Shown piece after piece: positions 1 to 64,000 of a stretch of 64,000 bases of DNA. A model generated the notes under the pieces. That model was not told the origin of the DNA, did not search any database, and saw nothing but the letters and a program-made list of their open reading frames with translations. A program made the position numbers and the translations under genes. Within the stretch, counting starts at the first letter, position 1; every line of letters begins with the position of its first letter. The stretch spans positions 62,001 to 126,000 of the forward strand of contig CAJXSR010000004.1 of assembly GCA_913061275.1 (NCBI GenBank). Direction: 5' to 3'. Origin of the DNA: an uncultured Paracoccaceae bacterium (lineage in GTDB: Bacteria; Pseudomonadota; Alphaproteobacteria; Rhodobacterales; Rhodobacteraceae).

Positions 1-362
1 ATGTCAGGGGCACCGATCATCAAAGGCATAAAGTAGTTACCAAAGCCGCCGAATAGGGCAGGGATAACAACAAAGAACATCATTAAGATGCCGTGCCCTG
101 TAATCAGAACATTCCACATATGGCCGTTTGGTGTACAGTTTTCAACGGCGGATGCTACAAGACTAGCACCTTCCATACACATATGCTGAACGCCTGGTTC
201 CATAAGTTCGATGCGCATAAACACAGTAAATGCAACTGATACGAAACCTAATAGGCCTGCTGTAAACAGGTATAGAATGCCAATATCTTTATGATTTGTT
301 GACATAAACCAACGTGTGAAAAAGCCTGGTCTGGCGTGATCGTGTGCGGCTGCATCTGCCAT
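1..362 (-). CDS. ctaD: Cytochrome c oxidase subunit I (aa3 type), N-terminal part, cut by window edge
   Basis: Only the first ~120 codons are in the window; the gene runs off the left edge. The protein is the heme-copper catalytic subunit of the terminal oxidase in the inner membrane, which reduces O2 and pumps protons. Visible are a polar start ([13 protein letters not shown]), the family motif [13 protein letters not shown] entering TM helix 1, and [20 protein letters not shown] of helix 2 containing the heme-ligand region. The start ATG is preceded by AGGAG at good spacing. A short interrupted inverted repeat (about 391-413, arms CGAATCCTAA and TTAGGTTCG) lies in the presumed leader. The fit to the aa3-type CtaD/CoxA family is clear; distinction from other A-type oxidases would need the missing part. 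Confidence 0.93.
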
Positions 363-535
363 GTGTCTCTCCTAACACTTATTATTGCTGCGAATCCTAA
401 TAGGTTAGGTTCGTAGTTTCCCAAAAGCGTGATAACGCGTTGCGCTTTGCCAGACAACCACTTCAATCATTGTAATGCAAAAGCGGGGCGGCGTGTCGCA
501 GGGTATTTTGGGTAAATTTTGTACAGACATCGGGT

Positions 536-1531
536 TTATTTCTTGTATTGCGAAAAATTGCGGGTGTTTTTTGATGCGATATATGCGCCTGCCGCGATTG
601 GTTCAAATAATGCATCCGCATCGGATATACCAAAATCGCGAGGATCGATGATAGTTTGGCTAGCTGGGTCGCAAAATATCGGAATAGAATAACGGTCAGC
701 ACCTGATTTGTTTAAAACGCGGTGTTTTGTTGATACCAGCCTATTGTTCGTCCACCGTTCCAATAAGTCGCCAATGTTACATACAAAGCTGCCCTTGATT
801 GGCGGGGCTTCTATCCAGTTACCAGCCAAGTTTTGCACTTGTAGCCCGCCCTGCATATCTTGCAATAACATGGTAAGAACACCAAAATCAGAGTGTGTTG
901 CCGCCCCAAAGCGTTGTTCTTTTTCATCTTGTTGGGTTGATGTCGGGTAATATACCAACTGGCCGCGCGCCAATGGTTTTTCATAGGCCGTATCAAAAAA
1001 ATCAGCTTTTTGCCCCAAGCCCACTGCGAGTGCACTAAGAACCAACCTGCTTAAGGCGACCACTTGGGTGTAATATGTTAACAAATCTGATTTCAGGTCG
1101 GGTGCCACATCTTCAGGCCACTGATTTGGGGCGACCATTGGTAGGCCTGCTACAACATCAGGGTCATTAGCCGCTACATCCCATCCCCAGAAAAATACTT
1201 CTTTTGCATCATGGGTTTTAGCCCCTTCAAGGTTGGTCATGCCTTGTGCCATCCACCCCCGTTGCTGATGATTAACACTGATTGTGGCTTTGTCTGCTTG
1301 TGGTAGCTTGAAAAATGTCCGTGACGCTGCAAAAGCCTTTTCAATAACGGCTCGGTCAATGCAATGATTGGTGATGTAGAAAAAACCTGATTGCTGGGTA
1401 GCTGTCATCATTTCACCCGCGATTAAAGCAAAGCCCTGTGGTGTATGAATATCTGTAAGGTCAATAATTGGGATAGTATCAAAATCTACTGCGATTGCTT
1501 TGGCGTAGTCGGGTTTAGCTTTTCCAGACAT
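536..1531 (-). CDS. 2-oxoglutarate/Fe(II) oxygenase, isopenicillin N synthase-like family
   Basis: A 331-residue cytosolic non-heme iron oxygenase. The N-terminal DIOX_N part starts at about residue 18 (IPIIDLTD). The double-stranded beta-helix carries the iron triad: H213 and D215 in THSDFG, and H270 in STKHR. The 2-oxoglutarate-binding R-x-S is R280/S282 in RYSIP. Length is normal for the family. GGAG stands 7 nt before the ATG. Substrate cannot be read from sequence; relatives include ethylene-forming, gibberellin-type and isopenicillin N synthase enzymes. It stands alone between ctaD and an exported protein gene, so context gives no pathway. Confidence 0.85.
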   Translation of the reverse strand: MSGKAKPDYAKAIAVDFDTIPIIDLTDIHTPQGFALIAGEMMTATQQSGFFYITNHCIDRAVIEKAFAASRTFFKLPQADKATISVNHQQRGWMAQGMTNLEGAKTHDAKEVFFWGWDVAANDPDVVAGLPMVAPNQWPEDVAPDLKSDLLTYYTQVVALSRLVLSALAVGLGQKADFFDTAYEKPLARGQLVYYPTSTQQDEKEQRFGAATHSDFGVLTMLLQDMQGGLQVQNLAGNWIEAPPIKGSFVCNIGDLLERWTNNRLVSTKHRVLNKSGADRYSIPIFCDPASQTIIDPRDFGISDADALFEPIAAGAYIASKNTRNFSQYKK

Positions 1532-1577
1532 GAATTCACTCCATTTACACGTTTATAGGTGAACGCATATTTGGAAT

Positions 1578-2102
1578 TTATATGTCGATGCCTTTTTTAA
1601 GTAAGTCATCAATTAACTTTCGCTGCAAAGGGATACTATCCCCGCCACCAAAAGATAACGCACCACCAGAATAAAGCGTGCCATATGTTTTCGCAATGTT
1701 AACTGTCTGCCCCAGCCCAGAGATGAACTCATTCTTTTCAAGAAATGATAATGGATGAATAAACGTCGCCCATAATTTACCGCGTGCAATAGCATATCGT
1801 GCATCTAAAGTCGTATCAAAGTTCGCCTGTAGCACACGCAAAACCTCGCTTGGTGTCATACCTTCTGCGGCCCTGATCGGCACCAATATACGCATACGAT
1901 CGTTTTTTGTATCGGTAAGAATTAAAGCAGGAACATCCTGAATGTTGATCTGAAACGAAGTTCCGTTTGATTGGGCATTTTCATCCAGACTGCGGATAAT
2001 CTTGCCCATACGTTCTACTGTCATTGGGGGCTCGGCCGTTTGTGCCATAGTGATGTTAGCAGCAAATAAAAGGGCCAATAGACTAAAGGTAATGCGCATC
2101 AT
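1578..2102 (-). CDS. Hypothetical exported protein
   Basis: A 174-residue protein I do not recognise. It begins with a typical Sec signal peptide (M-M-R-I-T-F-S-L-L-A-L-L-F-A-A..., cleavage likely after ITMAQ), so it should be periplasmic. The mature part is mixed alpha/beta without cysteine pairs or obvious catalytic motifs. Segments such as RILVPIRAAEGMTPSEVLRV and a repeated pattern of short hydrophobic strands suggest a small folded domain. Either of two adjacent ATG codons may be the start; no strong ribosome binding site is visible. A long palindrome sits ~215 bp upstream. Confidence 0.6.
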   Translation of the reverse strand: MMRITFSLLALLFAANITMAQTAEPPMTVERMGKIIRSLDENAQSNGTSFQINIQDVPALILTDTKNDRMRILVPIRAAEGMTPSEVLRVLQANFDTTLDARYAIARGKLWATFIHPLSFLEKNEFISGLGQTVNIAKTYGTLYSGGALSFGGGDSIPLQRKLIDDLLKKGIDI

Positions 2103-2314
2103 TATTCAAACTTTCAAAATAGGGTGTCATATCCCGTTACTTTGTCGATGAATAAGTATTAGTACAAGTTGTTGACAGTCATCTGACTTTGAAGTGATGG
2201 GACGTGAACAAGGGCGCTATGCGTGCCGATACGATAATGATTGTCTGTAAGAGACCTCAGCAAAAAACCAACAAAATCAGTTTTGTTAACCATCCTCTGA
2301 AATCGCTGGAGCAA

Positions 2315-2344
2315 TAAAACTAGTAAACTAGTTTACTAGTTTTA
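2315..2344. promoter_or_regulatory. 30-bp perfect palindrome with three ACTAGT-type cores
   Basis: The sequence from 2315 to 2344 equals its own reverse complement. Each half is TAAAACTAGTAAACT, so the hexamer CTAGTT/AACTAG recurs with regular spacing. It lies in the 391-bp space between the exported protein gene (start 2102) and the end of the OpgB-like gene (2494). A-T rich arms and no following T tract argue against an intrinsic terminator. The best reading is an operator for a dimeric or tetrameric repressor. The rest of 2103-2493 shows no ORF with a ribosome binding site. Confidence 0.45.
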
Positions 2345-2493
2345 AAAAATGGCAGAATAGTGAAGTTAATTATACAGTTATGCGTTGATTGTTGTATTTG
2401 TTTTTCTAAAAAAACGCTTCATTCACGCCCTGATAAACCAAGATTTAGGATACATTATCTGTTGCTGAGATCTCTGAAAGTTAGATGACTATT

Positions 2494-4125
2494 TTATTTA
2501 TCCCGCCAAAGATACGCTGCAAGCTTTTGATTGCCTTTGAATGATTTATTAACAGTATCAACACCTAATTCTTCAACTAAGTTTTTGTTTTTGCTGTTTA
2601 ATGATACACCCATATTTGCGCGGCCATCTTTGATCTTATACCCTAAAGTCTCTAATATTGTTGGATAGATATCAAATGGTGCTATTTGGCGGCTGACTTT
2701 TTTAGGCGCCCCATCTTCTAGGATCATAAACAGGTTTCGTCTATCTGCCCCAACTTTGTCAAGATATGAGATGACTGAATTGAAAAATGCCAAGTGATCG
2801 TTCAGGACGATTACAATAGTATCGTCCCCAACATCACTTTCTTTAATGTGATTTATCAATTTGTGAACCAGCTCGCCTGTACATTGAATGGCGCGTGGTA
2901 TTTGGCTTGTCGAATTTGGATCTGGTGCACAATCATTGTCCAAGAATGCATCGGGGCCATGGGTTGATATGCTTAATATACTTTGCACAAATGGCGCGCC
3001 TGAAGAGGCTAGTGTATCAAATTCTTTTGTCGCATTTTCAAATAAAATCCCATCATTCAACCCCCAGACATTTGTGCGGCCTTGCTTTTCCGCGTCACTC
3101 AGGCTTGCAATGTCAAAAAGCCGAGAATAACCATGTTCCCGTAAAAAACTGCGTTTAGAGAATTTATCCAATGAGGCGCCGTTCATATAGGAAAGTGTAT
3201 ACCCATCCTTAGAAAGTTGATCCCCAAGACAATGAACAGACGGTAAGAAGCCCTTCATAGAGGCCTCTAACCCATTTCTAAAAAAGACAGTTTCTAAACC
3301 GTTTGGTAATAGTGGAATACCGCATTGTGTGGAAACTACACCTGCGATTGTATAACCTGTACCAGTTGTTTGCACGAAATTGGTTAACTCTAACGATTTG
3401 TCTGCAAGCTTTTGGATGGGGGAAAAATAAGGTTTAAACTCAGCGATTTGCCCATAACTACGTTCAACGCTTTCAAGATAGACGATGACTATATTCTTTT
3501 GTTTGGATGGCTTTTGTAAAATCTCAGGCGCATACATACGGTCTTTTATAACAAAATCACGATGTTCTGCAGTGGGCAGCAGGGTGGTGCGGATGTATTG
3601 CGTCAAGGGCGATATTGCGAGCAATCCAATACTAAAAATGACAAGTATCTTTTCGAAATGTTTTTTGTAGTGTGTTATAATAAACGATGACGCAACAATA
3701 GCTAAGATAAGAAGTGACCAAGTTTTTATGGGCTTCGTGAAGCCATCAATGCCTATTGTCAGCATATCATCTACTTGATTGTCACGTAGGAAAACCAAAA
3801 TTGGTTCAATGTCATTATTACCAAATAAGACTTTTGTCATCACAAAAGGTATTGATATGATTAGCGCCACAATCCAGAATGCTTTAGTCCAAAACTTGGG
3901 TTTTGTACCAGCTTTACGGTTTGGCAGAAGAATTACTGTTAAATACCCCAGCCCGCCGAGTGCGGTTATAACCATCCCGATTGTGTTGTAGTCACCTAAC
4001 AGAAAGATAGGGCTTGCACCATTATCAGTTGAATAAGGTGTTAAATGGATGCCAAATATTAACATACAGCAAAAAAATAAAATCGCTGCAATCATTACCC
4101 CGAATTTTGTTAACAAACTCTGCAT
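2494..4125 (-). CDS. Sulfatase-fold phosphoglycerol transferase, OpgB/MdoB-like
   Basis: A 543-residue inner-membrane enzyme of the alkaline phosphatase superfamily. The N-terminal ~190 residues hold about five membrane helices. The catalytic domain follows, facing the periplasm. Motifs seen in order: IVYLESVERSYG (metal-binding Glu), TGTGYTIAGVVSTQCGIPL around the nucleophile Thr, NDGILFENA, ISTHGPDAF, and VLNDHLAF carrying the Asp-His metal pair. The T-G-x-G-x-T-I-A-G...Q-C-G-I-P-L block matches OpgB (phosphoglycerol transfer to periplasmic glucans) better than LtaS or EptA. AGGTGG precedes the start. No glucan synthase gene is nearby, so the acceptor is inferred only from family. Confidence 0.8.
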   Translation of the reverse strand: MQSLLTKFGVMIAAILFFCCMLIFGIHLTPYSTDNGASPIFLLGDYNTIGMVITALGGLGYLTVILLPNRKAGTKPKFWTKAFWIVALIISIPFVMTKVLFGNNDIEPILVFLRDNQVDDMLTIGIDGFTKPIKTWSLLILAIVASSFIITHYKKHFEKILVIFSIGLLAISPLTQYIRTTLLPTAEHRDFVIKDRMYAPEILQKPSKQKNIVIVYLESVERSYGQIAEFKPYFSPIQKLADKSLELTNFVQTTGTGYTIAGVVSTQCGIPLLPNGLETVFFRNGLEASMKGFLPSVHCLGDQLSKDGYTLSYMNGASLDKFSKRSFLREHGYSRLFDIASLSDAEKQGRTNVWGLNDGILFENATKEFDTLASSGAPFVQSILSISTHGPDAFLDNDCAPDPNSTSQIPRAIQCTGELVHKLINHIKESDVGDDTIVIVLNDHLAFFNSVISYLDKVGADRRNLFMILEDGAPKKVSRQIAPFDIYPTILETLGYKIKDGRANMGVSLNSKNKNLVEELGVDTVNKSFKGNQKLAAYLWRDK

Positions 4126-4194
4126 ATCCCACCTGTGTTTTATGTTTTCACACAGCTATAGGGAAAAATTTGGGCTATAATGTGGCATTTACAC

Positions 4195-4848
4195 TTAATC
4201 AGCGTTGAAAACCTGCGCAAAGCATTTCTGTAACGCGCAATCTACATCCGTCATGGATACAGGTAACCCTAGATCAACTAGGCTGGTGACCCCATGTTCC
4301 TGAATGCCGCACGGAACAATGCCATTATAATGTTCCAGATCAGGTTCCACATTGATGCTGATCCCGTGAAAACTAACCCACTTGCGCAATCGTACACCAA
4401 TAGCGGCAATCTTATCTTCGCGTGGCGTCCCAAGGGCGGTTAGGGGTTTGTCTTTACGCACAACCCAAACACCAACACGGCCCGCACGGCGTTCGCCCTT
4501 AACGCCAAATTCTGCCAGCGTTAAAATCACCCAATCTTCTAGGTTTTGCACGAACTTGCGCACGTCTTTACCACGCAAGTTCAAATCCAACATTGCGTAG
4601 GCAATCCGCTGGCCTGGCCCATGGTAAGTATATTGCCCGCCACGTTGGCTTTTATAGACAGGGAAGCGATCTGGGTCGACTAGATCAGCAATATCGGCAC
4701 TGGTACCAGCGGTGTAAAGGGAAGGGTGTTCTAATAACCAAATTTGTTCAGTCTTAGTGCCAGAAATCATGCCCGCGACATGGGTATCCATATACGCTAT
4801 TGCATCTTCATAAGGCGTTAAGCCGTCGCTGGTTGTCCAATCTTGCAT
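4195..4848 (-). CDS. lipB: Octanoyl-[ACP]:protein N-octanoyltransferase
   Basis: Cytosolic enzyme that moves octanoate from acyl carrier protein to lipoyl domains, the first step of lipoate cofactor assembly. Family hallmarks: [20 protein letters not shown], the catalytic Lys in [21 protein letters not shown], and the catalytic Cys in NGIVPCGI. I chose the internal ATG at [14 protein letters not shown] (217 residues), which matches the usual family start. An in-frame GTG ten codons upstream (4878) is possible. The upstream gene ends ~40 bp before, so the two may be co-transcribed. Confidence 0.93.
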
Positions 4849-4887
4849 AAGATGTGTTTCCCAAATTAACGCAGGCACGTCCAGAGA

Positions 4888-5484
4888 TTAAACTGTGGAT
4901 GTTTCATAATACTCAGACGATGGAATAAACCGCGCCATTTTACCTGCTAATGCCCATTGCTTTTCAGTTTCACGGTTGCCGATCATAACGATGGCATCAC
5001 TTGGCAATTTTAACGGGTCAAGGGCTGCACGCACGGCAAGGCGTGCGTCAGGCCATGTTGCCTCTGGCTTTGGTTCAGGGGAAGATGATTGAAACTTAAC
5101 CCCAGAAATTTGTTGCAGCTCCATTTGAAACGCATCCGCTTTTTCACCAGAGGGTGAGAAGGCCACAAGGTTGCATTTTTCTATGGTATGTAATTTTGTT
5201 TGCACAAACTCAGGCATCTCAAGCCTTTTGCGTAATTTAAGGTGTAGACCATCTACGGTAAATAAAAATCCCACTATATCGCGCCCGGTTCCCAACATAA
5301 TGGAGGCATATTGTGGATAGGCCAAACCCAACTGGCGCGCACTTTTTATGCGCATCCGCACAATTTCTATGGGAATGGTTTTGCCCAGCACATTTTTACG
5401 GGCAAGTTTCCAACAATGTTGCTGCCAACCTAACCCCGTTTTCATCTGGGGGCCGTTATTGTGGCCTATGCTAATTTTTGACAT
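4888..5484 (-). CDS. Conserved hypothetical protein with IGHNNGP N-terminus
   Basis: A 198-residue soluble protein. The N-terminal S-I-G-H-N-N-G-P motif recurs at the start of many alphaproteobacterial proteins of unknown function. A basic central region (KLARKNVLGKTIPIEIVRMR) may bind nucleic acid or a phosphate ligand, but no known domain was identified. The ATG at 5484 is preceded by AGGAG at 7-nt spacing, which decides this start over an in-frame ATG 14 codons upstream. It precedes lipB on the same strand. Confidence 0.65.
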   Translation of the reverse strand: MSKISIGHNNGPQMKTGLGWQQHCWKLARKNVLGKTIPIEIVRMRIKSARQLGLAYPQYASIMLGTGRDIVGFLFTVDGLHLKLRKRLEMPEFVQTKLHTIEKCNLVAFSPSGEKADAFQMELQQISGVKFQSSSPEPKPEATWPDARLAVRAALDPLKLPSDAIVMIGNRETEKQWALAGKMARFIPSSEYYETSTV

Positions 5485-5526
5485 GCTTATCTCCTGCCAA
5501 CCGCCCACATATTCGCCTGTTTTCAC

Positions 5527-5542
5527 GCCTCTGTACAGAGGC
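5527..5542. promoter_or_regulatory. 16-bp perfect palindrome upstream of the IGHNNGP gene
   Basis: GCCTCTGTACAGAGGC is self-complementary and lies ~43 bp upstream of the start at 5484. Read on the plus strand it is followed by AGTTTTTA, so a weak terminator is the alternative. No plus-strand gene ends there, which favours an operator. Confidence 0.35.
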
Positions 5543-5654
5543 AGTTTTTAACTGAGAAATCAGGGTAGGGGGCGGTGTTGATTCTCGGGCAGAGGATCGA
5601 AAACCACTTCACAACCCCCCATCGCTTCGCTATATGGCACCTTACCTTAAATAT

Positions 5655-5740
5655 GCGGCTGTGGCGGAATGGTAGACGCGCAGCGTTGAGGTCGCTGTGG
5701 GGTAACACCCGTGAAAGTTCGAGTCTTTTCAGCCGCACCA
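5655..5740 (+). tRNA. tRNA-Leu, anticodon GAG
   Basis: Class II tRNA of 86 nt with encoded CCA. The acceptor arms GCGGCTG and CAGCCGC pair fully, discriminator A at 5737. The anticodon stem CAGCG/CGCTG encloses the loop TTGAGGT, giving GAG (reads CUC and CUU). A long variable arm (GTGGGGTAACACCC) and the T arm with GTTCGAGTC fit tRNA-Leu. It is followed by AGGCCTTT/AAAGGCCT, a hairpin (5743-5765) without a T tract. Confidence 0.95.
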
Positions 5741-6195
5741 AAAGGCCTTTCTTTAGAAAAGGCCTAACAGTCCTAGATTGATCCGATCATATGCACCAGG
5801 GATTCTTCTGGAACAGAAGGATCAGCAAGTTTTCCGAAAGAATGAAGAGCGGCAGGTGTTTCAAGCAAACACCGAGAGCTTTCGATGTTCTGCGTATTAT
5901 CGATTTTACCTAAATGCTGATATATTGCTTTCGAATATTAAATTTTATAATACTTCAATATGTACAGTTTTGTCATGCGTTTGGATTGCGATAACGATTT
6001 TTAATATATAAAAATCAAACTGTTAATAGATATAAATAACTTAGAAACTTATAGATACTAGACGTAACGCGTGTATACTTTTATATACAAAGTCTAAAAA
6101 CTGTCCCGAACTGGTCACATTTAAGTCAAACTTTATCAGTTTAAAGGGCAGGCCAGTACGGCAATATAACGTGTTTTGTAAAATGTGAGTTTAGT
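5741..6195. other. Gene-poor AT-rich spacer
   Basis: 455 bp downstream of tRNA-Leu. It holds the hairpin just after the tRNA, a GATTTTTA...TAAAAATC inverted repeat (5996-6016), and no ORF with a convincing ribosome binding site. A 77-codon plus-strand frame at 5778-6011 looks fortuitous. Confidence 0.5.
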
Positions 6196-6288
6196 ATGTT
6201 CATTGCGACTGTTTTTGCACTAGGAATTGTTTTAGGTTTGATTGTTGGTTTCGTCAGCTTCACACTTATTTATGCATTCTTAGGGTAA
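6196..6288 (+). CDS. Candidate 30-residue single-pass membrane peptide
   Basis: ATG at 6196 opens a 30-codon frame ending at TAA 6286-6288. The peptide is almost entirely one membrane helix: MFIATVFALGIVLGLIVGFV followed by S-F-T-L-I-Y-A-F-L-G. The G-x-x-x-G spacing (GIVLG, GLIVG) suits helix packing. A GTGAG element 8 nt upstream is only a weak ribosome binding site. It is convergent with the exoprotein gene that ends at 6305. A chance hydrophobic ORF cannot be excluded; conservation in related genomes would decide. Confidence 0.35.
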   Translation: MFIATVFALGIVLGLIVGFVSFTLIYAFLG

Positions 6289-6304
6289 ACACCCAAATCC
6301 GCCT

Positions 6305-9300
6305 TTAGTTTAGGTAAAGTAATTTACCTTCATGCGCTTTTAAACAAGTGCGTGCGGTTTGGCCGTAGATGTTTGGTGTTGCGCGTAATTCCGGGAAGAT
6401 GTTAAAAATTTCTTCGCGGGATTTTTCCCCGATTTCTGCCAATGTATAATCACCCGGATGATAACTTTCGCTTGCAGCACCTTCTGCATATATAATTTCA
6501 TGGCGGTCAAACAGGATGTGGAAATATTCAACAAATCCGTCTACCACTTGATAAACGCCGTCATTGCCCAACAGATGTTTGGCTGGCACCAAAACTTCGG
6601 ATTGGCCAAACATCAGTTCTGCCTGCATACCCGTAAACAACATACGGTGTTGGGGTGAAACAATCAGATCGCGCGTGTTCTTGACCACACCTTGTTGAAA
6701 AACAATCGGGGCGGTTTCCGCTGTTATGGGTATTTTACGTGACCCAATCCAGCGGATTTCTTTAAGCCCGTTATCACGTGTAATGACTTTGTCACCAATC
6801 TTTAAAGTTTGGATTGGTAAGTCGCCACGGTTTGTCATGATGTTTGTGCCATAAGCAAAGCAGATAAAGATGTTCTCAATTTCTGAGAATGTCAGGATCG
6901 TACCATCTTTTAATGTAGCCGTGCCTGCTTCATTGTCACCACCGCCATATACGATGTCAGTCGGGGCAAAAATACGCCCTTGTAGGTTCAAGGTATCCCC
7001 AAGTGTTTCACCACCTTCGCCACCCGTTACCGTAATACTAGTGGGCGCACCTATTAATGAGTCGACGCTGAATAAATCGTCACCATCGCCGCCTGAGGCA
7101 GTATCCCCAACGCTGAAAATTAATGTGTCATCACCTGCACCCGCGAAAAGCGTATCGGCCCCGGTGCCACCACTTAATGTGTCATCCCCAGAGCCAGTAA
7201 TAATTGTGTCATCACCAGCACCTGCATAAATTGTGGCCCCTGCGGTGTCTAATGCGGCTGAAAAATCATCATCACTGGCGGTCAGGTCAAACCGTTCAAT
7301 CCCTGTGAATGTGGCTGTATCAGAGCCATCCGTGAATATACCTGTCTGATCGGCATTATAAGTAACACTGACCCCTGATGATAGGAATGTGGCATCTATT
7401 GTATCTTCGTCAAGACCGCCCGTAGAGGTGCCTTCACCGCCTGCGATAGTGTCGTTGTCAAACCCGTCATTCAGGATGATTAAATCTGCGTCATCGCCAC
7501 CATCTATCGTATCAGCACCAGTGCCGCCTTCAATCGTGTCCTGGCCTGCACCACCTGTTAGGGTATCGGCCAGATTTGTGCCCAGAATACTGTCACTACC
7601 AGCCCCTGCATCAACACTTATCGCAGATGATAAAGAGGCTGTGGCGTCGAAGGTATCGTCATTATCTGATAATATATATGCTTCAATACCCGTATACGCA
7701 GCCGTATCGCCACCACTGACCGCCGTTCCTATTTCATCAGTAGTAAGCGTTACATTTACAGAAGTTGTCAGGTTAGACGTATCTAATGTATCAAAATCCG
7801 TACCTGTTGAGATTAGCTCGCCACCGGAAATGATATCGTCACCAAATCCATCGGATAAGACAATCGTATCGGCGTCATCGCCGCCATCGACTGTGTCAAT
7901 ACCTGCGCCGCCATCTATTGTGTCTTGGCCAGCACCCCCCAACAGGCTATCTGCGGTCGCTGTGCCCGTAATACTATCATCGCCGTCACCAGCGTTAACA
8001 GATGTGCCGGTGGTTGCAGCTGCTGAGCCATCAAACGTATCAGCTTGAGATGATAGAACAAATTTTTCAATTCCATCGAATGTAGCGGTATCCGCACCCA
8101 ATGTGGCGGTACCTGCTTCGTCGCCAGTTAATGTAATATCGACGCCCAATGAAAGTGCCGAGGCATCCAGTGTGTCACTGTCTGCGCCACCCGATGTAGT
8201 ACCCTCGCCACCTGTTATTGTATCGTTGCCAAAATTATCCGTCAGTAATATGGCATCGGCGTCATCACCTGTGCTGATTGTATCCGCACCGGTGCCGCCA
8301 TCGATGAAATCCTGACCTTCATCACCTGTCAGGCTGTCATCTGCATCGGTACCTATTAGGCTGTCGATGCCCAAACCACCAATTACAGTAGCGCCAGATG
8401 TAGAGGCAAGTTGGCCGTCAAACGCATCACCACCATCTGTCAGGATAAAACTTTCAATACCAGAAAATGTTGCGACATCAACGCCGTCGTTGATATTGCC
8501 TGTTTCATCCGCTGATAAAATAACGTTCACAGCAAGGGGCAGGGCAGAGACATCTAATGTGTCATTATCAATCCCACCTAATGTGGTGCCTTCACCACCA
8601 AATATCACATCTGCTTCATAGCCATCGGTTAAGATGATCGTATCGGCATCGTCGCCTGCATCTATTGTGTCAATTCCAGCGCCACCATCTATGGTGTCTT
8701 GACCCGTGCCACCAAGAATGCTGTCATCAAAATCGGTACCTGATATACTATCACTACCCGCACCGGCATCAACAGATACACCCAATGTGGTAGCCGCTGT
8801 TGCGTCAAACGTATCGTCTTGCGCGGATAATACAAAATTCTCAACGTCAGTAAAAGTTGCGGTATTGGCACCAGAGGTTGCAGCACCTGCTTCATCACCC
8901 GAAAGCAGGATAGATATGGCATCTGTCAGTGTGCTTGCATCAAGCGTATCTTCATCAGTCCCACCGCTGCCTGCGTCAATACTGTCAGTTCCGTACCCGT
9001 CGGATAAATGAATTGTATCTTGATCGTCACCGGCAAAGATCTGGTCATCGCCGCCACCTGCATCTATTGTGTCACTGCCTGTACCTGCATCAATAAGATC
9101 AGCAGCACTACCGCCAATGATCGTATCTGCACCAGCACCAGAAAACAGTGTCATCGATGCGGAACTGGCAGAGCCGTCTACCGTGTCATCCTGACCAGAT
9201 AAATTAAACCCTTCAACGCCTTGGAATACGGCACTGGCGCCGCCGTTTGTTATTGTACCAGCTTCATCACCGCTGAATGTCAGGTCAACGGCATTGGTGG

Positions 9301-11455
9301 CGGATGTTATGTCGATTATGTCATCGTCAAAACCACCTGCTGTTGTTGTTTCATCGCCAAATATAGTGTCATTGCCTGTGCCATCCGCAAGGATGAAAAT
9401 ATCTGTATCCCCCCCCCCCGTTAGGGTGTCATCGCCTAGGCCGCCGATAAGTAAATCGACACCGTCACCGCCATCCAGTACGTCGGCGCCAGCGCCACCA
9501 TCCAGCAGATCGGCACTATCACCACCAAAAAACGTATCTGCAGCACTACCACCTGTAAGTACGTCGCCGCCATCGCCGCCATAGACTGTAGCGCCATCGG
9601 TAGTGGAAGTACTGCCGTCAAAGCTGTCGGCATTACCAGACAGAACAAAGCTTTCTACCTCTGCGAATGTGGCTGTATTACCAGAACTTGTTGCGGTGCC
9701 GGCTTCATTCCCTGAAAGCAATATATTAATGGCGGATGTTAAAGTGCTTGCATCTAAAGTGTCAGTATCGGTGCCACCTTCGCCACTTGTAATGCTGTCG
9801 CTACCGAAGTTATCGTTAATAAATATAAAATCGGCATCATCGCCGCCTGATATTGTGTCATCTCCTGAACCTCCTGTTATTGTGTCAGAGCCTGCGTTGC
9901 CTATGATGGTCTGATCCACTGTGCTAGCAGAACCATCATAAGTATCTGACAATGCTGTCAGATTAAAATTTTCGATTTCGTCAAATGTACCTGTGCTGGC
10001 GCCATCTGTGATTGTGCCTGCTTCAGCGCCTGTCAAATTTACAGTAACGCCGCTGGTCAGGTTTGTGGCATCTATGATGTCCTGATCGGTACCGGTTTCG
10101 CCACCTGTTATGCTGTCTGTGCCAAAACCATCATCAAGTTGAATGGTATCAGCATCCGCACCGCCAAAGATCGTATCATCACCAGTGCCAGCTATAAGTG
10201 TGTCGTCACCTGCGTCACCAAACATAGTGTCACTGGCAAGGCCTGCATCAATTACATCATCACCGTCACCACCACTGATAACATCCTGATTGCCACCAGG
10301 GGCGTCGACGGCGCTAAATTCTATATCGGTTACTTCCAGTAATTGACTGGCTGCAGCGCCGTTTGCGTAAGTTATGACAATTTGTGTAACTGGGCCGTCG
10401 ATTGTGACAAGCACAGACCCCTGTGCAATGTCAGGTGTATCGTTTCCACCGCTCCCTGTAACAACAGGGGCCGCAGATGTACCACTTATAACATCACTAC
10501 CTGCGGGCGTTAATGTAACAGCAACGGGATCACCATCGGGGTCGATAGCGGTAACCGTGACAATATCTTGCCACGTGTCCACATCAACATCACTTAATCT
10601 GAATGAAACATCTGTTACATAATTTTCAAACCCCGATCCGCCATTTGCAGAGAAGTCTATTGTCGTAGTGGACGTGCTTCCAATGCCACTAGACCCTGTC
10701 ATAGACAACGCGGAATTAGGGTTGAAGGTTTCGCCACCTTCTACGTAATTTGTATCCGTGCTTTCTACTTCAAAAGTTGTGTCAGAACCCGCACTGGTAT
10801 CAACAAAGGTTACATCAACCTGAATGCCGCCTGTATCTTGGGAAATACCTGCGGATATATCAGTGCCATCCGCACCTGAAGCATCCCAGTTAAAATCCAG
10901 CGCAGTTTTGACGGCGCTTATGTCATCATAATTATCAACCATATCGCCGTGCGTGTCGCCAATATAGGTATCATCTATTGTGTCATTGCCAGATGTGCCG
11001 TCTACAGTGCCATCTAGCGGCCCCACATCGGGGGCGGCAAAATCAGCAAATGTAAAAACATCATCGCCTGCACCCAAGTCGGGGGAGGAATCATATGAAA
11101 CGGTTTCATAAATACGCCCCGTAATAAGTGGCTGTTCTGAAAGTGTATAAAACCCTGACGCACCACCACTATCGATCCGAAATGTGATGATTTGAAACTC
11201 TTCACCTGTAAATGTGTCACGGATTGTCCAAGAATCTTCGGCATACACATCCGCGCCAGTAGAACTTGTAGCATTTAAAGTAACATCCGCAGTTGCGGTT
11301 TCCGTAGAGGCCTGCTCAATAAAGCCATCACTGTCTGTAATGGTGGCGATACCATCCGCGGATGCAGGGCCTGTATAGGATGAAACAGCACCAATCGTTG
11401 TGCTGAACAATCCAACTGGATCTATGTCGTAAAATACAACATTATATATTGCCAT
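6305..11455 (-). CDS. Giant calcium-binding repeat exoprotein with C-terminal Hint domain
   Basis: 1716 residues, highly acidic, no Sec signal, so type I secretion is likely. The N-terminal ~380 residues hold domains including DVDTWQDIVTVTAIDPDGD-like beta segments. Residues ~420-1400 contain eight long repeats (~127 residues each), each made of GGxGxDxI/L nonapeptides of the hemolysin-type calcium fold plus a linker of the form DTLDASxLTxxVxVxLxxDEAG. At residue 1532 a Hint_2 domain starts (CFAYGTNIMTNRGDL, then VSPQHRMLF and LFDRHEIIYAEG). Hint domains can self-cleave or ligate, though Hint_2 chemistry is poorly known. An 11-G tract interrupts the middle of the gene. No secretion genes are adjacent. 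Confidence 0.88.
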   Translation of the reverse strand: MAIYNVVFYDIDPVGLFSTTIGAVSSYTGPASADGIATITDSDGFIEQASTETATADVTLNATSSTGADVYAEDSWTIRDTFTGEEFQIITFRIDSGGASGFYTLSEQPLITGRIYETVSYDSSPDLGAGDDVFTFADFAAPDVGPLDGTVDGTSGNDTIDDTYIGDTHGDMVDNYDDISAVKTALDFNWDASGADGTDISAGISQDTGGIQVDVTFVDTSAGSDTTFEVESTDTNYVEGGETFNPNSALSMTGSSGIGSTSTTTIDFSANGGSGFENYVTDVSFRLSDVDVDTWQDIVTVTAIDPDGDPVAVTLTPAGSDVISGTSAAPVVTGSGGNDTPDIAQGSVLVTIDGPVTQIVITYANGAAASQLLEVTDIEFSAVDAPGGNQDVISGGDGDDVIDAGLASDTMFGDAGDDTLIAGTGDDTIFGGADADTIQLDDGFGTDSITGGETGTDQDIIDATNLTSGVTVNLTGAEAGTITDGASTGTFDEIENFNLTALSDTYDGSASTVDQTIIGNAGSDTITGGSGDDTISGGDDADFIFINDNFGSDSITSGEGGTDTDTLDASTLTSAINILLSGNEAGTATSSGNTATFAEVESFVLSGNADSFDGSTSTTDGATVYGGDGGDVLTGGSAADTFFGGDSADLLDGGAGADVLDGGDGVDLLIGGLGDDTLTGGGDTDIFILADGTGNDTIFGDETTTAGGFDDDIIDITSATNAVDLTFSGDEAGTITNGGASAVFQGVEGFNLSGQDDTVDGSASSASMTLFSGAGADTIIGGSAADLIDAGTGSDTIDAGGGDDQIFAGDDQDTIHLSDGYGTDSIDAGSGGTDEDTLDASTLTDAISILLSGDEAGAATSGANTATFTDVENFVLSAQDDTFDATAATTLGVSVDAGAGSDSISGTDFDDSILGGTGQDTIDGGAGIDTIDAGDDADTIILTDGYEADVIFGGEGTTLGGIDNDTLDVSALPLAVNVILSADETGNINDGVDVATFSGIESFILTDGGDAFDGQLASTSGATVIGGLGIDSLIGTDADDSLTGDEGQDFIDGGTGADTISTGDDADAILLTDNFGNDTITGGEGTTSGGADSDTLDASALSLGVDITLTGDEAGTATLGADTATFDGIEKFVLSSQADTFDGSAAATTGTSVNAGDGDDSITGTATADSLLGGAGQDTIDGGAGIDTVDGGDDADTIVLSDGFGDDIISGGELISTGTDFDTLDTSNLTTSVNVTLTTDEIGTAVSGGDTAAYTGIEAYILSDNDDTFDATASLSSAISVDAGAGSDSILGTNLADTLTGGAGQDTIEGGTGADTIDGGDDADLIILNDGFDNDTIAGGEGTSTGGLDEDTIDATFLSSGVSVTYNADQTGIFTDGSDTATFTGIERFDLTASDDDFSAALDTAGATIYAGAGDDTIITGSGDDTLSGGTGADTLFAGAGDDTLIFSVGDTASGGDGDDLFSVDSLIGAPTSITVTGGEGGETLGDTLNLQGRIFAPTDIVYGGGDNEAGTATLKDGTILTFSEIENIFICFAYGTNIMTNRGDLPIQTLKIGDKVITRDNGLKEIRWIGSRKIPITAETAPIVFQQGVVKNTRDLIVSPQHRMLFTGMQAELMFGQSEVLVPAKHLLGNDGVYQVVDGFVEYFHILFDRHEIIYAEGAASESYHPGDYTLAEIGEKSREEIFNIFPELRATPNIYGQTARTCLKAHEGKLLYLN
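7220..10200 (-). repeat. Eight coding repeats of ~127 residues in the exoprotein
   Basis: The units are recognised by the recurring D-G-F/Y-G-x-D-x-I-x-G-G-E block, followed by A-S-x-L-T/S and a D-T-F-D-x-x-A block. Average spacing of the first and last blocks gives about 380 bp per unit. Units differ by substitutions and small indels, and one unit carries extra nonapeptides. Such arrays can expand or contract by recombination. Confidence 0.75.
9409..9419 (-). repeat. Homopolymer tract of 11 G in coding strand
   Basis: The plus strand has 11 consecutive C; the coding strand reads ACG then GGG GGG GGG and the G of GAT, giving L-T-G-G-G-D-T-D-I-F at about residue 680. The gene is in frame as written. 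Loss or gain of one base would stop translation in the middle of the repeats and remove the Hint domain and any C-terminal secretion signal. Confidence 0.9.
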
Positions 11456-11804
11456 GCCCGCACTGCTCTTATTTTGGCGCTTTTACGCTTTGTTTTTGTT
11501 TGATTTTTTTACATGTACATTACCTGTTTATATTTGATTTATAAGTGAGGCATAAATATGGCTTTTTGCCCGAAAAAACAGAATTTTAGGCGATTACGAA
11601 CACATTTACGCCACAATTATATTGGGTGATAAATACCATTTCACCTTGGGCGATGGTATTAATTTTATAAATATTGGCTAATTATTGTTTATATTGAATA
11701 AAATGGGGTTACAAACTTGTTGCAATAGTCAGTGTAATCAGTTTAGCTTCGATACAAATAACAAAAGAGCACACTGCAAGCTCTTAAATTTTTGGGAGAA
11801 AACC
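11456..11804. promoter_or_regulatory. Divergent promoter region with AATACCAT/ATGGTATT inverted repeat
   Basis: 349 bp separate the start of the exoprotein gene (minus) from the transporter ATPase (plus). The inverted repeat has arms 11632-11639 and 11653-11660, 13 nt apart, and is a candidate operator. The region is AT-rich with several TATAAT-like words. No small ORF with a ribosome binding site was found. Confidence 0.4.
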
Positions 11805-12896
11805 TTGGCTGACACTATTTCAGGCGACGGCTCAGTCGTATTTGATCGCGTTCAAAAAAGTTATGATGGTGAGGTTCTTGTTGTTAAAGATCTTAACCTA
11901 AGAATTGAAAAGGGTGAGTTTGTCACTATGCTAGGGCCATCGGGGTCTGGCAAATCAACTTGCCTGATGATGCTCGCAGGGTTTGAGACCGCTACACACG
12001 GCGATATTTTATTGGGCGGACGCCCGATTAATAACATCCCACCGCATAAACGCGGTATTGGTATGGTGTTTCAAAATTACGCATTGTTTCCTCATATGAC
12101 GGTAGGTGAAAATCTATCCTTCCCGTTGGAAGTCCGTAAAATGGGCAAAGACGAGCGTGAAGCTAAAGTAAAACGCGCATTGGACATGGTTCAAATGGGT
12201 GCTTTTGCAGGTCGCCGTCCCGCACAGCTTTCAGGTGGTCAGCAACAACGTATCGCACTTGCACGTGCATTGGTTTTTGATGCCGAATTGGTGCTGATGG
12301 ATGAGCCTTTGGGCGCGCTAGACAAACAATTACGCGAACACATGCAATATGAAATCAAACATATTCATGAAAATCTGGGCATCACAGTTGTGTATGTGAC
12401 CCATGACCAATCCGAAGCATTAACCATGTCAGACCGTGTTGCCGTATTTGATGATGGTATTATTCAACAACTATCAGCACCAGCCGTTTTATATGAAGAG
12501 CCAGAAAATGCATTTGTTGCGCAATTTATAGGCGAAAACAACACCTTAATGGGCGTTGTTCAATCTGTTAAAGGTAAAATTGCTACTGTGAAGCTAGAAA
12601 GTGGCGATATGGCAGAGGCTCTTGCAGTTAATTGTGGTGATATTGGTAGTAAAACAACACTGTCAATTCGCCCAGAGCGGGTTTTAGTTGGCGGTGCCAA
12701 GGCTAAAAATACTGTCGATGCAAAGGTCATAGAACTGATTTATCTGGGCGATCATATTCGCTGCCGGATGAATGTGCATGGCAATGACGATTTTATCGTT
12801 AAAGTGCCGAATTCTGCTAACCACGCGCAATTACAGGTTGGCGAAACAACCACAGTTTCGTGGAAAAAAGAGGATTGTCGGGCGTTAGATGCATAA
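11805..12896 (+). CDS. Polyamine-type ABC transporter ATP-binding protein (PotA-like)
   Basis: A 363-residue cytosolic ATPase of the spermidine/putrescine family. Walker A GPSGSGKST at residues 44-52, signature LSGGQQQR, Walker B LVLMDEPLGALD, switch His in VTHDQSEAL, then a C-terminal TOBE domain from about residue 280. I chose TTG at 11805 (protein begins M-A-D-T-I-S) because GGGAGA lies 5-8 nt before it and the length then equals the family norm; the frame is open 40 codons further up without homology. First gene of a four-gene operon with binding protein and two permeases. Confidence 0.92.
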   Translation: MADTISGDGSVVFDRVQKSYDGEVLVVKDLNLRIEKGEFVTMLGPSGSGKSTCLMMLAGFETATHGDILLGGRPINNIPPHKRGIGMVFQNYALFPHMTVGENLSFPLEVRKMGKDEREAKVKRALDMVQMGAFAGRRPAQLSGGQQQRIALARALVFDAELVLMDEPLGALDKQLREHMQYEIKHIHENLGITVVYVTHDQSEALTMSDRVAVFDDGIIQQLSAPAVLYEEPENAFVAQFIGENNTLMGVVQSVKGKIATVKLESGDMAEALAVNCGDIGSKTTLSIRPERVLVGGAKAKNTVDAKVIELIYLGDHIRCRMNVHGNDDFIVKVPNSANHAQLQVGETTTVSWKKEDCRALDA

Positions 12897-12971
12897 ACGC
12901 CCGAATGTTTGTTCAGTTTCGCCCAAGGCAGAACAAATAAAGGGAGAACGGGTAACAACATGGAGAGTAAA

Positions 12972-14048
12972 ATGATTAAATCACTATTATTAGGTACAGC
13001 AGCGAGTGCAATGATTGCCTCTACTGCTATGGCCACAGACATTACTGTAGTGTCTTGGGGCGGTGCTTATACAAAATCACAAGTAGAAGCTTATCATAAG
13101 CCTTGGATGGCAAAAACTGGTAACACAGTTGTTTCAGAAGACTACTCTGGTGGTCTGGCTGAAGTTAAATCACAAGTTGAAGCTGGTAATGTCACATGGG
13201 ATCTTGTTGACGTTGAATTGTCAGACGCCGTTCGCGGTTGTGACGAAGGTCTATTGGAAGTAATCGACCCGTCAATCTTGCCAGCTGGTGCTGACGGTAC
13301 ACCTGCAATGGATGACTTCTTGCCTGGTACAGTGCATGAATGTGCTGTTGCCAACATCGTTTGGTCAACAATCTTTGCTTATGACACTTCAAAAATAGCA
13401 AATGGCCCAACAACCATTGGTGATTTCTTTGATACGGCTAAATTCCCAGGTAAGCGCGGCCTTCGTAAAAGCCCGAAAGCTAACTTGGAATTGGCATTGG
13501 CAGCAGACGGTGTAGCAGCTGGCGACATCTACACAGTTCTGGGTACTCCAGAAGGCGTTGATCGTGCATTTGCTAAACTAGACACTATTAAAGCTGACAC
13601 CGTTTGGTGGGAAGCTGGCGCACAACCACCACAGCTTTTGGCTGACGGCGAAGTTGCAATGACTACTGCCTATAATGGTCGTATTTTCAACGCTGTAGCT
13701 GCTGAAGATAAGCCGTTTGGTATTGTTTGGGACAGTCAAATTTATGACTTGGACCTATGGGTAATTCCTAAAGGTGCGCCAAACAAAGAAGCTGCGATGG
13801 ATTTCTTGGCGTTTTCAACTGCAACAGAGCAGTTGGCAGCACAAGCATCTTACATCTCATACGGCCCAGCTCGTAAATCATCTGCGTCATTGGTTGGTTC
13901 ATTCCACAATAAACCAGACCTTATGATGGGACCAGAGATGCCAACAGCACCTGCTAATTTCACCACAGCAATTCAAAATGATTTTGAATTCTGGGCTGAT
14001 AATCAGGATGAACTGAACGAGCGTTTTAACGCTTGGTTGTCACAATAA
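12972..14048 (+). CDS. Periplasmic substrate-binding protein, PotD/PotF-like
   Basis: About 358 residues with a Sec signal peptide (MIKSLLLGTAASAMIASTAM, cleavage near ATD). The mature protein starts D-I-T-V-V-S-W-G-G-A-Y, the usual first strand of this cluster D family. Polyamine, opine or related cation ligands are typical; AWWEAGAQPPQLLADGEV-like and LDLWVIPKGAP segments fit. ATG at 12972 has GGAGAG at ideal spacing; an in-frame ATG at 12960 is the alternative. Second gene of the operon, followed by a strong intercistronic hairpin. Confidence 0.9.
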   Translation: MIKSLLLGTAASAMIASTAMATDITVVSWGGAYTKSQVEAYHKPWMAKTGNTVVSEDYSGGLAEVKSQVEAGNVTWDLVDVELSDAVRGCDEGLLEVIDPSILPAGADGTPAMDDFLPGTVHECAVANIVWSTIFAYDTSKIANGPTTIGDFFDTAKFPGKRGLRKSPKANLELALAADGVAAGDIYTVLGTPEGVDRAFAKLDTIKADTVWWEAGAQPPQLLADGEVAMTTAYNGRIFNAVAAEDKPFGIVWDSQIYDLDLWVIPKGAPNKEAAMDFLAFSTATEQLAAQASYISYGPARKSSASLVGSFHNKPDLMMGPEMPTAPANFTTAIQNDFEFWADNQDELNERFNAWLSQ

Positions 14049-14058
14049 TATGACTTTG

Positions 14059-14084
14059 GCGCAAGGGGCATGCGTCCCTTGCGC
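14059..14084 (+). promoter_or_regulatory. Intercistronic hairpin between binding protein and permease genes
   Basis: Arms GCGCAAGGG (14059-14067) and CCCTTGCGC (14076-14084) pair perfectly across an 8-nt loop, 10 nt after the binding-protein stop. There is no T tract. This resembles hairpins that protect upstream mRNA in transport operons and lower permease expression relative to the binding protein. Confidence 0.6.
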
Positions 14085-14119
14085 TACTTGAATATACCGC
14101 GGATTTGGAAAGTAATAAT

Positions 14120-15382
14120 ATGACCGACGCAACAACTGACACTGATGGTTTGGCAATGGCTGCAGATGGCACGCCGCTTAAACGACGGCTTGCACAGGCA
14201 CTATTTCGTAGTAAATTGCGTGCATTGGGGCTGGTAACACCATTGTTATTGTTGATATTTTTTGCTTTTATGGTACCAATTATTATTTTCTTAATGCGGG
14301 GCATTCACAACGATACTTTTGAAGCTAACATGCCTAATGTGACGCCTGTTTTATCACAATGGAACGCGACAAGCGAACCAACAGAGGCCATGTATGCAGC
14401 ACTGGTTGCTGATCTTATAGAAGCAAAAAAGACCAAAACCATTGGTAAGGTTGCAAGCCGTGTTAACCGCGAATTGTCGGGCACACGTTCGTTGTTTACC
14501 AAATCAGCCCGTAAAGCTAAAAAACTGGAAGCACCTTTCAAAGAATCTTTGGTAGGTGTCAGTAAAAAATGGGGTGATATAGAGGTCTGGAAAGCTCTTA
14601 AAATAGCATCAAAATCATGGACACCAGCATATTTAGCCTCTGCGATTGATCTGAAATACAATGCAGACGGGTCATTTGAACAAAAATCAGAAGAGCGGCG
14701 AATTCACCTTAAACTGTTTACGCGTACTTTGGAAATCTCTATTATTGTGACAGTTATGGGATTGTTACTAGGTTATCCGATTGCATACTTACTATCCACA
14801 TTACCTGCACGCACCTCTAACTTACTATTGATATTGGTCTTGCTTCCATTTTGGACATCGCTTCTGGTGCGTACAACAGCCTGGATTGCTATGCTGCAAA
14901 GCCAAGGTGTGTTAAATGATTTATTCGTGGTCTTCGGTTTAGCAACGGATGATGATAGGTTTTCCCTTATTTACAACAAAACGGGTACATTGATTGCGAT
15001 GACGCATATCTTACTACCGTTTATGATCTTGCCACTTTATTCAGTTATGAAAACAATTCCGCCAACCTATGTGCGGGCTGCTAAATCAATGGGTGCCACC
15101 GATTGGACAGCGTTTTGGCGGGTATATTTCCCGCAAAGCATTCCTGGTATTGGTGCGGGCGGTATTCTGGTCTTTATCCTTGCGATCAGTTTCTACATCA
15201 CACCCGCACTGGTCGGTGGTGAAAGTGGTACGATGATTTCAAACTTTATCGATTTCCACATGCGTAGTTCGTTGAACTGGTCACTGGCCGCCGCGATGGG
15301 CGGGGTGCTGTTGGTTATCGTACTATTCCTTTATTATCTCTACGACAGGATCGTGGGCATCGACAATATGAAGTTGGGTTAA
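14120..15382 (+). CDS. ABC transporter permease (PotB-like) with large extracytoplasmic insert
   Basis: 420-residue inner-membrane permease. One helix at about residues 35-58, then an unusual ~130-residue hydrophilic, lysine-rich stretch before the five-helix core starting near KLFTRTLEISIIVTVMGLLL. The EAA loop that contacts the ATPase reads RAAKSMGATDWTAFWRVYFP. ATG at 14120 follows GGAAAG; an upstream TTG at 14105 is in frame. The insert is longer than in E. coli PotB (about 285 residues in total) and probably sits in the periplasm near the binding protein. Confidence 0.9.
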   Translation: MTDATTDTDGLAMAADGTPLKRRLAQALFRSKLRALGLVTPLLLLIFFAFMVPIIIFLMRGIHNDTFEANMPNVTPVLSQWNATSEPTEAMYAALVADLIEAKKTKTIGKVASRVNRELSGTRSLFTKSARKAKKLEAPFKESLVGVSKKWGDIEVWKALKIASKSWTPAYLASAIDLKYNADGSFEQKSEERRIHLKLFTRTLEISIIVTVMGLLLGYPIAYLLSTLPARTSNLLLILVLLPFWTSLLVRTTAWIAMLQSQGVLNDLFVVFGLATDDDRFSLIYNKTGTLIAMTHILLPFMILPLYSVMKTIPPTYVRAAKSMGATDWTAFWRVYFPQSIPGIGAGGILVFILAISFYITPALVGGESGTMISNFIDFHMRSSLNWSLAAAMGGVLLVIVLFLYYLYDRIVGIDNMKLG

Positions 15383-15386
15383 TCAA

Positions 15387-16634
15387 ATGAGCGCACAAAA
15401 AGCATATAAATACATCCCACCACGCCCGCCAATGTGGTTTAATCTGGCGTGGACTGGTGGGTTTGGCGCACTTGCAGGCTTTTTGACTGCACAAGGTCAA
15501 TTCAATTTGATGCCGCTTTACATGGTAATAGGTGCCGCATTATTTGTGGGACTAGCGTTTATTTCCATTACGGTTTTGAAAACACGTGTTCGGTCTGGCC
15601 TAGCGGGTGCTGCAGCCTTTTTCATATTGGGCTTAAGTTTCTTTGCTTTGTCTTATGGAGTATTGATGGCGATCATCGGTTGGATTATCGGGCGACAGGC
15701 CATATGGTTATCATCAGGTGATTACCGCTTGAACCAACCGCCTTATGTGACATCTAAACAAGTATTATGGTTTTACACTTTCCGCGTGATCTGTGGAATG
15801 ATTTTTGTATTCCTGATTACACCAATTCTAGTTGTGATGCCGCTTAGCTTTAACCAAGAACCCTATTTCAGCTTCACCGCTGGCATGTTGTCCTTTGATC
15901 CAGAGGCCTATTCCCTACGTTGGTATGCAGACATGCTGCACAACGGTATGGCCGCACCTGATGCGGTAGCTGGTTGGTGGTCTGACATGTGGAATAACGC
16001 ACAATGGGTACGTTCTGTGCGCAACAGCTTCTTTATCGGGATCTGTGCAACTGCATTGGCAACGGCCATAGGTACATTGGCAGCTATCGGTCTTTCACGC
16101 CCTGAAATGCCGTTTAAACGCCCGATCATGGCCTTGCTGATTTCACCTATGATCGCGCCTTTGGTGATTATCGCTTCTGGTATGTTCTTCTTCTTTTCTG
16201 ATCTTGGATTGGCAAAAACCTATATGGGTATTATCGTGGCCCACGCAGTTTTGGGAACGCCATACGTTATCATTACAGTTACCGCGACGCTTGTAGGCTT
16301 TGACCAAAGCCTTGCACGTGCGGCGGCCAACATGGGTGCAAACCCGATCACCACCTTCTTTAAAATCCAGATGCCACTGATCTTGCCCGGTGTGATTTCA
16401 GGCGCACTTTTCGCCTTTATCACCAGCTTTGATGAGGTGGTTGTCGTGCTACAGTTGGCCGATGTTAAACAACGCACCATCCCGCGCCAAATGTTTAGCG
16501 GTATCCGCGAGCAAATTAGCCCGACAATTCTAGCGGTTGCAACAGTTCTGGTTTTTATCTCAATCTGTCTACTGATCGTGGTTGAAATGCTGCGCCGTCG
16601 CTCTGAACGGATGCGCGGTTTAAGCCCAGGTTAA
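15387..16634 (+). CDS. ABC transporter permease (PotC-like)
   Basis: 415-residue membrane protein, second permease of the operon, 4 nt after the first. The N-terminal ~120 residues add about four hydrophobic segments not present in E. coli PotC. The core carries the EAA motif RAAANMGANPITTFFKIQMP and the ending typical of the family (VLQLADVKQRTIPRQMF). Together with the other three gene products it forms a complete importer for a polyamine-like solute. Confidence 0.9.
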   Translation: MSAQKAYKYIPPRPPMWFNLAWTGGFGALAGFLTAQGQFNLMPLYMVIGAALFVGLAFISITVLKTRVRSGLAGAAAFFILGLSFFALSYGVLMAIIGWIIGRQAIWLSSGDYRLNQPPYVTSKQVLWFYTFRVICGMIFVFLITPILVVMPLSFNQEPYFSFTAGMLSFDPEAYSLRWYADMLHNGMAAPDAVAGWWSDMWNNAQWVRSVRNSFFIGICATALATAIGTLAAIGLSRPEMPFKRPIMALLISPMIAPLVIIASGMFFFFSDLGLAKTYMGIIVAHAVLGTPYVIITVTATLVGFDQSLARAAANMGANPITTFFKIQMPLILPGVISGALFAFITSFDEVVVVLQLADVKQRTIPRQMFSGIREQISPTILAVATVLVFISICLLIVVEMLRRRSERMRGLSPG

Positions 16635-16652
16635 TTTAAGTTGAATTGAAAG

Positions 16653-16674
16653 TTAGCGATTTATCGCTAATTTT
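16653..16674 (+). terminator. Probable intrinsic terminator of the transporter operon
   Basis: TTAGCGA and TCGCTAA pair across a 4-nt loop 19 nt after the permease stop, followed by TTTT. The stem is short and A-T rich, so it may be leaky. Confidence 0.5.
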
Positions 16675-16770
16675 CCACATTTCCATCAAATATTTGCCGT
16701 ATTCGCCCTCTAAATACTTAAACATAGGTCAATGTAGGCCAGTGTATAACGAGTATTAGGAGTATGTGGT

Positions 16771-17355
16771 ATGTTAGCAAGCATCCAAAAAATTCACGGC
16801 AATGCCGAAAAACTTAACGCGTGGACTGATAAGTTTAACGCCGTTAAATCTGCAATTTTTAATCAACCAGATGAAACGGACTTTGAGTTTGCAAAAGTAG
16901 TTCTAAGGGATGTTCCTGCAGACAATGACACACAACAAAAATTATATGACGAAAATAGTGATGCATTATCATCTGAGATAGAAATAGAAGAGCGCACTAT
17001 ATTTTTGAACAACCGTATTAAAGATAAAATTCTGGCTAAATGGGAAGTACAGGGCGAAAATGGCCCAACATCCGATTACTATGAAGCCCTTACCGAGGAT
17101 GAATTCGATAGTATTACACCGTATGAAAAGCCATTGTTATTGGGATTTGATGAACAAAGTGATTACGTGGAACTAGAATATATGGTTGTTCCTGATCCTG
17201 TTACAGGTCAAGTTGTTACCCCAAAAATTAGCGTAGAATCTTCTTATGACGGGTCATCAGGTGATGTTTATTTAAATGGCAAATTGGTAACAAGTATTGC
17301 TGGTGCTAAAAATCTACAGGCGTCTAATATTAAACTGGTTATGATTGCAGGGTAA
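16771..17355 (+). CDS. Hypothetical acidic protein
   Basis: 194 residues, strongly acidic, no signal peptide or membrane helix. I do not recognise it. The N-terminal half is predicted helical (KIHGNAEKLNAWTDKFNAVK); the C-terminal half is beta-like and ends in DVYLNGKLVTSIAGAKNLQA, a phrase resembling the last strands of type I-secreted calcium-repeat proteins. AGGAG precedes the ATG by 8 nt. It stands alone after the transporter operon and is convergent with the next gene. Confidence 0.6.
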   Translation: MLASIQKIHGNAEKLNAWTDKFNAVKSAIFNQPDETDFEFAKVVLRDVPADNDTQQKLYDENSDALSSEIEIEERTIFLNNRIKDKILAKWEVQGENGPTSDYYEALTEDEFDSITPYEKPLLLGFDEQSDYVELEYMVVPDPVTGQVVTPKISVESSYDGSSGDVYLNGKLVTSIAGAKNLQASNIKLVMIAG

Positions 17356-17370
17356 GCTAGGCATCTACCC

Positions 17371-17390
17371 ACACAAATTTTGTGTTTTTA
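17371..17390 (+). terminator. Possible weak terminator
   Basis: ACACAAATTTTGTGT can fold into a short stem and is followed by TTTTTA, 16 nt after the stop at 17355. Confidence 0.3.
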
Positions 17391-17449
17391 TATTTATATC
17401 AATATGTTGCTATGTGTCCTATCTGGGACATTAGTTTTCCGTTGGCCCT

Positions 17450-18391
17450 TTAGAAAGATATTTCCAGCACATAAAGCCACAGACTAACCGAGAAAAGTGA
17501 TGTTATAGTCCCTAATAAAACGGCGTTCGCAGCGGTACCTTTGGCGCGGTCATATATGTTTGCAAATAGATAAACATTCACACCCGGCGCCATTGCAGCG
17601 GCCAAAACAGCGGCACGCGTTAGATCAAACGACATGTCAAATACGTGGACAGCCAGAACATAGGCAATGCCAGGGTGTATAAACAATTTTAACCCCAAAA
17701 CCACAATCGTCTCACCTATCCGATCAGCAAGTTTGTACCTGACCAAAACACCCCCAAGTGAGAATAAAGCGATTGGGATAGCAGCACTTACCATCATCTG
17801 AATAGGCGACCAGATAAAGGAAGGCAGGGTGATGCCACCAAGGTTCACAATAAAACCAAGCAATAGGCCAATGGTTAAAGAATTTCTGAATATCTCCTTG
17901 AAGATACGCATCAGGGTTTGGCCAAATGATTGCCCACCTGCACGCGCTACCTCCATCGTGGTAATACCAATCAGATAACAATAGGGAACGTGTACGGCGA
18001 TTATTGCATAGACAGGTTGTAGCGCTTCAGGGCCATATGCACGCTCTATAATTGGCAAGCCAAGTAACACTGTGTTTGCAAACATACCCGAAAACCCAAC
18101 CGCGACAGAGGCCCCAGGTGGGCGTTTGAATATAAAGCGGGCGATGAGTGCACCCAGAATAAATACAGTGGTGTTACCAGTATAGAAACTGATTAATAGC
18201 TGTGGTTGGAATGATGCTTCAATATCCAGCTTTGCGACCGCCGAAAACAACAGGCAGGGCAATGCAAATCCCTGTGCAAACTTCATAACAGCGTCAACCT
18301 GTTCCGCCGAAAACATTTTTTGCCTAGTCGCCAAATATCCTGCGCCGATTAAGATAAACACAGGTAGGATTATTTGTAGATTACCCAGCAT
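17450..18391 (-). CDS. AEC-family transporter
   Basis: 313-residue inner-membrane protein of the auxin efflux carrier family with two sets of about five helices (LGNLQIILPVFILIGAGYLA at the start, then a second half beginning near IPIALFSLGGVLVRY). Bacterial members export or exchange malonate and other organic acids; substrate unknown here. Its ATG overlaps the TAA of the metallo-hydrolase gene (TAATG), so translation is likely coupled. Confidence 0.88.
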   Translation of the reverse strand: MLGNLQIILPVFILIGAGYLATRQKMFSAEQVDAVMKFAQGFALPCLLFSAVAKLDIEASFQPQLLISFYTGNTTVFILGALIARFIFKRPPGASVAVGFSGMFANTVLLGLPIIERAYGPEALQPVYAIIAVHVPYCYLIGITTMEVARAGGQSFGQTLMRIFKEIFRNSLTIGLLLGFIVNLGGITLPSFIWSPIQMMVSAAIPIALFSLGGVLVRYKLADRIGETIVVLGLKLFIHPGIAYVLAVHVFDMSFDLTRAAVLAAAMAPGVNVYLFANIYDRAKGTAANAVLLGTITSLFSVSLWLYVLEISF

Positions 18392-19191
18392 TACAAATGA
18401 TAACTTATGGTCATCCCATCATATGCTGGAACAGTATTATCCGCCGTTTCGGCCATGACGCTTTCATAATCCAGATCAACATGCATATTTGTAATAATGG
18501 CCCGCTTAGGTTTCACCTGTTTTATCCATTCGATGGTATTTGAAAGATGCGTGTGGGTTTTATGCGGTTTGCGCCGTAACGCATCTATTATCCAACAATC
18601 CAAGCCTGCTAGCTTTGGCCATGTCTGGTCTGGTATGCGCACGACATCAGGAATATAGGCTAAATCCTCTATACGAAAACCTTTGGTTGTCATGGCCCCG
18701 TGATCTACATCAAAAGCCATAAACTCAACTTCACCACCAGCCCCATTGATACGTATTAAGTCGTCTTGGATGGTGTTTATTTGCAAAATTGCAGGGTATA
18801 TGCTGCCTTTGACTTGAACGAAGGCGTAATTGAACCGATCCATCAAAGCGTCTTTGGTCATTGGGTCTGCATAAACTGGGATTTGTGCACCTTGCATTAA
18901 TACATATTGGCGCAAATCATCCAAACCGTTTGTATGGTCGGCATGGGCGTGGGTATAAATGACCGCATCAATATGCCCAACATTTGCATCCAATAACTGG
19001 TTTCGCATGTCAGGTGATGTGTCGATTAATACAGTGGTTGTTCCAGCATCGGTAATGCGTTGAACCAGCATAGAACAGCGGCGTCTGTTGTTTTTTGGGT
19101 TTTTTGGGTCGCATTCCCCCCAGTTACCGCCTAACCGAGGTACCCCACCTGATGAACCACATCCAAGGATCGTGAATTTTAACTCAGCCAT
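18391..19191 (-). CDS. MBL-fold metallo-hydrolase, PhnP-like
   Basis: 266-residue soluble hydrolase. The N-terminus ILGCGSSGGVPRLGG is typical of the PhnP/cyclic phosphodiesterase branch. The di-metal motif is THAHADHTNGLDDL, with further ligands in FDVDHG and near the C-terminus (ITNMHVDLDY). GGAG is 9 nt upstream; the ATG overlaps the tatD stop in TAATG. The order holB-tatD-MBL is conserved in many alphaproteobacteria, suggesting housekeeping nucleotide or RNA-related chemistry rather than phosphonate use. Confidence 0.88.
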   Translation of the reverse strand: MAELKFTILGCGSSGGVPRLGGNWGECDPKNPKNNRRRCSMLVQRITDAGTTTVLIDTSPDMRNQLLDANVGHIDAVIYTHAHADHTNGLDDLRQYVLMQGAQIPVYADPMTKDALMDRFNYAFVQVKGSIYPAILQINTIQDDLIRINGAGGEVEFMAFDVDHGAMTTKGFRIEDLAYIPDVVRIPDQTWPKLAGLDCWIIDALRRKPHKTHTHLSNTIEWIKQVKPKRAIITNMHVDLDYESVMAETADNTVPAYDGMTISYHL

Positions 19192-19994
19192 TATTTGGCA
19201 CTCCATGTGGCTGCTTTTGTGAAAAGGCGATCAAAGTTTGCGGTGGTTATTTTTGCGAATTCTTCATAACTTACATTGAATATATCGGCACCAGTTTGTG
19301 CCGTGTGAACGCTATAAGCAGGCTCATTTCTTTTGCCCCGATAGGGGGTAGGTGCCAAATACGGGCTATCGGTTTCGACTAAAATGCGGTCAACGGGTGC
19401 ACTTGCAAAAATATCGCGTAAATCTTGGGATTTTTTGAAAGTAGTTATACCTGACATAGAAAGGTAAAACCCTAAGTCTAGTGCTGCTTTGCCCAATTTG
19501 GCAGAGGATGAAAAGCAATGCATAACGCATTCATAGCTGCCTTGATTATATTCTTCGGTCAATATGCGTGCCATATCTTCATCTGCTGCACGTGCATGAA
19601 TGATTAAGGGCAGGCCAGTTTCACGGGCGGCTGTGATGTGAGTGCGTAAAGATTGTTGTTGAATTTCAGCACTTTCAGACGTGTAATGATAGTCTAGTCC
19701 CGTTTCACCAATGCCAACCATTTTTGGGTGCTGGGCTATTTCTGTTAGTTGATCCACAGTTGCCAATGGTTCAGTTGCTACACTCATCGGGTGGGTTCCA
19801 GCCGCATAAAACACAGGGTCATGGGCCTCGGAAATGGCCCTAACCGATGGCTCATTGATTAGTTTGGTGCAAATAGTGACCATACGCATCACGCCAGCGT
19901 TTTTCGCGTTTGTTACAATTTCAGGAATGTTGCCTTCAAAATCTGGGAAATCCAGATGGCAATGGCTGTCTACGATGGGGGCAGGTGTGGTCAT
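19191..19994 (-). CDS. TatD-family metal-dependent deoxyribonuclease
   Basis: 267-residue TIM-barrel hydrolase. Metal ligands: HxH in DSHCHLDFP, Glu in GETGLDYHY, His in LPLIIHARAADEDM and CVMHCFSS, and Asp in LVETDSPYLAP. Family members act as 3'-5' exonucleases on damaged DNA and as D-aminoacyl-tRNA or DNA quality-control enzymes. It lies between holB and the MBL-fold gene, with only 21 bp to holB. Confidence 0.93.
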   Translation of the reverse strand: MTTPAPIVDSHCHLDFPDFEGNIPEIVTNAKNAGVMRMVTICTKLINEPSVRAISEAHDPVFYAAGTHPMSVATEPLATVDQLTEIAQHPKMVGIGETGLDYHYTSESAEIQQQSLRTHITAARETGLPLIIHARAADEDMARILTEEYNQGSYECVMHCFSSSAKLGKAALDLGFYLSMSGITTFKKSQDLRDIFASAPVDRILVETDSPYLAPTPYRGKRNEPAYSVHTAQTGADIFNVSYEEFAKITTANFDRLFTKAATWSAK

Positions 19995-20015
19995 AATATG
20001 TTCGCCTAATGCGGG

Positions 20016-21137
20016 CTAGTTCCGCGCGGTTTCATTAATCTTAAGCAACATATCTAGGATCACGCTGGAAGGGTCAAGGTTGACTGCCCGTGCATGATTA
20101 GATCGCGCGATTAATTCCGCAGAAAGGTCGGCCCATTTTCTGGCAGTCTGTTTATTTGGCCCAAGTTTTGCCAATACTTGTGCTTCTCCCAGCGCGGCCT
20201 CAACAAATTGCGCAGGTTGAAGGGCTGCAAAACGTGCAATGCGGGTCAACATTTGCCGAAGCAGGCGCAGTGTCAGATCATAAGTGTGCTCATTGCCTTT
20301 ACCAGTGCAGCCATTTGCCAGTTGAATTGCGGCAGGCCTATCCATGTTTGGGGCGTTGCTTGCAAGGTTAATTAGCCTGCCATAACGTTTTAACCCATCT
20401 TCGGCCAATATTCGGATGGCCTCGCCAACAGAGCCGTCTGAAAGTTCAGCTAAATATTCGGGGTTCTGATCTGCATTGTATCCAGCATTTTGTAAAGCCG
20501 TTGAAAGATCTGTGGAAGATAATTTATCACACCGTAATTCCCCGCAACGGGATCTGATTGTTGGCAGCAACAGGGCAGGTTGATGGCTAATCATAAGGAT
20601 GATGGTTTTTGCAGGGGGTTCTTCTAGGATTTTTAACAATGCGTTTGCCGCTGAATTGTTCATTTCGTCAGCTGCATCTACGATGGCCACCCGCCATCCA
20701 CCGTCCGCTGCCGACATTTGAAAGAACGTTTTCAGCGCACGGGTTTCTTCGACAGTAATATCGCGTTTAATGCGTTTAAGTTTTTCGTCCCAAGGGCGGC
20801 GGCAAAGAAATAAACGTGGCTCACCTAATGAAGAAACACGCCGCATAATCGGGTTATCTTGTGCAATATCAAGCGTTTCTGCTGGCAGGGGGTCTGATGC
20901 GAACATACCGCCAGTATCATTTTCTTGGGCCAACAGAAAGCGTGCCAATTTCCATGCCAGTGTCGCCTTTCCAACGCCACGCGGGCCTGTAATTAGCCAC
21001 GCGTGATGTAACCTGCCTGAATTAAAAGCGGTTAGGAAGTTACTTTGTGCCTTATCCTGTCCAATTAACTGTTGTGTTTCACGTGGGTGAGGTGCGCCTT
21101 CAACGCAATCAGATTGTGGGATGGCTTCAGTAATCAC
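20016..21137 (-). CDS. holB: DNA polymerase III delta-prime subunit
   Basis: 373-residue AAA+ clamp-loader subunit. Motifs: degenerate Walker A GPRGVGKATLAW, sensor-type segment NALLKILEEPPAKTIILM, and SRC motif in IRSRCGELRC. Delta-prime opens the sliding clamp loader together with delta and tau/gamma. The ATG overlaps the tmk stop by 4 nt (ATGA), a common tmk-holB arrangement. Confidence 0.93.
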   Translation of the reverse strand: MITEAIPQSDCVEGAPHPRETQQLIGQDKAQSNFLTAFNSGRLHHAWLITGPRGVGKATLAWKLARFLLAQENDTGGMFASDPLPAETLDIAQDNPIMRRVSSLGEPRLFLCRRPWDEKLKRIKRDITVEETRALKTFFQMSAADGGWRVAIVDAADEMNNSAANALLKILEEPPAKTIILMISHQPALLLPTIRSRCGELRCDKLSSTDLSTALQNAGYNADQNPEYLAELSDGSVGEAIRILAEDGLKRYGRLINLASNAPNMDRPAAIQLANGCTGKGNEHTYDLTLRLLRQMLTRIARFAALQPAQFVEAALGEAQVLAKLGPNKQTARKWADLSAELIARSNHARAVNLDPSSVILDMLLKINETARN

Positions 21138-21745
21138 GATACGGCCGTAGTGTATGCGTCCATGATTAACTGCGCGACAGTATCAATATCGTGGCTTCCA
21201 TCGATGACGATACAACGATTTGGGTTTTCATTTGCAAGCTCAAGAAACCCTTTGCGTAACGCAATTTGAAATTCCAGCCCCATATCTTCGAACCGGTCTT
21301 CGCCTGTGTTGCGTGCCAAACCCCTTGAAAGAGCAGCTTTTGGATCAACATCTATAATAAATGTAATATTCGCTTCCCGTCCTATGACAGTTTTATGAAT
21401 TATATCAACAGTATTGCGTAAATCTGCACGTGCCACACCTTGGTATATCCGTGTGCTGTCTACATACCGATCACATACTACGGTGTCGCCCCGTGCAAGT
21501 GCAGGTTCAATGGTTTTTTCTAGATGATCGCGCCTTGCTGCATTAAATAATAATATTTCGGTTTCTGCCGACCAACGATCTGGATCGCCTTCTACCAGTA
21601 ACTTTCTAATGGTTTCAGCACCTGTTGATCCACCTGGTTCGCGTGTCCATATGCAGGGTGTACCTGTGGTGTTTAGGGTTTGGGCAAGTTTTTTGGCTTG
21701 TGTTGATTTCCCAGAACCGTCGATGCCTTCAAATGTAATAAACAT
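21134..21745 (-). CDS. tmk: Thymidylate kinase
   Basis: 203-residue dTMP kinase needed for dTTP synthesis. P-loop FEGIDGSGKST near the N-terminus, DR(Y) motif VVCDRYVDSTRIYQG, and TREPGGSTGAE. I chose the ATG at 21745 (M-F-I-T-F-E-G-I-D-G), eight bases after the carboxypeptidase stop; a TTG ten codons upstream is in frame but lies inside the previous gene. Confidence 0.93.
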   Translation of the reverse strand: MFITFEGIDGSGKSTQAKKLAQTLNTTGTPCIWTREPGGSTGAETIRKLLVEGDPDRWSAETEILLFNAARRDHLEKTIEPALARGDTVVCDRYVDSTRIYQGVARADLRNTVDIIHKTVIGREANITFIIDVDPKAALSRGLARNTGEDRFEDMGLEFQIALRKGFLELANENPNRCIVIDGSHDIDTVAQLIMDAYTTAVS

Positions 21746-21752
21746 ATACGGT

Positions 21753-22898
21753 CTATCGTTCTTCAGAGGGGCCAAACACCTCGTCTTTTAATTTGCCTAC
21801 AGTTGTTTTCATACGTGAAAACAACCCACCTTTACGAACCGCGTTTTTTGCGTATAGCGGGTACTGCATTTTAGCAGTTCCTTTGGCTTCAATTACAAGT
21901 GTTGCTATCTGTGCGTCTTTTTCAATAGGGGCCTCAATGGGGCCTTTGTATTGAATAGAGGCTTTATAACCATCAACTTCATCATAAGGTAATAGTGCTG
22001 TTATTGACGTTGGCGAATAGAGTTCTACAGTCTTTTCTCGGCCAAGCCAGACATCTGCAGAGCCAATTATCACATCTTTTTCTAAAATGGTTTTGGTAAC
22101 AAAGTTTCGAAACGCCCAACCTGCCAACCGTTCAGCCTCTGTCGCGCGATCCCTAGCGGATTGAAGACCTGTTAACATAAATGTAATGCGACGATTACCC
22201 TGAACTGCTGAACCAACTAAGCCATATCCGGCTTCTTGGGTGTGGCCAGTTTTTAAACCATCTGCACCAATACCTAATTTTAACAATGGGTTACGGTTTT
22301 CTTGTGTGATTTTTGCCCATGTAAAAGATTTTTGTTTGAAGAACGTGTAATATTCAGGAAACTCAGTAATTAATCTGTTTGCAAGAAACACTAAGTCTTG
22401 TGCGCTCATGCGTTGCCCAGGGTCTGGCCACCCTGTTGCATTGGCAAAGGTTGAGTTGTTCATGCCCAATTTTTTTGCGTGTTTGGTCATTTTACGGGCA
22501 AATTCAGCCTCTGATCCTTCAAGTGCTTCTGCAACAACAACACACGCATCATTGCCAGACTGTACAATGATCCCATGAATTAGGTTTTCAACAGAAACCC
22601 GTTCACCTTGGCGTAAAAACATCTTCGAACCACCCATTTTATGGGCTTTTTGAGAAACAACAAAATGTGTATCCATTGCAACGCGGCCATCGCGTAATGC
22701 TTCGAAAAGCATGTTTAAAGTCATTAATTTTGACATTGATGCGGGTGGAAGTGCGATTTCGGCGTTTTTTGAAAATAGAACGGTGCCTGTATTAACATCC
22801 AATACCAAAGCAGAGCGCGCTAAGGTTTCAAAGGCCCATGCAGAAACTGTGGTTGCTACCAGAACTACCGCACATAGAATTATCTTGAGAATAGTCAT
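21753..22898 (-). CDS. D-alanyl-D-alanine carboxypeptidase, PBP5/6 (DacA) family
   Basis: 381-residue low-molecular-mass penicillin-binding protein. Signal peptide of ~22 residues (cleavage near AWAFE). Active-site triads: S54-M-S-K57, S114-G-N116, and K216-T-G218. A C-terminal beta domain (from ~270) and a basic amphipathic tail (AVRKGGLFSRMKTTVGKLKD) for membrane attachment follow. It trims the pentapeptide of peptidoglycan in the periplasm. Flanked by the SPOR lipoprotein gene and tmk on the same strand. Confidence 0.94.
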   Translation of the reverse strand: MTILKIILCAVVLVATTVSAWAFETLARSALVLDVNTGTVLFSKNAEIALPPASMSKLMTLNMLFEALRDGRVAMDTHFVVSQKAHKMGGSKMFLRQGERVSVENLIHGIIVQSGNDACVVVAEALEGSEAEFARKMTKHAKKLGMNNSTFANATGWPDPGQRMSAQDLVFLANRLITEFPEYYTFFKQKSFTWAKITQENRNPLLKLGIGADGLKTGHTQEAGYGLVGSAVQGNRRITFMLTGLQSARDRATEAERLAGWAFRNFVTKTILEKDVIIGSADVWLGREKTVELYSPTSITALLPYDEVDGYKASIQYKGPIEAPIEKDAQIATLVIEAKGTAKMQYPLYAKNAVRKGGLFSRMKTTVGKLKDEVFGPSEER

Positions 22899-22907
22899 AT
22901 TCTCCCT

Positions 22908-23870
22908 TTATTTCTTAGTTAGATAGGCATCCGAAAAGCCCATTTTTTTGATCTCATTTTGGTATGCTACACGTTCACCCTTGGTTTGTGCAGGCCCTGC
23001 AAGAACACGCCAAAAAGTTTTACCTTTTGCCGTAGCTTTTACAATAGTTCCGGGGATTTTCCGTGTTTCAAGGGCTTTTAGGGTGTTTTGCGCATTCTTT
23101 TCAACGCTAAAGAAGCCAAGTTGAATGTATGGTTGACTTAACGCCGAACTGCTTGAGACAGGTGTTGGTGCTGGCGTAGGGGCATTTATGGCTACGGTTT
23201 TCTTTGGCGTAGTTGTTGACGGTGTTGTTTTTGCAGCTTCCGCTTTAGCAACAGACTTTAAAACCTTATCTTCAATTTCTTCTGTTGAAGTAGGCGCCAA
23301 AACCTCGGTCACAACCGTTTCAGGTGTTGCTGGTTGGGTATTTCCTTCATTAACGTTTACGGTTTCGCGGCGTAAAACCGTGACATTCAATGTTGTCGGT
23401 GCCCCTGCAAGTACGCCCAATGCCGAAGCCGCATCTGAAGATAATTGCAATTTGGGCCCAGGGTTGTCGCGTTCGCGTTTGAATAAGGCCCCGATAACAA
23501 ATTTACCGTTGGTCTTATTGCGGATAATCACACGTTCCGGCTGTTTGCTGTTTGGGTGTGCTACCCAAACGCCCCCCAAAGAGGGGCGACCATCCCAAAG
23601 GGCTTTTTCGGTTGTTTGAAATATCTCTGGCGACTCAACATCTCGTTCCACGAGTTTAATAGACCCATTTTCCGATGTTTCTGATGATGCGGGTGCTTTT
23701 TTACCAAACAATCCACCACCAGTTTTATTTTTGCTGAAAAGACCACCACCTTCACTTTTGCCTTTGAAAAGACTAGGTGTTTTGCCCTCTTCACATGCCG
23801 CCAAACTGATAGAAATAGCTGCTATAAGCCCTATTTTAAGGGTGTTTTTACTTGATACTTTATTATGCAT
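22908..23870 (-). CDS. SPOR-domain lipoprotein
   Basis: About 320 residues. A lipoprotein signal peptide ends in the lipobox ISLAAC. A glycine/lysine-rich segment with repeats of GGGLFSKNKTGGGLFGKK follows, then a linker, and a C-terminal SPOR domain (PYIQLGFFSVEKNAQNTLKA...WRVLAGPA) that binds denuded glycan strands at division sites. AGGAGG is 7 nt before this ATG; the ATG two codons upstream would be too close to it. Its position next to a PBP5-type carboxypeptidase fits a role in cell-wall remodelling at the septum. Confidence 0.88.
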   Translation of the reverse strand: MHNKVSSKNTLKIGLIAAISISLAACEEGKTPSLFKGKSEGGGLFSKNKTGGGLFGKKAPASSETSENGSIKLVERDVESPEIFQTTEKALWDGRPSLGGVWVAHPNSKQPERVIIRNKTNGKFVIGALFKRERDNPGPKLQLSSDAASALGVLAGAPTTLNVTVLRRETVNVNEGNTQPATPETVVTEVLAPTSTEEIEDKVLKSVAKAEAAKTTPSTTTPKKTVAINAPTPAPTPVSSSSALSQPYIQLGFFSVEKNAQNTLKALETRKIPGTIVKATAKGKTFWRVLAGPAQTKGERVAYQNEIKKMGFSDAYLTKK

Positions 23871-24092
23871 GCCCATGCCTCCTGTACCCGCATTTTTATT
23901 TTTATGATGGGTTTATAAGGCCCAGCGGGTTACGTTGTGCGTACATTAGCCAAGAACCGTTCTTTTTGGAAGCACCAAGTTTTCATCTTTTTTACCAATC
24001 AGCGATGTTTTGCTTGGTTTTGGGGTTGATGTTTGGCGCAACCAGAATTAGTCAGACACTTGTTAAAAGCATCGACCTTTTAACTTATGCGC

Positions 24093-24180
24093 GGAGAGGT
24101 GGCAGAGTGGTCGAATGCGGCGGTCTTGAAAACCGTTGAGGTGAGAGCCTCCCAGGGTTCGAATCCCTGTCTCTCCGCCA
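24093..24180 (+). tRNA. tRNA-Ser, anticodon UGA
   Basis: 88 nt with encoded CCA. Acceptor GGAGAGG pairs with TCTCTCC (one G-U), discriminator G. The anticodon loop is CTTGAAA, giving TGA. Long variable arm GAGGTGAGAGCCTC and T arm CAGGGTTCGAATCCCTG are complete. Confidence 0.96.
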
Positions 24181-24579
24181 CTAACCCTTAAATTATTGTT
24201 ATTGTTGTATATAACTTGATATTAATGCGTGTATTCCGCGCCTTACAACCCCTCCGTCCATCTGTAGGCACATCATATTCACAGTTATGTGTTGATTATC
24301 TCCTTACGTCTCACTTGGCCAAGTTCCGGGGTTCGGTTTGCCAATTATTTTTGGCGCTGGAAAAATTAACAGGGAATTAACAGGGAGTTATGCTGTTTTT
24401 ACTAAATAACTTTATTGTAACCTTCTGTTACAGCCCTGTTTTTATATGGATAATCCGGGCAATTCCCTAAAACTCCGAAACAAGGAATTCATGTACATTG
24501 AACAGGGATTTGATGATTTGCAAACTGGGAATGGGATGAGCTGGAACAGGGATTGTGGAAACCCATTCAGCGAGCAGCT
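24181..24579. other. Spacer between tRNA-Ser and the recombinase, with repeated AACAGGGA words
   Basis: 399 bp without a supportable gene. The word AACAGGGA occurs at 24368, 24379, 24501 and 24545, and AACAGGG in reverse orientation near 24434-24440. TGTAAC/GTTACA (24416-24432) can form a hairpin. No copy of the tRNA-Ser 3' end was found further right, so no att repeat could be defined. Confidence 0.4.
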
Positions 24580-26229
24580 TCAGAATCCGAGATGCACCTC
24601 TTGACCCTGCCAGTTAAGCGGGATCGGTTTTGAGGTAATCCGTTTCAATGTCATCTCAGTTGGCTGGCTACCATGAACTATCGCACTCTGAATCCTAGGT
24701 GATAGAAAGGCCAACGGCAATCGTGTGCGGATATAGCTTTCGGATTTTTCTTCTGTGCGGGAAATATCGGCGATTGAGTTTCCATGCCGGATCGAATCCG
24801 CCCATAAATGTGCTTTAATAAGCATAGCAAGAAGGGTGGCATCTGGTTCAGGTAATCGATCCGCGCAGAGAATTTTGGTTTCAACACCGCGACGTTTCAA
24901 TTGAAAGGGCGCGCTGATTGTTAATGCTGCGGTTCTGATGTCATCCTGTCGAGCGGTACAAAACTCGGCCAGAACGATGCAGTCAAGCAAGATTGTTATG
25001 ACCCCTTTGCCGATATTGGCCTGTTGCATGGCTCTGCGAACACGAGAGATGGCGATAAGATTGCCTTCGCGAGCAGCGTTCAAGCCTTGTGTGATACGAG
25101 CTTGCCAATTTGCCGTTTCATGAATGTCGACACTTCTGAACATTTTGTGGCTGTATGACAGCCCTTCCAGATGACAGATAATCAACTCTTCCACCGATTG
25201 TTCTATTTGTAGTGCGGGCAAGCGCAAGGCAGCTGGATCTTTACCACGGATGAGCCGGTTTGAGATATAATAGCGTAAGATACGACCGTTCTTTTTGGTA
25301 TGCGATGGCGTCATCCGATCACCGGTATCATCAAAGAGGCGGCCTTTCAGCCATGCTGGACTGTCGGCGTGCTGTACATGGCCTCTGCGTTTGCCACTGG
25401 CAGCTTGCAGTTTTTGCTGAACGCGATCCCAAAGGTTTTGATCGACGATAGCTTTGTGCTGACCTGGATAGAATTTATCTTTATGTGTGATCTGCCCCAG
25501 ATATAGCCGGTTGGTCAACAATTTGTGTATGGCGCCCCGACTGAAGGTTTTACCAGAGCATCCATTGCGGGGTTTTGACTGTAAACCTTGCGTCTGTGCT
25601 TCAATTTCTGTTTTTCTCAAGCAGCCCATCTGCTCATAAAGCTGAAATAGGGCTTTGATCGTTTTGGCTTCTTTGGGCACCACAATCAATCCGCGAATTG
25701 TTTTGTCCGGATGTGGGTCGTAACCCAGAGGGATGGTACCACCCATCCAAAGGCCCTTCTTTTTTGATGCGGCAATTTTGTCGCGGATGCGTTCCGCGGT
25801 GACCTCCCGCTCGAATTGCGCAAAAGACAACAACATGTTGAGGGTGAGGCGCCCCATAGATGTGGCTGTGTTGAAACTTTGGGTAACAGAGACAAAAGAT
25901 GCGCCAGCCCCATCAAGATGATCGACGATCTTGGCAAAATCTGACAGAGCTCGGGTTAATCTGTCGATCTTGTACACGATGATCCTGTCAACAAGACCGG
26001 CATCGATGTCAGCCAGAAGGGCTGAAAGAGCAGGGCGGTTGAGCGTTCCCCCAGACACTCCGCCGTCATCATAGCGCTTACTGAGCAATGCCCACCCTTC
26101 ATGTTTCTGACTGGTGACATATGCTTCACAAGCTTCGTATTGTGCATCCAGTGAGTTGAACTCCTGTTCCAGCCCCTCATCGGAAGATTTGCGGGTATAA
26201 ATTGCGCAGCGAATTTTTACCTTACGCAT
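24580..26229 (-). CDS. Large serine recombinase
   Basis: 549 residues. N-terminal resolvase catalytic domain with nucleophile S15 in IYTRKSSDEG, conserved D-R-L-T-R in VYKIDRLTRAL, and the helix ERERI-like FAQFEREVTAERIRDKI. A Recombinase domain (about residues 170-275) and a C-terminal region lacking an obvious Cys4 zinc ribbon follow. Such proteins integrate phages and islands. The ATG overlaps the end of the DUF2924 gene by 8 nt, a pairing seen in other alphaproteobacteria. Located 400 bp from tRNA-Ser; base composition looks richer in G+C than the neighbouring core genes. Confidence 0.9.
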   Translation of the reverse strand: MRKVKIRCAIYTRKSSDEGLEQEFNSLDAQYEACEAYVTSQKHEGWALLSKRYDDGGVSGGTLNRPALSALLADIDAGLVDRIIVYKIDRLTRALSDFAKIVDHLDGAGASFVSVTQSFNTATSMGRLTLNMLLSFAQFEREVTAERIRDKIAASKKKGLWMGGTIPLGYDPHPDKTIRGLIVVPKEAKTIKALFQLYEQMGCLRKTEIEAQTQGLQSKPRNGCSGKTFSRGAIHKLLTNRLYLGQITHKDKFYPGQHKAIVDQNLWDRVQQKLQAASGKRRGHVQHADSPAWLKGRLFDDTGDRMTPSHTKKNGRILRYYISNRLIRGKDPAALRLPALQIEQSVEELIICHLEGLSYSHKMFRSVDIHETANWQARITQGLNAAREGNLIAISRVRRAMQQANIGKGVITILLDCIVLAEFCTARQDDIRTAALTISAPFQLKRRGVETKILCADRLPEPDATLLAMLIKAHLWADSIRHGNSIADISRTEEKSESYIRTRLPLAFLSPRIQSAIVHGSQPTEMTLKRITSKPIPLNWQGQEVHLGF

Positions 26230-26634
26230 TTCGACCTCGGGTTAAGCCAAAAAAACGAGGGCCTGACCAATGTGCACCGGTGATGGCTCTGGCAATGGCA
26301 GAGAGTGATTTGTAAGGTTTGGCCTGCCATTCGAAACCACTTTGGGTGACTTCCACCACATGGGTGGTTCCGTTCCATTCCCTCAAAAGCCGCCCACCAG
26401 GTTTAAGGCGGTGTTTTGGTCTGGCATCTTGAGCGCTTTTACATGTTGAGTCGCGCGCGTTGCTGGTAACTTGTTTTTTCAATCGGGCAATGTGGGCTTT
26501 TGTCTTTCGATCCAATCCGCCTTGAGAGCGGGCTTGAAGATCATATGCAAGCATGCGCCTCATTACAGGCTGACTAATCATCGAGGGAGGGTCGTTTTTA
26601 TACCAGGATCGCCAGAGCAAGCAAAGCTCGCTAC
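26222..26634 (-). pseudogene. DUF2924 protein, 5' end removed by IS element
   Basis: The C-terminal ~130 residues are intact, with the family block LKPGGRLLREWNGTTHVVEV and SLSAIARAITGAHWSGPRFF. The frame stays open upstream as S-E-L-C-L-L-W-R-S-W-Y-K-N-D-P-P up to the IS end at 26634, matching the family region L-x-x-L-W-R-x-x-x. The usual N-terminal ~20 residues are missing and not found on the far side of the IS. A TTG at 26620 might still start a shortened product. Function of DUF2924 is unknown; it accompanies serine recombinases in mobile regions. Confidence 0.75.
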
Positions 26635-27452
26635 GGCACTGTCAGAGGAAACCTAGTTGAAACGGGCAGGGTGGCGAAGTAGCGTTTTTGCATGACAAAA
26701 AACAACCCATTTCGCTATTTCAAAACCAGTCCAGAGATCATCCGCCTGGCGGTGATGTTGTACGTCCGATTTCCACTTTCTCTGAGAAATGTGGAAGATC
26801 TTCTGCACGAGCGAGGTATCGATATTAGCCATGAAACGATACGGTTCTGGTGGAACAGATTTGGACCGCTATTTGCGGCTGAAATCCGCAGAAACCGAGT
26901 CAGACGGATGCGTTCGTATTCAAATTGGCAATGGCATTTGGACGAAGTATTCGTGAAAATCAACGGCGAGTTACATTACCTGTGGCGGGCGGTTGATCAC
27001 GAAGGCGAGGTGCTTGAAACCTTTGTTACAAAGCGCCGTGATCGCAAGGCCGCATTGGAATTTCTAAGAAAAATAATGAAACGCTATGGTAAGCCAAGCA
27101 TCATTGTGACGGACAAATTGCGTTCGTACGGCGCCGCAATGAAAGTTGTTGGCAACGCTGGAAAGCAGGAAACGGGTCGTTGGAAGAACAATCGGGCGGA
27201 GAATTCACACTTGCCTTTTCGACGGCGAGAAAGGGCGATGTTGCGTTTTCGCCGAATGCGAAGTTTACAGAAATTCGTTTCCGTCCATTCTTCAGTTTAC
27301 AACCACTTCAATAAGGAACGCAGTCTTACAAAACGAAATTATTTCAAGCTCAGCCGTACCGCTGCTCTTGCTGAGTGGCGCCAGCTTTGTTCCGCATAAG
27401 TTCACGATTTATGCGGGAAACTGAGACTAGTTCGAATTCGTCTGACAGCACC
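26635..27452 (+). mobile_element. IS6-family insertion sequence, complete
   Basis: 818 bp. Left end GGCACTGTCAGAGGAA and right end (read inward) GGTGCTGTCAGACGAA match at 13 of 16 positions. One transposase gene fills the element. Flanks are CTCGCTAC on the left and GCCAATCT on the right, so the 8-bp target duplication expected for a simple insertion is missing, which points to a deletion or a resolved cointegrate. Confidence 0.88.
26692..27399 (+). CDS. IS6-family DDE transposase
   Basis: 235 residues, full length for the family. N-terminal helix-turn-helix (SLRNVEDLLHERGIDIS), then the DDE triad: Asp in WHLDEVFVKI, Asp in IIVTDKLRSY, and Glu in NNRAENSHLPFRRRER. IS6 elements move by replicative transposition and form cointegrates. 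No frameshift or stop, so it is probably active. Confidence 0.93.
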   Translation: MTKNNPFRYFKTSPEIIRLAVMLYVRFPLSLRNVEDLLHERGIDISHETIRFWWNRFGPLFAAEIRRNRVRRMRSYSNWQWHLDEVFVKINGELHYLWRAVDHEGEVLETFVTKRRDRKAALEFLRKIMKRYGKPSIIVTDKLRSYGAAMKVVGNAGKQETGRWKNNRAENSHLPFRRRERAMLRFRRMRSLQKFVSVHSSVYNHFNKERSLTKRNYFKLSRTAALAEWRQLCSA

Positions 27453-27713
27453 GCCAATCTATTTTTTTGCAATATTGGCCTGCAGTGCATTAGTGCTGAT
27501 CCAAGTTCTTGTTTAACCTGCTATAGGTTTGAAAGCTCAGGGATCCTTCTAGGCTTATGGTAAATGTCCGCTTTCTGAAAGCTACGCTCCACCCTTATTA
27601 CCGAATACTGCGGTCATCATTTAAAGTGGGCATGCCTCGATGCTTCCTAGGTTTTCGCATTTTGGTAAGTTGATATTAATTTGACAAAACCCCTGCTTTG
27701 ACAGTTTTGCCTT

Positions 27714-28904
27714 TTATAAACGGCGCGGAATGTAGCGAGCGTAGATCGCCATTGTTAACATGATTATACCAGAAGTGATAAACACTGCGGGTAAGGTATA
27801 AAGATTAAGCACTAAAGCGAAAATACCGGGAATAATAAGCCGTGCGATGTCTCGATTGGATGAAAAAACTGCGGTCATTCCGGATCTTTCGCGGGAACGA
27901 ACCGCACGCAGAAAGGGTACATTACCAGCCCCATCGATTGCGCTGGCCGCCAGACAGGCACAAAGCAGTATGGTGATACCCAACCACGGTGTATCTGCTG
28001 CCATACCTACTGCGATCGTAAATATCCCAACAGCCAAATATCCCCAAACCAACAGGCGGCGCAATCCGAACCGCCGCCCGATCCAGCCCCAGAATGTAAC
28101 TATAAACAACGAAGCTGATCCCGCCGAAACAATCCAGCCGCCAGCCTCAGCATCCATTCCAGCGGTCACCGCATAGATTGGCGCATAAACGAAAAACATC
28201 GTCCACCAACCAGAACGCCCGACTGCAAGAAACCAAGCAAGTACAAGTCGAGGCTGAGCAAAATAGCGCCGAACAAAGTACAGCGGATTGGTAGTAGATG
28301 ACGTAAGCGGCGCCAAAATTGGGTTTTCAGTCATGCGCAAAAACCAGAAATACCCTAACAAGGTAAGCGCGAACCCACCACTTGCAAAAAAAGGCAGCCA
28401 TGATGCGCCATATTTACCAAGGTATATTCCCAACACGGGCGCTATTACCCAGGCAGTTCCGGTGAACAGCATACGCAGTGGCTCAAATCGGGTTAGCACC
28501 TTAGGCTGGATATGATCCAACACATATAGATTTAGACATATGGAAAGCGTTGCTGCACCTGACACATGTAGCACCATGCCAACAACCAAACCAACCACGG
28601 TTTGACTTGCAAAAAAAGGGGCCGAAATGCATAGAAGAAATACTGCGAGGCACATCACCCATCGTCGCTGCAAACGCTGGACTAGCCAAGGTACAGCAAG
28701 AGTACCCAGTACCGCTGCGATACTTACTGCGAAATAGAATACACTTACACCCTGCGCATTGCTAAACAGTTCAAGCGCCAATAAAGGCACCACGGCAATC
28801 AGCACACCCCGAGAGAATGTCTCAAGTACGAACAACACAGCAAAAGAATAACTTCCCGTGGTCGTTACAGCACTTAACCATACTGGCGAATGAAACTGCC
28901 TCAT
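27714..28904 (-). CDS. MFS transporter
   Basis: 396 residues with about 12 hydrophobic helices and the short basic loop LVQRLQRRWVMCLAV after helix 2, in the position of the MFS A motif. Export of small molecules or drug-like compounds is usual for such 12-helix carriers; no substrate can be named. Divergent from the EamA gene to the right. 27453-27713, between the IS and this gene, shows no ORF I can support. Confidence 0.82.
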   Translation of the reverse strand: MRQFHSPVWLSAVTTTGSYSFAVLFVLETFSRGVLIAVVPLLALELFSNAQGVSVFYFAVSIAAVLGTLAVPWLVQRLQRRWVMCLAVFLLCISAPFFASQTVVGLVVGMVLHVSGAATLSICLNLYVLDHIQPKVLTRFEPLRMLFTGTAWVIAPVLGIYLGKYGASWLPFFASGGFALTLLGYFWFLRMTENPILAPLTSSTTNPLYFVRRYFAQPRLVLAWFLAVGRSGWWTMFFVYAPIYAVTAGMDAEAGGWIVSAGSASLFIVTFWGWIGRRFGLRRLLVWGYLAVGIFTIAVGMAADTPWLGITILLCACLAASAIDGAGNVPFLRAVRSRERSGMTAVFSSNRDIARLIIPGIFALVLNLYTLPAVFITSGIIMLTMAIYARYIPRRL

Positions 28905-29186
28905 ATAAGCACTTCAGACCATCTAATAGTAAAGTAACTGTTCCCCATACCGTTTGAAAACATTATGTACCTTTTCCGTTGCTTGCTGCTTTACATCAAC
29001 AATTATGAAACATGTGAGGATGTTCCAGTTAAGGCAAGAAGTATTTCAGGTATTGTTCTAGGAAACTCAAGTTTGAGCGGCATAGAAATGCACTTGTTGG
29101 CAGCTTCGAAGTTGGTAAGGCTTTATCTGACAACATCATTCCGCTACCTACGTTATGAAGCATTATTACCTCGTTTGGAATTTACC

Positions 29187-30092
29187 GTGAAATACAATCA
29201 AAACATTAGTGCTGCATTACTCGCTATTGGTGCCTCAGCCATTTTGAGCTTCATCGATAATTTTGTAGGAGAAATCTCTGAGGAAGCTGGGCTTTGGCAA
29301 TTCCAAATAACAAGAACGTTAATGGCCTTGCCATTGCTCTATCTAGGGGTACGGGTTTTCAAAGCTAAAATCTTACCTTCCAACATTAAATTGTTGGTAG
29401 TCCGTAGTGTTATAGTTTCTGCAGGGTTACTGATGTATTTTGCGACATTGGGTTTTTTACCTGTTACCCAAGCTGCCGCTGGCCTATTCAGTGCCCCAAT
29501 TTGGGTTCTTATATTTTCCGCAACACTATTTTCCCAACGCCTTGGGGTTTTGCAAATACTTGCCACTCTTGGCGGCTTCGCAGGTGTCTTAATATTGCTA
29601 AAAATCGACCCCAGATCCATTACTTTGCTTACCTCCTTACCGCTAATAGCTGGTGCATTTTATGGGTTAGGTATGATGGTTACGCGCCATTGGTGTGCCT
29701 CAGAAAACCTTGCCTCACTTGCTTTCGGTATATTCATAACTATGGGTATTTTTAGTATTCTGCCGCTAACCTATTTCACAATCTGGCCTTCGAATAGTGA
29801 GGTTTCGTTGTTTATAATGCGCGGTTATCAACCCGTTTCTGCGACATTTTATTGGTTAACTTTGCTGCAAGCAGTCGGTGCGGTGATTGCAGTGTCACTG
29901 ATATCACAGGCCTACCGCATTGGTGATCCAACATACGTTGCGGTTTTTGAATACTCATTCCTGATATTTGCAGCCATCTGGACATTCCTACTTTGGAACA
30001 AAGGGATTGGAATAGATGCTGTATTTGGGATAGCGCTTATAATAGTTTGTGGAAGTATTATCGCGATTATTGGCGGGAAACGAAAAGCTTAA
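29187..30092 (+). CDS. EamA/DMT-family permease
   Basis: 301 residues and about ten membrane helices in two EamA halves, as in YdcZ/RhaT-like exporters. I start it at GTG 29187 (V-K-Y-N-Q-N-I-S-A-A-L-L-A-I-G), with GGAA 7 nt upstream, because this gives the usual length; the frame is open for 74 codons further up, but that part has no membrane pattern. Probably exports metabolites or amino acids. Its upstream region is shared with the divergent MFS gene. Confidence 0.8.
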   Translation: MKYNQNISAALLAIGASAILSFIDNFVGEISEEAGLWQFQITRTLMALPLLYLGVRVFKAKILPSNIKLLVVRSVIVSAGLLMYFATLGFLPVTQAAAGLFSAPIWVLIFSATLFSQRLGVLQILATLGGFAGVLILLKIDPRSITLLTSLPLIAGAFYGLGMMVTRHWCASENLASLAFGIFITMGIFSILPLTYFTIWPSNSEVSLFIMRGYQPVSATFYWLTLLQAVGAVIAVSLISQAYRIGDPTYVAVFEYSFLIFAAIWTFLLWNKGIGIDAVFGIALIIVCGSIIAIIGGKRKA

Positions 30093-30111
30093 TAAGCCCA
30101 ACTTGAATTAT

Positions 30112-32067
30112 TTAGATAGCACGGGCCGCCATCGCACCTTCTGCAATCGCTATATGAACTTGGCGTGGGGCGACGCAATCACCGATGATGTGATACGGCA
30201 GGCCGCGTGCCTCGATAGCTGATTGCAGGGTTGTCTCTACCACACCACCACGCCAGTCGACCACGATGTCTACATCTTTGATGTGGATATCTTCGCCTGT
30301 ATGTACAGACCGCAACGTGACGTTGCGCCTATCGATGGCGTGTATTTCTTGTGAAGGGTGCATCTCGGCGCCACCTGCAAGAAAGCGTTTATAGATCGGT
30401 GCGCGCACCGTGGGGGTGACAAGTTCACCTATCGTGTACTCGGCGGTAACCAGTGTGATGCGGTTCTGGTCAAGCAACGCGTCGGCGGCTGAGAGGGCAG
30501 TGCGGCCCCCGCCTTCGTCATTAATCAAGATATGCTGCCCCGTAGGGCCATCGGTAATGGCCTGCCAAGGATCAATTACGGGGATCGCATCGGGGCCAGT
30601 CGCGGTGGGCAACGGTGCTGCGGCGATGGCACCAGTAGCAAGGATCAAGACATCTGCGTCCAGCGTAGCTACATCTTCGGGGGTAAGGCGTTGGCCAGTG
30701 TGAACCCGGACCTGAAGTTGGGTCAGTTGGGTGTGATACCATCTCAAAGTCTTACTAAACTCACGGGTCATCGGGGCCTGTGCCCAGAGTGCCAGCTGAC
30801 CACCAAGATTTTCTGATGCCTCAAAAAGCGTTACCCTGTGGCCCCGTTCGGCGGCAACGCGCGCGGCTTCCAAACCAGCGGGACCACCCCCGATAACTGT
30901 GACGTTTTTGGGTGTGTCTGTCGGGGCCGTATCGCCCCACGTAGCATCGCGACCAGTCATCGGATTGTGGATGCATCTGATCTGTTTTCCCGCCATCGCC
31001 TGCGCTACGCATATATTGGCCCCAACACAGGGGCGGATGTCCTGTGGGCGTCCCTCAACCAGTTTACGCACGAGGTCGGGGTCAGAAATTTGGGCGCGGG
31101 TCATGCCAACCATATCGGCATCACCTCGTTCGATTATGGCGTTGGCCATCATCGGGTCAGTAATCCGCCCAGTGGTGAATACTGGCGCGGCCACATGGGA
31201 TTTGACGCCAGCGGCCAGTGACACGAACAGGCCATGCGGCGCGGGGGTAGGCGGCCAGTGGTCCATGCGGCCAGCTCGATCGTAATTTGTGCCAACAATG
31301 ATGTTAAGATAATCGACCTGACCAGTTTGTGCGATCAGGGCCGCGATGTCTTGAAGGTCAGATTGGGTCAACCCACCTTGGACCCGTTCATCGCCGGGCA
31401 GGCGCACACCAAGGATACGGTCGCGACCTATACCAGTGCGCACGGCGTCTATGGTGCGTAGCAGGAAGCGCATGCGATTTTCCAACGATCCGCCATAATC
31501 GTCTGTGCGGATGTTGGAATAGGGTGAAAGGAACGCAGCGGGCAGATACCCGAAGGCGGAAAGCAGTTCGACCCCGTCAAGACCGCCCGCGCGTACGCGG
31601 GCAGCGGCGGTGCCGTGGGCTTCGACCAACTCATCAATCTCACCGATTGTCATCTGTTTGGGCATTTCGCGTGAAAGACGCGACATAATAGGCGATGGGG
31701 CGATTAGCGGGCGGCCCGCGCCAGTGTCGGCGACATTTGCCCCAGCATGACCGAGCTGTATCAGAAAACGCCCCTCATGACTGTGAATTGCATCGGCCAG
31801 CCTTTGGTAGCCGTCGATGCAACTGTCATCGCTGGCATTCAAACCACGGCCCGCGCCAACCGCACCAGTACGATGCACTGCAGTAGAGCCGCTGATTTGC
31901 AGGGCCGCCCCGCCACGTGCTTTGGCCTGTTGATAAGCAATGTAGGCGTCGTTGGCGTGGCCCCCTGTCTCTATCCCAGGTACATGGGCGGTAACCAGCA
32001 CCCGATTACGCAGTGTAAAAGGGCCAACATCGATTGGCGAAAGCAGATGTTTGTATTTATCGATCAT
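30112..32067 (-). CDS. NADH:flavin oxidoreductase, dimethylamine/N-methylproline demethylase-like
   Basis: 651 residues: N-terminal FMN TIM barrel (1-~360), an Fe-S/linker segment, and an FAD/NAD(P) domain starting at VTVIGGGPAGLEAARVAAER. Relatives are trimethylamine dehydrogenase, 2,4-dienoyl-CoA reductase and stachydrine/N-methylproline demethylases. The cluster segment reads CVGANICVAQAMAGKQIRC: Ala replaces the second Cys of the classic C-x2-C-x3-C-x11-C, as I recall for the N-methylproline demethylase branch. The gene is visibly G+C-rich (60 of 100 bases at 30121-30220), unlike its neighbours, and suggests transfer. Oxidative N-demethylation is inferred, not proven. Confidence 0.82.
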   Translation of the reverse strand: MIDKYKHLLSPIDVGPFTLRNRVLVTAHVPGIETGGHANDAYIAYQQAKARGGAALQISGSTAVHRTGAVGAGRGLNASDDSCIDGYQRLADAIHSHEGRFLIQLGHAGANVADTGAGRPLIAPSPIMSRLSREMPKQMTIGEIDELVEAHGTAAARVRAGGLDGVELLSAFGYLPAAFLSPYSNIRTDDYGGSLENRMRFLLRTIDAVRTGIGRDRILGVRLPGDERVQGGLTQSDLQDIAALIAQTGQVDYLNIIVGTNYDRAGRMDHWPPTPAPHGLFVSLAAGVKSHVAAPVFTTGRITDPMMANAIIERGDADMVGMTRAQISDPDLVRKLVEGRPQDIRPCVGANICVAQAMAGKQIRCIHNPMTGRDATWGDTAPTDTPKNVTVIGGGPAGLEAARVAAERGHRVTLFEASENLGGQLALWAQAPMTREFSKTLRWYHTQLTQLQVRVHTGQRLTPEDVATLDADVLILATGAIAAAPLPTATGPDAIPVIDPWQAITDGPTGQHILINDEGGGRTALSAADALLDQNRITLVTAEYTIGELVTPTVRAPIYKRFLAGGAEMHPSQEIHAIDRRNVTLRSVHTGEDIHIKDVDIVVDWRGGVVETTLQSAIEARGLPYHIIGDCVAPRQVHIAIAEGAMAARAI

Positions 32068-32167
32068 TATGGCCCCCTTGGCTGATGCATCAATATTGCT
32101 TTGGGGCGCGGCATTGTCCAGTGTGGTGATTGCAGATCTGTATGGAATGGATGCGGCAGAAGAAACA

Positions 32168-32193
32168 GCTAAGTACCTTTGAGTACGCTTAGC
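32168..32193. promoter_or_regulatory. Interrupted inverted repeat in the divergent region
   Basis: GCTAAGTAC and GTACGCTTAGC form an inverted repeat with a 2-nt bulge, ~100 bp upstream of the flavin oxidoreductase start and ~70 bp upstream of the GAF/Fis regulator. Candidate operator for either gene. Confidence 0.35.
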
Positions 32194-32263
32194 ATAAAAA
32201 CGCCAACCCTATAGTATTTGATTTTCTGTGTAACTCGTGATTACATTTACTTGGGAGAATAGA

Positions 32264-33229
32264 ATGGTTGATCTGCTTAGCGCGTTTCAAAAACATGCGC
32301 ATAAGGTACATAAGGAAATTGCTATAACATCGCCTGCGCATTCTGTTATTGCAGCATCTTGGCGGCGTTCGATGCTGCATCATGGTATCACACCAAGCGA
32401 AAAAAACTTGGCACGCAGGTTAAGTGGCCGTGAACTTCTGCTGGCTAAACAGAAACTAGAGTTTTTACTACATCTTGCAAAACCGATTATGGAAGAGCTG
32501 TTTTTAACTGTGGGTCAAACGGGGTGTTGTGTTGTCTTAACAGACAAAGATGGTGTGATCTTACACCGCTTAATCAATGACGCAGATGAGGCAAGTTTCA
32601 ATGCTTGGGGGTTAAATTCGGGTAGTATTTGGAGTGAAGACCGCCAAGGAACGAATGGCATTGGAACTTGTGCAATAGAAGAACGCGCAGTTTTAATTCA
32701 TAAAGACCAACATTATAGATCCAAGAATATTGGTATGACATGTATGGGAGCCCCAATTTTTGATACCGATGGTGCAATTATGGCAGTTCTAGATGTTTCT
32801 AGCGCGCGCAATGATTTGCAAAAAGAATTTGCGAAAGTTCTGACGTCGCTTGTATCAAATACGGCCAATCGTATTGAAACGGAACATTTCAGGGCTTCTT
32901 TTAATGAAGCACAAATTGTTGTTGCCGAAGGATATTGCGCATTAGGTACACCACTTTTAGCGTCTGATCGTGATGATCTGATTATAGGGGCAAATCGGGC
33001 TGCGCGTAGAATGCTAAATTTGCAGCGTGAAACCTTTGCCATTCCTATTCCACATGACGATCTTATAACGGGTTCCGCGCGATCAACGGGTTTGCAAAGT
33101 GCAGAACGCGCGGCATTGCGAAAAGCAATTTCCAGAACCAAAGGCAACATGACTTTGGCTGCTAAAGAGTTAGATGTTAGTCGTGCGACGCTCTACAGAA
33201 TGTTGAAAAAACATGGGCTAAGCAGCTGA
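32264..33229 (+). CDS. GAF-Fis transcriptional regulator (AcoR-like, no AAA+ domain)
   Basis: 321 residues. An N-terminal segment (SVIAASWRRSMLHHGI) matches the start of AcoR-type activators. A GAF sensor domain spans about residues 60-200 (CCVVLTDKDGVIL, DRQGTNGIGTCAIEER, GAPIFDTDGAIMAVLDVS). A Fis-type helix-turn-helix ends the protein (MTLAAKELDVSRATLYRMLK). The sigma-54 AAA+ module present in AcoR is absent, so it should not act as a sigma-54 activator. GGGAGA precedes ATG 32264. It faces the cox genes directly and probably controls them. Confidence 0.87.
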   Translation: MVDLLSAFQKHAHKVHKEIAITSPAHSVIAASWRRSMLHHGITPSEKNLARRLSGRELLLAKQKLEFLLHLAKPIMEELFLTVGQTGCCVVLTDKDGVILHRLINDADEASFNAWGLNSGSIWSEDRQGTNGIGTCAIEERAVLIHKDQHYRSKNIGMTCMGAPIFDTDGAIMAVLDVSSARNDLQKEFAKVLTSLVSNTANRIETEHFRASFNEAQIVVAEGYCALGTPLLASDRDDLIIGANRAARRMLNLQRETFAIPIPHDDLITGSARSTGLQSAERAALRKAISRTKGNMTLAAKELDVSRATLYRMLKKHGLSS

Positions 33230-33231
33230 AA

Positions 33232-33247
33232 GTCTCACTTTTGAGAC
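33232..33247. promoter_or_regulatory. Perfect inverted repeat GTCTCA-N4-TGAGAC
   Basis: Lies 2 bp after the regulator stop and ~50 bp upstream of the predicted cox promoter. No T tract follows, so a terminator is unlikely. A dimeric Fis-type protein could bind it; the adjacent GAF-Fis regulator is the obvious candidate. Confidence 0.45.
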
Positions 33248-33297
33248 AATCTATGGTGCTTATTTTTGGCATTTGTTAATCTTTGATCGACCAATAC

Positions 33298-33326
33298 TTG
33301 ACACACTGGCACCTTCTGCGTCTACT
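33298..33326 (+). promoter_or_regulatory. Predicted sigma-70-type promoter of the cox operon
   Basis: TTGACA (33298-33303), 17-bp spacer, TCTACT (33321-33326, 4 of 6 to TATAAT). coxG starts at 33349 with GGAGG 9 nt before it. Confidence 0.4.
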
Positions 33327-33348
33327 TTTTATTGGAGGATAAAGTTTC

Positions 33349-33810
33349 ATGGAACTAAAGGGCGAGTATCGCATTGCTGCATCCAAGGCCAAAGTTTGGG
33401 CAGCTTTAAACGATGCAGAAACCCTAGAAGGCTGTATTCCTGGTTGCGAAGAATTGGATAAATCTTCGGATACGGAAATGTCAGCCAAAGTTGCATTGAA
33501 AATAGGCCCTGTGAAGGCACGTTTTAAAGGCAATGTGACTTTAGAAAACCTAGACCCACCAAACGCCTATTCCATTGTTGGCGAAGGTCAGGGTGGGGTG
33601 GCAGGCTTTGCCAAAGGTGGGGCCGATGTGCAATTATCTGAAGATGGGGATGAAACCATCCTGTCATACCAAGCGAATGCACAAGTGGGCGGGAAAATTG
33701 CCCAACTTGGATCAAGACTAATACAATCTACTGCGGCTAAATTGGCCGATAAGTTTTTTGCAAATTTCCGCGATGCTTTGGAACCCCAAGAAGGGGACGT
33801 TAAAGATTAA
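33349..33810 (+). CDS. coxG: CoxG-type SRPBCC protein
   Basis: 153 residues, START/SRPBCC fold of the CoxG family ([20 protein letters not shown] at the start, [16 protein letters not shown], then a C-terminal helix). In Oligotropha carboxidovorans CoxG helps anchor CO dehydrogenase to the membrane; in form II clusters the role is unknown. First gene of the operon. Confidence 0.9.
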
Positions 33811-33846
33811 TCAACGCGAAATACTAATGAATTAGGGAGGATACCG

Positions 33847-34326
33847 ATGACTGAAATATCAATGACTGTGAACGGAAAGGCCGTAAAGGCAGACGTTCCC
33901 GATAACACTTTACTGGTCGAATATATCCGCGAACATCTTCGACTAACAGGAACGCATGTGGGTTGTGATACCAGCCAATGTGGTGCTTGTGTCGTGCATG
34001 TTGATGGCAAAGCCATGAAGTCTTGCACAATGCTAGCCGCTTCCGCTGATGGTGCTGACGTGACAACAATAGAAGGTATTGCAGATGGTGGTCTACACCC
34101 GATGCAAACAGCCTTTAAGGAAAATCACGGGTTGCAATGCGGGTTTTGTACACCTGGTATGATTATGACAGCAACCGACATGGTCAAACGCTATCAGGCC
34201 GACGGTAAAGAATTGACCGAAGATGCCATTCGCCACGAGTTAGAGGGTAATATTTGCCGCTGCACGGGATATCATAACATTGTCAAAGCCATCACGGACG
34301 GTGCGTCCAAGATGACAAACGCATAG
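33847..34326 (+). CDS. coxS: Molybdenum hydroxylase small [2Fe-2S] subunit
   Basis: 159 residues with two [2Fe-2S] clusters. Plant-type ligands in [13 protein letters not shown] plus C of MKSC; the second domain has [10 protein letters not shown] and ICRCTGYHN. It carries electrons from the molybdenum site of CoxL to the FAD of CoxM. AGGGAGG lies upstream; 12 bp to coxL. Subunit order S-L-M is that of form II clusters. Confidence 0.93.
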
Positions 34327-34338
34327 GGAGGAACGACT

Positions 34339-36699
34339 ATGACCGAAGGAATAGGCGCACGTGTCCTGCGCAAAGAGGACAAACGGTTTTTAATGGGTAA
34401 AGGTCGCTATACCGATGATATAGTAGAGCCAAACCAAGCTTATGCCGCATTTGTACGTTCACCCCATGCTCATGCGGAAGTGAAGGGCATTGATGCCTCT
34501 GCCGCAGAAGCGATGGACGGTGTTGTTGCTGTTTTAAACGGAGAACAGCTAACTGGTGATGGTATTGGCAATATTATATGTGGTTGGGGTGTGACGCAAA
34601 AAGACGGAAGCGGCATGAACATGGGTGCATGGTCTGCTTTGGCGACAAGCAAAGTACGTTATGTAGGTGATGCTGTTGCAGTTGTGATTGCAGATAGTAT
34701 TGAGCAGGCGCGTAATGCGGCTGAAGCGGTTGAAGTGGATTATAAGATTTTGCCAGCTGTTGCACAATCCATGAAGGCTTTAACAAATGATGCTCCTGAA
34801 ATACATGACAATGCCCCTGGCAATGTTGTGTTTGATTGGGAAATTGGTGATTTGGCCCCGACAGATGCGGCCCTTGCTGGTGCTGCTTATATCACGGAAA
34901 TGGACATCACCAACAACCGTTTGGCGCCAAATCCGATGGAACCGCGCTCTGCGGTTGCAACGTATAATGATGCCGAAGAGCATTATACACTTTATACAAC
35001 CAGCCAAAATCCGCATGTTGCACGTTTGGTGTTGTCTGCGTTTTATCAGGTAGCTCCAGAACACAAATTACGGGTGATTGCCCCTGATGTAGGTGGTGGT
35101 TTTGGATCGAAGATTTATATCTATCCAGAAGAAATCACATGCCTCTGGGCCTCTATGAAGACCAATCGTTCTGTAAAATGGACTTCTGACCGTACAGAAG
35201 CGTTTCTAACAGATGCGCATGGTCGCGATCATGTGTCTACGGCGAAGATCGGGTTTGATAAGGACCATAAAATTGTTGGCTTAAAGGTGAATACCAAAGC
35301 TAACATCGGTGCGTATATGTCATTGTTCAGTTCTGCTGTGCCAACATATTTATATGCAACTCTTCTGTCTGGCCAATATAATATAGCGAATATCTATTGC
35401 GATGTGCAGGCGGTTTATACCAACACTGTGCCAGTTGATGCATATCGTGGTGCTGGCCGCCCCGAAGCGTGCTTTCTTGTGGAACGGATCATGGAAACGG
35501 CAGCACGTGAAATGGGTGTCAGCCCTGTAGAGTTACGCCGCAAGAATTTTGTAACGTCATTCCCGCATCAAACGCCTGTAATTATGGCTTATGATTCAGG
35601 TGACTTTGCAACCAACCAAGATCAAGCCTTGAAAGCAGCTGATTATGATGGGTTCGAAGCCCGCAGAACGGAAGCTGCATCGCGTGGTAAACTACGTGGT
35701 ATCGGCTTTTCCAACTATATTGAGGCATGTGGTATCGCACCATCTGCCGCTGTTGGCAGCTTAGGCGCTGGTGTTGGTTTGTGGGAAAGTGCCGAAGTGC
35801 GTGTTAATCCAGTTGGAACGATTGAAGTTTTGACAGGCTCACACAGTCACGGCCAAGGGCATGAAACGACGTTTACGCAAATAGTTGCAGAACGGTTTGG
35901 TTTGCCGACTGAAAACATTCAGATCGTACATGGCGACACCGATAAAGTGCAGTTTGGTATGGGAACATATGGATCGCGCTCTGGTGCGGTGGGTATGTCT
36001 GCTATCTTTAAAGCACTTGATAAGGTGGAGGCCAAGGTCAAGAAAATTGCAGCACATGTTCTGGAAGCCTCTGAAGATGACATTGTCATTGAAGGTGGCG
36101 AGGTCAAAGTGGCCGGTACGGATAAGTTAATGGGTTGGCATGAAGTTGGATTAGCAGCTTACACAGGCCATAACTTGCCAGAAGGTATGGAGCCAGGGTT
36201 AAAGGAAACCTCATTCTATGATCCGACAAACTTCACATTCCCAGCAGGGTGCTATATTTGCGAGGTTGAAGTGGATCCAGAAACGGGTGTGACTGACATT
36301 GTGCAGTTTGTGGCCTCTGATGACTTTGGCACAATCATCAACCCGATGATTGTAGAAGGTCAGGTTCATGGCGGGATTGCGCAGGGTATTGGTCAAGCGA
36401 TGTTGGAAAACGTTGTTTATGATGACGATGCTCAGCAATTATCAGCATCCTACATGGATTACGCAATGCCACGTGCGGATGATTTGCCTAACTACTCGGT
36501 GCATCATGCATCAACAGAATGCCCTGGAAACCCATTGGGTATGAAAGGTTGCGGCGAAGCGGGGGCTATTGGGTCACCGCCAGCTGTGATTAACGCGATA
36601 ACGGATGCGATAGGAAATAACGACCTGTCTATGCCAGCAACATCAGCAAAAGTTTGGGCGGCTATACAAGCAGCAAGTGCCAAACAAGCAGCAGAATAA
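34339..36699 (+). CDS. coxL: Molybdenum hydroxylase large subunit, form II CO-dehydrogenase type
   Basis: 786 residues binding the molybdopterin cytosine dinucleotide cofactor. The active-site loop is A368-Y-R-G-A-G-R374, diagnostic of form II; true form I CO dehydrogenases have AYxCSFR with the Cu-binding Cys. The general-base Glu is E740 in KGCGEAGAIG. So aerobic CO oxidation is doubtful, and an aromatic, purine or aldehyde-like substrate is possible. GGAGG precedes ATG. Name by family position only. Confidence 0.9.
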   Translation: MTEGIGARVLRKEDKRFLMGKGRYTDDIVEPNQAYAAFVRSPHAHAEVKGIDASAAEAMDGVVAVLNGEQLTGDGIGNIICGWGVTQKDGSGMNMGAWSALATSKVRYVGDAVAVVIADSIEQARNAAEAVEVDYKILPAVAQSMKALTNDAPEIHDNAPGNVVFDWEIGDLAPTDAALAGAAYITEMDITNNRLAPNPMEPRSAVATYNDAEEHYTLYTTSQNPHVARLVLSAFYQVAPEHKLRVIAPDVGGGFGSKIYIYPEEITCLWASMKTNRSVKWTSDRTEAFLTDAHGRDHVSTAKIGFDKDHKIVGLKVNTKANIGAYMSLFSSAVPTYLYATLLSGQYNIANIYCDVQAVYTNTVPVDAYRGAGRPEACFLVERIMETAAREMGVSPVELRRKNFVTSFPHQTPVIMAYDSGDFATNQDQALKAADYDGFEARRTEAASRGKLRGIGFSNYIEACGIAPSAAVGSLGAGVGLWESAEVRVNPVGTIEVLTGSHSHGQGHETTFTQIVAERFGLPTENIQIVHGDTDKVQFGMGTYGSRSGAVGMSAIFKALDKVEAKVKKIAAHVLEASEDDIVIEGGEVKVAGTDKLMGWHEVGLAAYTGHNLPEGMEPGLKETSFYDPTNFTFPAGCYICEVEVDPETGVTDIVQFVASDDFGTIINPMIVEGQVHGGIAQGIGQAMLENVVYDDDAQQLSASYMDYAMPRADDLPNYSVHHASTECPGNPLGMKGCGEAGAIGSPPAVINAITDAIGNNDLSMPATSAKVWAAIQAASAKQAAE

Positions 36700-36710
36700 G
36701 GAGAGCGATC

Positions 36711-37508
36711 ATGTATGAGACAAAATATCATAAAGCTTCAAGTGTAGCCGATGCGGTTTCCTTAATCGGTGAATCGGATGACGGTAAACTGCTATCAGGC
36801 GGTCAAACATTATTACCAACGATGAAGGCACGCCTAGCGGCCCCTTCTGATCTGGTGGATATCAGCGGTATTGCCAATATGCACGGGATTAAAGTTAGCG
36901 GCTCAACTGTTACGATTGGTGCAGCGACGACCCATGCAGAGGTTGCCAGAAATGCTGATTTGCAAGCAGCTTGTGGCAGCGTTGCCTGTTTGGCGGCTGG
37001 CATTGGTGATGCGGCCGTACGACACTTAGGCACAATAGGGGGGTCGGTTGCTAATAACGATCCTGCAGCTGATTACCCTGCCGCATTGTTAGCTTTAGGG
37101 GCAACTATCACAACAAATACACGTGAAATAGCTGCGGGTGATTTCTTTGTCGGGCTGTTTGAAACGGCTTTGAGCGATGATGAGGTCATTGTCAGTGTTA
37201 GCTTTGATGCGCCAAGTAAGGCCGCTTATGCCAAGTTCCCCAATCCTGCATCCCGATATGCAATGGTTGGTGTATTTGCAGCCCAAACTGCAAATGGCGC
37301 ACGTGTGGCAGTTACTGGTGCTGGATCAGATGGTGTTTACCGTCAATCTGACATGGAAGCGGCATTGGATAGTGATTGGGCTGCAAGCGCACTAGCAGGC
37401 GTACAGGTTGGGTCAGAAGGCCTGTTATCTGATATGCACGCTGATGCAGTCTACCGCGCCAATTTGGTAAAAGTCATGGCGGGCCGCGCTGTGGCTGGCT
37501 GTGCATAA
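36711..37508 (+). CDS. coxM: Molybdenum hydroxylase medium FAD subunit
   Basis: 265 residues with the FAD-binding motifs of the family: LLSGGQTLLP near residue 30 and HLGTIGGSVANNDP near residue 105. A C-terminal CO dehydrogenase flavoprotein domain follows. AAGGAG is placed correctly before ATG 36711. Completes the S-L-M enzyme, with electrons leaving via FAD. Confidence 0.93.
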   Translation: MYETKYHKASSVADAVSLIGESDDGKLLSGGQTLLPTMKARLAAPSDLVDISGIANMHGIKVSGSTVTIGAATTHAEVARNADLQAACGSVACLAAGIGDAAVRHLGTIGGSVANNDPAADYPAALLALGATITTNTREIAAGDFFVGLFETALSDDEVIVSVSFDAPSKAAYAKFPNPASRYAMVGVFAAQTANGARVAVTGAGSDGVYRQSDMEAALDSDWAASALAGVQVGSEGLLSDMHADAVYRANLVKVMAGRAVAGCA

Positions 37509-37517
37509 CTTAATTAC

Positions 37518-37542
37518 TCCAGCCCTGTTCAATAGGGCTGGA
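37518..37542 (+). promoter_or_regulatory. Hairpin between coxM and coxD
   Basis: TCCAGCCCT and AGGGCTGGA pair over a 7-nt loop, 10 nt after the coxM stop. No T run follows. It may attenuate or stabilise mRNA so that the maturation genes coxD and coxE are expressed less than the enzyme subunits. Confidence 0.5.
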
Positions 37543-37559
37543 ATATCTATAGTTACTCT

Positions 37560-38450
37560 ATGACATCAAATTTACCGACATCCATCGATGAAACGCTAGA
37601 TATGCTGCGCAAACAAGATTATGTTTGTGATCGCAGCCTTGCGACATTGGCTTATCTTGCATTAACTTTAAACCGTCCAATTTTCTTGGAAGGTGAAGCA
37701 GGCGTTGGGAAAACCGAACTTGCGAAAACCATTGCGTCTGGTTTGGGGCGAGATCTTATTCGATTGCAATGTTATGAAGGCATGGATGCATCAACTGCCG
37801 TGTATGAATGGAACTTTGCCGCCCAAATGTTGGCGATGCGTACAGAAGGCGAAAAGATTGACATCTACGCCGATAAGTTCTTGTTTAAACGCCCTTTATT
37901 ACAAGCAATGGAAGAACATAAGAACGGCCCACCTGTATTGCTAATCGATGAAGTTGACCGAACAGATGCCCCGTTTGAAGCATTTTTATTAGAAGCCTTA
38001 TCGGATTATCAGGTCACGATACCAGAGATTGGCACGATAAAAGCGTCCCTGCCACCGATCGTTATTTTAACGTCAAACCGCACGCGTGAAGTGCATGACG
38101 CCCTAAAACGCAGGTGTTTATATCATTGGGTTGATTACCCCGATTTCGATCGTGAGTTAGAGATTTTGAATGCACGCGTACCGGAAGCAGCCCAAACGCT
38201 TAGCAATGAAGTTGTGGGTTTTGTTCAAAGATTGCGTAATGAGGATTTGTTTAAAGCACCTGGATTAGCCGAAACCCTAGATTGGGCTAAATGTTTGGTG
38301 GCTTTGGATGTAATATCTTTGTCCCCCGAAGTGGTTTCAAATACCATTGGGGCGGTCTTGAAATACCAAGATGATATTTCAAAAATACAAGGATCAGAAG
38401 TGACCCGTATATTGGAGGCTACCCGCAGCGATTTGCGAGCCACGGGATGA
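37560..38450 (+). CDS. coxD: MoxR-type AAA+ ATPase (CoxD)
   Basis: 296 residues. Walker A GEAGVGKTE at residues 44-52, Walker B VLLIDEVDRTD, sensor 1 region VILTSNRTREVHDALKRRC with arginine finger. CoxD acts with CoxE as a chaperone that matures the metal centre. No clear ribosome binding site before ATG. Overlaps coxE by 4 nt (ATGA). Confidence 0.92.
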   Translation: MTSNLPTSIDETLDMLRKQDYVCDRSLATLAYLALTLNRPIFLEGEAGVGKTELAKTIASGLGRDLIRLQCYEGMDASTAVYEWNFAAQMLAMRTEGEKIDIYADKFLFKRPLLQAMEEHKNGPPVLLIDEVDRTDAPFEAFLLEALSDYQVTIPEIGTIKASLPPIVILTSNRTREVHDALKRRCLYHWVDYPDFDRELEILNARVPEAAQTLSNEVVGFVQRLRNEDLFKAPGLAETLDWAKCLVALDVISLSPEVVSNTIGAVLKYQDDISKIQGSEVTRILEATRSDLRATG

Positions 38451-39664
38451 CCAATACCCCCTTGAATGTAGAAGGGCGGTTGGCACAGAATATCATCTAT
38501 TTTTGTCATGCATTGCGGCGCGCTGAAGTGCCAGTAGGGACTGCACAAGTAAATGATGTGATCCGTGCAGTGCAAACAGTTGGGTTTACCAAGCGGGTTG
38601 ATTTTTTCATGACACTGCGGGCTTGTTTAATCACAAGAGCACAGCACCTTATTGTTTTTCAACGTGTTTTTGATATTTTCTGGCGTGATCCCGAAGTTTT
38701 AGAAAGCATGATCCAGAACTTACTGCCGATGATGCAAGTAGCAGAAGAAGTAAATAAACCAAAAGCCGCAGAAAACCGCGCAGCCGAAGCTGTTCTAGGA
38801 TCAAAAGACCCTCTAAACCCTCAACCTATCGAAGAACAAATAACGTTAGATGCCCAACTGACTGTTTCTAAAAATGAGCGGATGAGCGCTATGGACTTTG
38901 ATAAAATGACAAACCTTGAGATTAGAGAGGCGGAAAATGCGATTGCAGATTTACATCTGAAAACGCCAAAAGTGCCATCCAGACGATTTAGAACTGCTGC
39001 CTATGGGCCAAAAATCAATGCACGCGCAGTTATGCGTGAAGCGCGTCGCACAGGCGGTGAAGTTTTAAAACTTCCACGTCAAAAGCAACGCCATAAGCCA
39101 TTGAACCTGATCGTTTTAATAGATATTTCAGGGTCAATGTCCACATACTCTCGTATGATGATGCATTTCGTTCATTCGATGTCTTTGAATAGCGGGAATG
39201 CGTGGGCAAAAATTCATGCTTTTACTTTTGGTACCAGACTATCGAATATCACCAGATCACTTAACCAAAAAGATCCTGATAAGGCTTTGGAAACTATCGG
39301 TAAGCAAGTGCAAGATTGGGATGGGGGCACATTAATCGGGGAAAGCCTGATGCATTTCAATAAAGATTGGTCACGGCGCGTATTATCATCTGATGCCTGT
39401 GTTTTGCTGATTACGGATGGGTTAGAACGCGATGCGATTGATAATTTGGAAATGCAAATGAAACGACTAAGTTTATCTTGCCGTCATTTAATTTGGCTAA
39501 ACCCATTGTTGCGTTTTGACGAATTTGAAGCGAAAGCCGCTGGTATTACAACCATGTTGCCATTCGTTGATCGTTTTCTGGCTTGTCATAATTTGAATGC
39601 GATGCAGGATTTGATAAATATACTGAATACGACGATTTATAATGACCAAAAAATCAAGTTATGA
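38447..39664 (+). CDS. coxE: VWA-domain protein CoxE
   Basis: 405 residues. An N-terminal helical part is followed by a VWA domain with the MIDAS motif D-I-S-G-S-M-S near residue 226 and a later Asp in LLITDGLERDA. Partner of the MoxR ATPase CoxD in active-site assembly. Last gene of the operon; coxF (XdhC-like) is not in the window. Confidence 0.92.
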   Translation: MTNTPLNVEGRLAQNIIYFCHALRRAEVPVGTAQVNDVIRAVQTVGFTKRVDFFMTLRACLITRAQHLIVFQRVFDIFWRDPEVLESMIQNLLPMMQVAEEVNKPKAAENRAAEAVLGSKDPLNPQPIEEQITLDAQLTVSKNERMSAMDFDKMTNLEIREAENAIADLHLKTPKVPSRRFRTAAYGPKINARAVMREARRTGGEVLKLPRQKQRHKPLNLIVLIDISGSMSTYSRMMMHFVHSMSLNSGNAWAKIHAFTFGTRLSNITRSLNQKDPDKALETIGKQVQDWDGGTLIGESLMHFNKDWSRRVLSSDACVLLITDGLERDAIDNLEMQMKRLSLSCRHLIWLNPLLRFDEFEAKAAGITTMLPFVDRFLACHNLNAMQDLINILNTTIYNDQKIKL

Positions 39665-39707
39665 CAGCCAAAGATTAAATTTAAACGTTTCCAAGTACCT
39701 ACTGGCC

Positions 39708-40625
39708 TTAGAAAAAGTTCCCACTTGATTTTTCCAATAGCTCTTTGGCCAATTTTTCGCCTAATGCAGGCCCGTCTGATATGGGGCCGGAAATCTGACC
39801 ACTGACCTGATCTGATCCATCAATGCGCAAAATTTGACCCTGTAGCGTTAAGTGGTCATTATTCAATGTTGCCAACCCCGCAATAGGTGTTTGGCAGGAA
39901 CCATCAAGGGCTTTCAAAAAAGCGCGCTCTGCGACTAATCTGTTGAAGGTTTCAGTATCGGCAATGGTTGCCAGCATATATTTCATGTTTTCATCTGTGG
40001 CGCGCCGTTCAATTCCGATGGCGCCTTGGGCAACTGCTGGTAATAACTCGTCTGTATCGATGGCTGATTGCGCAACATGTGTATTATCCAAGCGGATCAA
40101 GCCTGCCATTGCCAGAAACGTTGCATCGGCAACGCCTTCGGATAGTTTACGTAAACGGGTTTGCACATTCCCCCTAAACTCAACCACATTTATATCTGGG
40201 CGACGATTAAGGATTTGGGCGCGTCTTCGTAAGCTACTTGAACCTAATTTTGCACCGATTGGCAAATCGGCGATGGATTTATACTTTAAGGATACAAAGG
40301 CATCTCGTACATCTTCGCGGGGCAAGTAACAATTAAGCAGTAAACCCGCGGGTTGCTTAACAGGCATGTCTTTCATTGAATGTACGGCCATATCAATACT
40401 ACCGTCTAGTAAAGCGTCTTCTATTTCTTTGGTAAACAGGCCTTTGCCGCCTATTTCACCTAATGGGCGATCTTGAATACGATCCCCCGTTGTTTTTATT
40501 ACAACAATTTCAAAATTATGTTCTGTCAGCCCATGTGCTGCCATTAGACGATCACGGGTTTCATAGGCTTGGGCCAGTGCCAAAGGGGATCCACGGGTGC
40601 CGATTTTGTATACTGGTTGCGTCAT
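39708..40625 (-). CDS. hemC: Porphobilinogen deaminase
   Basis: 305-residue cytosolic enzyme joining four porphobilinogens into hydroxymethylbilane. Motifs: [36 protein letters not shown], and the dipyrromethane-cofactor Cys C244 in [11 protein letters not shown]. Divergent from hemE with ~80 bp between, so both heme genes share a control region. Confidence 0.95.
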
Positions 40626-40704
40626 AAGTTCTCTTTTATGTGAAATCTATTATTTAAACTCCACTTATCATTCCAAACTTGGTATTGCGAGTGGGAATAA
40701 TGGG

Positions 40705-41748
40705 ATGATGACTGTGACACAATGCACCAAAACAATAATGCGGGCCTTAAATGGCGAAACCTTGCCAACGCCACCTGTTTGGATGATGCGCCAAGCGGGG
40801 CGGTATTTACCAGAATATATGGCAACACGGGCACAGGCAGGTGATTTTTTATCGCTGTGTTATAATCCTGATTTGGCAACAGAGGTAACTTTACAACCAA
40901 TTCGACGGTACGGATTTGACGCGGCAATTCTATTTGCCGATATATTACTTGTGCCACAGGCATTGGGTGCTGATCTGTGGTTTGTAACAGGTGAGGGGCC
41001 ACGGTTATCAACGATAACAACTGAGCAAGATATGGGTAAACTTGGCCCAGCAGAAGATATACATGAAACGCTTGCCCCGATTTATCAAACAGTTAGAAAT
41101 TTAACGTCTGCTTTGCCTGCTGAAACTACATTAATCGGGTTTGCAGGCGCACCTTGGACAGTTGCAACATATATGATCGCGGGGCGTGGAACACCCGATC
41201 AGGCACCTGCACATGCGCTAATGCGTGAAAATGTTGTTGTGTTTGATGCTTTGATGGATCGTATTACAAAAGCCACAATTCTATATCTGGCAGAACAGAT
41301 TAAAGCGGGTGCTGAAGTTGTTAAAATATTTGACAGTTGGGCAGGGTCGTTAAGTGCGCAAGCATTTGACCGGTATTGCATTGCGCCACACATAGAGATT
41401 GTTACGGTTTTAAAAGCACAATTCCCAGATGTGAAAATCATTGGTTTCCCGCGCGGTGCCGCTGGTAAATATATAGATTACACCGTGCAGGTTGATGTTG
41501 ATTGTGTGGCCGTCGATACCGCCGTTAGCTCTGCTTGGGCGGCAGAAAACCTGCAACCCAAAACCTGTGTTCAAGGCAACCTTGACCAGACTTTGTTAGT
41601 ATCAGGTGGGGATAAATTGGTGTCTGAAACCAAACGTGTGGTTGAGGCTTTCAAAGGTGGTGCGCATATCTTTAATTTGGGGCACGGCATTACACCCGAT
41701 GCGCCACCAGAAAATGTATCTTTGATGTTAGAAGCCATTCGCGGTTAA
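40705..41748 (+). CDS. hemE: Uroporphyrinogen decarboxylase
   Basis: 347 residues. Signature [14 protein letters not shown] near the N-terminus, the catalytic Asp region [25 protein letters not shown], and [14 protein letters not shown] at the C-terminus. The start was set at ATG 40705 because the protein then begins as family members do; ATG 40708 is equally possible. Overlaps the convergent GST gene by 4 bp. Confidence 0.94.
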
Positions 41749-42380
41749 GCGCCAGGCAGGCCACGTTGCATAAGGTCATACGGGTGTTTCCAGCCATCAA
41801 GTTGGGAAATGCGATCTAACCATGCGTCTATATTGGGCCACTCTGTACGCTCAAAGCCAAAAGGTTCTGGATAATATAGATAACCGCAACAAGAAATATC
41901 CGCCATGGTCGGGTTGTCTGTGGCAACCCATTCACGGTTTTCCAAATGGGTATTTAATACAGTGTATGCGGCTTTCAACCGGCCCTGCATGAATGGAAAT
42001 ACGGCCTCGGGGCGCTTATCGGCGGGTAAAAAATTCATTAAAAACCGCAATAAACCTGCTTGGGATGACAGTTTATGATTATCCCATAGTACCCAACGTT
42101 GAATTTCGCGACATTCTTCATCTGTCGACCCGCTGAATTTACCAGTTAGATCAGCAATATAATTTTGAATAACGCCTGATTGGCTGATTTTTACATCGCC
42201 GTGAATTAAAACTGGAACTTCGCCCATTGCGTTGATTTTTTTGAATGCATCAGTTCGGGCTTCACCTTTGAAAAAATCGACAAATATAGGCTGCCAGTCA
42301 CATTTTGCTAATTCCAAAGCAAGTGCTGCTTTGTAGGCATTCCCAGACTCGGCAAAACAATAAAGTTGAAACTCTGACAT
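41745..42380 (-). CDS. Glutathione S-transferase family protein
   Basis: 211 residues: N-terminal thioredoxin-like domain with the cis-Pro region [18 protein letters not shown], and an all-helical C-terminal domain with the GST motif [13 protein letters not shown]. Probable glutathione-dependent detoxification; substrate unknown. Divergent from the LysR gene. Confidence 0.88.
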
Positions 42381-42498
42381 TTAATACATTCCTTAAGTGA
42401 TTCCACCTGAATAGAATATGAATGCGCTGGAAACACAACTTAGATATTGTACCATTAATTCGTATGGTTTTAGGTTTCGTAAACTACAGGGGTACACA

Positions 42499-43368
42499 AT
42501 GGATATTGTTCATCTAAGATCTTTCATAGCTGTTGTGGAAGAAAAAAGCTTTACAGCGGCAGCAGCCCGTTTGAGGGTTGCCAAATCGGTGTGTTCTAGG
42601 CGTATTTCTGAATTAGAAACTGATTTATCTACACAACTGGTTCATCGGACTACGCGTGCAGTGGTGCCAACGCAAGCTGGCATGGATTATTATCAAGATT
42701 GTCTTGAGGTTATAGGTAGTTTTGAGGATGCTAATCATAAAGCTAAGTCTGGTACATCTGTTGTTTATGGTCACTTAAAGTTATCTTTACCCGTCGATTA
42801 TTGTGGTGCAGTTTTAGCGCCTAAACTTGAAAGTTTTGCGCAAAAATTCCCTGATGTATCTTTGACGATTGAAATGACTGACAGCACAGTAGATTTAATT
42901 TCAGGTGGTTATGATGCGGCGGTTCGAATTGGAACGCTTATAGATTCAACGCTTTATGCGCGTAAAATTGGCCAAATATATATAATATGTTGTGCGTCCC
43001 CTAGCTATCTTTCAAAGAACGGTACACCTGAAACAGTTGATGATTTATCACAACACCAGTGCATATTATATTCTAATTCATCAACGGGTAGTGATTGGAT
43101 TTTTTATAAAGACGGGAAAGAAATACGTAAAAGAGTGCGTGGGCGGTTTAGTGTGAATAACGGGCTTTACCAAATGACGCTTGCTATGAATGGTCATGGA
43201 ATAGCGTATTTACCTAATTTCCTTGCTGATAATCAGGTTAATAGGGGTAATTTGATACGTATTTTGGAAGATTACGATCAAAAAAACATAGATATTCAGG
43301 TGGTTTATCCTGAAAAGAAAAATATGCGCGCGGTACTGCGCGCATTTATAGATCATTTAGCAGGTTAA
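42499..43368 (+). CDS. LysR-family transcriptional regulator
   Basis: 289 residues. Winged helix-turn-helix at residues 3-60 (HLRSFIAVVEEKSFTAAAAR), then a periplasmic-binding-like effector domain (LKLSLPVDYCG, GYDAAVRIGTL). AGGGG stands 6 nt before this ATG; the frame continues 27 codons upstream without homology. Divergent from the GST gene, which is its likely target. Confidence 0.9.
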   Translation: MDIVHLRSFIAVVEEKSFTAAAARLRVAKSVCSRRISELETDLSTQLVHRTTRAVVPTQAGMDYYQDCLEVIGSFEDANHKAKSGTSVVYGHLKLSLPVDYCGAVLAPKLESFAQKFPDVSLTIEMTDSTVDLISGGYDAAVRIGTLIDSTLYARKIGQIYIICCASPSYLSKNGTPETVDDLSQHQCILYSNSSTGSDWIFYKDGKEIRKRVRGRFSVNNGLYQMTLAMNGHGIAYLPNFLADNQVNRGNLIRILEDYDQKNIDIQVVYPEKKNMRAVLRAFIDHLAG

Positions 43369-43929
43369 TTAATGTCCGCGTGCGATGGCTGCAACACCCG
43401 TTCTAGCGACTTCCTCTAGGCCCAAAGGCTGCATCATTTCTGCAAAAGCGTCTATCTTTTCAGGTGTACCTGTCAGTTCAAACACAAAGCTTTCTAAAGT
43501 GCTATCGACAACACGCGCCCTGAAAATTTCGGCAGTTCGTAATGCTTCCAGTCGCTTGTCGCCTTTGCCTAAAACTTTAAACAAAGCCAACTCACGTTCA
43601 ACAGATGGGCCTTCTACAGTTAGGTCATGCACATCATATACAGGTACCATGCGCGATAGTTGCGCCTTTATCTGCTCAATAACAGACGGTGTTCCTGTTG
43701 TGACAATAGTAATACGCGAACGGTTGCTTTCGTGGTCTACTTCGGCAACGGTTAGGCTTTCGATATTATATCCCCGGCCAGAAAATAATCCGATAACACG
43801 CGCCAGTACACCTGCCTCATTATCTACCAGAACTGCCAGTGTATGGGTTTCTTCGGTATCGCCAGAAAAGTTTTTAAGGTCATAAGCACTAAAGCTTGAT
43901 GCCCCTTTTTTCAATTTGACCGCGTTCAT
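43369..43929 (-). CDS. ilvH: Acetolactate synthase regulatory subunit
   Basis: 186 residues with the N-terminal ACT domain (THTLAVLVDNEAGVLARVIG, FSGRGYNIESLTV) that binds valine for feedback inhibition, followed by the C-terminal ALS_ss domain. Partner of IlvI in branched-chain amino acid synthesis. Here it is separated from ilvI by a sulfotransferase-like gene and a terminator. Confidence 0.94.
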   Translation of the reverse strand: MNAVKLKKGASSFSAYDLKNFSGDTEETHTLAVLVDNEAGVLARVIGLFSGRGYNIESLTVAEVDHESNRSRITIVTTGTPSVIEQIKAQLSRMVPVYDVHDLTVEGPSVERELALFKVLGKGDKRLEALRTAEIFRARVVDSTLESFVFELTGTPEKIDAFAEMMQPLGLEEVARTGVAAIARGH

Positions 43930-43961
43930 ATCTTATTCCCTTCGTGAATCATTAACGAAGC

Positions 43962-44792
43962 TTAAGATAAAGCCTGCCCAGTGTCACCGCGCGATTTTGT
44001 TAATACGGTACCTTCTTTTAAAATAGGTGCGCCATCTGTTGGTAAAAACATCCGATTTCTTATCAAGGTTCGATAAAACGGTAAAAATTCCTGGCGAATG
44101 CGATATTGATCGTTCACAGACATTTCAAGCTTGTAGCGTTTTCTCACGCCTTTGTTGAATTGGATAAAGCGTTTTTTCAAAACGTGACGTTTCACAATGC
44201 GTTCCGAACCTTCAATGTGCAAATTAGTCATGATACGTTTTGTAACAAGGGGCATTCTGAAAGCAAGATCATGATAGAATAGGGGTAGGCAATTTGGGCG
44301 GTATAACCATTGTGTAAGACTGTCTATTTGGCCGCGTATATTGCCAAGCGCATCGTCGATTGTTTCTATTTCCGCAAAAGCACTGCGCCCCATAAGGCGT
44401 GCCATGCGACCATGGTCAAGCATTGATAATGCCATTTCTCTAGGGTCGCGGTACGTGGCGTGCACTATGGCTTTGCCTCTTTTAATCATATCGATAACTG
44501 CTGGGTCTGGGCGCGTATGCGTTTTAATAACGATCGGGTAGCCTACGTCTTGCACGGCTGTTTCTAAATTATTTATTTGTTTTTCAGTAAGGTGCCTTGT
44601 GAAGTTAATGCGCTTATTTTGCCCTAAAGCGTCCACTGGTAATACAGGTTGGGGGAAACCTGAAAGTTCAAGTGAAGTGCGGGCCAGTTCAAAGGCAAGT
44701 GTGGATCCGCATTTTGTCATACCATATGAGAATATGATTTTAGCGCCTAAAGGGTGTGAGATGCCCTGAAAGTTATGTTTAAGATGTACCAT
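43962..44792 (-). CDS. Sulfotransferase-like protein
   Basis: 276 residues. N-terminal P-loop-like FSYGMTKCGSTLAFELAR, in the position of the PAPS 5'-phosphosulfate loop of sulfotransferases, and YRDPREMALSMLDHGR in the position of the 3'-phosphate-binding motif. The C-terminal part is basic. Acceptor unknown, perhaps a surface glycan or lipid. It starts after a bidirectional terminator and lies 32 bp upstream of ilvH, so it may be transcribed with ilvH. Confidence 0.75.
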   Translation of the reverse strand: MVHLKHNFQGISHPLGAKIIFSYGMTKCGSTLAFELARTSLELSGFPQPVLPVDALGQNKRINFTRHLTEKQINNLETAVQDVGYPIVIKTHTRPDPAVIDMIKRGKAIVHATYRDPREMALSMLDHGRMARLMGRSAFAEIETIDDALGNIRGQIDSLTQWLYRPNCLPLFYHDLAFRMPLVTKRIMTNLHIEGSERIVKRHVLKKRFIQFNKGVRKRYKLEMSVNDQYRIRQEFLPFYRTLIRNRMFLPTDGAPILKEGTVLTKSRGDTGQALS

Positions 44793-44847
44793 ACCCGCAC
44801 TGTGGCGTGGTAAATTTAAAATTTGATTAAATGCAACACGAAAATTT

Positions 44848-44875
44848 AAAAACCCGCCACATAAGGCGGGTTTTT
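44848..44875 (-). terminator. Rho-independent terminator of ilvI
   Basis: AAAAACCCGCC and GGCGGGTTTTT pair over a 6-nt loop, 19 bp after the ilvI stop. The flanking A and T tracts make it work in both directions. It isolates ilvI from the sulfotransferase and ilvH genes. Confidence 0.93.
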
Positions 44876-44893
44876 AATTTAAACAGGGTGGGC

Positions 44894-46648
44894 TTAAACC
44901 AGAACGGCACCGCCGCTATCAATCACACCTTGGGTATCTTCTTCACCCATAAGCATTTCATTATGGGCCTTACCAGACGGGATCATCGGGAAACAGTTTT
45001 CATGCTTTTCCACCCGACAATCAAATATAACTGGCCCATCGTAGTTAAGCATTTCCATGATTGCATCATCCAGATCAGCGGGATCTGTGCAGCGAATACC
45101 TTTGCCGCCAAATGCTTCGGCTAATTTCACAAAATCGGGCAGGGCTTCTGACCATGAATGTGAATAACGTTCGCCATGCAATAATTCTTGCCATTGGCGT
45201 ACCATGCCCAAACGTTCATTGTTTAAGATAAACTGCTTTACAGGTGCGCGGTATTGAATGGCAGTGCCCATTTCCTGCATATTCATTAACCAGCTTGCCT
45301 CACCCGCAATATTAATCACCAGACTGTCAGGGTGGGCAATTTGGGTGCCAACAGATGCAGGCAACCCATAACCCATTGTACCCAGCCCGCCTGATGTCAT
45401 CCAGCGATTTGGTTCTTCAAAGCCTAGATATTGCGCGGCCCACATTTGATGCTGGCCCACTTCAGTAGTGATATAACGGTCCATACCTTTGGTTAATGCT
45501 TCCAACCGTTGCAAAGCATATTGCGGCTTAATGATCTTATCGGAATTTTTGAAAGCCAGACAATCTACTGCCCGCCACTGGTCAATTTGCGCGTGCCATT
45601 TTTTAACATCAGCGGTTTTGGTTTTACGTCCGCGCGATTTCCATATTTTAAGCAAATCTTCCAATACATGGCCTACATCGCCAATAATTGGCACGTCTAC
45701 GTGGATGACTTTGTTGATAGAGGACGGGTCAATATCAATGTGTGCCTTTTTAGATTTAGGGCTGAATGCGTCTATGCGCCCTGTAATACGGTCGTCAAAC
45801 CGTGCGCCGACACAGATCATAAGATCACAATCATGCATCGCAAGATTTGCTTCATATGTGCCGTGCATGCCCAACATACCCAACCAATTATCGCCAGAGG
45901 CAGGATATGCCCCTAAACCCATCAAAGTTGATGTGATTGGGAAGTTGGTGGCTTTCACCAATTCACGCAATAATTGACTGGCACCCTTACCCGAATTTAT
46001 GACGCCGCCACCTGTGTAAAACACTGGTTTCTTTGCCTTTTCAATCAACTCTACAAGGGCAGTTATAGCATCTTTATCACCTTTAACGCGCGGTTGGTAA
46101 TGTCCTAAATCTGCCTTGGCTGGGGAAATGTAATTCCCTGATGCAAATTGCACGTCTTTTGGAATATCAACCAAAACAGGGCCAGGACGGCCATTTGTTG
46201 CAACATGAAATGCTTCATGGATTGTTTCCGCCAGCATTTCGGTATCTTTAACCAGCCAGTTATGCTTGGTGCAAGGCCGTGTAATGCCAACCGTATCAGC
46301 CTCTTGAAACGCGTCAGAACCAATCATAAAACTGGGAACTTGCCCCGAAAGTACGATCATCGGGATGCTGTCCATTAGGGCATCTGTCAGGCCAGTAACG
46401 GCGTTTGTAGCACCGGGACCAGATGTAACGATAACAACACCGGGTTTACCAGTTGAACGTGCATAACCTTCGGCCGCATGTGTAGCACCTTGTTCATGGC
46501 GCACCAGAATGTGGCGAATGTCGTTTTGTTGAAATATGGCATCATAAATAGGAAGCACGGCACCACCTGGATACCCAAAGACGGTATCCACACCTTGATC
46601 TTTTAAGGCTTGTACTACGATGTCGGCACCTGTCATTTGACGGCTCAT
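44894..46648 (-). CDS. ilvI: Acetolactate synthase catalytic subunit
   Basis: 584-residue thiamine diphosphate enzyme making acetolactate and acetohydroxybutyrate, first common step to Val, Leu and Ile. Motifs: GYPGGAVLPIYDA, catalytic Glu in VRHEQGATHAAEGYAR, FAD-binding middle domain, ThDP-binding region from GLGTMGYGLPA to NERLGMVRQW. AAGGAG lies 6 nt before ATG 46648. Preceded by an attenuator and leader peptide; followed by a strong terminator. Confidence 0.95.
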   Translation of the reverse strand: MSRQMTGADIVVQALKDQGVDTVFGYPGGAVLPIYDAIFQQNDIRHILVRHEQGATHAAEGYARSTGKPGVVIVTSGPGATNAVTGLTDALMDSIPMIVLSGQVPSFMIGSDAFQEADTVGITRPCTKHNWLVKDTEMLAETIHEAFHVATNGRPGPVLVDIPKDVQFASGNYISPAKADLGHYQPRVKGDKDAITALVELIEKAKKPVFYTGGGVINSGKGASQLLRELVKATNFPITSTLMGLGAYPASGDNWLGMLGMHGTYEANLAMHDCDLMICVGARFDDRITGRIDAFSPKSKKAHIDIDPSSINKVIHVDVPIIGDVGHVLEDLLKIWKSRGRKTKTADVKKWHAQIDQWRAVDCLAFKNSDKIIKPQYALQRLEALTKGMDRYITTEVGQHQMWAAQYLGFEEPNRWMTSGGLGTMGYGLPASVGTQIAHPDSLVINIAGEASWLMNMQEMGTAIQYRAPVKQFILNNERLGMVRQWQELLHGERYSHSWSEALPDFVKLAEAFGGKGIRCTDPADLDDAIMEMLNYDGPVIFDCRVEKHENCFPMIPSGKAHNEMLMGEEDTQGVIDSGGAVLV

Positions 46649-46669
46649 ATTTTTCTCCTTTTTAGTCAC

Positions 46670-46744
46670 AAAAAAACCCCCGATTGTTGGGGGTTACACG
46701 GTGGTGAAAAACGATAATTATCGTTTTCGTTCCGTGTAAGGCCC
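46670..46744 (-). promoter_or_regulatory. Transcription attenuator of ilvI
   Basis: On the minus strand: terminator AACCCCC-AACAATC-GGGGGTT (46695-46675) followed by a T tract (to 46670). The competing antiterminator pairs GGG (46744-46742) and TTACACGG (46739-46732) with CCGTGTAA (46701-46694) and CCC (46693-46691), which uses the C run of the terminator. A nested perfect palindrome AAAACGATAA/TTATCGTTTT (46727-46708) lies inside. Stalling on the upstream leader codons would free the antiterminator; a ribosome reaching the leader stop would block it. Confidence 0.85.
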
Positions 46745-46777
46745 AGATAGAACCACAATGTGAACTGTATTTTCCAT
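46718..46777 (-). CDS. ilv leader peptide
   Basis: 19 codons: M-E-N-T-V-H-I-V-V-L-S-G-P-Y-T-E-R-K-R, stop TAA. Codons 5, 7, 8, 9 and 10 are Val, Ile, Val, Val, Leu, exactly the end products of the pathway. The stop codon sits just after the 5' arm of the antiterminator. No Shine-Dalgarno is visible; a TTGACC...TATAAA promoter (spacer 14) or TAAAAA (spacer 16) lies directly upstream, so translation may be leaderless from a start point close to the ATG. Confidence 0.8.
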   Translation of the reverse strand: MENTVHIVVLSGPYTERKR

Positions 46778-46918
46778 AAAGGCATTTTTATATGGGAATT
46801 AGTTAAGGTCAACCCATAAACAGGTATTTATATTCCGTTAAGGGGTTAAGTTTTGTAATTTAAATACTGATTTTGGGGTATTTTGTAATTATATTATCAC
46901 ATGACGTAACTATGTGAC

Positions 46919-47755
46919 TTATGACCTATTGGTGCTTAAAATATCTGGCAGGTCGATTGCAGCCACCTGATTTGGAATAGGGTCTGATCCGATGGGGGTG
47001 TTTTCTAAATTGAATTCATTGGGTTTATTCAAATTTGTCCAGGCACCATTATGGTAAATTTCCACCGCATTAAACTTAGATTTGTAATCCATTTTTGGGC
47101 TGCCAGGCACCCAATACCCTAGATATACATAAGGAAGGCCCGCTTCTTGCGCTATTTTGATGTGGTCTAATATCATATAAGTTCCTAGGCTGCTCTTGTG
47201 TAAATCTGGATCGAAAAATGAATATACCAAAGACAACCCATCATCCATTAAATCAGTTAGACAAACCGCACTTAGTTCGGTGCGTTCATATTTTTCATAC
47301 GCCATTGAATATTCCACAATGCGACTGCGCACCGGGGTTTCTTCCACCATAGAAGAAAACTCAAACATATCCATGTCTGCCATCCCGCCATCTGCGTGAC
47401 GGGCATCTAGGTAGCGTTTGAAAAGTTCATATTGATGTTCTGTCGCCCAAGGTGCGGATGCATCACGATGTAAATGTGCGTTCTTTCTTAGTATTCGTTT
47501 TTGGGCTTTGGAAGGTGTAAAGTCAGCAACACGGATGCGGGCAGACATGCAGGCATTACATTCAGAGCAACTTGGCCGATACAAAACATTTTGTGACCTG
47601 CGAAACCCTTGTTTTGATAGGGCATTATTTAAAAGGTCTGCATGCTCGCCTTGTAGGCCTGCAAATAGTTTGCGCTCAAGCTTACCCTCCAGATATGGAC
47701 AGGGCTGAGGTGCAGTTACATAGAATTGTGTTGCCAAAGGCAAGGAATGTCGCAT
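46919..47755 (-). CDS. bpt: Aspartate/glutamate leucyltransferase (Bpt/Ate family)
   Basis: 278 residues. N-terminal R-transferase domain with the Cys cluster [15 protein letters not shown] and the C-terminal GNAT-like half ([37 protein letters not shown]). Adds Leu to N-terminal Asp/Glu of proteins for ClpS/ClpP decay (N-degron pathway). Transcribed with the two downstream-facing genes RDD and DUF2852 in the same direction. Confidence 0.92.
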
Positions 47756-47838
47756 TACACTACCAATTTACTATTTACTCAAAAGCGTACCAGCAGATTG
47801 TTATTCGGGCAAGGTGGCAAAATTGAGGCAAATTGTAT

Positions 47839-48294
47839 CTATATTTTTGGACGGTTTATTGCAGTGGTACCCACGAAATAGTCATGTATGCCCTGACCAC
47901 GCTTATTAACCAGCATCATTACCATTGAAATAATAAGCCCAAACATAAACACCACAACTACTGTATAAATAGAGGTATGCCATGCAGCTTCGGATAGGGT
48001 TAATTTTTCGCCACGCCCATTTCTGATTTCAATTCCAGCTACAATCATACCTAAGGTGGCAGAGTTACGTTTTAGCGTGAAAATTCTGTATCCAAGATTA
48101 GAGATAAGTAACAAGAATGGGTACATAAAAGCACCTAAGCCGAATGTACCAACGACTAGGGCCATAGAGATTAGCAGGATTATGATAAAATCAATAAACC
48201 AAGCTAATAATCGTTTGAACGGCACCCCGTCATAGAATTGGCTATCTGTATCTGGGTCGGGTAACCCGCTTAAGTCATGATTTATTGCAAGCAT
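47839..48294 (-). CDS. RDD-family membrane protein
   Basis: 151 residues with three hydrophobic helices. The RDD signature is DGVPFKRLLAWFIDFIIILL, with R and D at the usual points. Function uncertain; some RDD proteins are Na+/H+ antiporter-like. Start at M of MLAINHDLSGLPDPD, with a weak GAGAA upstream. Confidence 0.82.
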   Translation of the reverse strand: MLAINHDLSGLPDPDTDSQFYDGVPFKRLLAWFIDFIIILLISMALVVGTFGLGAFMYPFLLLISNLGYRIFTLKRNSATLGMIVAGIEIRNGRGEKLTLSEAAWHTSIYTVVVVFMFGLIISMVMMLVNKRGQGIHDYFVGTTAINRPKI

Positions 48295-48368
48295 TGTTTT
48301 CTCATTGTTTTCGCTTCGCACAGTATGTGCGCGAAGCGATTTAGGCTCAAGTGGTAGATGAACTAAAC

Positions 48369-48731
48369 CTATGCTTTTATATCTTTAGCCCGATCATCCA
48401 TGAAGGCGTCAAATTCGGTTTTATCCTTCGCTTCACGCAAACGATGTAAAAAACTTTGAAACGCCGTTTGTTCATCTTCTAAACGTTTTATTGTGTCGTC
48501 TTTATAGGCATCAAAAGCGGTGTTTCCTGTATTGCGGTGTGATTTTCTTGAACGCGAACAGCCAAAGAAAGAACGAGACATACGATTACTCCATATCATA
48601 TAAAAGAGGATGGCCAAACCAAGTGGCCATATAAAAATAAACCCTAAGATCATTGCCATTAGCCACGCACCTTTTCCGTGTTCATCCAGCCATGCAACTG
48701 AGGTTTCAAACCAAGTGATTGGTGTCGTCAT
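48369..48731 (-). CDS. DUF2852 protein
   Basis: 120 residues: one or two membrane helices (GAWLMAMILGFIFIWPLGLA, ILFYMIW), then a cytosolic acidic/basic helical tail (LHRLREAKDKTEFDAFMDD) typical of DUF2852 in Rhodobacterales. Function unknown. Next to the RDD gene. Confidence 0.82.
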   Translation of the reverse strand: MTTPITWFETSVAWLDEHGKGAWLMAMILGFIFIWPLGLAILFYMIWSNRMSRSFFGCSRSRKSHRNTGNTAFDAYKDDTIKRLEDEQTAFQSFLHRLREAKDKTEFDAFMDDRAKDIKA

Positions 48732-48907
48732 TTAATTTTCCTTTCCAACTTTATAATGTAAATGTTACTTACATTAACATATATAATGCTGTGAAACTCA
48801 AATACAAGATATTTTAGAGATATTTTTTTATTACCATTAAAAAGGCGAAAAAACGCCGTATTCATACAGGATAGTCCTGTGAAGTAGTAAATGTATAATG
48901 GTGTGTG

Positions 48908-49084
48908 ATGATTAACTTTAAAGTAATAAAACAACAACTGATAGATTTTTCGGTTGATAAGAAGGGCGCCGTTACAGTTGATTTTGTAACGCTAATGGCG
49001 GCTGTCATCATCATTAGTTTTGCAACGACATCAGGATTGGCATCAATTATAACAAATGCATTGTTAAATATTACCTTGGGATAA
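48908..49084 (+). CDS. Flp-type pilin-like small protein
   Basis: 58 residues from ATG 48908 to TAA 49084. A polar N-terminus (MINFKVIKQQLIDFSVDKKG) is followed by A-V-T-V-D-F-V-T-L-M-A-A-V-I-I-I. This matches the prepilin peptidase site G|AVTVD(F/W) and hydrophobic helix of roseobacter Flp pilins, with Asp in place of the usual Glu at +5. TATAAT lies 8 nt upstream of the ATG and no Shine-Dalgarno is seen, so the mRNA may be leaderless. No tad or cpa genes are in the window. Confidence 0.65.
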   Translation: MINFKVIKQQLIDFSVDKKGAVTVDFVTLMAAVIIISFATTSGLASIITNALLNITLG

Positions 49085-49102
49085 CCCTATAAGGTATGTA
49101 GT

Positions 49103-49720
49103 TCAGTGATCTTTTGCCAAAACACCCAGACCCCGTAAATAAATACCAATTCCTGTTTCCAATAAATCCTCTGGTGAAAATGGGGATCGTGTACCGGGTT
49201 CTCCGCGTGCATAAAGTTCTACAATACCGTGGCTCATGGCCCATATGTGTTGACTGACCATTGTAGAGGGTGGCCGTTTGCCTTCGGGTATATCCAACGC
49301 TAGATTATCGGCGGCTTTGACCAATACATTTATTGCCCTGTTTGCGACCGTGGCAAGTTCTGGATCGCTATTGATAGAAACGCCGCTTTCGAACATTGCT
49401 ATATAATGCCCTGGGTGTTTTCGGGCGAATGCTAGATATGCGCGCCCTGTTGCTTCTACTGAGGTAACCGCTGAGCCGCCGCCTTTGGCATAAGCATACT
49501 CTAACAAATCGCCGAACATGGAAAACCCTTGCTTTGCAACCTCTGCAATCAAATCTTCTCGGCCCTTAAAATGCCGATAGGGGGCGGCGCCAGAAACACC
49601 AGCCAGTTTAGCGGCCTGTGAAATGGTAAAACCTGTTGGGCCTTTTTGTTCAATCAGTTTTATTGTGGCTTCAATAAGGGTTTGCTTCAGGTTTCCGTGG
49701 TGATAGGCACGTTTAGTCAT
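49103..49720 (-). CDS. TetR-family transcriptional regulator
   Basis: 205 residues. N-terminal HTH (GFTISQAAKLAGVSGAAPYRHF) followed by a TetR C-terminal WHG-like domain. Its start overlaps the end of ppk2 by 8 bp; same operon direction, so it may regulate ppk2 or itself. Ligand unknown. Confidence 0.9.
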   Translation of the reverse strand: MTKRAYHHGNLKQTLIEATIKLIEQKGPTGFTISQAAKLAGVSGAAPYRHFKGREDLIAEVAKQGFSMFGDLLEYAYAKGGGSAVTSVEATGRAYLAFARKHPGHYIAMFESGVSINSDPELATVANRAINVLVKAADNLALDIPEGKRPPSTMVSQHIWAMSHGIVELYARGEPGTRSPFSPEDLLETGIGIYLRGLGVLAKDH

Positions 49721-50597
49721 TTAAAATTTTGGGGCCTCCGCTAATTTTAGCGTCGGCGAGGCAGGCAATATCAGTGTCCTTCATTGGATATGGGATTTTT
49801 TCCAGAACGGTTCGAATAGCTGCTATGCGTGCACGTCTTTTATCGTCTGTTCTAATCACATGCCAAGGCGTGTGACCCGAATTGGATTTTGCCATGGTTT
49901 CGGTAATAGCAGATGTATAGGCATCCCATTTATATAGGCCTTTTACGTCAATACCTGACAGTTTCCATTGCTTTAACCGATCACTTTCACGGTCTAGAAA
50001 ACGGCGCAGCTGTTCTGCCCGCCCAACATTTAACCAAAGCTTAATAAGGATGATGCCATCATCTGCCAGCATGTTTTCAAAATCATTTACTTGATTGAAA
50101 AAATGCTTTCGTTGATCGTCTGTACAAAACCCGAATACATGTTCAACCACACCACGGTTATACCAAGAGCGGTCAAAGAATACGATTTGCCCTGCACTTG
50201 GCATATGCTTGATATAGCGTTGAAAGTACCATTGAGATTGTTCAGTTTCTGTTGGTTTTGATAATGCAACAACACGTGTGATGCGCGGGTTCATATTTTC
50301 GCGGAACCGTTTGATTGTACCGCCTTTACCAGCGGCATCGCGGCCTTCAAATACAATAGCAATACGGGCGCCAGTTTCTTTGGCCCATGATTGCATTTTA
50401 ACCAACTCTATTTGAAGAAGTTCCAATGACTCTTCGTACTCTTCGCGATCCTTACGTTCTTTATAAGGATATGTCGGGTCAAGAATTGCGTTCTTTTTTC
50501 CGTTTTTGATTTGTTCGCGAATTTCATTTGGCGCGTCATTTTGAAAAAAACTGCTAATCGCCCCTTCAAATGGTTTTGGGTAGTGTGGTTTTTTCAT
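49713..50597 (-). CDS. ppk2: Polyphosphate kinase 2
   Basis: 294 residues, one-domain PPK2. Walker A FEGRDAAGKGGTIKRF, Walker B VFFDRSWYNRGVVE, lid RFLDRESDRLKQWKLS. Uses polyphosphate to phosphorylate nucleoside mono- or diphosphates (subclass not assignable from sequence alone). Start ATG at 50597 after GGGAGG. Confidence 0.92.
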   Translation of the reverse strand: MKKPHYPKPFEGAISSFFQNDAPNEIREQIKNGKKNAILDPTYPYKERKDREEYEESLELLQIELVKMQSWAKETGARIAIVFEGRDAAGKGGTIKRFRENMNPRITRVVALSKPTETEQSQWYFQRYIKHMPSAGQIVFFDRSWYNRGVVEHVFGFCTDDQRKHFFNQVNDFENMLADDGIILIKLWLNVGRAEQLRRFLDRESDRLKQWKLSGIDVKGLYKWDAYTSAITETMAKSNSGHTPWHVIRTDDKRRARIAAIRTVLEKIPYPMKDTDIACLADAKISGGPKILND

Positions 50598-50648
50598 TAT
50601 TGCCTCCCTGTATTATATTAATATGGAGTGGCAGGCTGCATTTAGCAA

Positions 50649-51584
50649 CTAGGCCGCATCCGCAACGGCCTTTACCGCTGCTTCTATTTGTTGGGTCGCC
50701 AACTGATGTGTGCCATGCCCCATACCCTTAACCGTTACCAGATTTGCATGTGGAACTACCTTAATAAATTTATCCGCGTGTTCGGATGCTGGAACAGATA
50801 CATCAGTCGTCCCATGTATTAATTCAATGGGCATTTTTAGGTTAGGATAAAACTTCGATTGTGCTAAAACCTGTGGCAGCAAAATGTTTAATTGCCGAGA
50901 GTTTTCTACAAAGTTTTTAAAACGAACAGAGATATTTACCCCAACATGATCCAAATACCCTTTTGGTGATCCTTGTGGGGCGAATATAGTTTCATAACTA
51001 TCCCGGAAATAAGTGTGCCTATAGAACGAGGTCGCGATAGCCATCAAAATCGGGCCGATTATTGGCTTTGCCATCACCCTGTAATTAATATGAATGGGGT
51101 AGGGTGTGGGCATAGACACTGCTGATACCAAAATAAGCCCACGCACAAACTCAGGCGTATGCGTGGCTATGTGCAAGCTTAGAGCGCCCCCAAATGAATA
51201 CCCCAGTAAATATGCGTTTTTCACCCCAAGTTCATGCGCCGCTTTTCGTAATAATTCAGATTGATCGGCTAAAGTCGCACCTTTTTTATTAGGAAGAGAG
51301 GTATAACCATGTCCCGGGCGATCAAATGCGATTACCGTATAGTCTTTGGCAAAACGGTCGACCAAATCGAATGTGAAGTCTTTCAAATGACCGCCAGCAC
51401 CATGAAACATTATTAAATGTGGGCCAGTACCTTTTTTGACATAATGAATGTTAATGCCATCAATCTCTATAAATTCACCGACAGGCGGTGTGATTTGTTC
51501 AGCATGCTTGGTGAATTTACTTGATAGATAAATTGTAAGAAGTGCTAAGCAGATAATGCCAATCAAAAAAAGACTGATAACCAT
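50649..51584 (-). CDS. Alpha/beta hydrolase
   Basis: 311 residues. An N-terminal membrane anchor or signal (VISLFLIGIICLALLTIYLS) precedes an alpha/beta hydrolase fold with oxyanion HGAGG, nucleophile elbow GYSFGG, and His in GMGHGTHQ. Substrate unknown. Starts 2 bp after metA, so it is probably transcribed with it. Confidence 0.87.
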   Translation of the reverse strand: MVISLFLIGIICLALLTIYLSSKFTKHAEQITPPVGEFIEIDGINIHYVKKGTGPHLIMFHGAGGHLKDFTFDLVDRFAKDYTVIAFDRPGHGYTSLPNKKGATLADQSELLRKAAHELGVKNAYLLGYSFGGALSLHIATHTPEFVRGLILVSAVSMPTPYPIHINYRVMAKPIIGPILMAIATSFYRHTYFRDSYETIFAPQGSPKGYLDHVGVNISVRFKNFVENSRQLNILLPQVLAQSKFYPNLKMPIELIHGTTDVSVPASEHADKFIKVVPHANLVTVKGMGHGTHQLATQQIEAAVKAVADAA

Positions 51585-51586
51585 AT

Positions 51587-52504
51587 TTAAGACCCGATTT
51601 TTGATATATCAAAATGTGTGGTCTGGTATATTTCATTTATCCAGTTGCCATACATCAAGTGCCCGTGTCCGCGCCAACGGTTAAAGGGATGTAAAGACGG
51701 ATCATCATTCGGATAGTAATTACACGGAACATTTATGGGTGTACCATTTGCAATGTCACGGTCATATTCTTCCTTTAAAGTGCCGCTATCATATTCAAAG
51801 TGATTGAAGATATAGATTGCACGGTGGCTATCGTCTTTTACCAAACAAGGGCCAGTTTCTTCACTGCTGATTAATACGTCGAGGCCTTCTGCGGCCTCTA
51901 TTTCAGACATCTTATTTTCCGTCCAACGACTAACGGGGATTACCAAATCATCTGAAAAACCACGCAAGTAGGGTGAAGAATGATCCTGCACCTGATGGCG
52001 AAAACAGCCAAAAGATTTAGTATCCAGCATGTGCTTTTGCACCCCGTGGAAATAATAGATCATCGCCATGCCGCCCCAGCACACGCCAAAGGTGGAATGT
52101 ACATTGGTTTGTGTCCAATCCATCACTTCGCGCAACTCATCCCAATAGGTAACATCTTCAAATGGTAAATGCTCAATCGGCGCACCCGTGATGATAAGCC
52201 CGTCAAATTTTCGGTGCTTGATGTCTTGGAAACTTGTATAAAAAGACTCCATATGGTCATGCGATGTGGTTTTTGAAATATGTTCTGACATGCGGATCAA
52301 GGTCAGATCAATTTGCAAAGGTGTTGACCCGATTAAACGCGCGAACTGCGTTTCGGTCTGAATTTTTTTAGGCATCAGATTTAATAGGCCGATTTGCAAT
52401 GGGCGTATGTCTTGCTTGTTTGCAGCACCTTCTGACATAACCATAACGCCTTCTGATTTCAGAATGTTATGGGCAGGTAATTTTGTGGGTATTCTAATGG
52501 GCAT
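51587..52504 (-). CDS. metA: Homoserine O-acetyltransferase (MetA type)
   Basis: 305 residues of the MetA class I glutamine-amidotransferase-like family. Catalytic Cys C142 in GVCWGGMA, His in IFNHFEYDS, and Glu in the following strand. Residue 111 is Glu ([10 protein letters not shown]), the acetyl-CoA specificity determinant; succinyl enzymes have Gly there. First step of methionine synthesis. No SAM riboswitch is evident in the 37-bp gap upstream. Confidence 0.93.
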
Positions 52505-52541
52505 TGATTTTCTTTCACCTATAAGCGGTCAAATAGGCTGG

Positions 52542-53405
52542 TTATTTGGTTTTCTCAAGAGTATCTTCTATCACTTTATCGAAATCGGCAGTGGTTCGCA
52601 CATTATGAATATCAGTGGCTTCCACGGTAACACCCCATTTTTGCGCAATCGCTTTATAGCGGGGCAGACGGTCTGCCAGTAATTGTTTGTATCCAAAACG
52701 TATGAAATCATCTGGATCAACCTCATTTGGTGCCACTGACTTTTCAGTTAAATATTGATCCCAACAGGTGACTAGAAAACTTTCTGGGTAATACATCGGC
52801 TTTGGGGATTTATTAAACCGTTCCACAAGTACATCTATATGATCATCATTGCCTTCTATCCATACTGGTAAAAGATGTTGCGATACCAGTGACATAACGG
52901 TGTCATCATCATCATTTGCATCTACCACTTCGACAACAGAACCAGATGTATCACAGATGAAGTTGTCATAGTTATATAGATCTTTGGCGCGTTGAATGAA
53001 ATGCACGGTATCTTTCATAGAATTGATTTCCGCATCGCGGTGCAGTCGTTGACGACGCAAGTATTCATCAAACGCAATGCCACCTTTGGTTGGGTCGCCT
53101 GGTTTGCCTAAATAGGTGGATAGGGGCGAAAGGTCTGAAAATTTTAGGTTAGACGCAATATAGATTGCATCCGCCCTTAGTAAATCAGCCAGAAACGGGT
53201 TGCGCATGGCCTCAATTTTGAAGTTATCAGCGATATGTTCGCCCATATAACGGGTGCCAATGCGGTAATCGACGCTATAGTGAAACCAGTCGCCGTGATC
53301 GCGAAGTATCTCACTGATATAGGTTTTTCCAAGGCCCGACATGCCAAATAGCATTACCTTTTTGGCTTTGGCATTACGCCAGTCTTTTGCAGAATTATAC
53401 AGCAT
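52542..53405 (-). CDS. P-loop ATPase of unknown function
   Basis: 287 residues. Walker A GMSGLGKTYIS near residue 22; Asp-rich middle (VVDANDDDDTVM). The pattern MLYNSAKDWRNAKAKKVMLF plus a kinase-like core suggests a nucleotide-binding protein conserved in Rhodobacterales; I cannot assign a substrate. Upstream of metA on the same strand with 37 bp between. Confidence 0.7.
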   Translation of the reverse strand: MLYNSAKDWRNAKAKKVMLFGMSGLGKTYISEILRDHGDWFHYSVDYRIGTRYMGEHIADNFKIEAMRNPFLADLLRADAIYIASNLKFSDLSPLSTYLGKPGDPTKGGIAFDEYLRRQRLHRDAEINSMKDTVHFIQRAKDLYNYDNFICDTSGSVVEVVDANDDDDTVMSLVSQHLLPVWIEGNDDHIDVLVERFNKSPKPMYYPESFLVTCWDQYLTEKSVAPNEVDPDDFIRFGYKQLLADRLPRYKAIAQKWGVTVEATDIHNVRTTADFDKVIEDTLEKTK

Positions 53406-53465
53406 TGCGGCCTCTTTTTTACTTTAAGCATATCCTAAAGCAAAAAAGCGAGAGAAGTTCAATTA

Positions 53466-54362
53466 CTAACGTCTTATGATACGTCCATCTATTATAACCA
53501 TGCCTAGGGCGATGGTGGCAAAACCCAGATAGGCAGAAGTGGGTAAATTTTCACCTAAGACCACAGAACCCCAGAATACGGCAGTAGGCGGGACAAGTAA
53601 TGTGACTAGGCTTAAGTTGCCACTACCAGCAAGGTTTAAAGCGCGGTAATACAGAAAGTACGCAACGGAAGTAGCTGGTATTGCTAAGAAAAACATGGCT
53701 GCATAGGTATTAGGTAGCAATGTAAAATTTGGGGTGCCGTCGATGAATAACGCCAAGGGCACCATAATTAAACTTGCCCCCGTTAACATGCCTGTTGCAG
53801 CCATGATTGGGTGTAATCCTTGCAATGTGTGCCGTCCCCAGCTTGCAGCAAGCCCATAAGCGAAACTTGCACAAAGAAGGGCTATTTGCGCCAAAGACCG
53901 TATATCAAAGCTTTGTAATGCGTCATATCCAATGGTGATGCATACACCGATAAAGGCAATAGAAGCACCGATTAACTTAACTCCCGTTAGGCGTTCGTCG
54001 GCAAAGGCAATAGCGGCAATCAAGATACCGAATATGGCGGTAGAGCCGTTGATGATTGATGCTAGCCCACTTTCAATATGGGTTTGCCCCCATGCGATTA
54101 GGGAAAAAGGGATGGCGTTGTTTAAAAAGCCCATGACCAAAAGTGCGCCCCATGCTTTCAAACTGGAAGGCAACGGAATTTTCAATGCAAAAACCACTGC
54201 CCACAGAACCAAACCGCCCCAAAAAACGCGGTGCGCCACAAGGGTAAAAACGGGTAATTCACGCAGGCCTATGGCAAAACTTAAAAAGCTTGCACCCCAA
54301 ATAAGGGCAAGCGATATAAGACTGACCCATGCTGCCAGTGATAAGGATTTTTGTGGTTTCAT
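53466..54362 (-). CDS. EamA/DMT-family transporter
   Basis: 298 residues, about ten helices in two EamA halves (LALIWGASFLSFAIGLREL at the start). Typical of metabolite or amino-acid exporters. Next to a second EamA gene on the same strand with 74 bp between, so a tandem duplicated pair is possible, though the two differ clearly. Confidence 0.88.
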   Translation of the reverse strand: MKPQKSLSLAAWVSLISLALIWGASFLSFAIGLRELPVFTLVAHRVFWGGLVLWAVVFALKIPLPSSLKAWGALLVMGFLNNAIPFSLIAWGQTHIESGLASIINGSTAIFGILIAAIAFADERLTGVKLIGASIAFIGVCITIGYDALQSFDIRSLAQIALLCASFAYGLAASWGRHTLQGLHPIMAATGMLTGASLIMVPLALFIDGTPNFTLLPNTYAAMFFLAIPATSVAYFLYYRALNLAGSGNLSLVTLLVPPTAVFWGSVVLGENLPTSAYLGFATIALGMVIIDGRIIRR

Positions 54363-54436
54363 ATGGTGTTTATTGCCTTGATATAAGGATGAATAACAAA
54401 CGATTATTCGTGATCTACTACATCATTATTTGTGGT

Positions 54437-55330
54437 TTATTTTCGGGCTGTTTCAACCCGTTTCTTGCGGGTTTCCGCCCAAATATTGATATAGTTCGAC
54501 CCAAAGATGATGATGGCCCCAAGGATAACCCAAATATCCAGCGGCTCGTTATAAAACAACATGCCGATGGTTGCTATAATAGGTAGGCGGGTGAAATCTA
54601 CAGGCAAAACCACGGTTGCAGGGGCCAGTGTTAGGGCCTTGGTGATACACGAATGTGCAAGCAAGCCACCTAAGCCAACGATAATAACCCAATGGATGGT
54701 ATCAAAGGTGGGTAAGGCTATATCAAAATCGTAGCCTGCACCGATCAACCCAAATATCAGCTGAAGCAAGGTCATCCAGAAAAGGATGCTTAGAATTGGT
54801 TCCGTGCGGGTCAAGTTTTTGGTGGCGATTGACGTGGCAGCAAAACATATAGCACTGAAAGCGGCGGCAATGATGCCAATACTTAAACCTGCCGCCCAAG
54901 GCCGCGTAACCATTAATATGCCAGTAAAGCCGATAAAAACTGCTGTAACCCGTAGTGTGCTAAGCTTTTCAGATAACAAAAATGGTGCCGCCAATGTGAC
55001 CCAAATTGGTACTGAAAATTCAAAGGCAAACAGATGGGCCAATGGGATAACTGTGACGGCAAAAAACCACAGATTTTGACCTATGAAGTGAAATAAATTA
55101 CGCCAAAAGTGCAAGCCTATTCGGGCTGTTTTGATTTGCGGAATTTTACGCGTTGCCACTCCAAAGCTGCCCACGATAATAAACCCGATAAGAGAGCGGT
55201 ACAACATGATTTCAAAGGTATCTAATTGAAAGCTCATCTCACGGCCGGCAACTGCCATGGCCGAAAATGACACAACAGCACCCATCATCCACATTGCGGC
55301 TTTTATGGTATTTGATAAAGGGGCTGCCAT
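54437..55330 (-). CDS. EamA/DMT-family transporter
   Basis: 297 residues, about ten helices in two halves (AMWMMGAVVSFSAMAVAGRE, then HWVIIVGLGGLLAHSCITKA). RarD/YddG-like size; no substrate motif. Upstream of the other EamA gene on the same strand. Confidence 0.88.
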   Translation of the reverse strand: MAAPLSNTIKAAMWMMGAVVSFSAMAVAGREMSFQLDTFEIMLYRSLIGFIIVGSFGVATRKIPQIKTARIGLHFWRNLFHFIGQNLWFFAVTVIPLAHLFAFEFSVPIWVTLAAPFLLSEKLSTLRVTAVFIGFTGILMVTRPWAAGLSIGIIAAAFSAICFAATSIATKNLTRTEPILSILFWMTLLQLIFGLIGAGYDFDIALPTFDTIHWVIIVGLGGLLAHSCITKALTLAPATVVLPVDFTRLPIIATIGMLFYNEPLDIWVILGAIIIFGSNYINIWAETRKKRVETARK

Positions 55331-55390
55331 AGATCTGACCTTTGAATTAAAAGCCAGACGCTAACGCTTACCTAAGCAAAAGAAAATACG

Positions 55391-55849
55391 TTATTCTACG
55401 GGTTGTTCCAAGTCTGCGTTGGTTACACATTCCACACCTTCGCCTGCGAATTTGGTGCAGATGAAATCAACAAATAAACCGAACAACGCCCCTTCAACCA
55501 CAAACCACCAAGGCGAAGATAACAATGCCCCTTCACCAAAGGCTGTAATTTGCATCGCTGATAAGTCATCATAGATAAACAGTGTCAGAATTAGGTTCAT
55601 CCAACCGCCAATCCAAAGCCCGCGTAGCCACCATGGTAAAGGCATTTTAATCAGCGGATGGTAGTCTAACACCCCCATAAGCCCAACAAAGGCACCGATC
55701 ATAATGTAGTATAGAACAAAGGCCAACTGCATGACCCAACCGATATCGGGGAAAAAATACGGGAAGAGCAGTATCCCGCCACCCGCGAATATAAGGCCAA
55801 GTGTTTTGCCATAAGTGATGCGCATGATTATAGATGGGTTTTTAAACAT
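55391..55849 (-). CDS. Hypothetical membrane protein
   Basis: 152 residues with four hydrophobic helices, the last followed by an acidic tail (FAGEGVECVTNADLEQPVE). I do not recognise a family. AGGAAA precedes the ATG at 9-nt spacing. It precedes the EamA pair on the same strand. Confidence 0.65.
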   Translation of the reverse strand: MFKNPSIIMRITYGKTLGLIFAGGGILLFPYFFPDIGWVMQLAFVLYYIMIGAFVGLMGVLDYHPLIKMPLPWWLRGLWIGGWMNLILTLFIYDDLSAMQITAFGEGALLSSPWWFVVEGALFGLFVDFICTKFAGEGVECVTNADLEQPVE

Positions 55850-55924
55850 GGGTCATTTCCTTTCGGTGTGAACCCATGTAAAATAGCACATTCTGCTATA
55901 ACGTGCTTTGATATAGATCAGAGT

Positions 55925-56179
55925 TTATGCAACTTCTGTAATTGTATAATTACGTGGTAAGCCTGCGGTGATTTCTGCCCAAGGCGAGGTGCTTGCACGG
56001 GTTTGGTGTTGGTCAAAGGCCGCGCGATCAACAAAAGTTTCTGCCACCAAAAAACGCCCTTGAATATCAGGGCAAGGGGTTACTTCAAATGACAGGCATC
56101 CAGCTTCAGCGCGCGTAAGCGCTATATGGTCAATCAAGGCTTTGGCCACAGCTTCAATACGGTCAGGTGTTACGTCCAT
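55925..56179 (-). CDS. ABM-domain protein (putative quinol monooxygenase)
   Basis: 84 residues as written, an antibiotic-biosynthesis-monooxygenase ferredoxin-like fold (DHIALTRAEAGCLSFEVTP, FLVAETFVDRAAFDQHQTR). The open frame extends upstream as I-H-K-I-Q-L-S-G-Y before M-D-V, and family members begin with this extra beta strand. No ATG, GTG or TTG stands there; ATA at 56206 is the only position that would restore it, with AGG about 9 nt upstream. The start is therefore uncertain. Confidence 0.75.
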   Translation of the reverse strand: MDVTPDRIEAVAKALIDHIALTRAEAGCLSFEVTPCPDIQGRFLVAETFVDRAAFDQHQTRASTSPWAEITAGLPRNYTITEVA

Positions 56180-56363
56180 ATAGCCTGAAAGTTGGATTTT
56201 ATGTATAACTATAACCTATCCCCATTTAATAATTGGTAGAACTTTGTTCTATACTTAAAAGTTATTTATCTGCATAGAGATTGTAATAGTTGTGTCATCT
56301 ATTTATCGAAAGCGTTTAGATTATTCGCTAATTGAGGTAGACATTTACGCGCCGAATTCTTTC

Positions 56364-57353
56364 TCATTCACCTAACTTTAACCAATCTATCTCATCAACT
56401 CTTTGAGAAAAGAATTTTGCACCAGATAGAGTATGGTGTCCTCTATCATAATAATTTTTACTAAGATTTTGTTCAACTGCAGAACATATCTTTGTTTCAT
56501 TATTACAAACGTAATCCATTCTGTTAAGGGTTTTTGCACCTGCCGCTTCTGAAATTCGCTCAACCATTTTATTGATATCGGATCCTTTGTCAGCATCTCG
56601 TTCCTCAAGGTAGTATTCAAAATAGGCTCGGTTAACGCGTAAAACAGTGCCACTTAGTGTCATTGAACTCTTAAATGAATTTTGCACCACTACATCAATT
56701 AAACTAAAGCCACTTGCTTCACCTGAAAATTCAAATATATTTTTAACTACGATTGGCGTTTTGTTTTCTTGAATTATTCTGTCGAGTACATATTTTAACT
56801 TTTCAACATCATTTACATTGATTCTAGAAGCAATAATAACGTAGTCAGAGGCATGATAATTCGGGCTATTCCATAGAGAATAGCTTGAAGACAAGTCACT
56901 TATTTGTGCGCCGTATCGTGCAACTTGGTATTTACTTTGTACGGTCTCAGAGTTGAAAAGAATATTAAATACATCTTTTGAATGTGAGTTTCCAACGACA
57001 AGTATATTGCGACGTTTATCTGGTTGCACAAACCATTTTTTTTCATCAAAGTCATTATTTTTTACGCCATAGCTTTGATTGTCAGAAAGCTCTCTTAATA
57101 TGCCCCATGATTTTTTTTGTAGAAGCTTATTATCACGTACATACTCTCCAAAGGTTATAGAAGCATTCGCAGGATGAAATATCCCTGGATTTATTTCTTT
57201 ACTGAACTTCCACCCTAAGACGCCAATTACTGATAATAAAATCAAACCAGAAACGCTGAAGCTAAACATGGCTTTTTTGCCAATGAAACCCCGATTTCGA
57301 AAAGGCGACTCGACAAATTTCCAGCTTAAAAATGCGACTAACAATGTCATCAC
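56364..57353 (-). CDS. Acyltransferase (OafA/YrhL type), C-terminal SGNH half of split gene
   Basis: 329 residues: end of the membrane domain (MTLLVAFLSWKFVESPFRNR) and the periplasmic SGNH-like domain, with block I VVGNSHSKD and the block near the C-terminus DRGHHTLSGAKF. In one-copy reading of the 10-bp repeat at 57392-57411, this part is in frame with the gene upstream to form one ~645-residue protein. As sequenced it lacks a ribosome binding site of its own and is probably not made. Confidence 0.75.
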   Translation of the reverse strand: MMTLLVAFLSWKFVESPFRNRGFIGKKAMFSFSVSGLILLSVIGVLGWKFSKEINPGIFHPANASITFGEYVRDNKLLQKKSWGILRELSDNQSYGVKNNDFDEKKWFVQPDKRRNILVVGNSHSKDVFNILFNSETVQSKYQVARYGAQISDLSSSYSLWNSPNYHASDYVIIASRINVNDVEKLKYVLDRIIQENKTPIVVKNIFEFSGEASGFSLIDVVVQNSFKSSMTLSGTVLRVNRAYFEYYLEERDADKGSDINKMVERISEAAGAKTLNRMDYVCNNETKICSAVEQNLSKNYYDRGHHTLSGAKFFSQRVDEIDWLKLGE

Positions 57354-57391
57354 TGAAGCGAAAAGGAAGGTTGAGTCAGTGGGTTCAAAAA

Positions 57392-57411
57392 AATAAACTC
57401 TAATAAACTCT
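57392..57411 (-). repeat. 10-bp tandem duplication breaking the acyltransferase gene
   Basis: Two exact copies of AATAAACTCT (plus strand), followed by a partial third copy (AATAAAC). Coding strand: TTTATTAGAG repeated. With two copies the frame reads F-I-R-V-Y-stop. Deleting one copy gives F-I-R-V-Y-F-F-E-P-T-D-S-T-F-L-F and continues into the SGNH half. Confidence 0.93.
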
Positions 57412-58299
57412 AATAAACGCGAATATAGGTTGATGCCATAAGTAGGCAGAGTAGCTAATCAACCCAATACCTACAAACAGCTTCGTGCTTAACAGTTTAG
57501 CGGTTAGCGTTTCTTTTCCAGAAAATAGAACCAATAAGACGACACCGACTACTGGAACTAAAGCATAAACACTGGGAAACGGTGTATTTTTATCGTAAGC
57601 GAAGATAGCAAACAAGATTGCCGCTAATCCTAGCAGAGATAAAGCATTGTTAGCTTTCACTCCACTTTTGTGCGCTACAAATGCAGCAATCGAGCCTGCA
57701 AGCAGTTCCCAAGCGCGTGTTGGTGCCAAATAGAAATTAGCTGATGGTTCATTTCGCCAAGCCCATTCACTTAATGCTAAGCTGATTGCTGCAAACACAA
57801 TAATCATCCAAAACACCCTGTTCTTACCAAATCTCCATGCTACGAATAGGAATATTGGAAAAAGTACGTAGTACTGTTCTTCAACGGCTAAGCTCCACGT
57901 ATGCAGCAATGGTTTATTTTCAGATGCTGCGCCAAAATAGCCACTTTCCAGCCAAAACAGAATGTTAGATGCAAACAAGTTGACCGCTACAATGCTTTGC
58001 GAAAAATCCTTCATCCGATCTGGTAGCATCCACATCCAAGCAAATGGGAGACACACAAGCATAACAAAGAAAAGCGCTGGTAAAATTCTTCGGGCACGCC
58101 GCTCGTAGAAGTTAATTATACTAAACCGGTCGTTTTCCATATCTTCAATAAGGATTGTTGTAATCAGATAGCCACTGATTACAAAGAATACATCAACACC
58201 AACAAAACCCCCACTAAACACCTCAAATCCTGCGTGGAATAAGATGACTGGGACGACAGCAAGGGCACGTAAACCATCAATTTCGGCACGGTATTTCAA
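57400..58299 (-). CDS. Acyltransferase (OafA/YrhL type), N-terminal membrane half of split gene
   Basis: 299 residues: the Acyl_transf_3 domain with about ten helices. Hallmarks are YRAEIDGLRALAVVPVILFH (catalytic His region), RRARRILPALFFVML, and HTWSLAVEEQYYVLFPI. Such enzymes O-acetylate surface polysaccharides. The frame stops at TAG caused by the 10-bp duplication just before the last membrane helix and the SGNH domain. Whether this truncated membrane domain is functional is doubtful. Confidence 0.85.
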   Translation of the reverse strand: MKYRAEIDGLRALAVVPVILFHAGFEVFSGGFVGVDVFFVISGYLITTILIEDMENDRFSIINFYERRARRILPALFFVMLVCLPFAWMWMLPDRMKDFSQSIVAVNLFASNILFWLESGYFGAASENKPLLHTWSLAVEEQYYVLFPIFLFVAWRFGKNRVFWMIIVFAAISLALSEWAWRNEPSANFYLAPTRAWELLAGSIAAFVAHKSGVKANNALSLLGLAAILFAIFAYDKNTPFPSVYALVPVVGVVLLVLFSGKETLTAKLLSTKLFVGIGLISYSAYLWHQPIFAFIRVY

Positions 58300-58575
58300 A
58301 AATAGTAATCCTTAGTTAGATAGGCTTAGAAAAAGCGATCAGGTTAATTTGGTTTTGGGTTTACGTCCTTCAATTAACGAATTTTCAGCGCCCTAGGCGT
58401 AAAGCCAACCTGATTTGTAATCCTTATGCAAATTATTCATTTCTATAAATGCCACCACTTATATGTGTTGGTTTAGTATCATAGCATATATAAAATATGC
58501 AAAGGAAAAACCCAACACAGTTACAAACTAAGCTTTTTATTTAAGTAACTATGAAATCAAATGGTTATATTATAA

Positions 58576-60138
58576 TTATTCCCACTCGATCGTACCTGGA
58601 GGTTTGGATGTTATGTCATAGGTGACACGGTTAATGCCTTCGATTTCATTTATGATGCGTGTTGCGGTTTCACCCAAAAATTCGTGGGTGAACGGATAAT
58701 AATCCGCAGTCATACCATCGACAGAGTTCACTGCGCGCAAAGCACAGGCATAATCATAGGTGCGCCCATCGCCCATCACGCCCACGGTGCGAACGGGCAG
58801 AATGGCAACAAAGGCTTGCCAAATTTCGTCATAAAGCCCGTGTTTGCGGATCTGATCGATATAAACAGCATCAGCCTTGCGTAATATCTCTAGCTTGGTG
58901 CGGGTTATTTTGCCAGGGCAACGAATGGCAAGGCCCGGGCCAGGGAAGGGATGGCGGCCAACGAAGCTGGCAGGTAAACCTAATTCGCGTCCCAAAGCGC
59001 GTACTTCGTCTTTGAATAACTCGCGTAACGGCTCAACCAGTTTCAGGCCCATTTTTTCAGGCAATCCGCCAACATTATGGTGTGATTTGATTGTCACCGA
59101 CGGGCCACCTGAAAAGCTAACGCTTTCGATCACATCGGGGTATAGAGTTCCTTGGGCTAAAAACTTGGCCCCGCCCACAGATTTCGCATGTTTGTCAAAG
59201 ACATCAATAAACAGACGTCCAATGATTTTGCGTTTGGTTTCGGGGTCTGATTGTCCATCTAACTCGCCTAAGAAAAGTTCTTGTTCTGCGGCGTGGATCA
59301 GCGGCATATTATAGTGATCGCGGAACATGGTGACGACTTCTTCTGCCTCACCTTGGCGCAGTAATCCGTGGTCTACGAAAACGCAGGTTAACTGATCACC
59401 GATCGCCTCATGTATCAAGACGGCTGCAACTGAACTATCAACGCCACCAGACAGACCGCAGATGACTTTTTCGTCGCCAACTTGGGCGCGAATTTCTGCG
59501 ATGGCTTGTTCGCGGTAAGCACCCATCGTCCAATCGCCGGTGAAGCCAGCTAATTTAACGAAATTTTCATACAGTTTTGCGCCATTCGGTGTGTGATGCA
59601 CTTCAGGATGAAATTGCACGGCAAAGAAATTGCGTGAAAGATCGGCTGTAATGGCGAAAGGCGCGTTGGGCGAGGTGCCATATACATTGAACCCGCCGGC
59701 AAGTTTAGAGACGTGATCGCCGTGGCTCATCCAGACTTGTTCTTTGCCTTCTGAAAACCAGCCGTCAAGAATGTTTAGCTTGTCGTTTTCGGGTGTCACA
59801 AAGGCGCGGCCAAATTCGGCTGTGCCGTGACCACGTTCCACTTTACCGCCAAGTTGGTGCATCATTACTTGTTGGCCGTAACAGATGCCCAAAATAGGCA
59901 GGCCCATATCAAACAGGGTTTGCGGTGCGCGTGGGGCGTTTTCATCGAATACGCTAGCGGGCCCCCCCGAAAGGATCACGGCCTTTGGCGCAAAGTCTTT
60001 GATAAAAGCTTCATCGACATTTTGAAACGGGTGAATTTCGCAATAGACATGCAATTCGCGCAGGCGACGCGCGATAAGCTGCGTAACTTGGCTGCCAAAG
60101 TCGATGATAAGAAGGCGGTCATGTGTTTGTGTGCTCAT
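58576..60138 (-). CDS. guaA: GMP synthase (glutamine-hydrolysing)
   Basis: 520 residues. Class I amidotransferase with nucleophile C86 in GICYGQQVM and His-Glu in [13 protein letters not shown] pyrophosphatase with [11 protein letters not shown]; dimerisation domain ending IEWE. Converts XMP to GMP. Divergent from the MttB-family gene. Confidence 0.95.
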
Positions 60139-60306
60139 GTGCGCGGTTTATTTTGCAATGTGTTTAAGCGCAAGGGCTTTGGCAGCGATACGCATACAAA
60201 TTACGACACTGGATGTCGTTTGTCGCCCGATTTAGGCGAATTTGCTGTGCGATATTTTGCAAATCCGATTAAAAATAAAAGAAACACACTCTCAAGGATT
60301 CCTAGA

Positions 60307-61863
60307 ATGTCAGAAGCTGCCACATCCGAAAACCCTGGTCGTCGTCGCGCACGCGGTGGCGGGGGGGCTGCACGCCGCGCCGAACGTACTGCTGTTGTTA
60401 TCGAAACCGCAAAATATATCGAACGCAATATTCCGAATTTTGAAATTCTGAACGAAGAAGCCTTGCAAGTTATAGAAGCCAACGCGGAAACCTTACTGGA
60501 AGAAATAGGTGTTAATTTTCTCGATAACCCTGCAGCCCTTGATCGCTGGCGCAATGCTGGTGCGGATATTGATGGTGAACGGGTGCGTATCCCTAAAGGT
60601 TTGGCCCGCGAGCTGATTAAAACAGCACCCAGCGAATATGTGCAATATGCGCGTAATCCAGAACGCAATGTGCGTGTAGGTGGCAATTCAATGGTGCTAG
60701 CCCCAGTTTACGGCCCGCCGTTTGTACGGGACATGGAGGGTGGCAGACGGTACGCCACAATCGCAGATTTTCAGAAGTTTGTGAAATTAGCCTACATGTC
60801 AAAATGGTTGCACCATTCTGGTGGTACGGTATGTGAACCTACTGATATTGCTGTAAATAAACGTCATCTGGATATGCTTTATGCCCATATGACGTTAAGT
60901 GATAAACCTTATATGGGGTCGGTAACGGCACCAGAACGGGCAGAAGACTCGGTTGCAATGTCAGAGATTTTATTCGGCGAAAGTGTTGCTAATAAAACTG
61001 TGATGACATCATTGATAAACGTCAATTCACCGATGACATTTGATGACATCATGATGGGTGCGATGGAGGTTTATGCCAAGAGCAATCAGGCCTGTATCGT
61101 ATCACCGTTCATCGTGGGCGGTGCGATGGCACCTGTTTCTGTTGCGGGAACTTTAACGCAAGCCTTGGCTGAAGGATTGGCCGGTGTGGCCTATAACCAG
61201 TTGTGTAACCCTGGTGCTCCGGTGATTATGGGCGCGTTTGTTACCTCGATTGATATGAATTCGGGTGCGCCGACGTTTGGCACACCTGAGGCCAGTAAAA
61301 TTCTTTATGGTATGGGGCAACTGGTGCGACGTTTGAACTTACCGTATCGTTCTGGTGGCGGTTTATGCGGGTCTAAGTTACCTGATGCGCAGGCGGCGTA
61401 TGAAACTGCCAATACACTGAATGCGGCATTGTTGGGCGGCGTAAACTTTTGCCTGCACGCGGCAGGCTGGTTAGAGGGTGGATTGGTTGCGTCTTTTGAA
61501 AAATTCGTGATGGATGCGGACCAGTTGGGCATTTTGCACTCTGTGGCTCAAGGCATTGATATTTCGGAAAATGGTCAAGCGATGGGTGCTATCCGTGAAG
61601 TGGGGCCGGGCGGGCATTATCTGGGTTGCGAACATACGCAAGCCAATTTCAAGAATGCGTTCTGGCGCACTCAAGTGCTGGATTACAAGCCTTATGAAAC
61701 ATGGGCGGAAGATGGTGAAAAAGACACCATGACTTTGGCTAATGAGCGGGTCAAAAAGTTGATTAATGACTATCAACAACCGGCACTTGATCCTGCCATC
61801 GATGAAGCATTGTTGGCCTATATAGCGAAGCGTAAGGAAAGCGAACCAGACGCGTTTGGTTAA
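60307..61863 (+). CDS. MttB-family (non-pyrrolysine) corrinoid:methylamine-type methyltransferase
   Basis: 518 residues. TIM-barrel core of the trimethylamine methyltransferase family (GGNSMVLAPVYGPPFVRDME, LINVNSPMTFDDIMMGAMEV, GGGLCGSKLPDAQAAYE). No in-frame amber codon, so it belongs to the non-pyrrolysine branch that demethylates glycine betaine or related quaternary amines. The N-terminus is arginine-rich and low-complexity (GRRRARGGGGAARRAERT). No corrinoid protein or reactivase is adjacent. Start ATG follows AAGGA. Confidence 0.87.
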   Translation: MSEAATSENPGRRRARGGGGAARRAERTAVVIETAKYIERNIPNFEILNEEALQVIEANAETLLEEIGVNFLDNPAALDRWRNAGADIDGERVRIPKGLARELIKTAPSEYVQYARNPERNVRVGGNSMVLAPVYGPPFVRDMEGGRRYATIADFQKFVKLAYMSKWLHHSGGTVCEPTDIAVNKRHLDMLYAHMTLSDKPYMGSVTAPERAEDSVAMSEILFGESVANKTVMTSLINVNSPMTFDDIMMGAMEVYAKSNQACIVSPFIVGGAMAPVSVAGTLTQALAEGLAGVAYNQLCNPGAPVIMGAFVTSIDMNSGAPTFGTPEASKILYGMGQLVRRLNLPYRSGGGLCGSKLPDAQAAYETANTLNAALLGGVNFCLHAAGWLEGGLVASFEKFVMDADQLGILHSVAQGIDISENGQAMGAIREVGPGGHYLGCEHTQANFKNAFWRTQVLDYKPYETWAEDGEKDTMTLANERVKKLINDYQQPALDPAIDEALLAYIAKRKESEPDAFG

Positions 61864-62150
61864 TTTCTTCGGGATGTTTTTGGCACTAAATTAACTTCTT
61901 GAAGCAGTGCAGTCATGGTTAGAATGTGTAATTTTAAATCATAGGCTGCACTGCCGATAATACGAGCCGTTTCCAATTCTTTTTCTTTTATCAATAATTG
62001 CTTTATAGTGGGTTTGGTTTTAGGTAGGCTTTGCAAACCTAGTATGCGTTTCAAATCACGATCTCTGATATATGATTTTAACCCTATCTTTGCAGTCTTT
62101 ATTAAAATTAGCGGTCGGCGTAATTTTTCAAATACATCTTTAGATTGTAT
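61860..62150 (-). CDS. DUF6477 protein with apparent AUA start codon
   Basis: 96 residues when read from ATA at 62150. The deduced start I(M)-Q-S-K-D-V-F-E-K-L-R-R-P-L-I-L-I-K-T-A-K-I-G matches the L-R-R-P-R-L-L beginning of DUF6477 proteins. AAGGAG (62163-62158) is 7 nt before this ATA, ideal spacing. ATG, GTG and TTG are absent until TTG at 62054, which would delete the conserved first third. Divergent from the DUF6456 gene, its usual neighbour. Function unknown. Confidence 0.7.
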   Translation of the reverse strand: MQSKDVFEKLRRPLILIKTAKIGLKSYIRDRDLKRILGLQSLPKTKPTIKQLLIKEKELETARIIGSAAYDLKLHILTMTALLQEVNLVPKTSRRN

Positions 62151-62339
62151 TATATATCTCCTTATTGAGGACAGTATTACCCAAAGTTATGCTGTGTTGC
62201 GCATTTTTTCTAAGTGCGAACTGAGCGTTATCATTTGGTTACTTTCAAAAGCACTGATCCCTTAACAATAAAATTTTTAATGAATCTTTCAAATGTGCAA
62301 CTTTAAATTGTATTAATGAAAGATGAACAGGAGGGAATA

Positions 62340-63498
62340 GTGCAAGAAGTACCACAACAAAATACGCCTGAAGCCTATAAATCTGGTTTTAATACGACCG
62401 CCACCAGTAAAAAAATCGATATACGCGAATACATTGACCATGTTGAAGCGAATACATTGACCATGTTGAAAATGGTATCCCATTACGCATCATTGCAAAA
62501 AGAGATGGGGTGCATCCATCTACAGTTTTACGACGTATTCGCAAAATAGAAGCAAAACGTGACGATCCGTTATTAGACGAAATTCTGACACGTATCAGCA
62601 TAAAATCAAAAACCAATTCCAATAAAAATGAGGTCTGTATGAATACCTATATAACCCCAACAACATGCCAAAATGAAATAACCGAAAAGAAAGATGTAAT
62701 ACGAATACTACGACGGTTATGTGAAAAGAATGCTTTCTTGGTGATGGCCTTATCTTTGCCCAAGGCGGTTGTGATGCGTGGCACTGGTAAATCACAGGTT
62801 CGATCTGCGGTTTTATCACGTGAGTTGGGGCAAAGTTTACTGATTAAAGGCTGGATAGAGCGTACAGGTGGTGGAAAATTAAATCGCTATGAGGTTACAA
62901 GTGCTGGGCGGGCAAGTTTGAAACGAATGATTTATGAGCAGCTTGAAACCCAAAAAGCGACAGGATTTGCAGAAGCACCTAACGCATTTCAGGAACAACA
63001 TCGTGAATGGGGTGAACGATATGTAACATCCGAAGGTGATGCGCGTAGTCAAAAGATAAAAGTTAACTTACGCGAAAGTCCGATAAATATGTTGGGCCGC
63101 AAAAAAAGGTAAAGATGGTAAACCATTTCTACAAAACGAGCTGTTACATGCAGGTAGAGCGTCTGCGTGAAGACTTTGAATTGGCACAGCTAGGCCCGCG
63201 CGTAACCCAGAACTGGGATCGTTTTTTAGTGGGGTCTGATCGTGGTAACTTTGGCTCAAATGAAGGTGGTGGATCATCACAAGCCCAAAACCGATTACAC
63301 AAAGCTTTGAAAGCACTTGGGCCAAGGCTAGGCGATATTGCTTTGCGGTGTTGTTGTTTTTTAGAAGGAATGGAAGCTGCAGAAAAACGAATGGGCTGGT
63401 CAGCCAGGTCAGGTAAAATAGTTCTGCGCATAGCCTTGCAACGTTTACGGATGCACTATGATGAAGCTTATGGCGGTGTCTCTGATCGGATAGGTTAA
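62340..63498 (+). pseudogene. DUF6456 protein gene with three frame-disrupting lesions
   Basis: Readable in three frames. GTG at 62340 follows AGGAGGG. Frame 1 reads to Y-I-D-H-V-E; a 23-bp duplication then shifts the frame. Frame 2 (from 62510, V-H-P-S-T-V-L-R-R-I-R-K) has the helix-turn-helix and DUF6456 middle. At A7 (63101-63107) one A too many shifts into K-D-G-K-P-F-L-Q-N-E-L-L-H-A-G, and one extra A in GGTAGAGCG (about 63156) shifts into E-R-L-R-E-D-F-E-L-A-Q-L-G to the end, S-A-R-S-G-K-I-V-L-R-I-A-L. Each segment remains well conserved, so decay is recent or the reads contain errors. Confidence 0.85.
62425..62470 (+). repeat. 23-bp perfect tandem duplication in the DUF6456 gene
   Basis: The 23-nt unit starting GCGAATACATTGACC occurs at 62425-62447 and again at 62448-62470. 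Removing one copy gives Y-I-D-H-V-E-N-G-I-P-L-R-I-I-A-K-R-D-G-V-H-P-S-T-V in one frame, which fits the HTH region of the family. Confidence 0.95.
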
Positions 63499-64000
63499 CC
63501 GAGTGTTTGGATTATTTGGGAAAAATCTGCAGCTTTTAAGCTAGCACCCCCCACAAGCCCGCCGTCTACATTGGATACGTTTGCAATGTCGGCGGCGTTT
63601 TTCGCATTCATAGAGCCGCCATATAAAATGCGAATAGAATTCCCTATGTCATACCCAAAGCGGTTTTCTAGGTATGTACGGATAAAATTATGAACTTCGG
63701 CGATTTGATCCAAGGTAGGGGTCAATCCTGTACCAATCGCCCAAATGGGTTCATAGGCAATCACTAGATTTTCGCCTGTAGCCTTATCAGGAATAGACGC
63801 TGATAATTGCGCACTTATGACATTAAGTGTTTCAACTGCTTTGCGCTCTGTCAAGCTTTCACCAATGCAGACAATAGCACTTAGCCCTGCATACCATGCA
63901 GCCAATGTCGTAGCATGTACATCCGCATCGGTTTCATCATGGTCAGACCTACGTTCAGAGTGACCAAGAATGACGTAAGTAGCACCACAATCTGCAATCA
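63495..64000 (-). CDS. tpiA: Triosephosphate isomerase, C-terminal part, cut by window edge
   Basis: About 168 residues present. Includes the catalytic His motif [10 protein letters not shown], the catalytic Glu in [12 protein letters not shown], and the phosphate loop [10 protein letters not shown] and GGLVGGASL. Interconverts dihydroxyacetone phosphate and glyceraldehyde 3-phosphate. Its stop overlaps the convergent DUF6456 gene by 4 bp. Confidence 0.95.

Follow-up and report, generated by a model that had tools for sequence, protein, structure and literature searches.

A 10-bp tandem duplication splits an AT3-SGNH acyltransferase gene downstream of guaA and probably marks a loss-of-function allele

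A gene for an O-antigen-acetylase-like AT3-SGNH acyltransferase is divided between two reading frames at a 10-bp tandem duplication within the window, the whole stretch of 64,000 nucleotides from an uncultured Paracoccaceae bacterium that was analysed here (Table 1). Gene content and relatives likewise point to a marine alphaproteobacterium, probably of the Rhodobacteraceae. The allele is probably a loss-of-function form, knocked out by one slippage duplication, and this simple mutation is ranked first among the possible explanations, with a true on/off switch at the same repeat ranked second. A break by tandem duplication is an ordinary type of off-mutation, and this enzyme family already offers an example (see below).

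Table 1. Coordinates of the split acyltransferase gene and its surroundings in the window
Feature	Position	Strand	Basis
Perfect tandem repeat, 10-bp unit, 2.7 copies	57392..57418	-	TRF, sequence and simulations
5' piece: 299-aa ORF for the AT3 acyltransferase membrane domain, from a TTG to a TAG inside the repeat	57400..58299	-	PF01757
3' piece: SGNH domain, preceded by TMH11 and the last part of TMH10, in one open frame	56364..57458	-	PF19040, stop-to-stop frame
Variable slot holding the split gene, between guaA and an 84-aa ORF	56180..58575	-	Synteny
guaA (GMP synthase), intact, upstream neighbour	58576..60138	-	Pfam

The first-pass annotation of this DNA had described a duplication followed by a partial third copy, and that description stands. 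The repeat (AATAAACTCT) has two perfect copies at 57392-57411 and a partial third copy of 7 bases that reaches 57418; TRF assigns it a period of 10, 100% matches and a score of 54. Match runs of at least 17 at periods of 7-40 were absent from all 200 simulated windows (first-order Markov, or dinucleotide, versions of the real one), as against two in the window itself, namely this repeat and another at 62425-62470. Perfect tandem duplications with a period of at least 9 number 17 in 464 kb of the same genome (the window and a 400-kb sample made up of 20 stretches, 20 kb each), and the period is not a multiple of three in four of the 17. A near relative (G015) has five such duplications in 340 kb, and the period of every one is a multiple of three.

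The repeat coincides with a change of frame: the AT3 ORF reaches its stop codon there, and the SGNH frame, which differs from it, continues for a total of 364 open codons. The first listed start in the latter, a GTG at 57353, gives an ORF of 329 aa (56364-57353, minus strand). It had been proposed that the duplication splits a single AT3-SGNH acyltransferase, and the domain content agrees, in that one piece corresponds to the AT3 half of the known fusion and the other to its SGNH half. The 5' piece matches PF01757 over profile positions 2-294 of 326 (E 6.2e-31), and the 3' piece matches PF19040, the SGNH domain fused to AT3 domains (E 1.4e-9). The AT3 piece carries the R-X10-H motif at residues 11-22 (R11, H22), and the SGGFVGVD and RRARR of its translation correspond to the GG-F/Y-XGV-D loop and the RXXR motif as these are given in PMC7448272. 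The SGNH catalytic motifs, GNSH and DRGHHTL (S, D..H), are present in their separate frame. With the catalytic motifs intact on both pieces, the break looks recent. Enzymes of the OafA/OafB type have both domains in one polypeptide, whereas in this assembly they occupy two frames, and the gene is filed here as a broken AT3-SGNH allele, not as a working member of the family. Searches for solved structures with the sequences of both pieces gave no useful match, the one weak match having an E value of 0.11.

The position of the split bears directly on function. It lies before TMH10, within the AT3 domain and not at a domain border, the TMH assignment of the 3' piece being taken from alignment with relatives and from the OafA topology. 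The conserved glutamate after TMH10 (VESPF, an E-x-PF motif), TMH10-11 and the SGNH domain would all be missing from the 5' product, because they sit in the downstream frame. In Salmonella OafA both the AT3 and the SGNH domain are required. The glutamate that follows TMH10 does not vary among the fusions and is described as important, with an E325A mutant retaining 4.84% signal (PMC7448272). Loss of enzyme activity in the split allele is thus likely. One could instead imagine that the arrangement works, either as two genes whose separate products reassemble or through a ribosomal frameshift within the repeat, and the long open downstream frame is what one would expect in that case. However, the cut through the AT3 domain argues against it, no Shine-Dalgarno-like run is evident by eye before the GTG at 57353, and the T7 run is positioned after the TAG, so that slippage at T7 cannot bypass the stop codon. 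Furthermore, the split is absent from the relatives examined, the few broken ones being broken at other places. A functional two-gene or recoded arrangement is therefore extremely improbable.

Homologous loci had been named as one comparison to make, and the proposal would fall if relatives all carried two separate proteins with the same junction. Instead, in 75 of 80 relatives (the best 80 of 271) a single frame extends for 600 aa or more from the start of the match, and separate proteins as the normal state are therefore rejected. One of the five exceptions ends at a contig edge (L073), three show frame breaks (L052, L094, L068), and the frame of the last (L065) differs in running into a sequence that resembles what we take to be an IS3-type transposase. 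AT3-SGNH genes therefore occur broken elsewhere, in other ways. The closest relative among these 80 (L021, from IMCC14465 of the PS1 clade) is 83% identical in AT3 and 45% in SGNH and has a single frame of 644 aa. The SGNH piece has matches in 36 of 394 family genomes, its own included; outside its own genome, 41 of 42 rows lie in frames of at least 558 aa and the remaining one (G065) in a frame of 440, although in many of them the match covers no more than a short stretch of the SGNH piece. Matches to the AT3 piece occur in 15 of 33 genus genomes, counting its own and weak matches. A further AT3-SGNH gene, in the genus relative G016 (L102, 5270-5330), is frame-broken at a T-rich tract.

The frame arithmetic of the first-pass annotation, in which removal of one copy joins the two frames, can be checked against the spacing between conserved motifs on either side of the junction. 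The distance that separates SW..(I/V)E.PF from the end of WHQP is 93 nt in 82, 90 nt in 4 and 96 nt in 3 of 89 relative rows. In the window it is 100 nt, or 90 plus one 10-nt unit, and the arithmetic therefore holds. These 89 rows, which were not de-duplicated and include the paralogue from the same genome (93 nt), come from 112 examined; the other 23, among them the window's own copy, are without both motifs.

Because the evidence comes from a draft assembly of 56 contigs, an assembly or sequencing artefact, with an uninterrupted gene in the true genome, must be weighed. Damage close by lends this some weight: a DUF6456 gene 5 kb away (about 62340-63495) contains a perfect 23-bp tandem duplication at 62425-62470 and also two single-base insertions near 63100-63155, three lesions in all. 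Three genus relatives have this gene as a single ORF, and in a fourth its two halves share one frame. Tandem duplications therefore break two genes within 5 kb. Generally poor assembly is nevertheless not supported. Among 39 entries compared with genus relatives, which do not include the split gene, only three are broken, representing two genes (DUF6456 twice and one on contig 12), and the four out-of-frame duplications counted above are few for 464 kb. In the screen for frame breaks, inspection put most of the flagged rows down to antisense frames or to artefacts upstream of the start, with a direct check for only one of them, ORF 39708-40625 (presumably hemC). A 27-bp array is also far below normal read length. 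Taken together, an artefact is very unlikely. The entry on contig 12 (L165, 6103-7415) shows a possible frame break against two relatives and could be two paralogous genes.

The split gene occupies a slot with a GC content of 36.8%, compared to 45.3% in the rest of the window, and the 84-aa ORF on its far side is presumably ABM-like. In 32 other genus genomes, guaA is full-length or nearly so in 29 (79-96% identity), partial in two and represented by only a weak match in one, and near relatives largely share the gene order between guaA and PPK2 (20 loci). The slot itself measures 26-1668 bp in the eight relatives measured and holds other cargo or none, at 26-40 bp in three of them (G016, G012, G019) and 109-1668 bp in the other five. 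In one relative (G021), a different single-frame AT3-SGNH gene, 45% identical, lies directly downstream of guaA, with its other flank unmatched. Relatives of the AT3 piece occur on 375 plasmid records, the best at 65% on a Rhodobacteraceae plasmid, and on 64 phage records, a distribution that fits mobility; seven relatives, at 42-54%, are found in viral contigs. The ten best of the 64 phage matches are 52-54% identical, and seven of these ten are annotated as O-antigen acetylase. The resemblance to the O-antigen acetylases of Pseudomonas phages such as PAJU2 extends over the full length of the AT3 piece, to which the comparison applies; in contrast to those genes, the split gene has no recognised phage genes among the neighbours examined. 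Nor was an integrase noticed among the neighbouring ORFs, and when 58480-58720 and 55850-56500 were compared for att repeats, no exact word of 10-12 bases occurred in both, in either direct or inverted orientation. Viral carriage of the repeat allele was also considered and rejected, with no exact match in viral contigs. The gene was probably acquired by horizontal transfer.

These observations can be assembled into a simple history. A gene for an OafA-like AT3-SGNH O-acyltransferase acting on surface sugars would have entered the slot downstream of guaA. Extra unit aside, the site retains a 7-bp direct repeat, GTTTATT, spaced 10 bp apart in AT-rich codons before TMH10, and this repeat could have primed replication slippage, with a single event adding one 10-bp unit. 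Translation from the TTG would then halt inside the repeat, giving a product that ends before TMH10; the downstream frame has no evident Shine-Dalgarno sequence, and acyltransferase activity would be lost. The first-pass annotation also held that such loss would alter surface polysaccharide acetylation. Analogy speaks for this, both from OafA, with its need for the two domains, and from the phage acetylases among the best matches; the enzyme probably decorates cell-surface sugars, its predicted substrate.

The nearest precedents come from pathogens. Salmonella Typhimurium oafA encodes the same two-domain kind of enzyme, an AT3-SGNH abequose O-acetyltransferase, and a change in the copy number of a 7-nt repeat within it turns O-acetylation off (PMC9426603, PMC9705250). 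As here, those alleles leave two smaller pieces through a copy change of a short repeat whose unit is not a multiple of three. The direction and the evidence differ: in Salmonella, a unit is lost, the event is recurrent and the phenotype was observed, whereas here a 10-bp unit has been gained in one genome. The LOS O-acetyltransferase encoded by Haemophilus influenzae oafA is likewise an AT3 enzyme, and its phase-variable expression is treated as established and reversible in the review PMC9558356; at the present locus, switching is only possible.

These precedents raise the question of whether the split gene is itself a phase-variable (contingency) locus, as had been suggested, in which the 10-bp copy number flips and toggles surface O-acylation, for example under phage attack. 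The repeat has the features expected of such a locus, being within a gene whose halves are otherwise intact and having a unit that is not a multiple of three, and the 7-bp direct repeat would persist at the lower copy number. A related AT3-SGNH gene from a Nitrospinales MAG (L097, 6664-6689) has (AGCC)x6.5 in its open frame, which looks like a classic contingency repeat with a tetranucleotide unit. On the other hand, 2.7 copies make a short array, and no alternative allele was found in the repeat scan, which covered viral contigs (0 matches). A scan of 110 relative genes gave four repeats above threshold with a unit that is not a multiple of three, none at this junction. Among the papers listed by one literature search on slippage phase variation, none contained the word Rhodobacteraceae. 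The suggested switching is possible, but a contingency locus is a doubtful reading beside that of a single slippage mutation.

The other acyltransferases of the same genome also bear on this choice. The genome has two matches to PF19040 and three to PF01757, the third of the latter in a 368-aa frame without PF19040. The only other AT3-SGNH fusion found, on contig 12 (L101, 5619-7616), is 70% identical in AT3 and is interrupted by one in-frame TAA within the match; this codon (6960-6962) immediately precedes the GDS motif of the SGNH domain. The interruption of both fusion acyltransferases suggests that this strain either can do without such surface acylation or is under selection against it. 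If slippage did act as a switch, the interrupted sibling would point to an un-acylated population state: a marine alphaproteobacterium would keep surface O-acylation under slippage control, and its population would have been caught un-acylated, perhaps under selection from phages for which the sugar must be acylated. This wider scenario is rather unlikely. The sibling is broken by a nonsense codon and not by a repeat, which counts against switching, and this codon, along with the three-lesion conserved gene 5 kb from the split gene, fits plain pseudogenisation as well.

The split gene extends beyond the enteric pathogens the kind of short-repeat break in an AT3-SGNH enzyme by which O-antigen acetylation is altered in Salmonella. 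If its copy number should prove variable, the locus would lend itself readily to tests of whether phages drive surface switching in marine bacteria.
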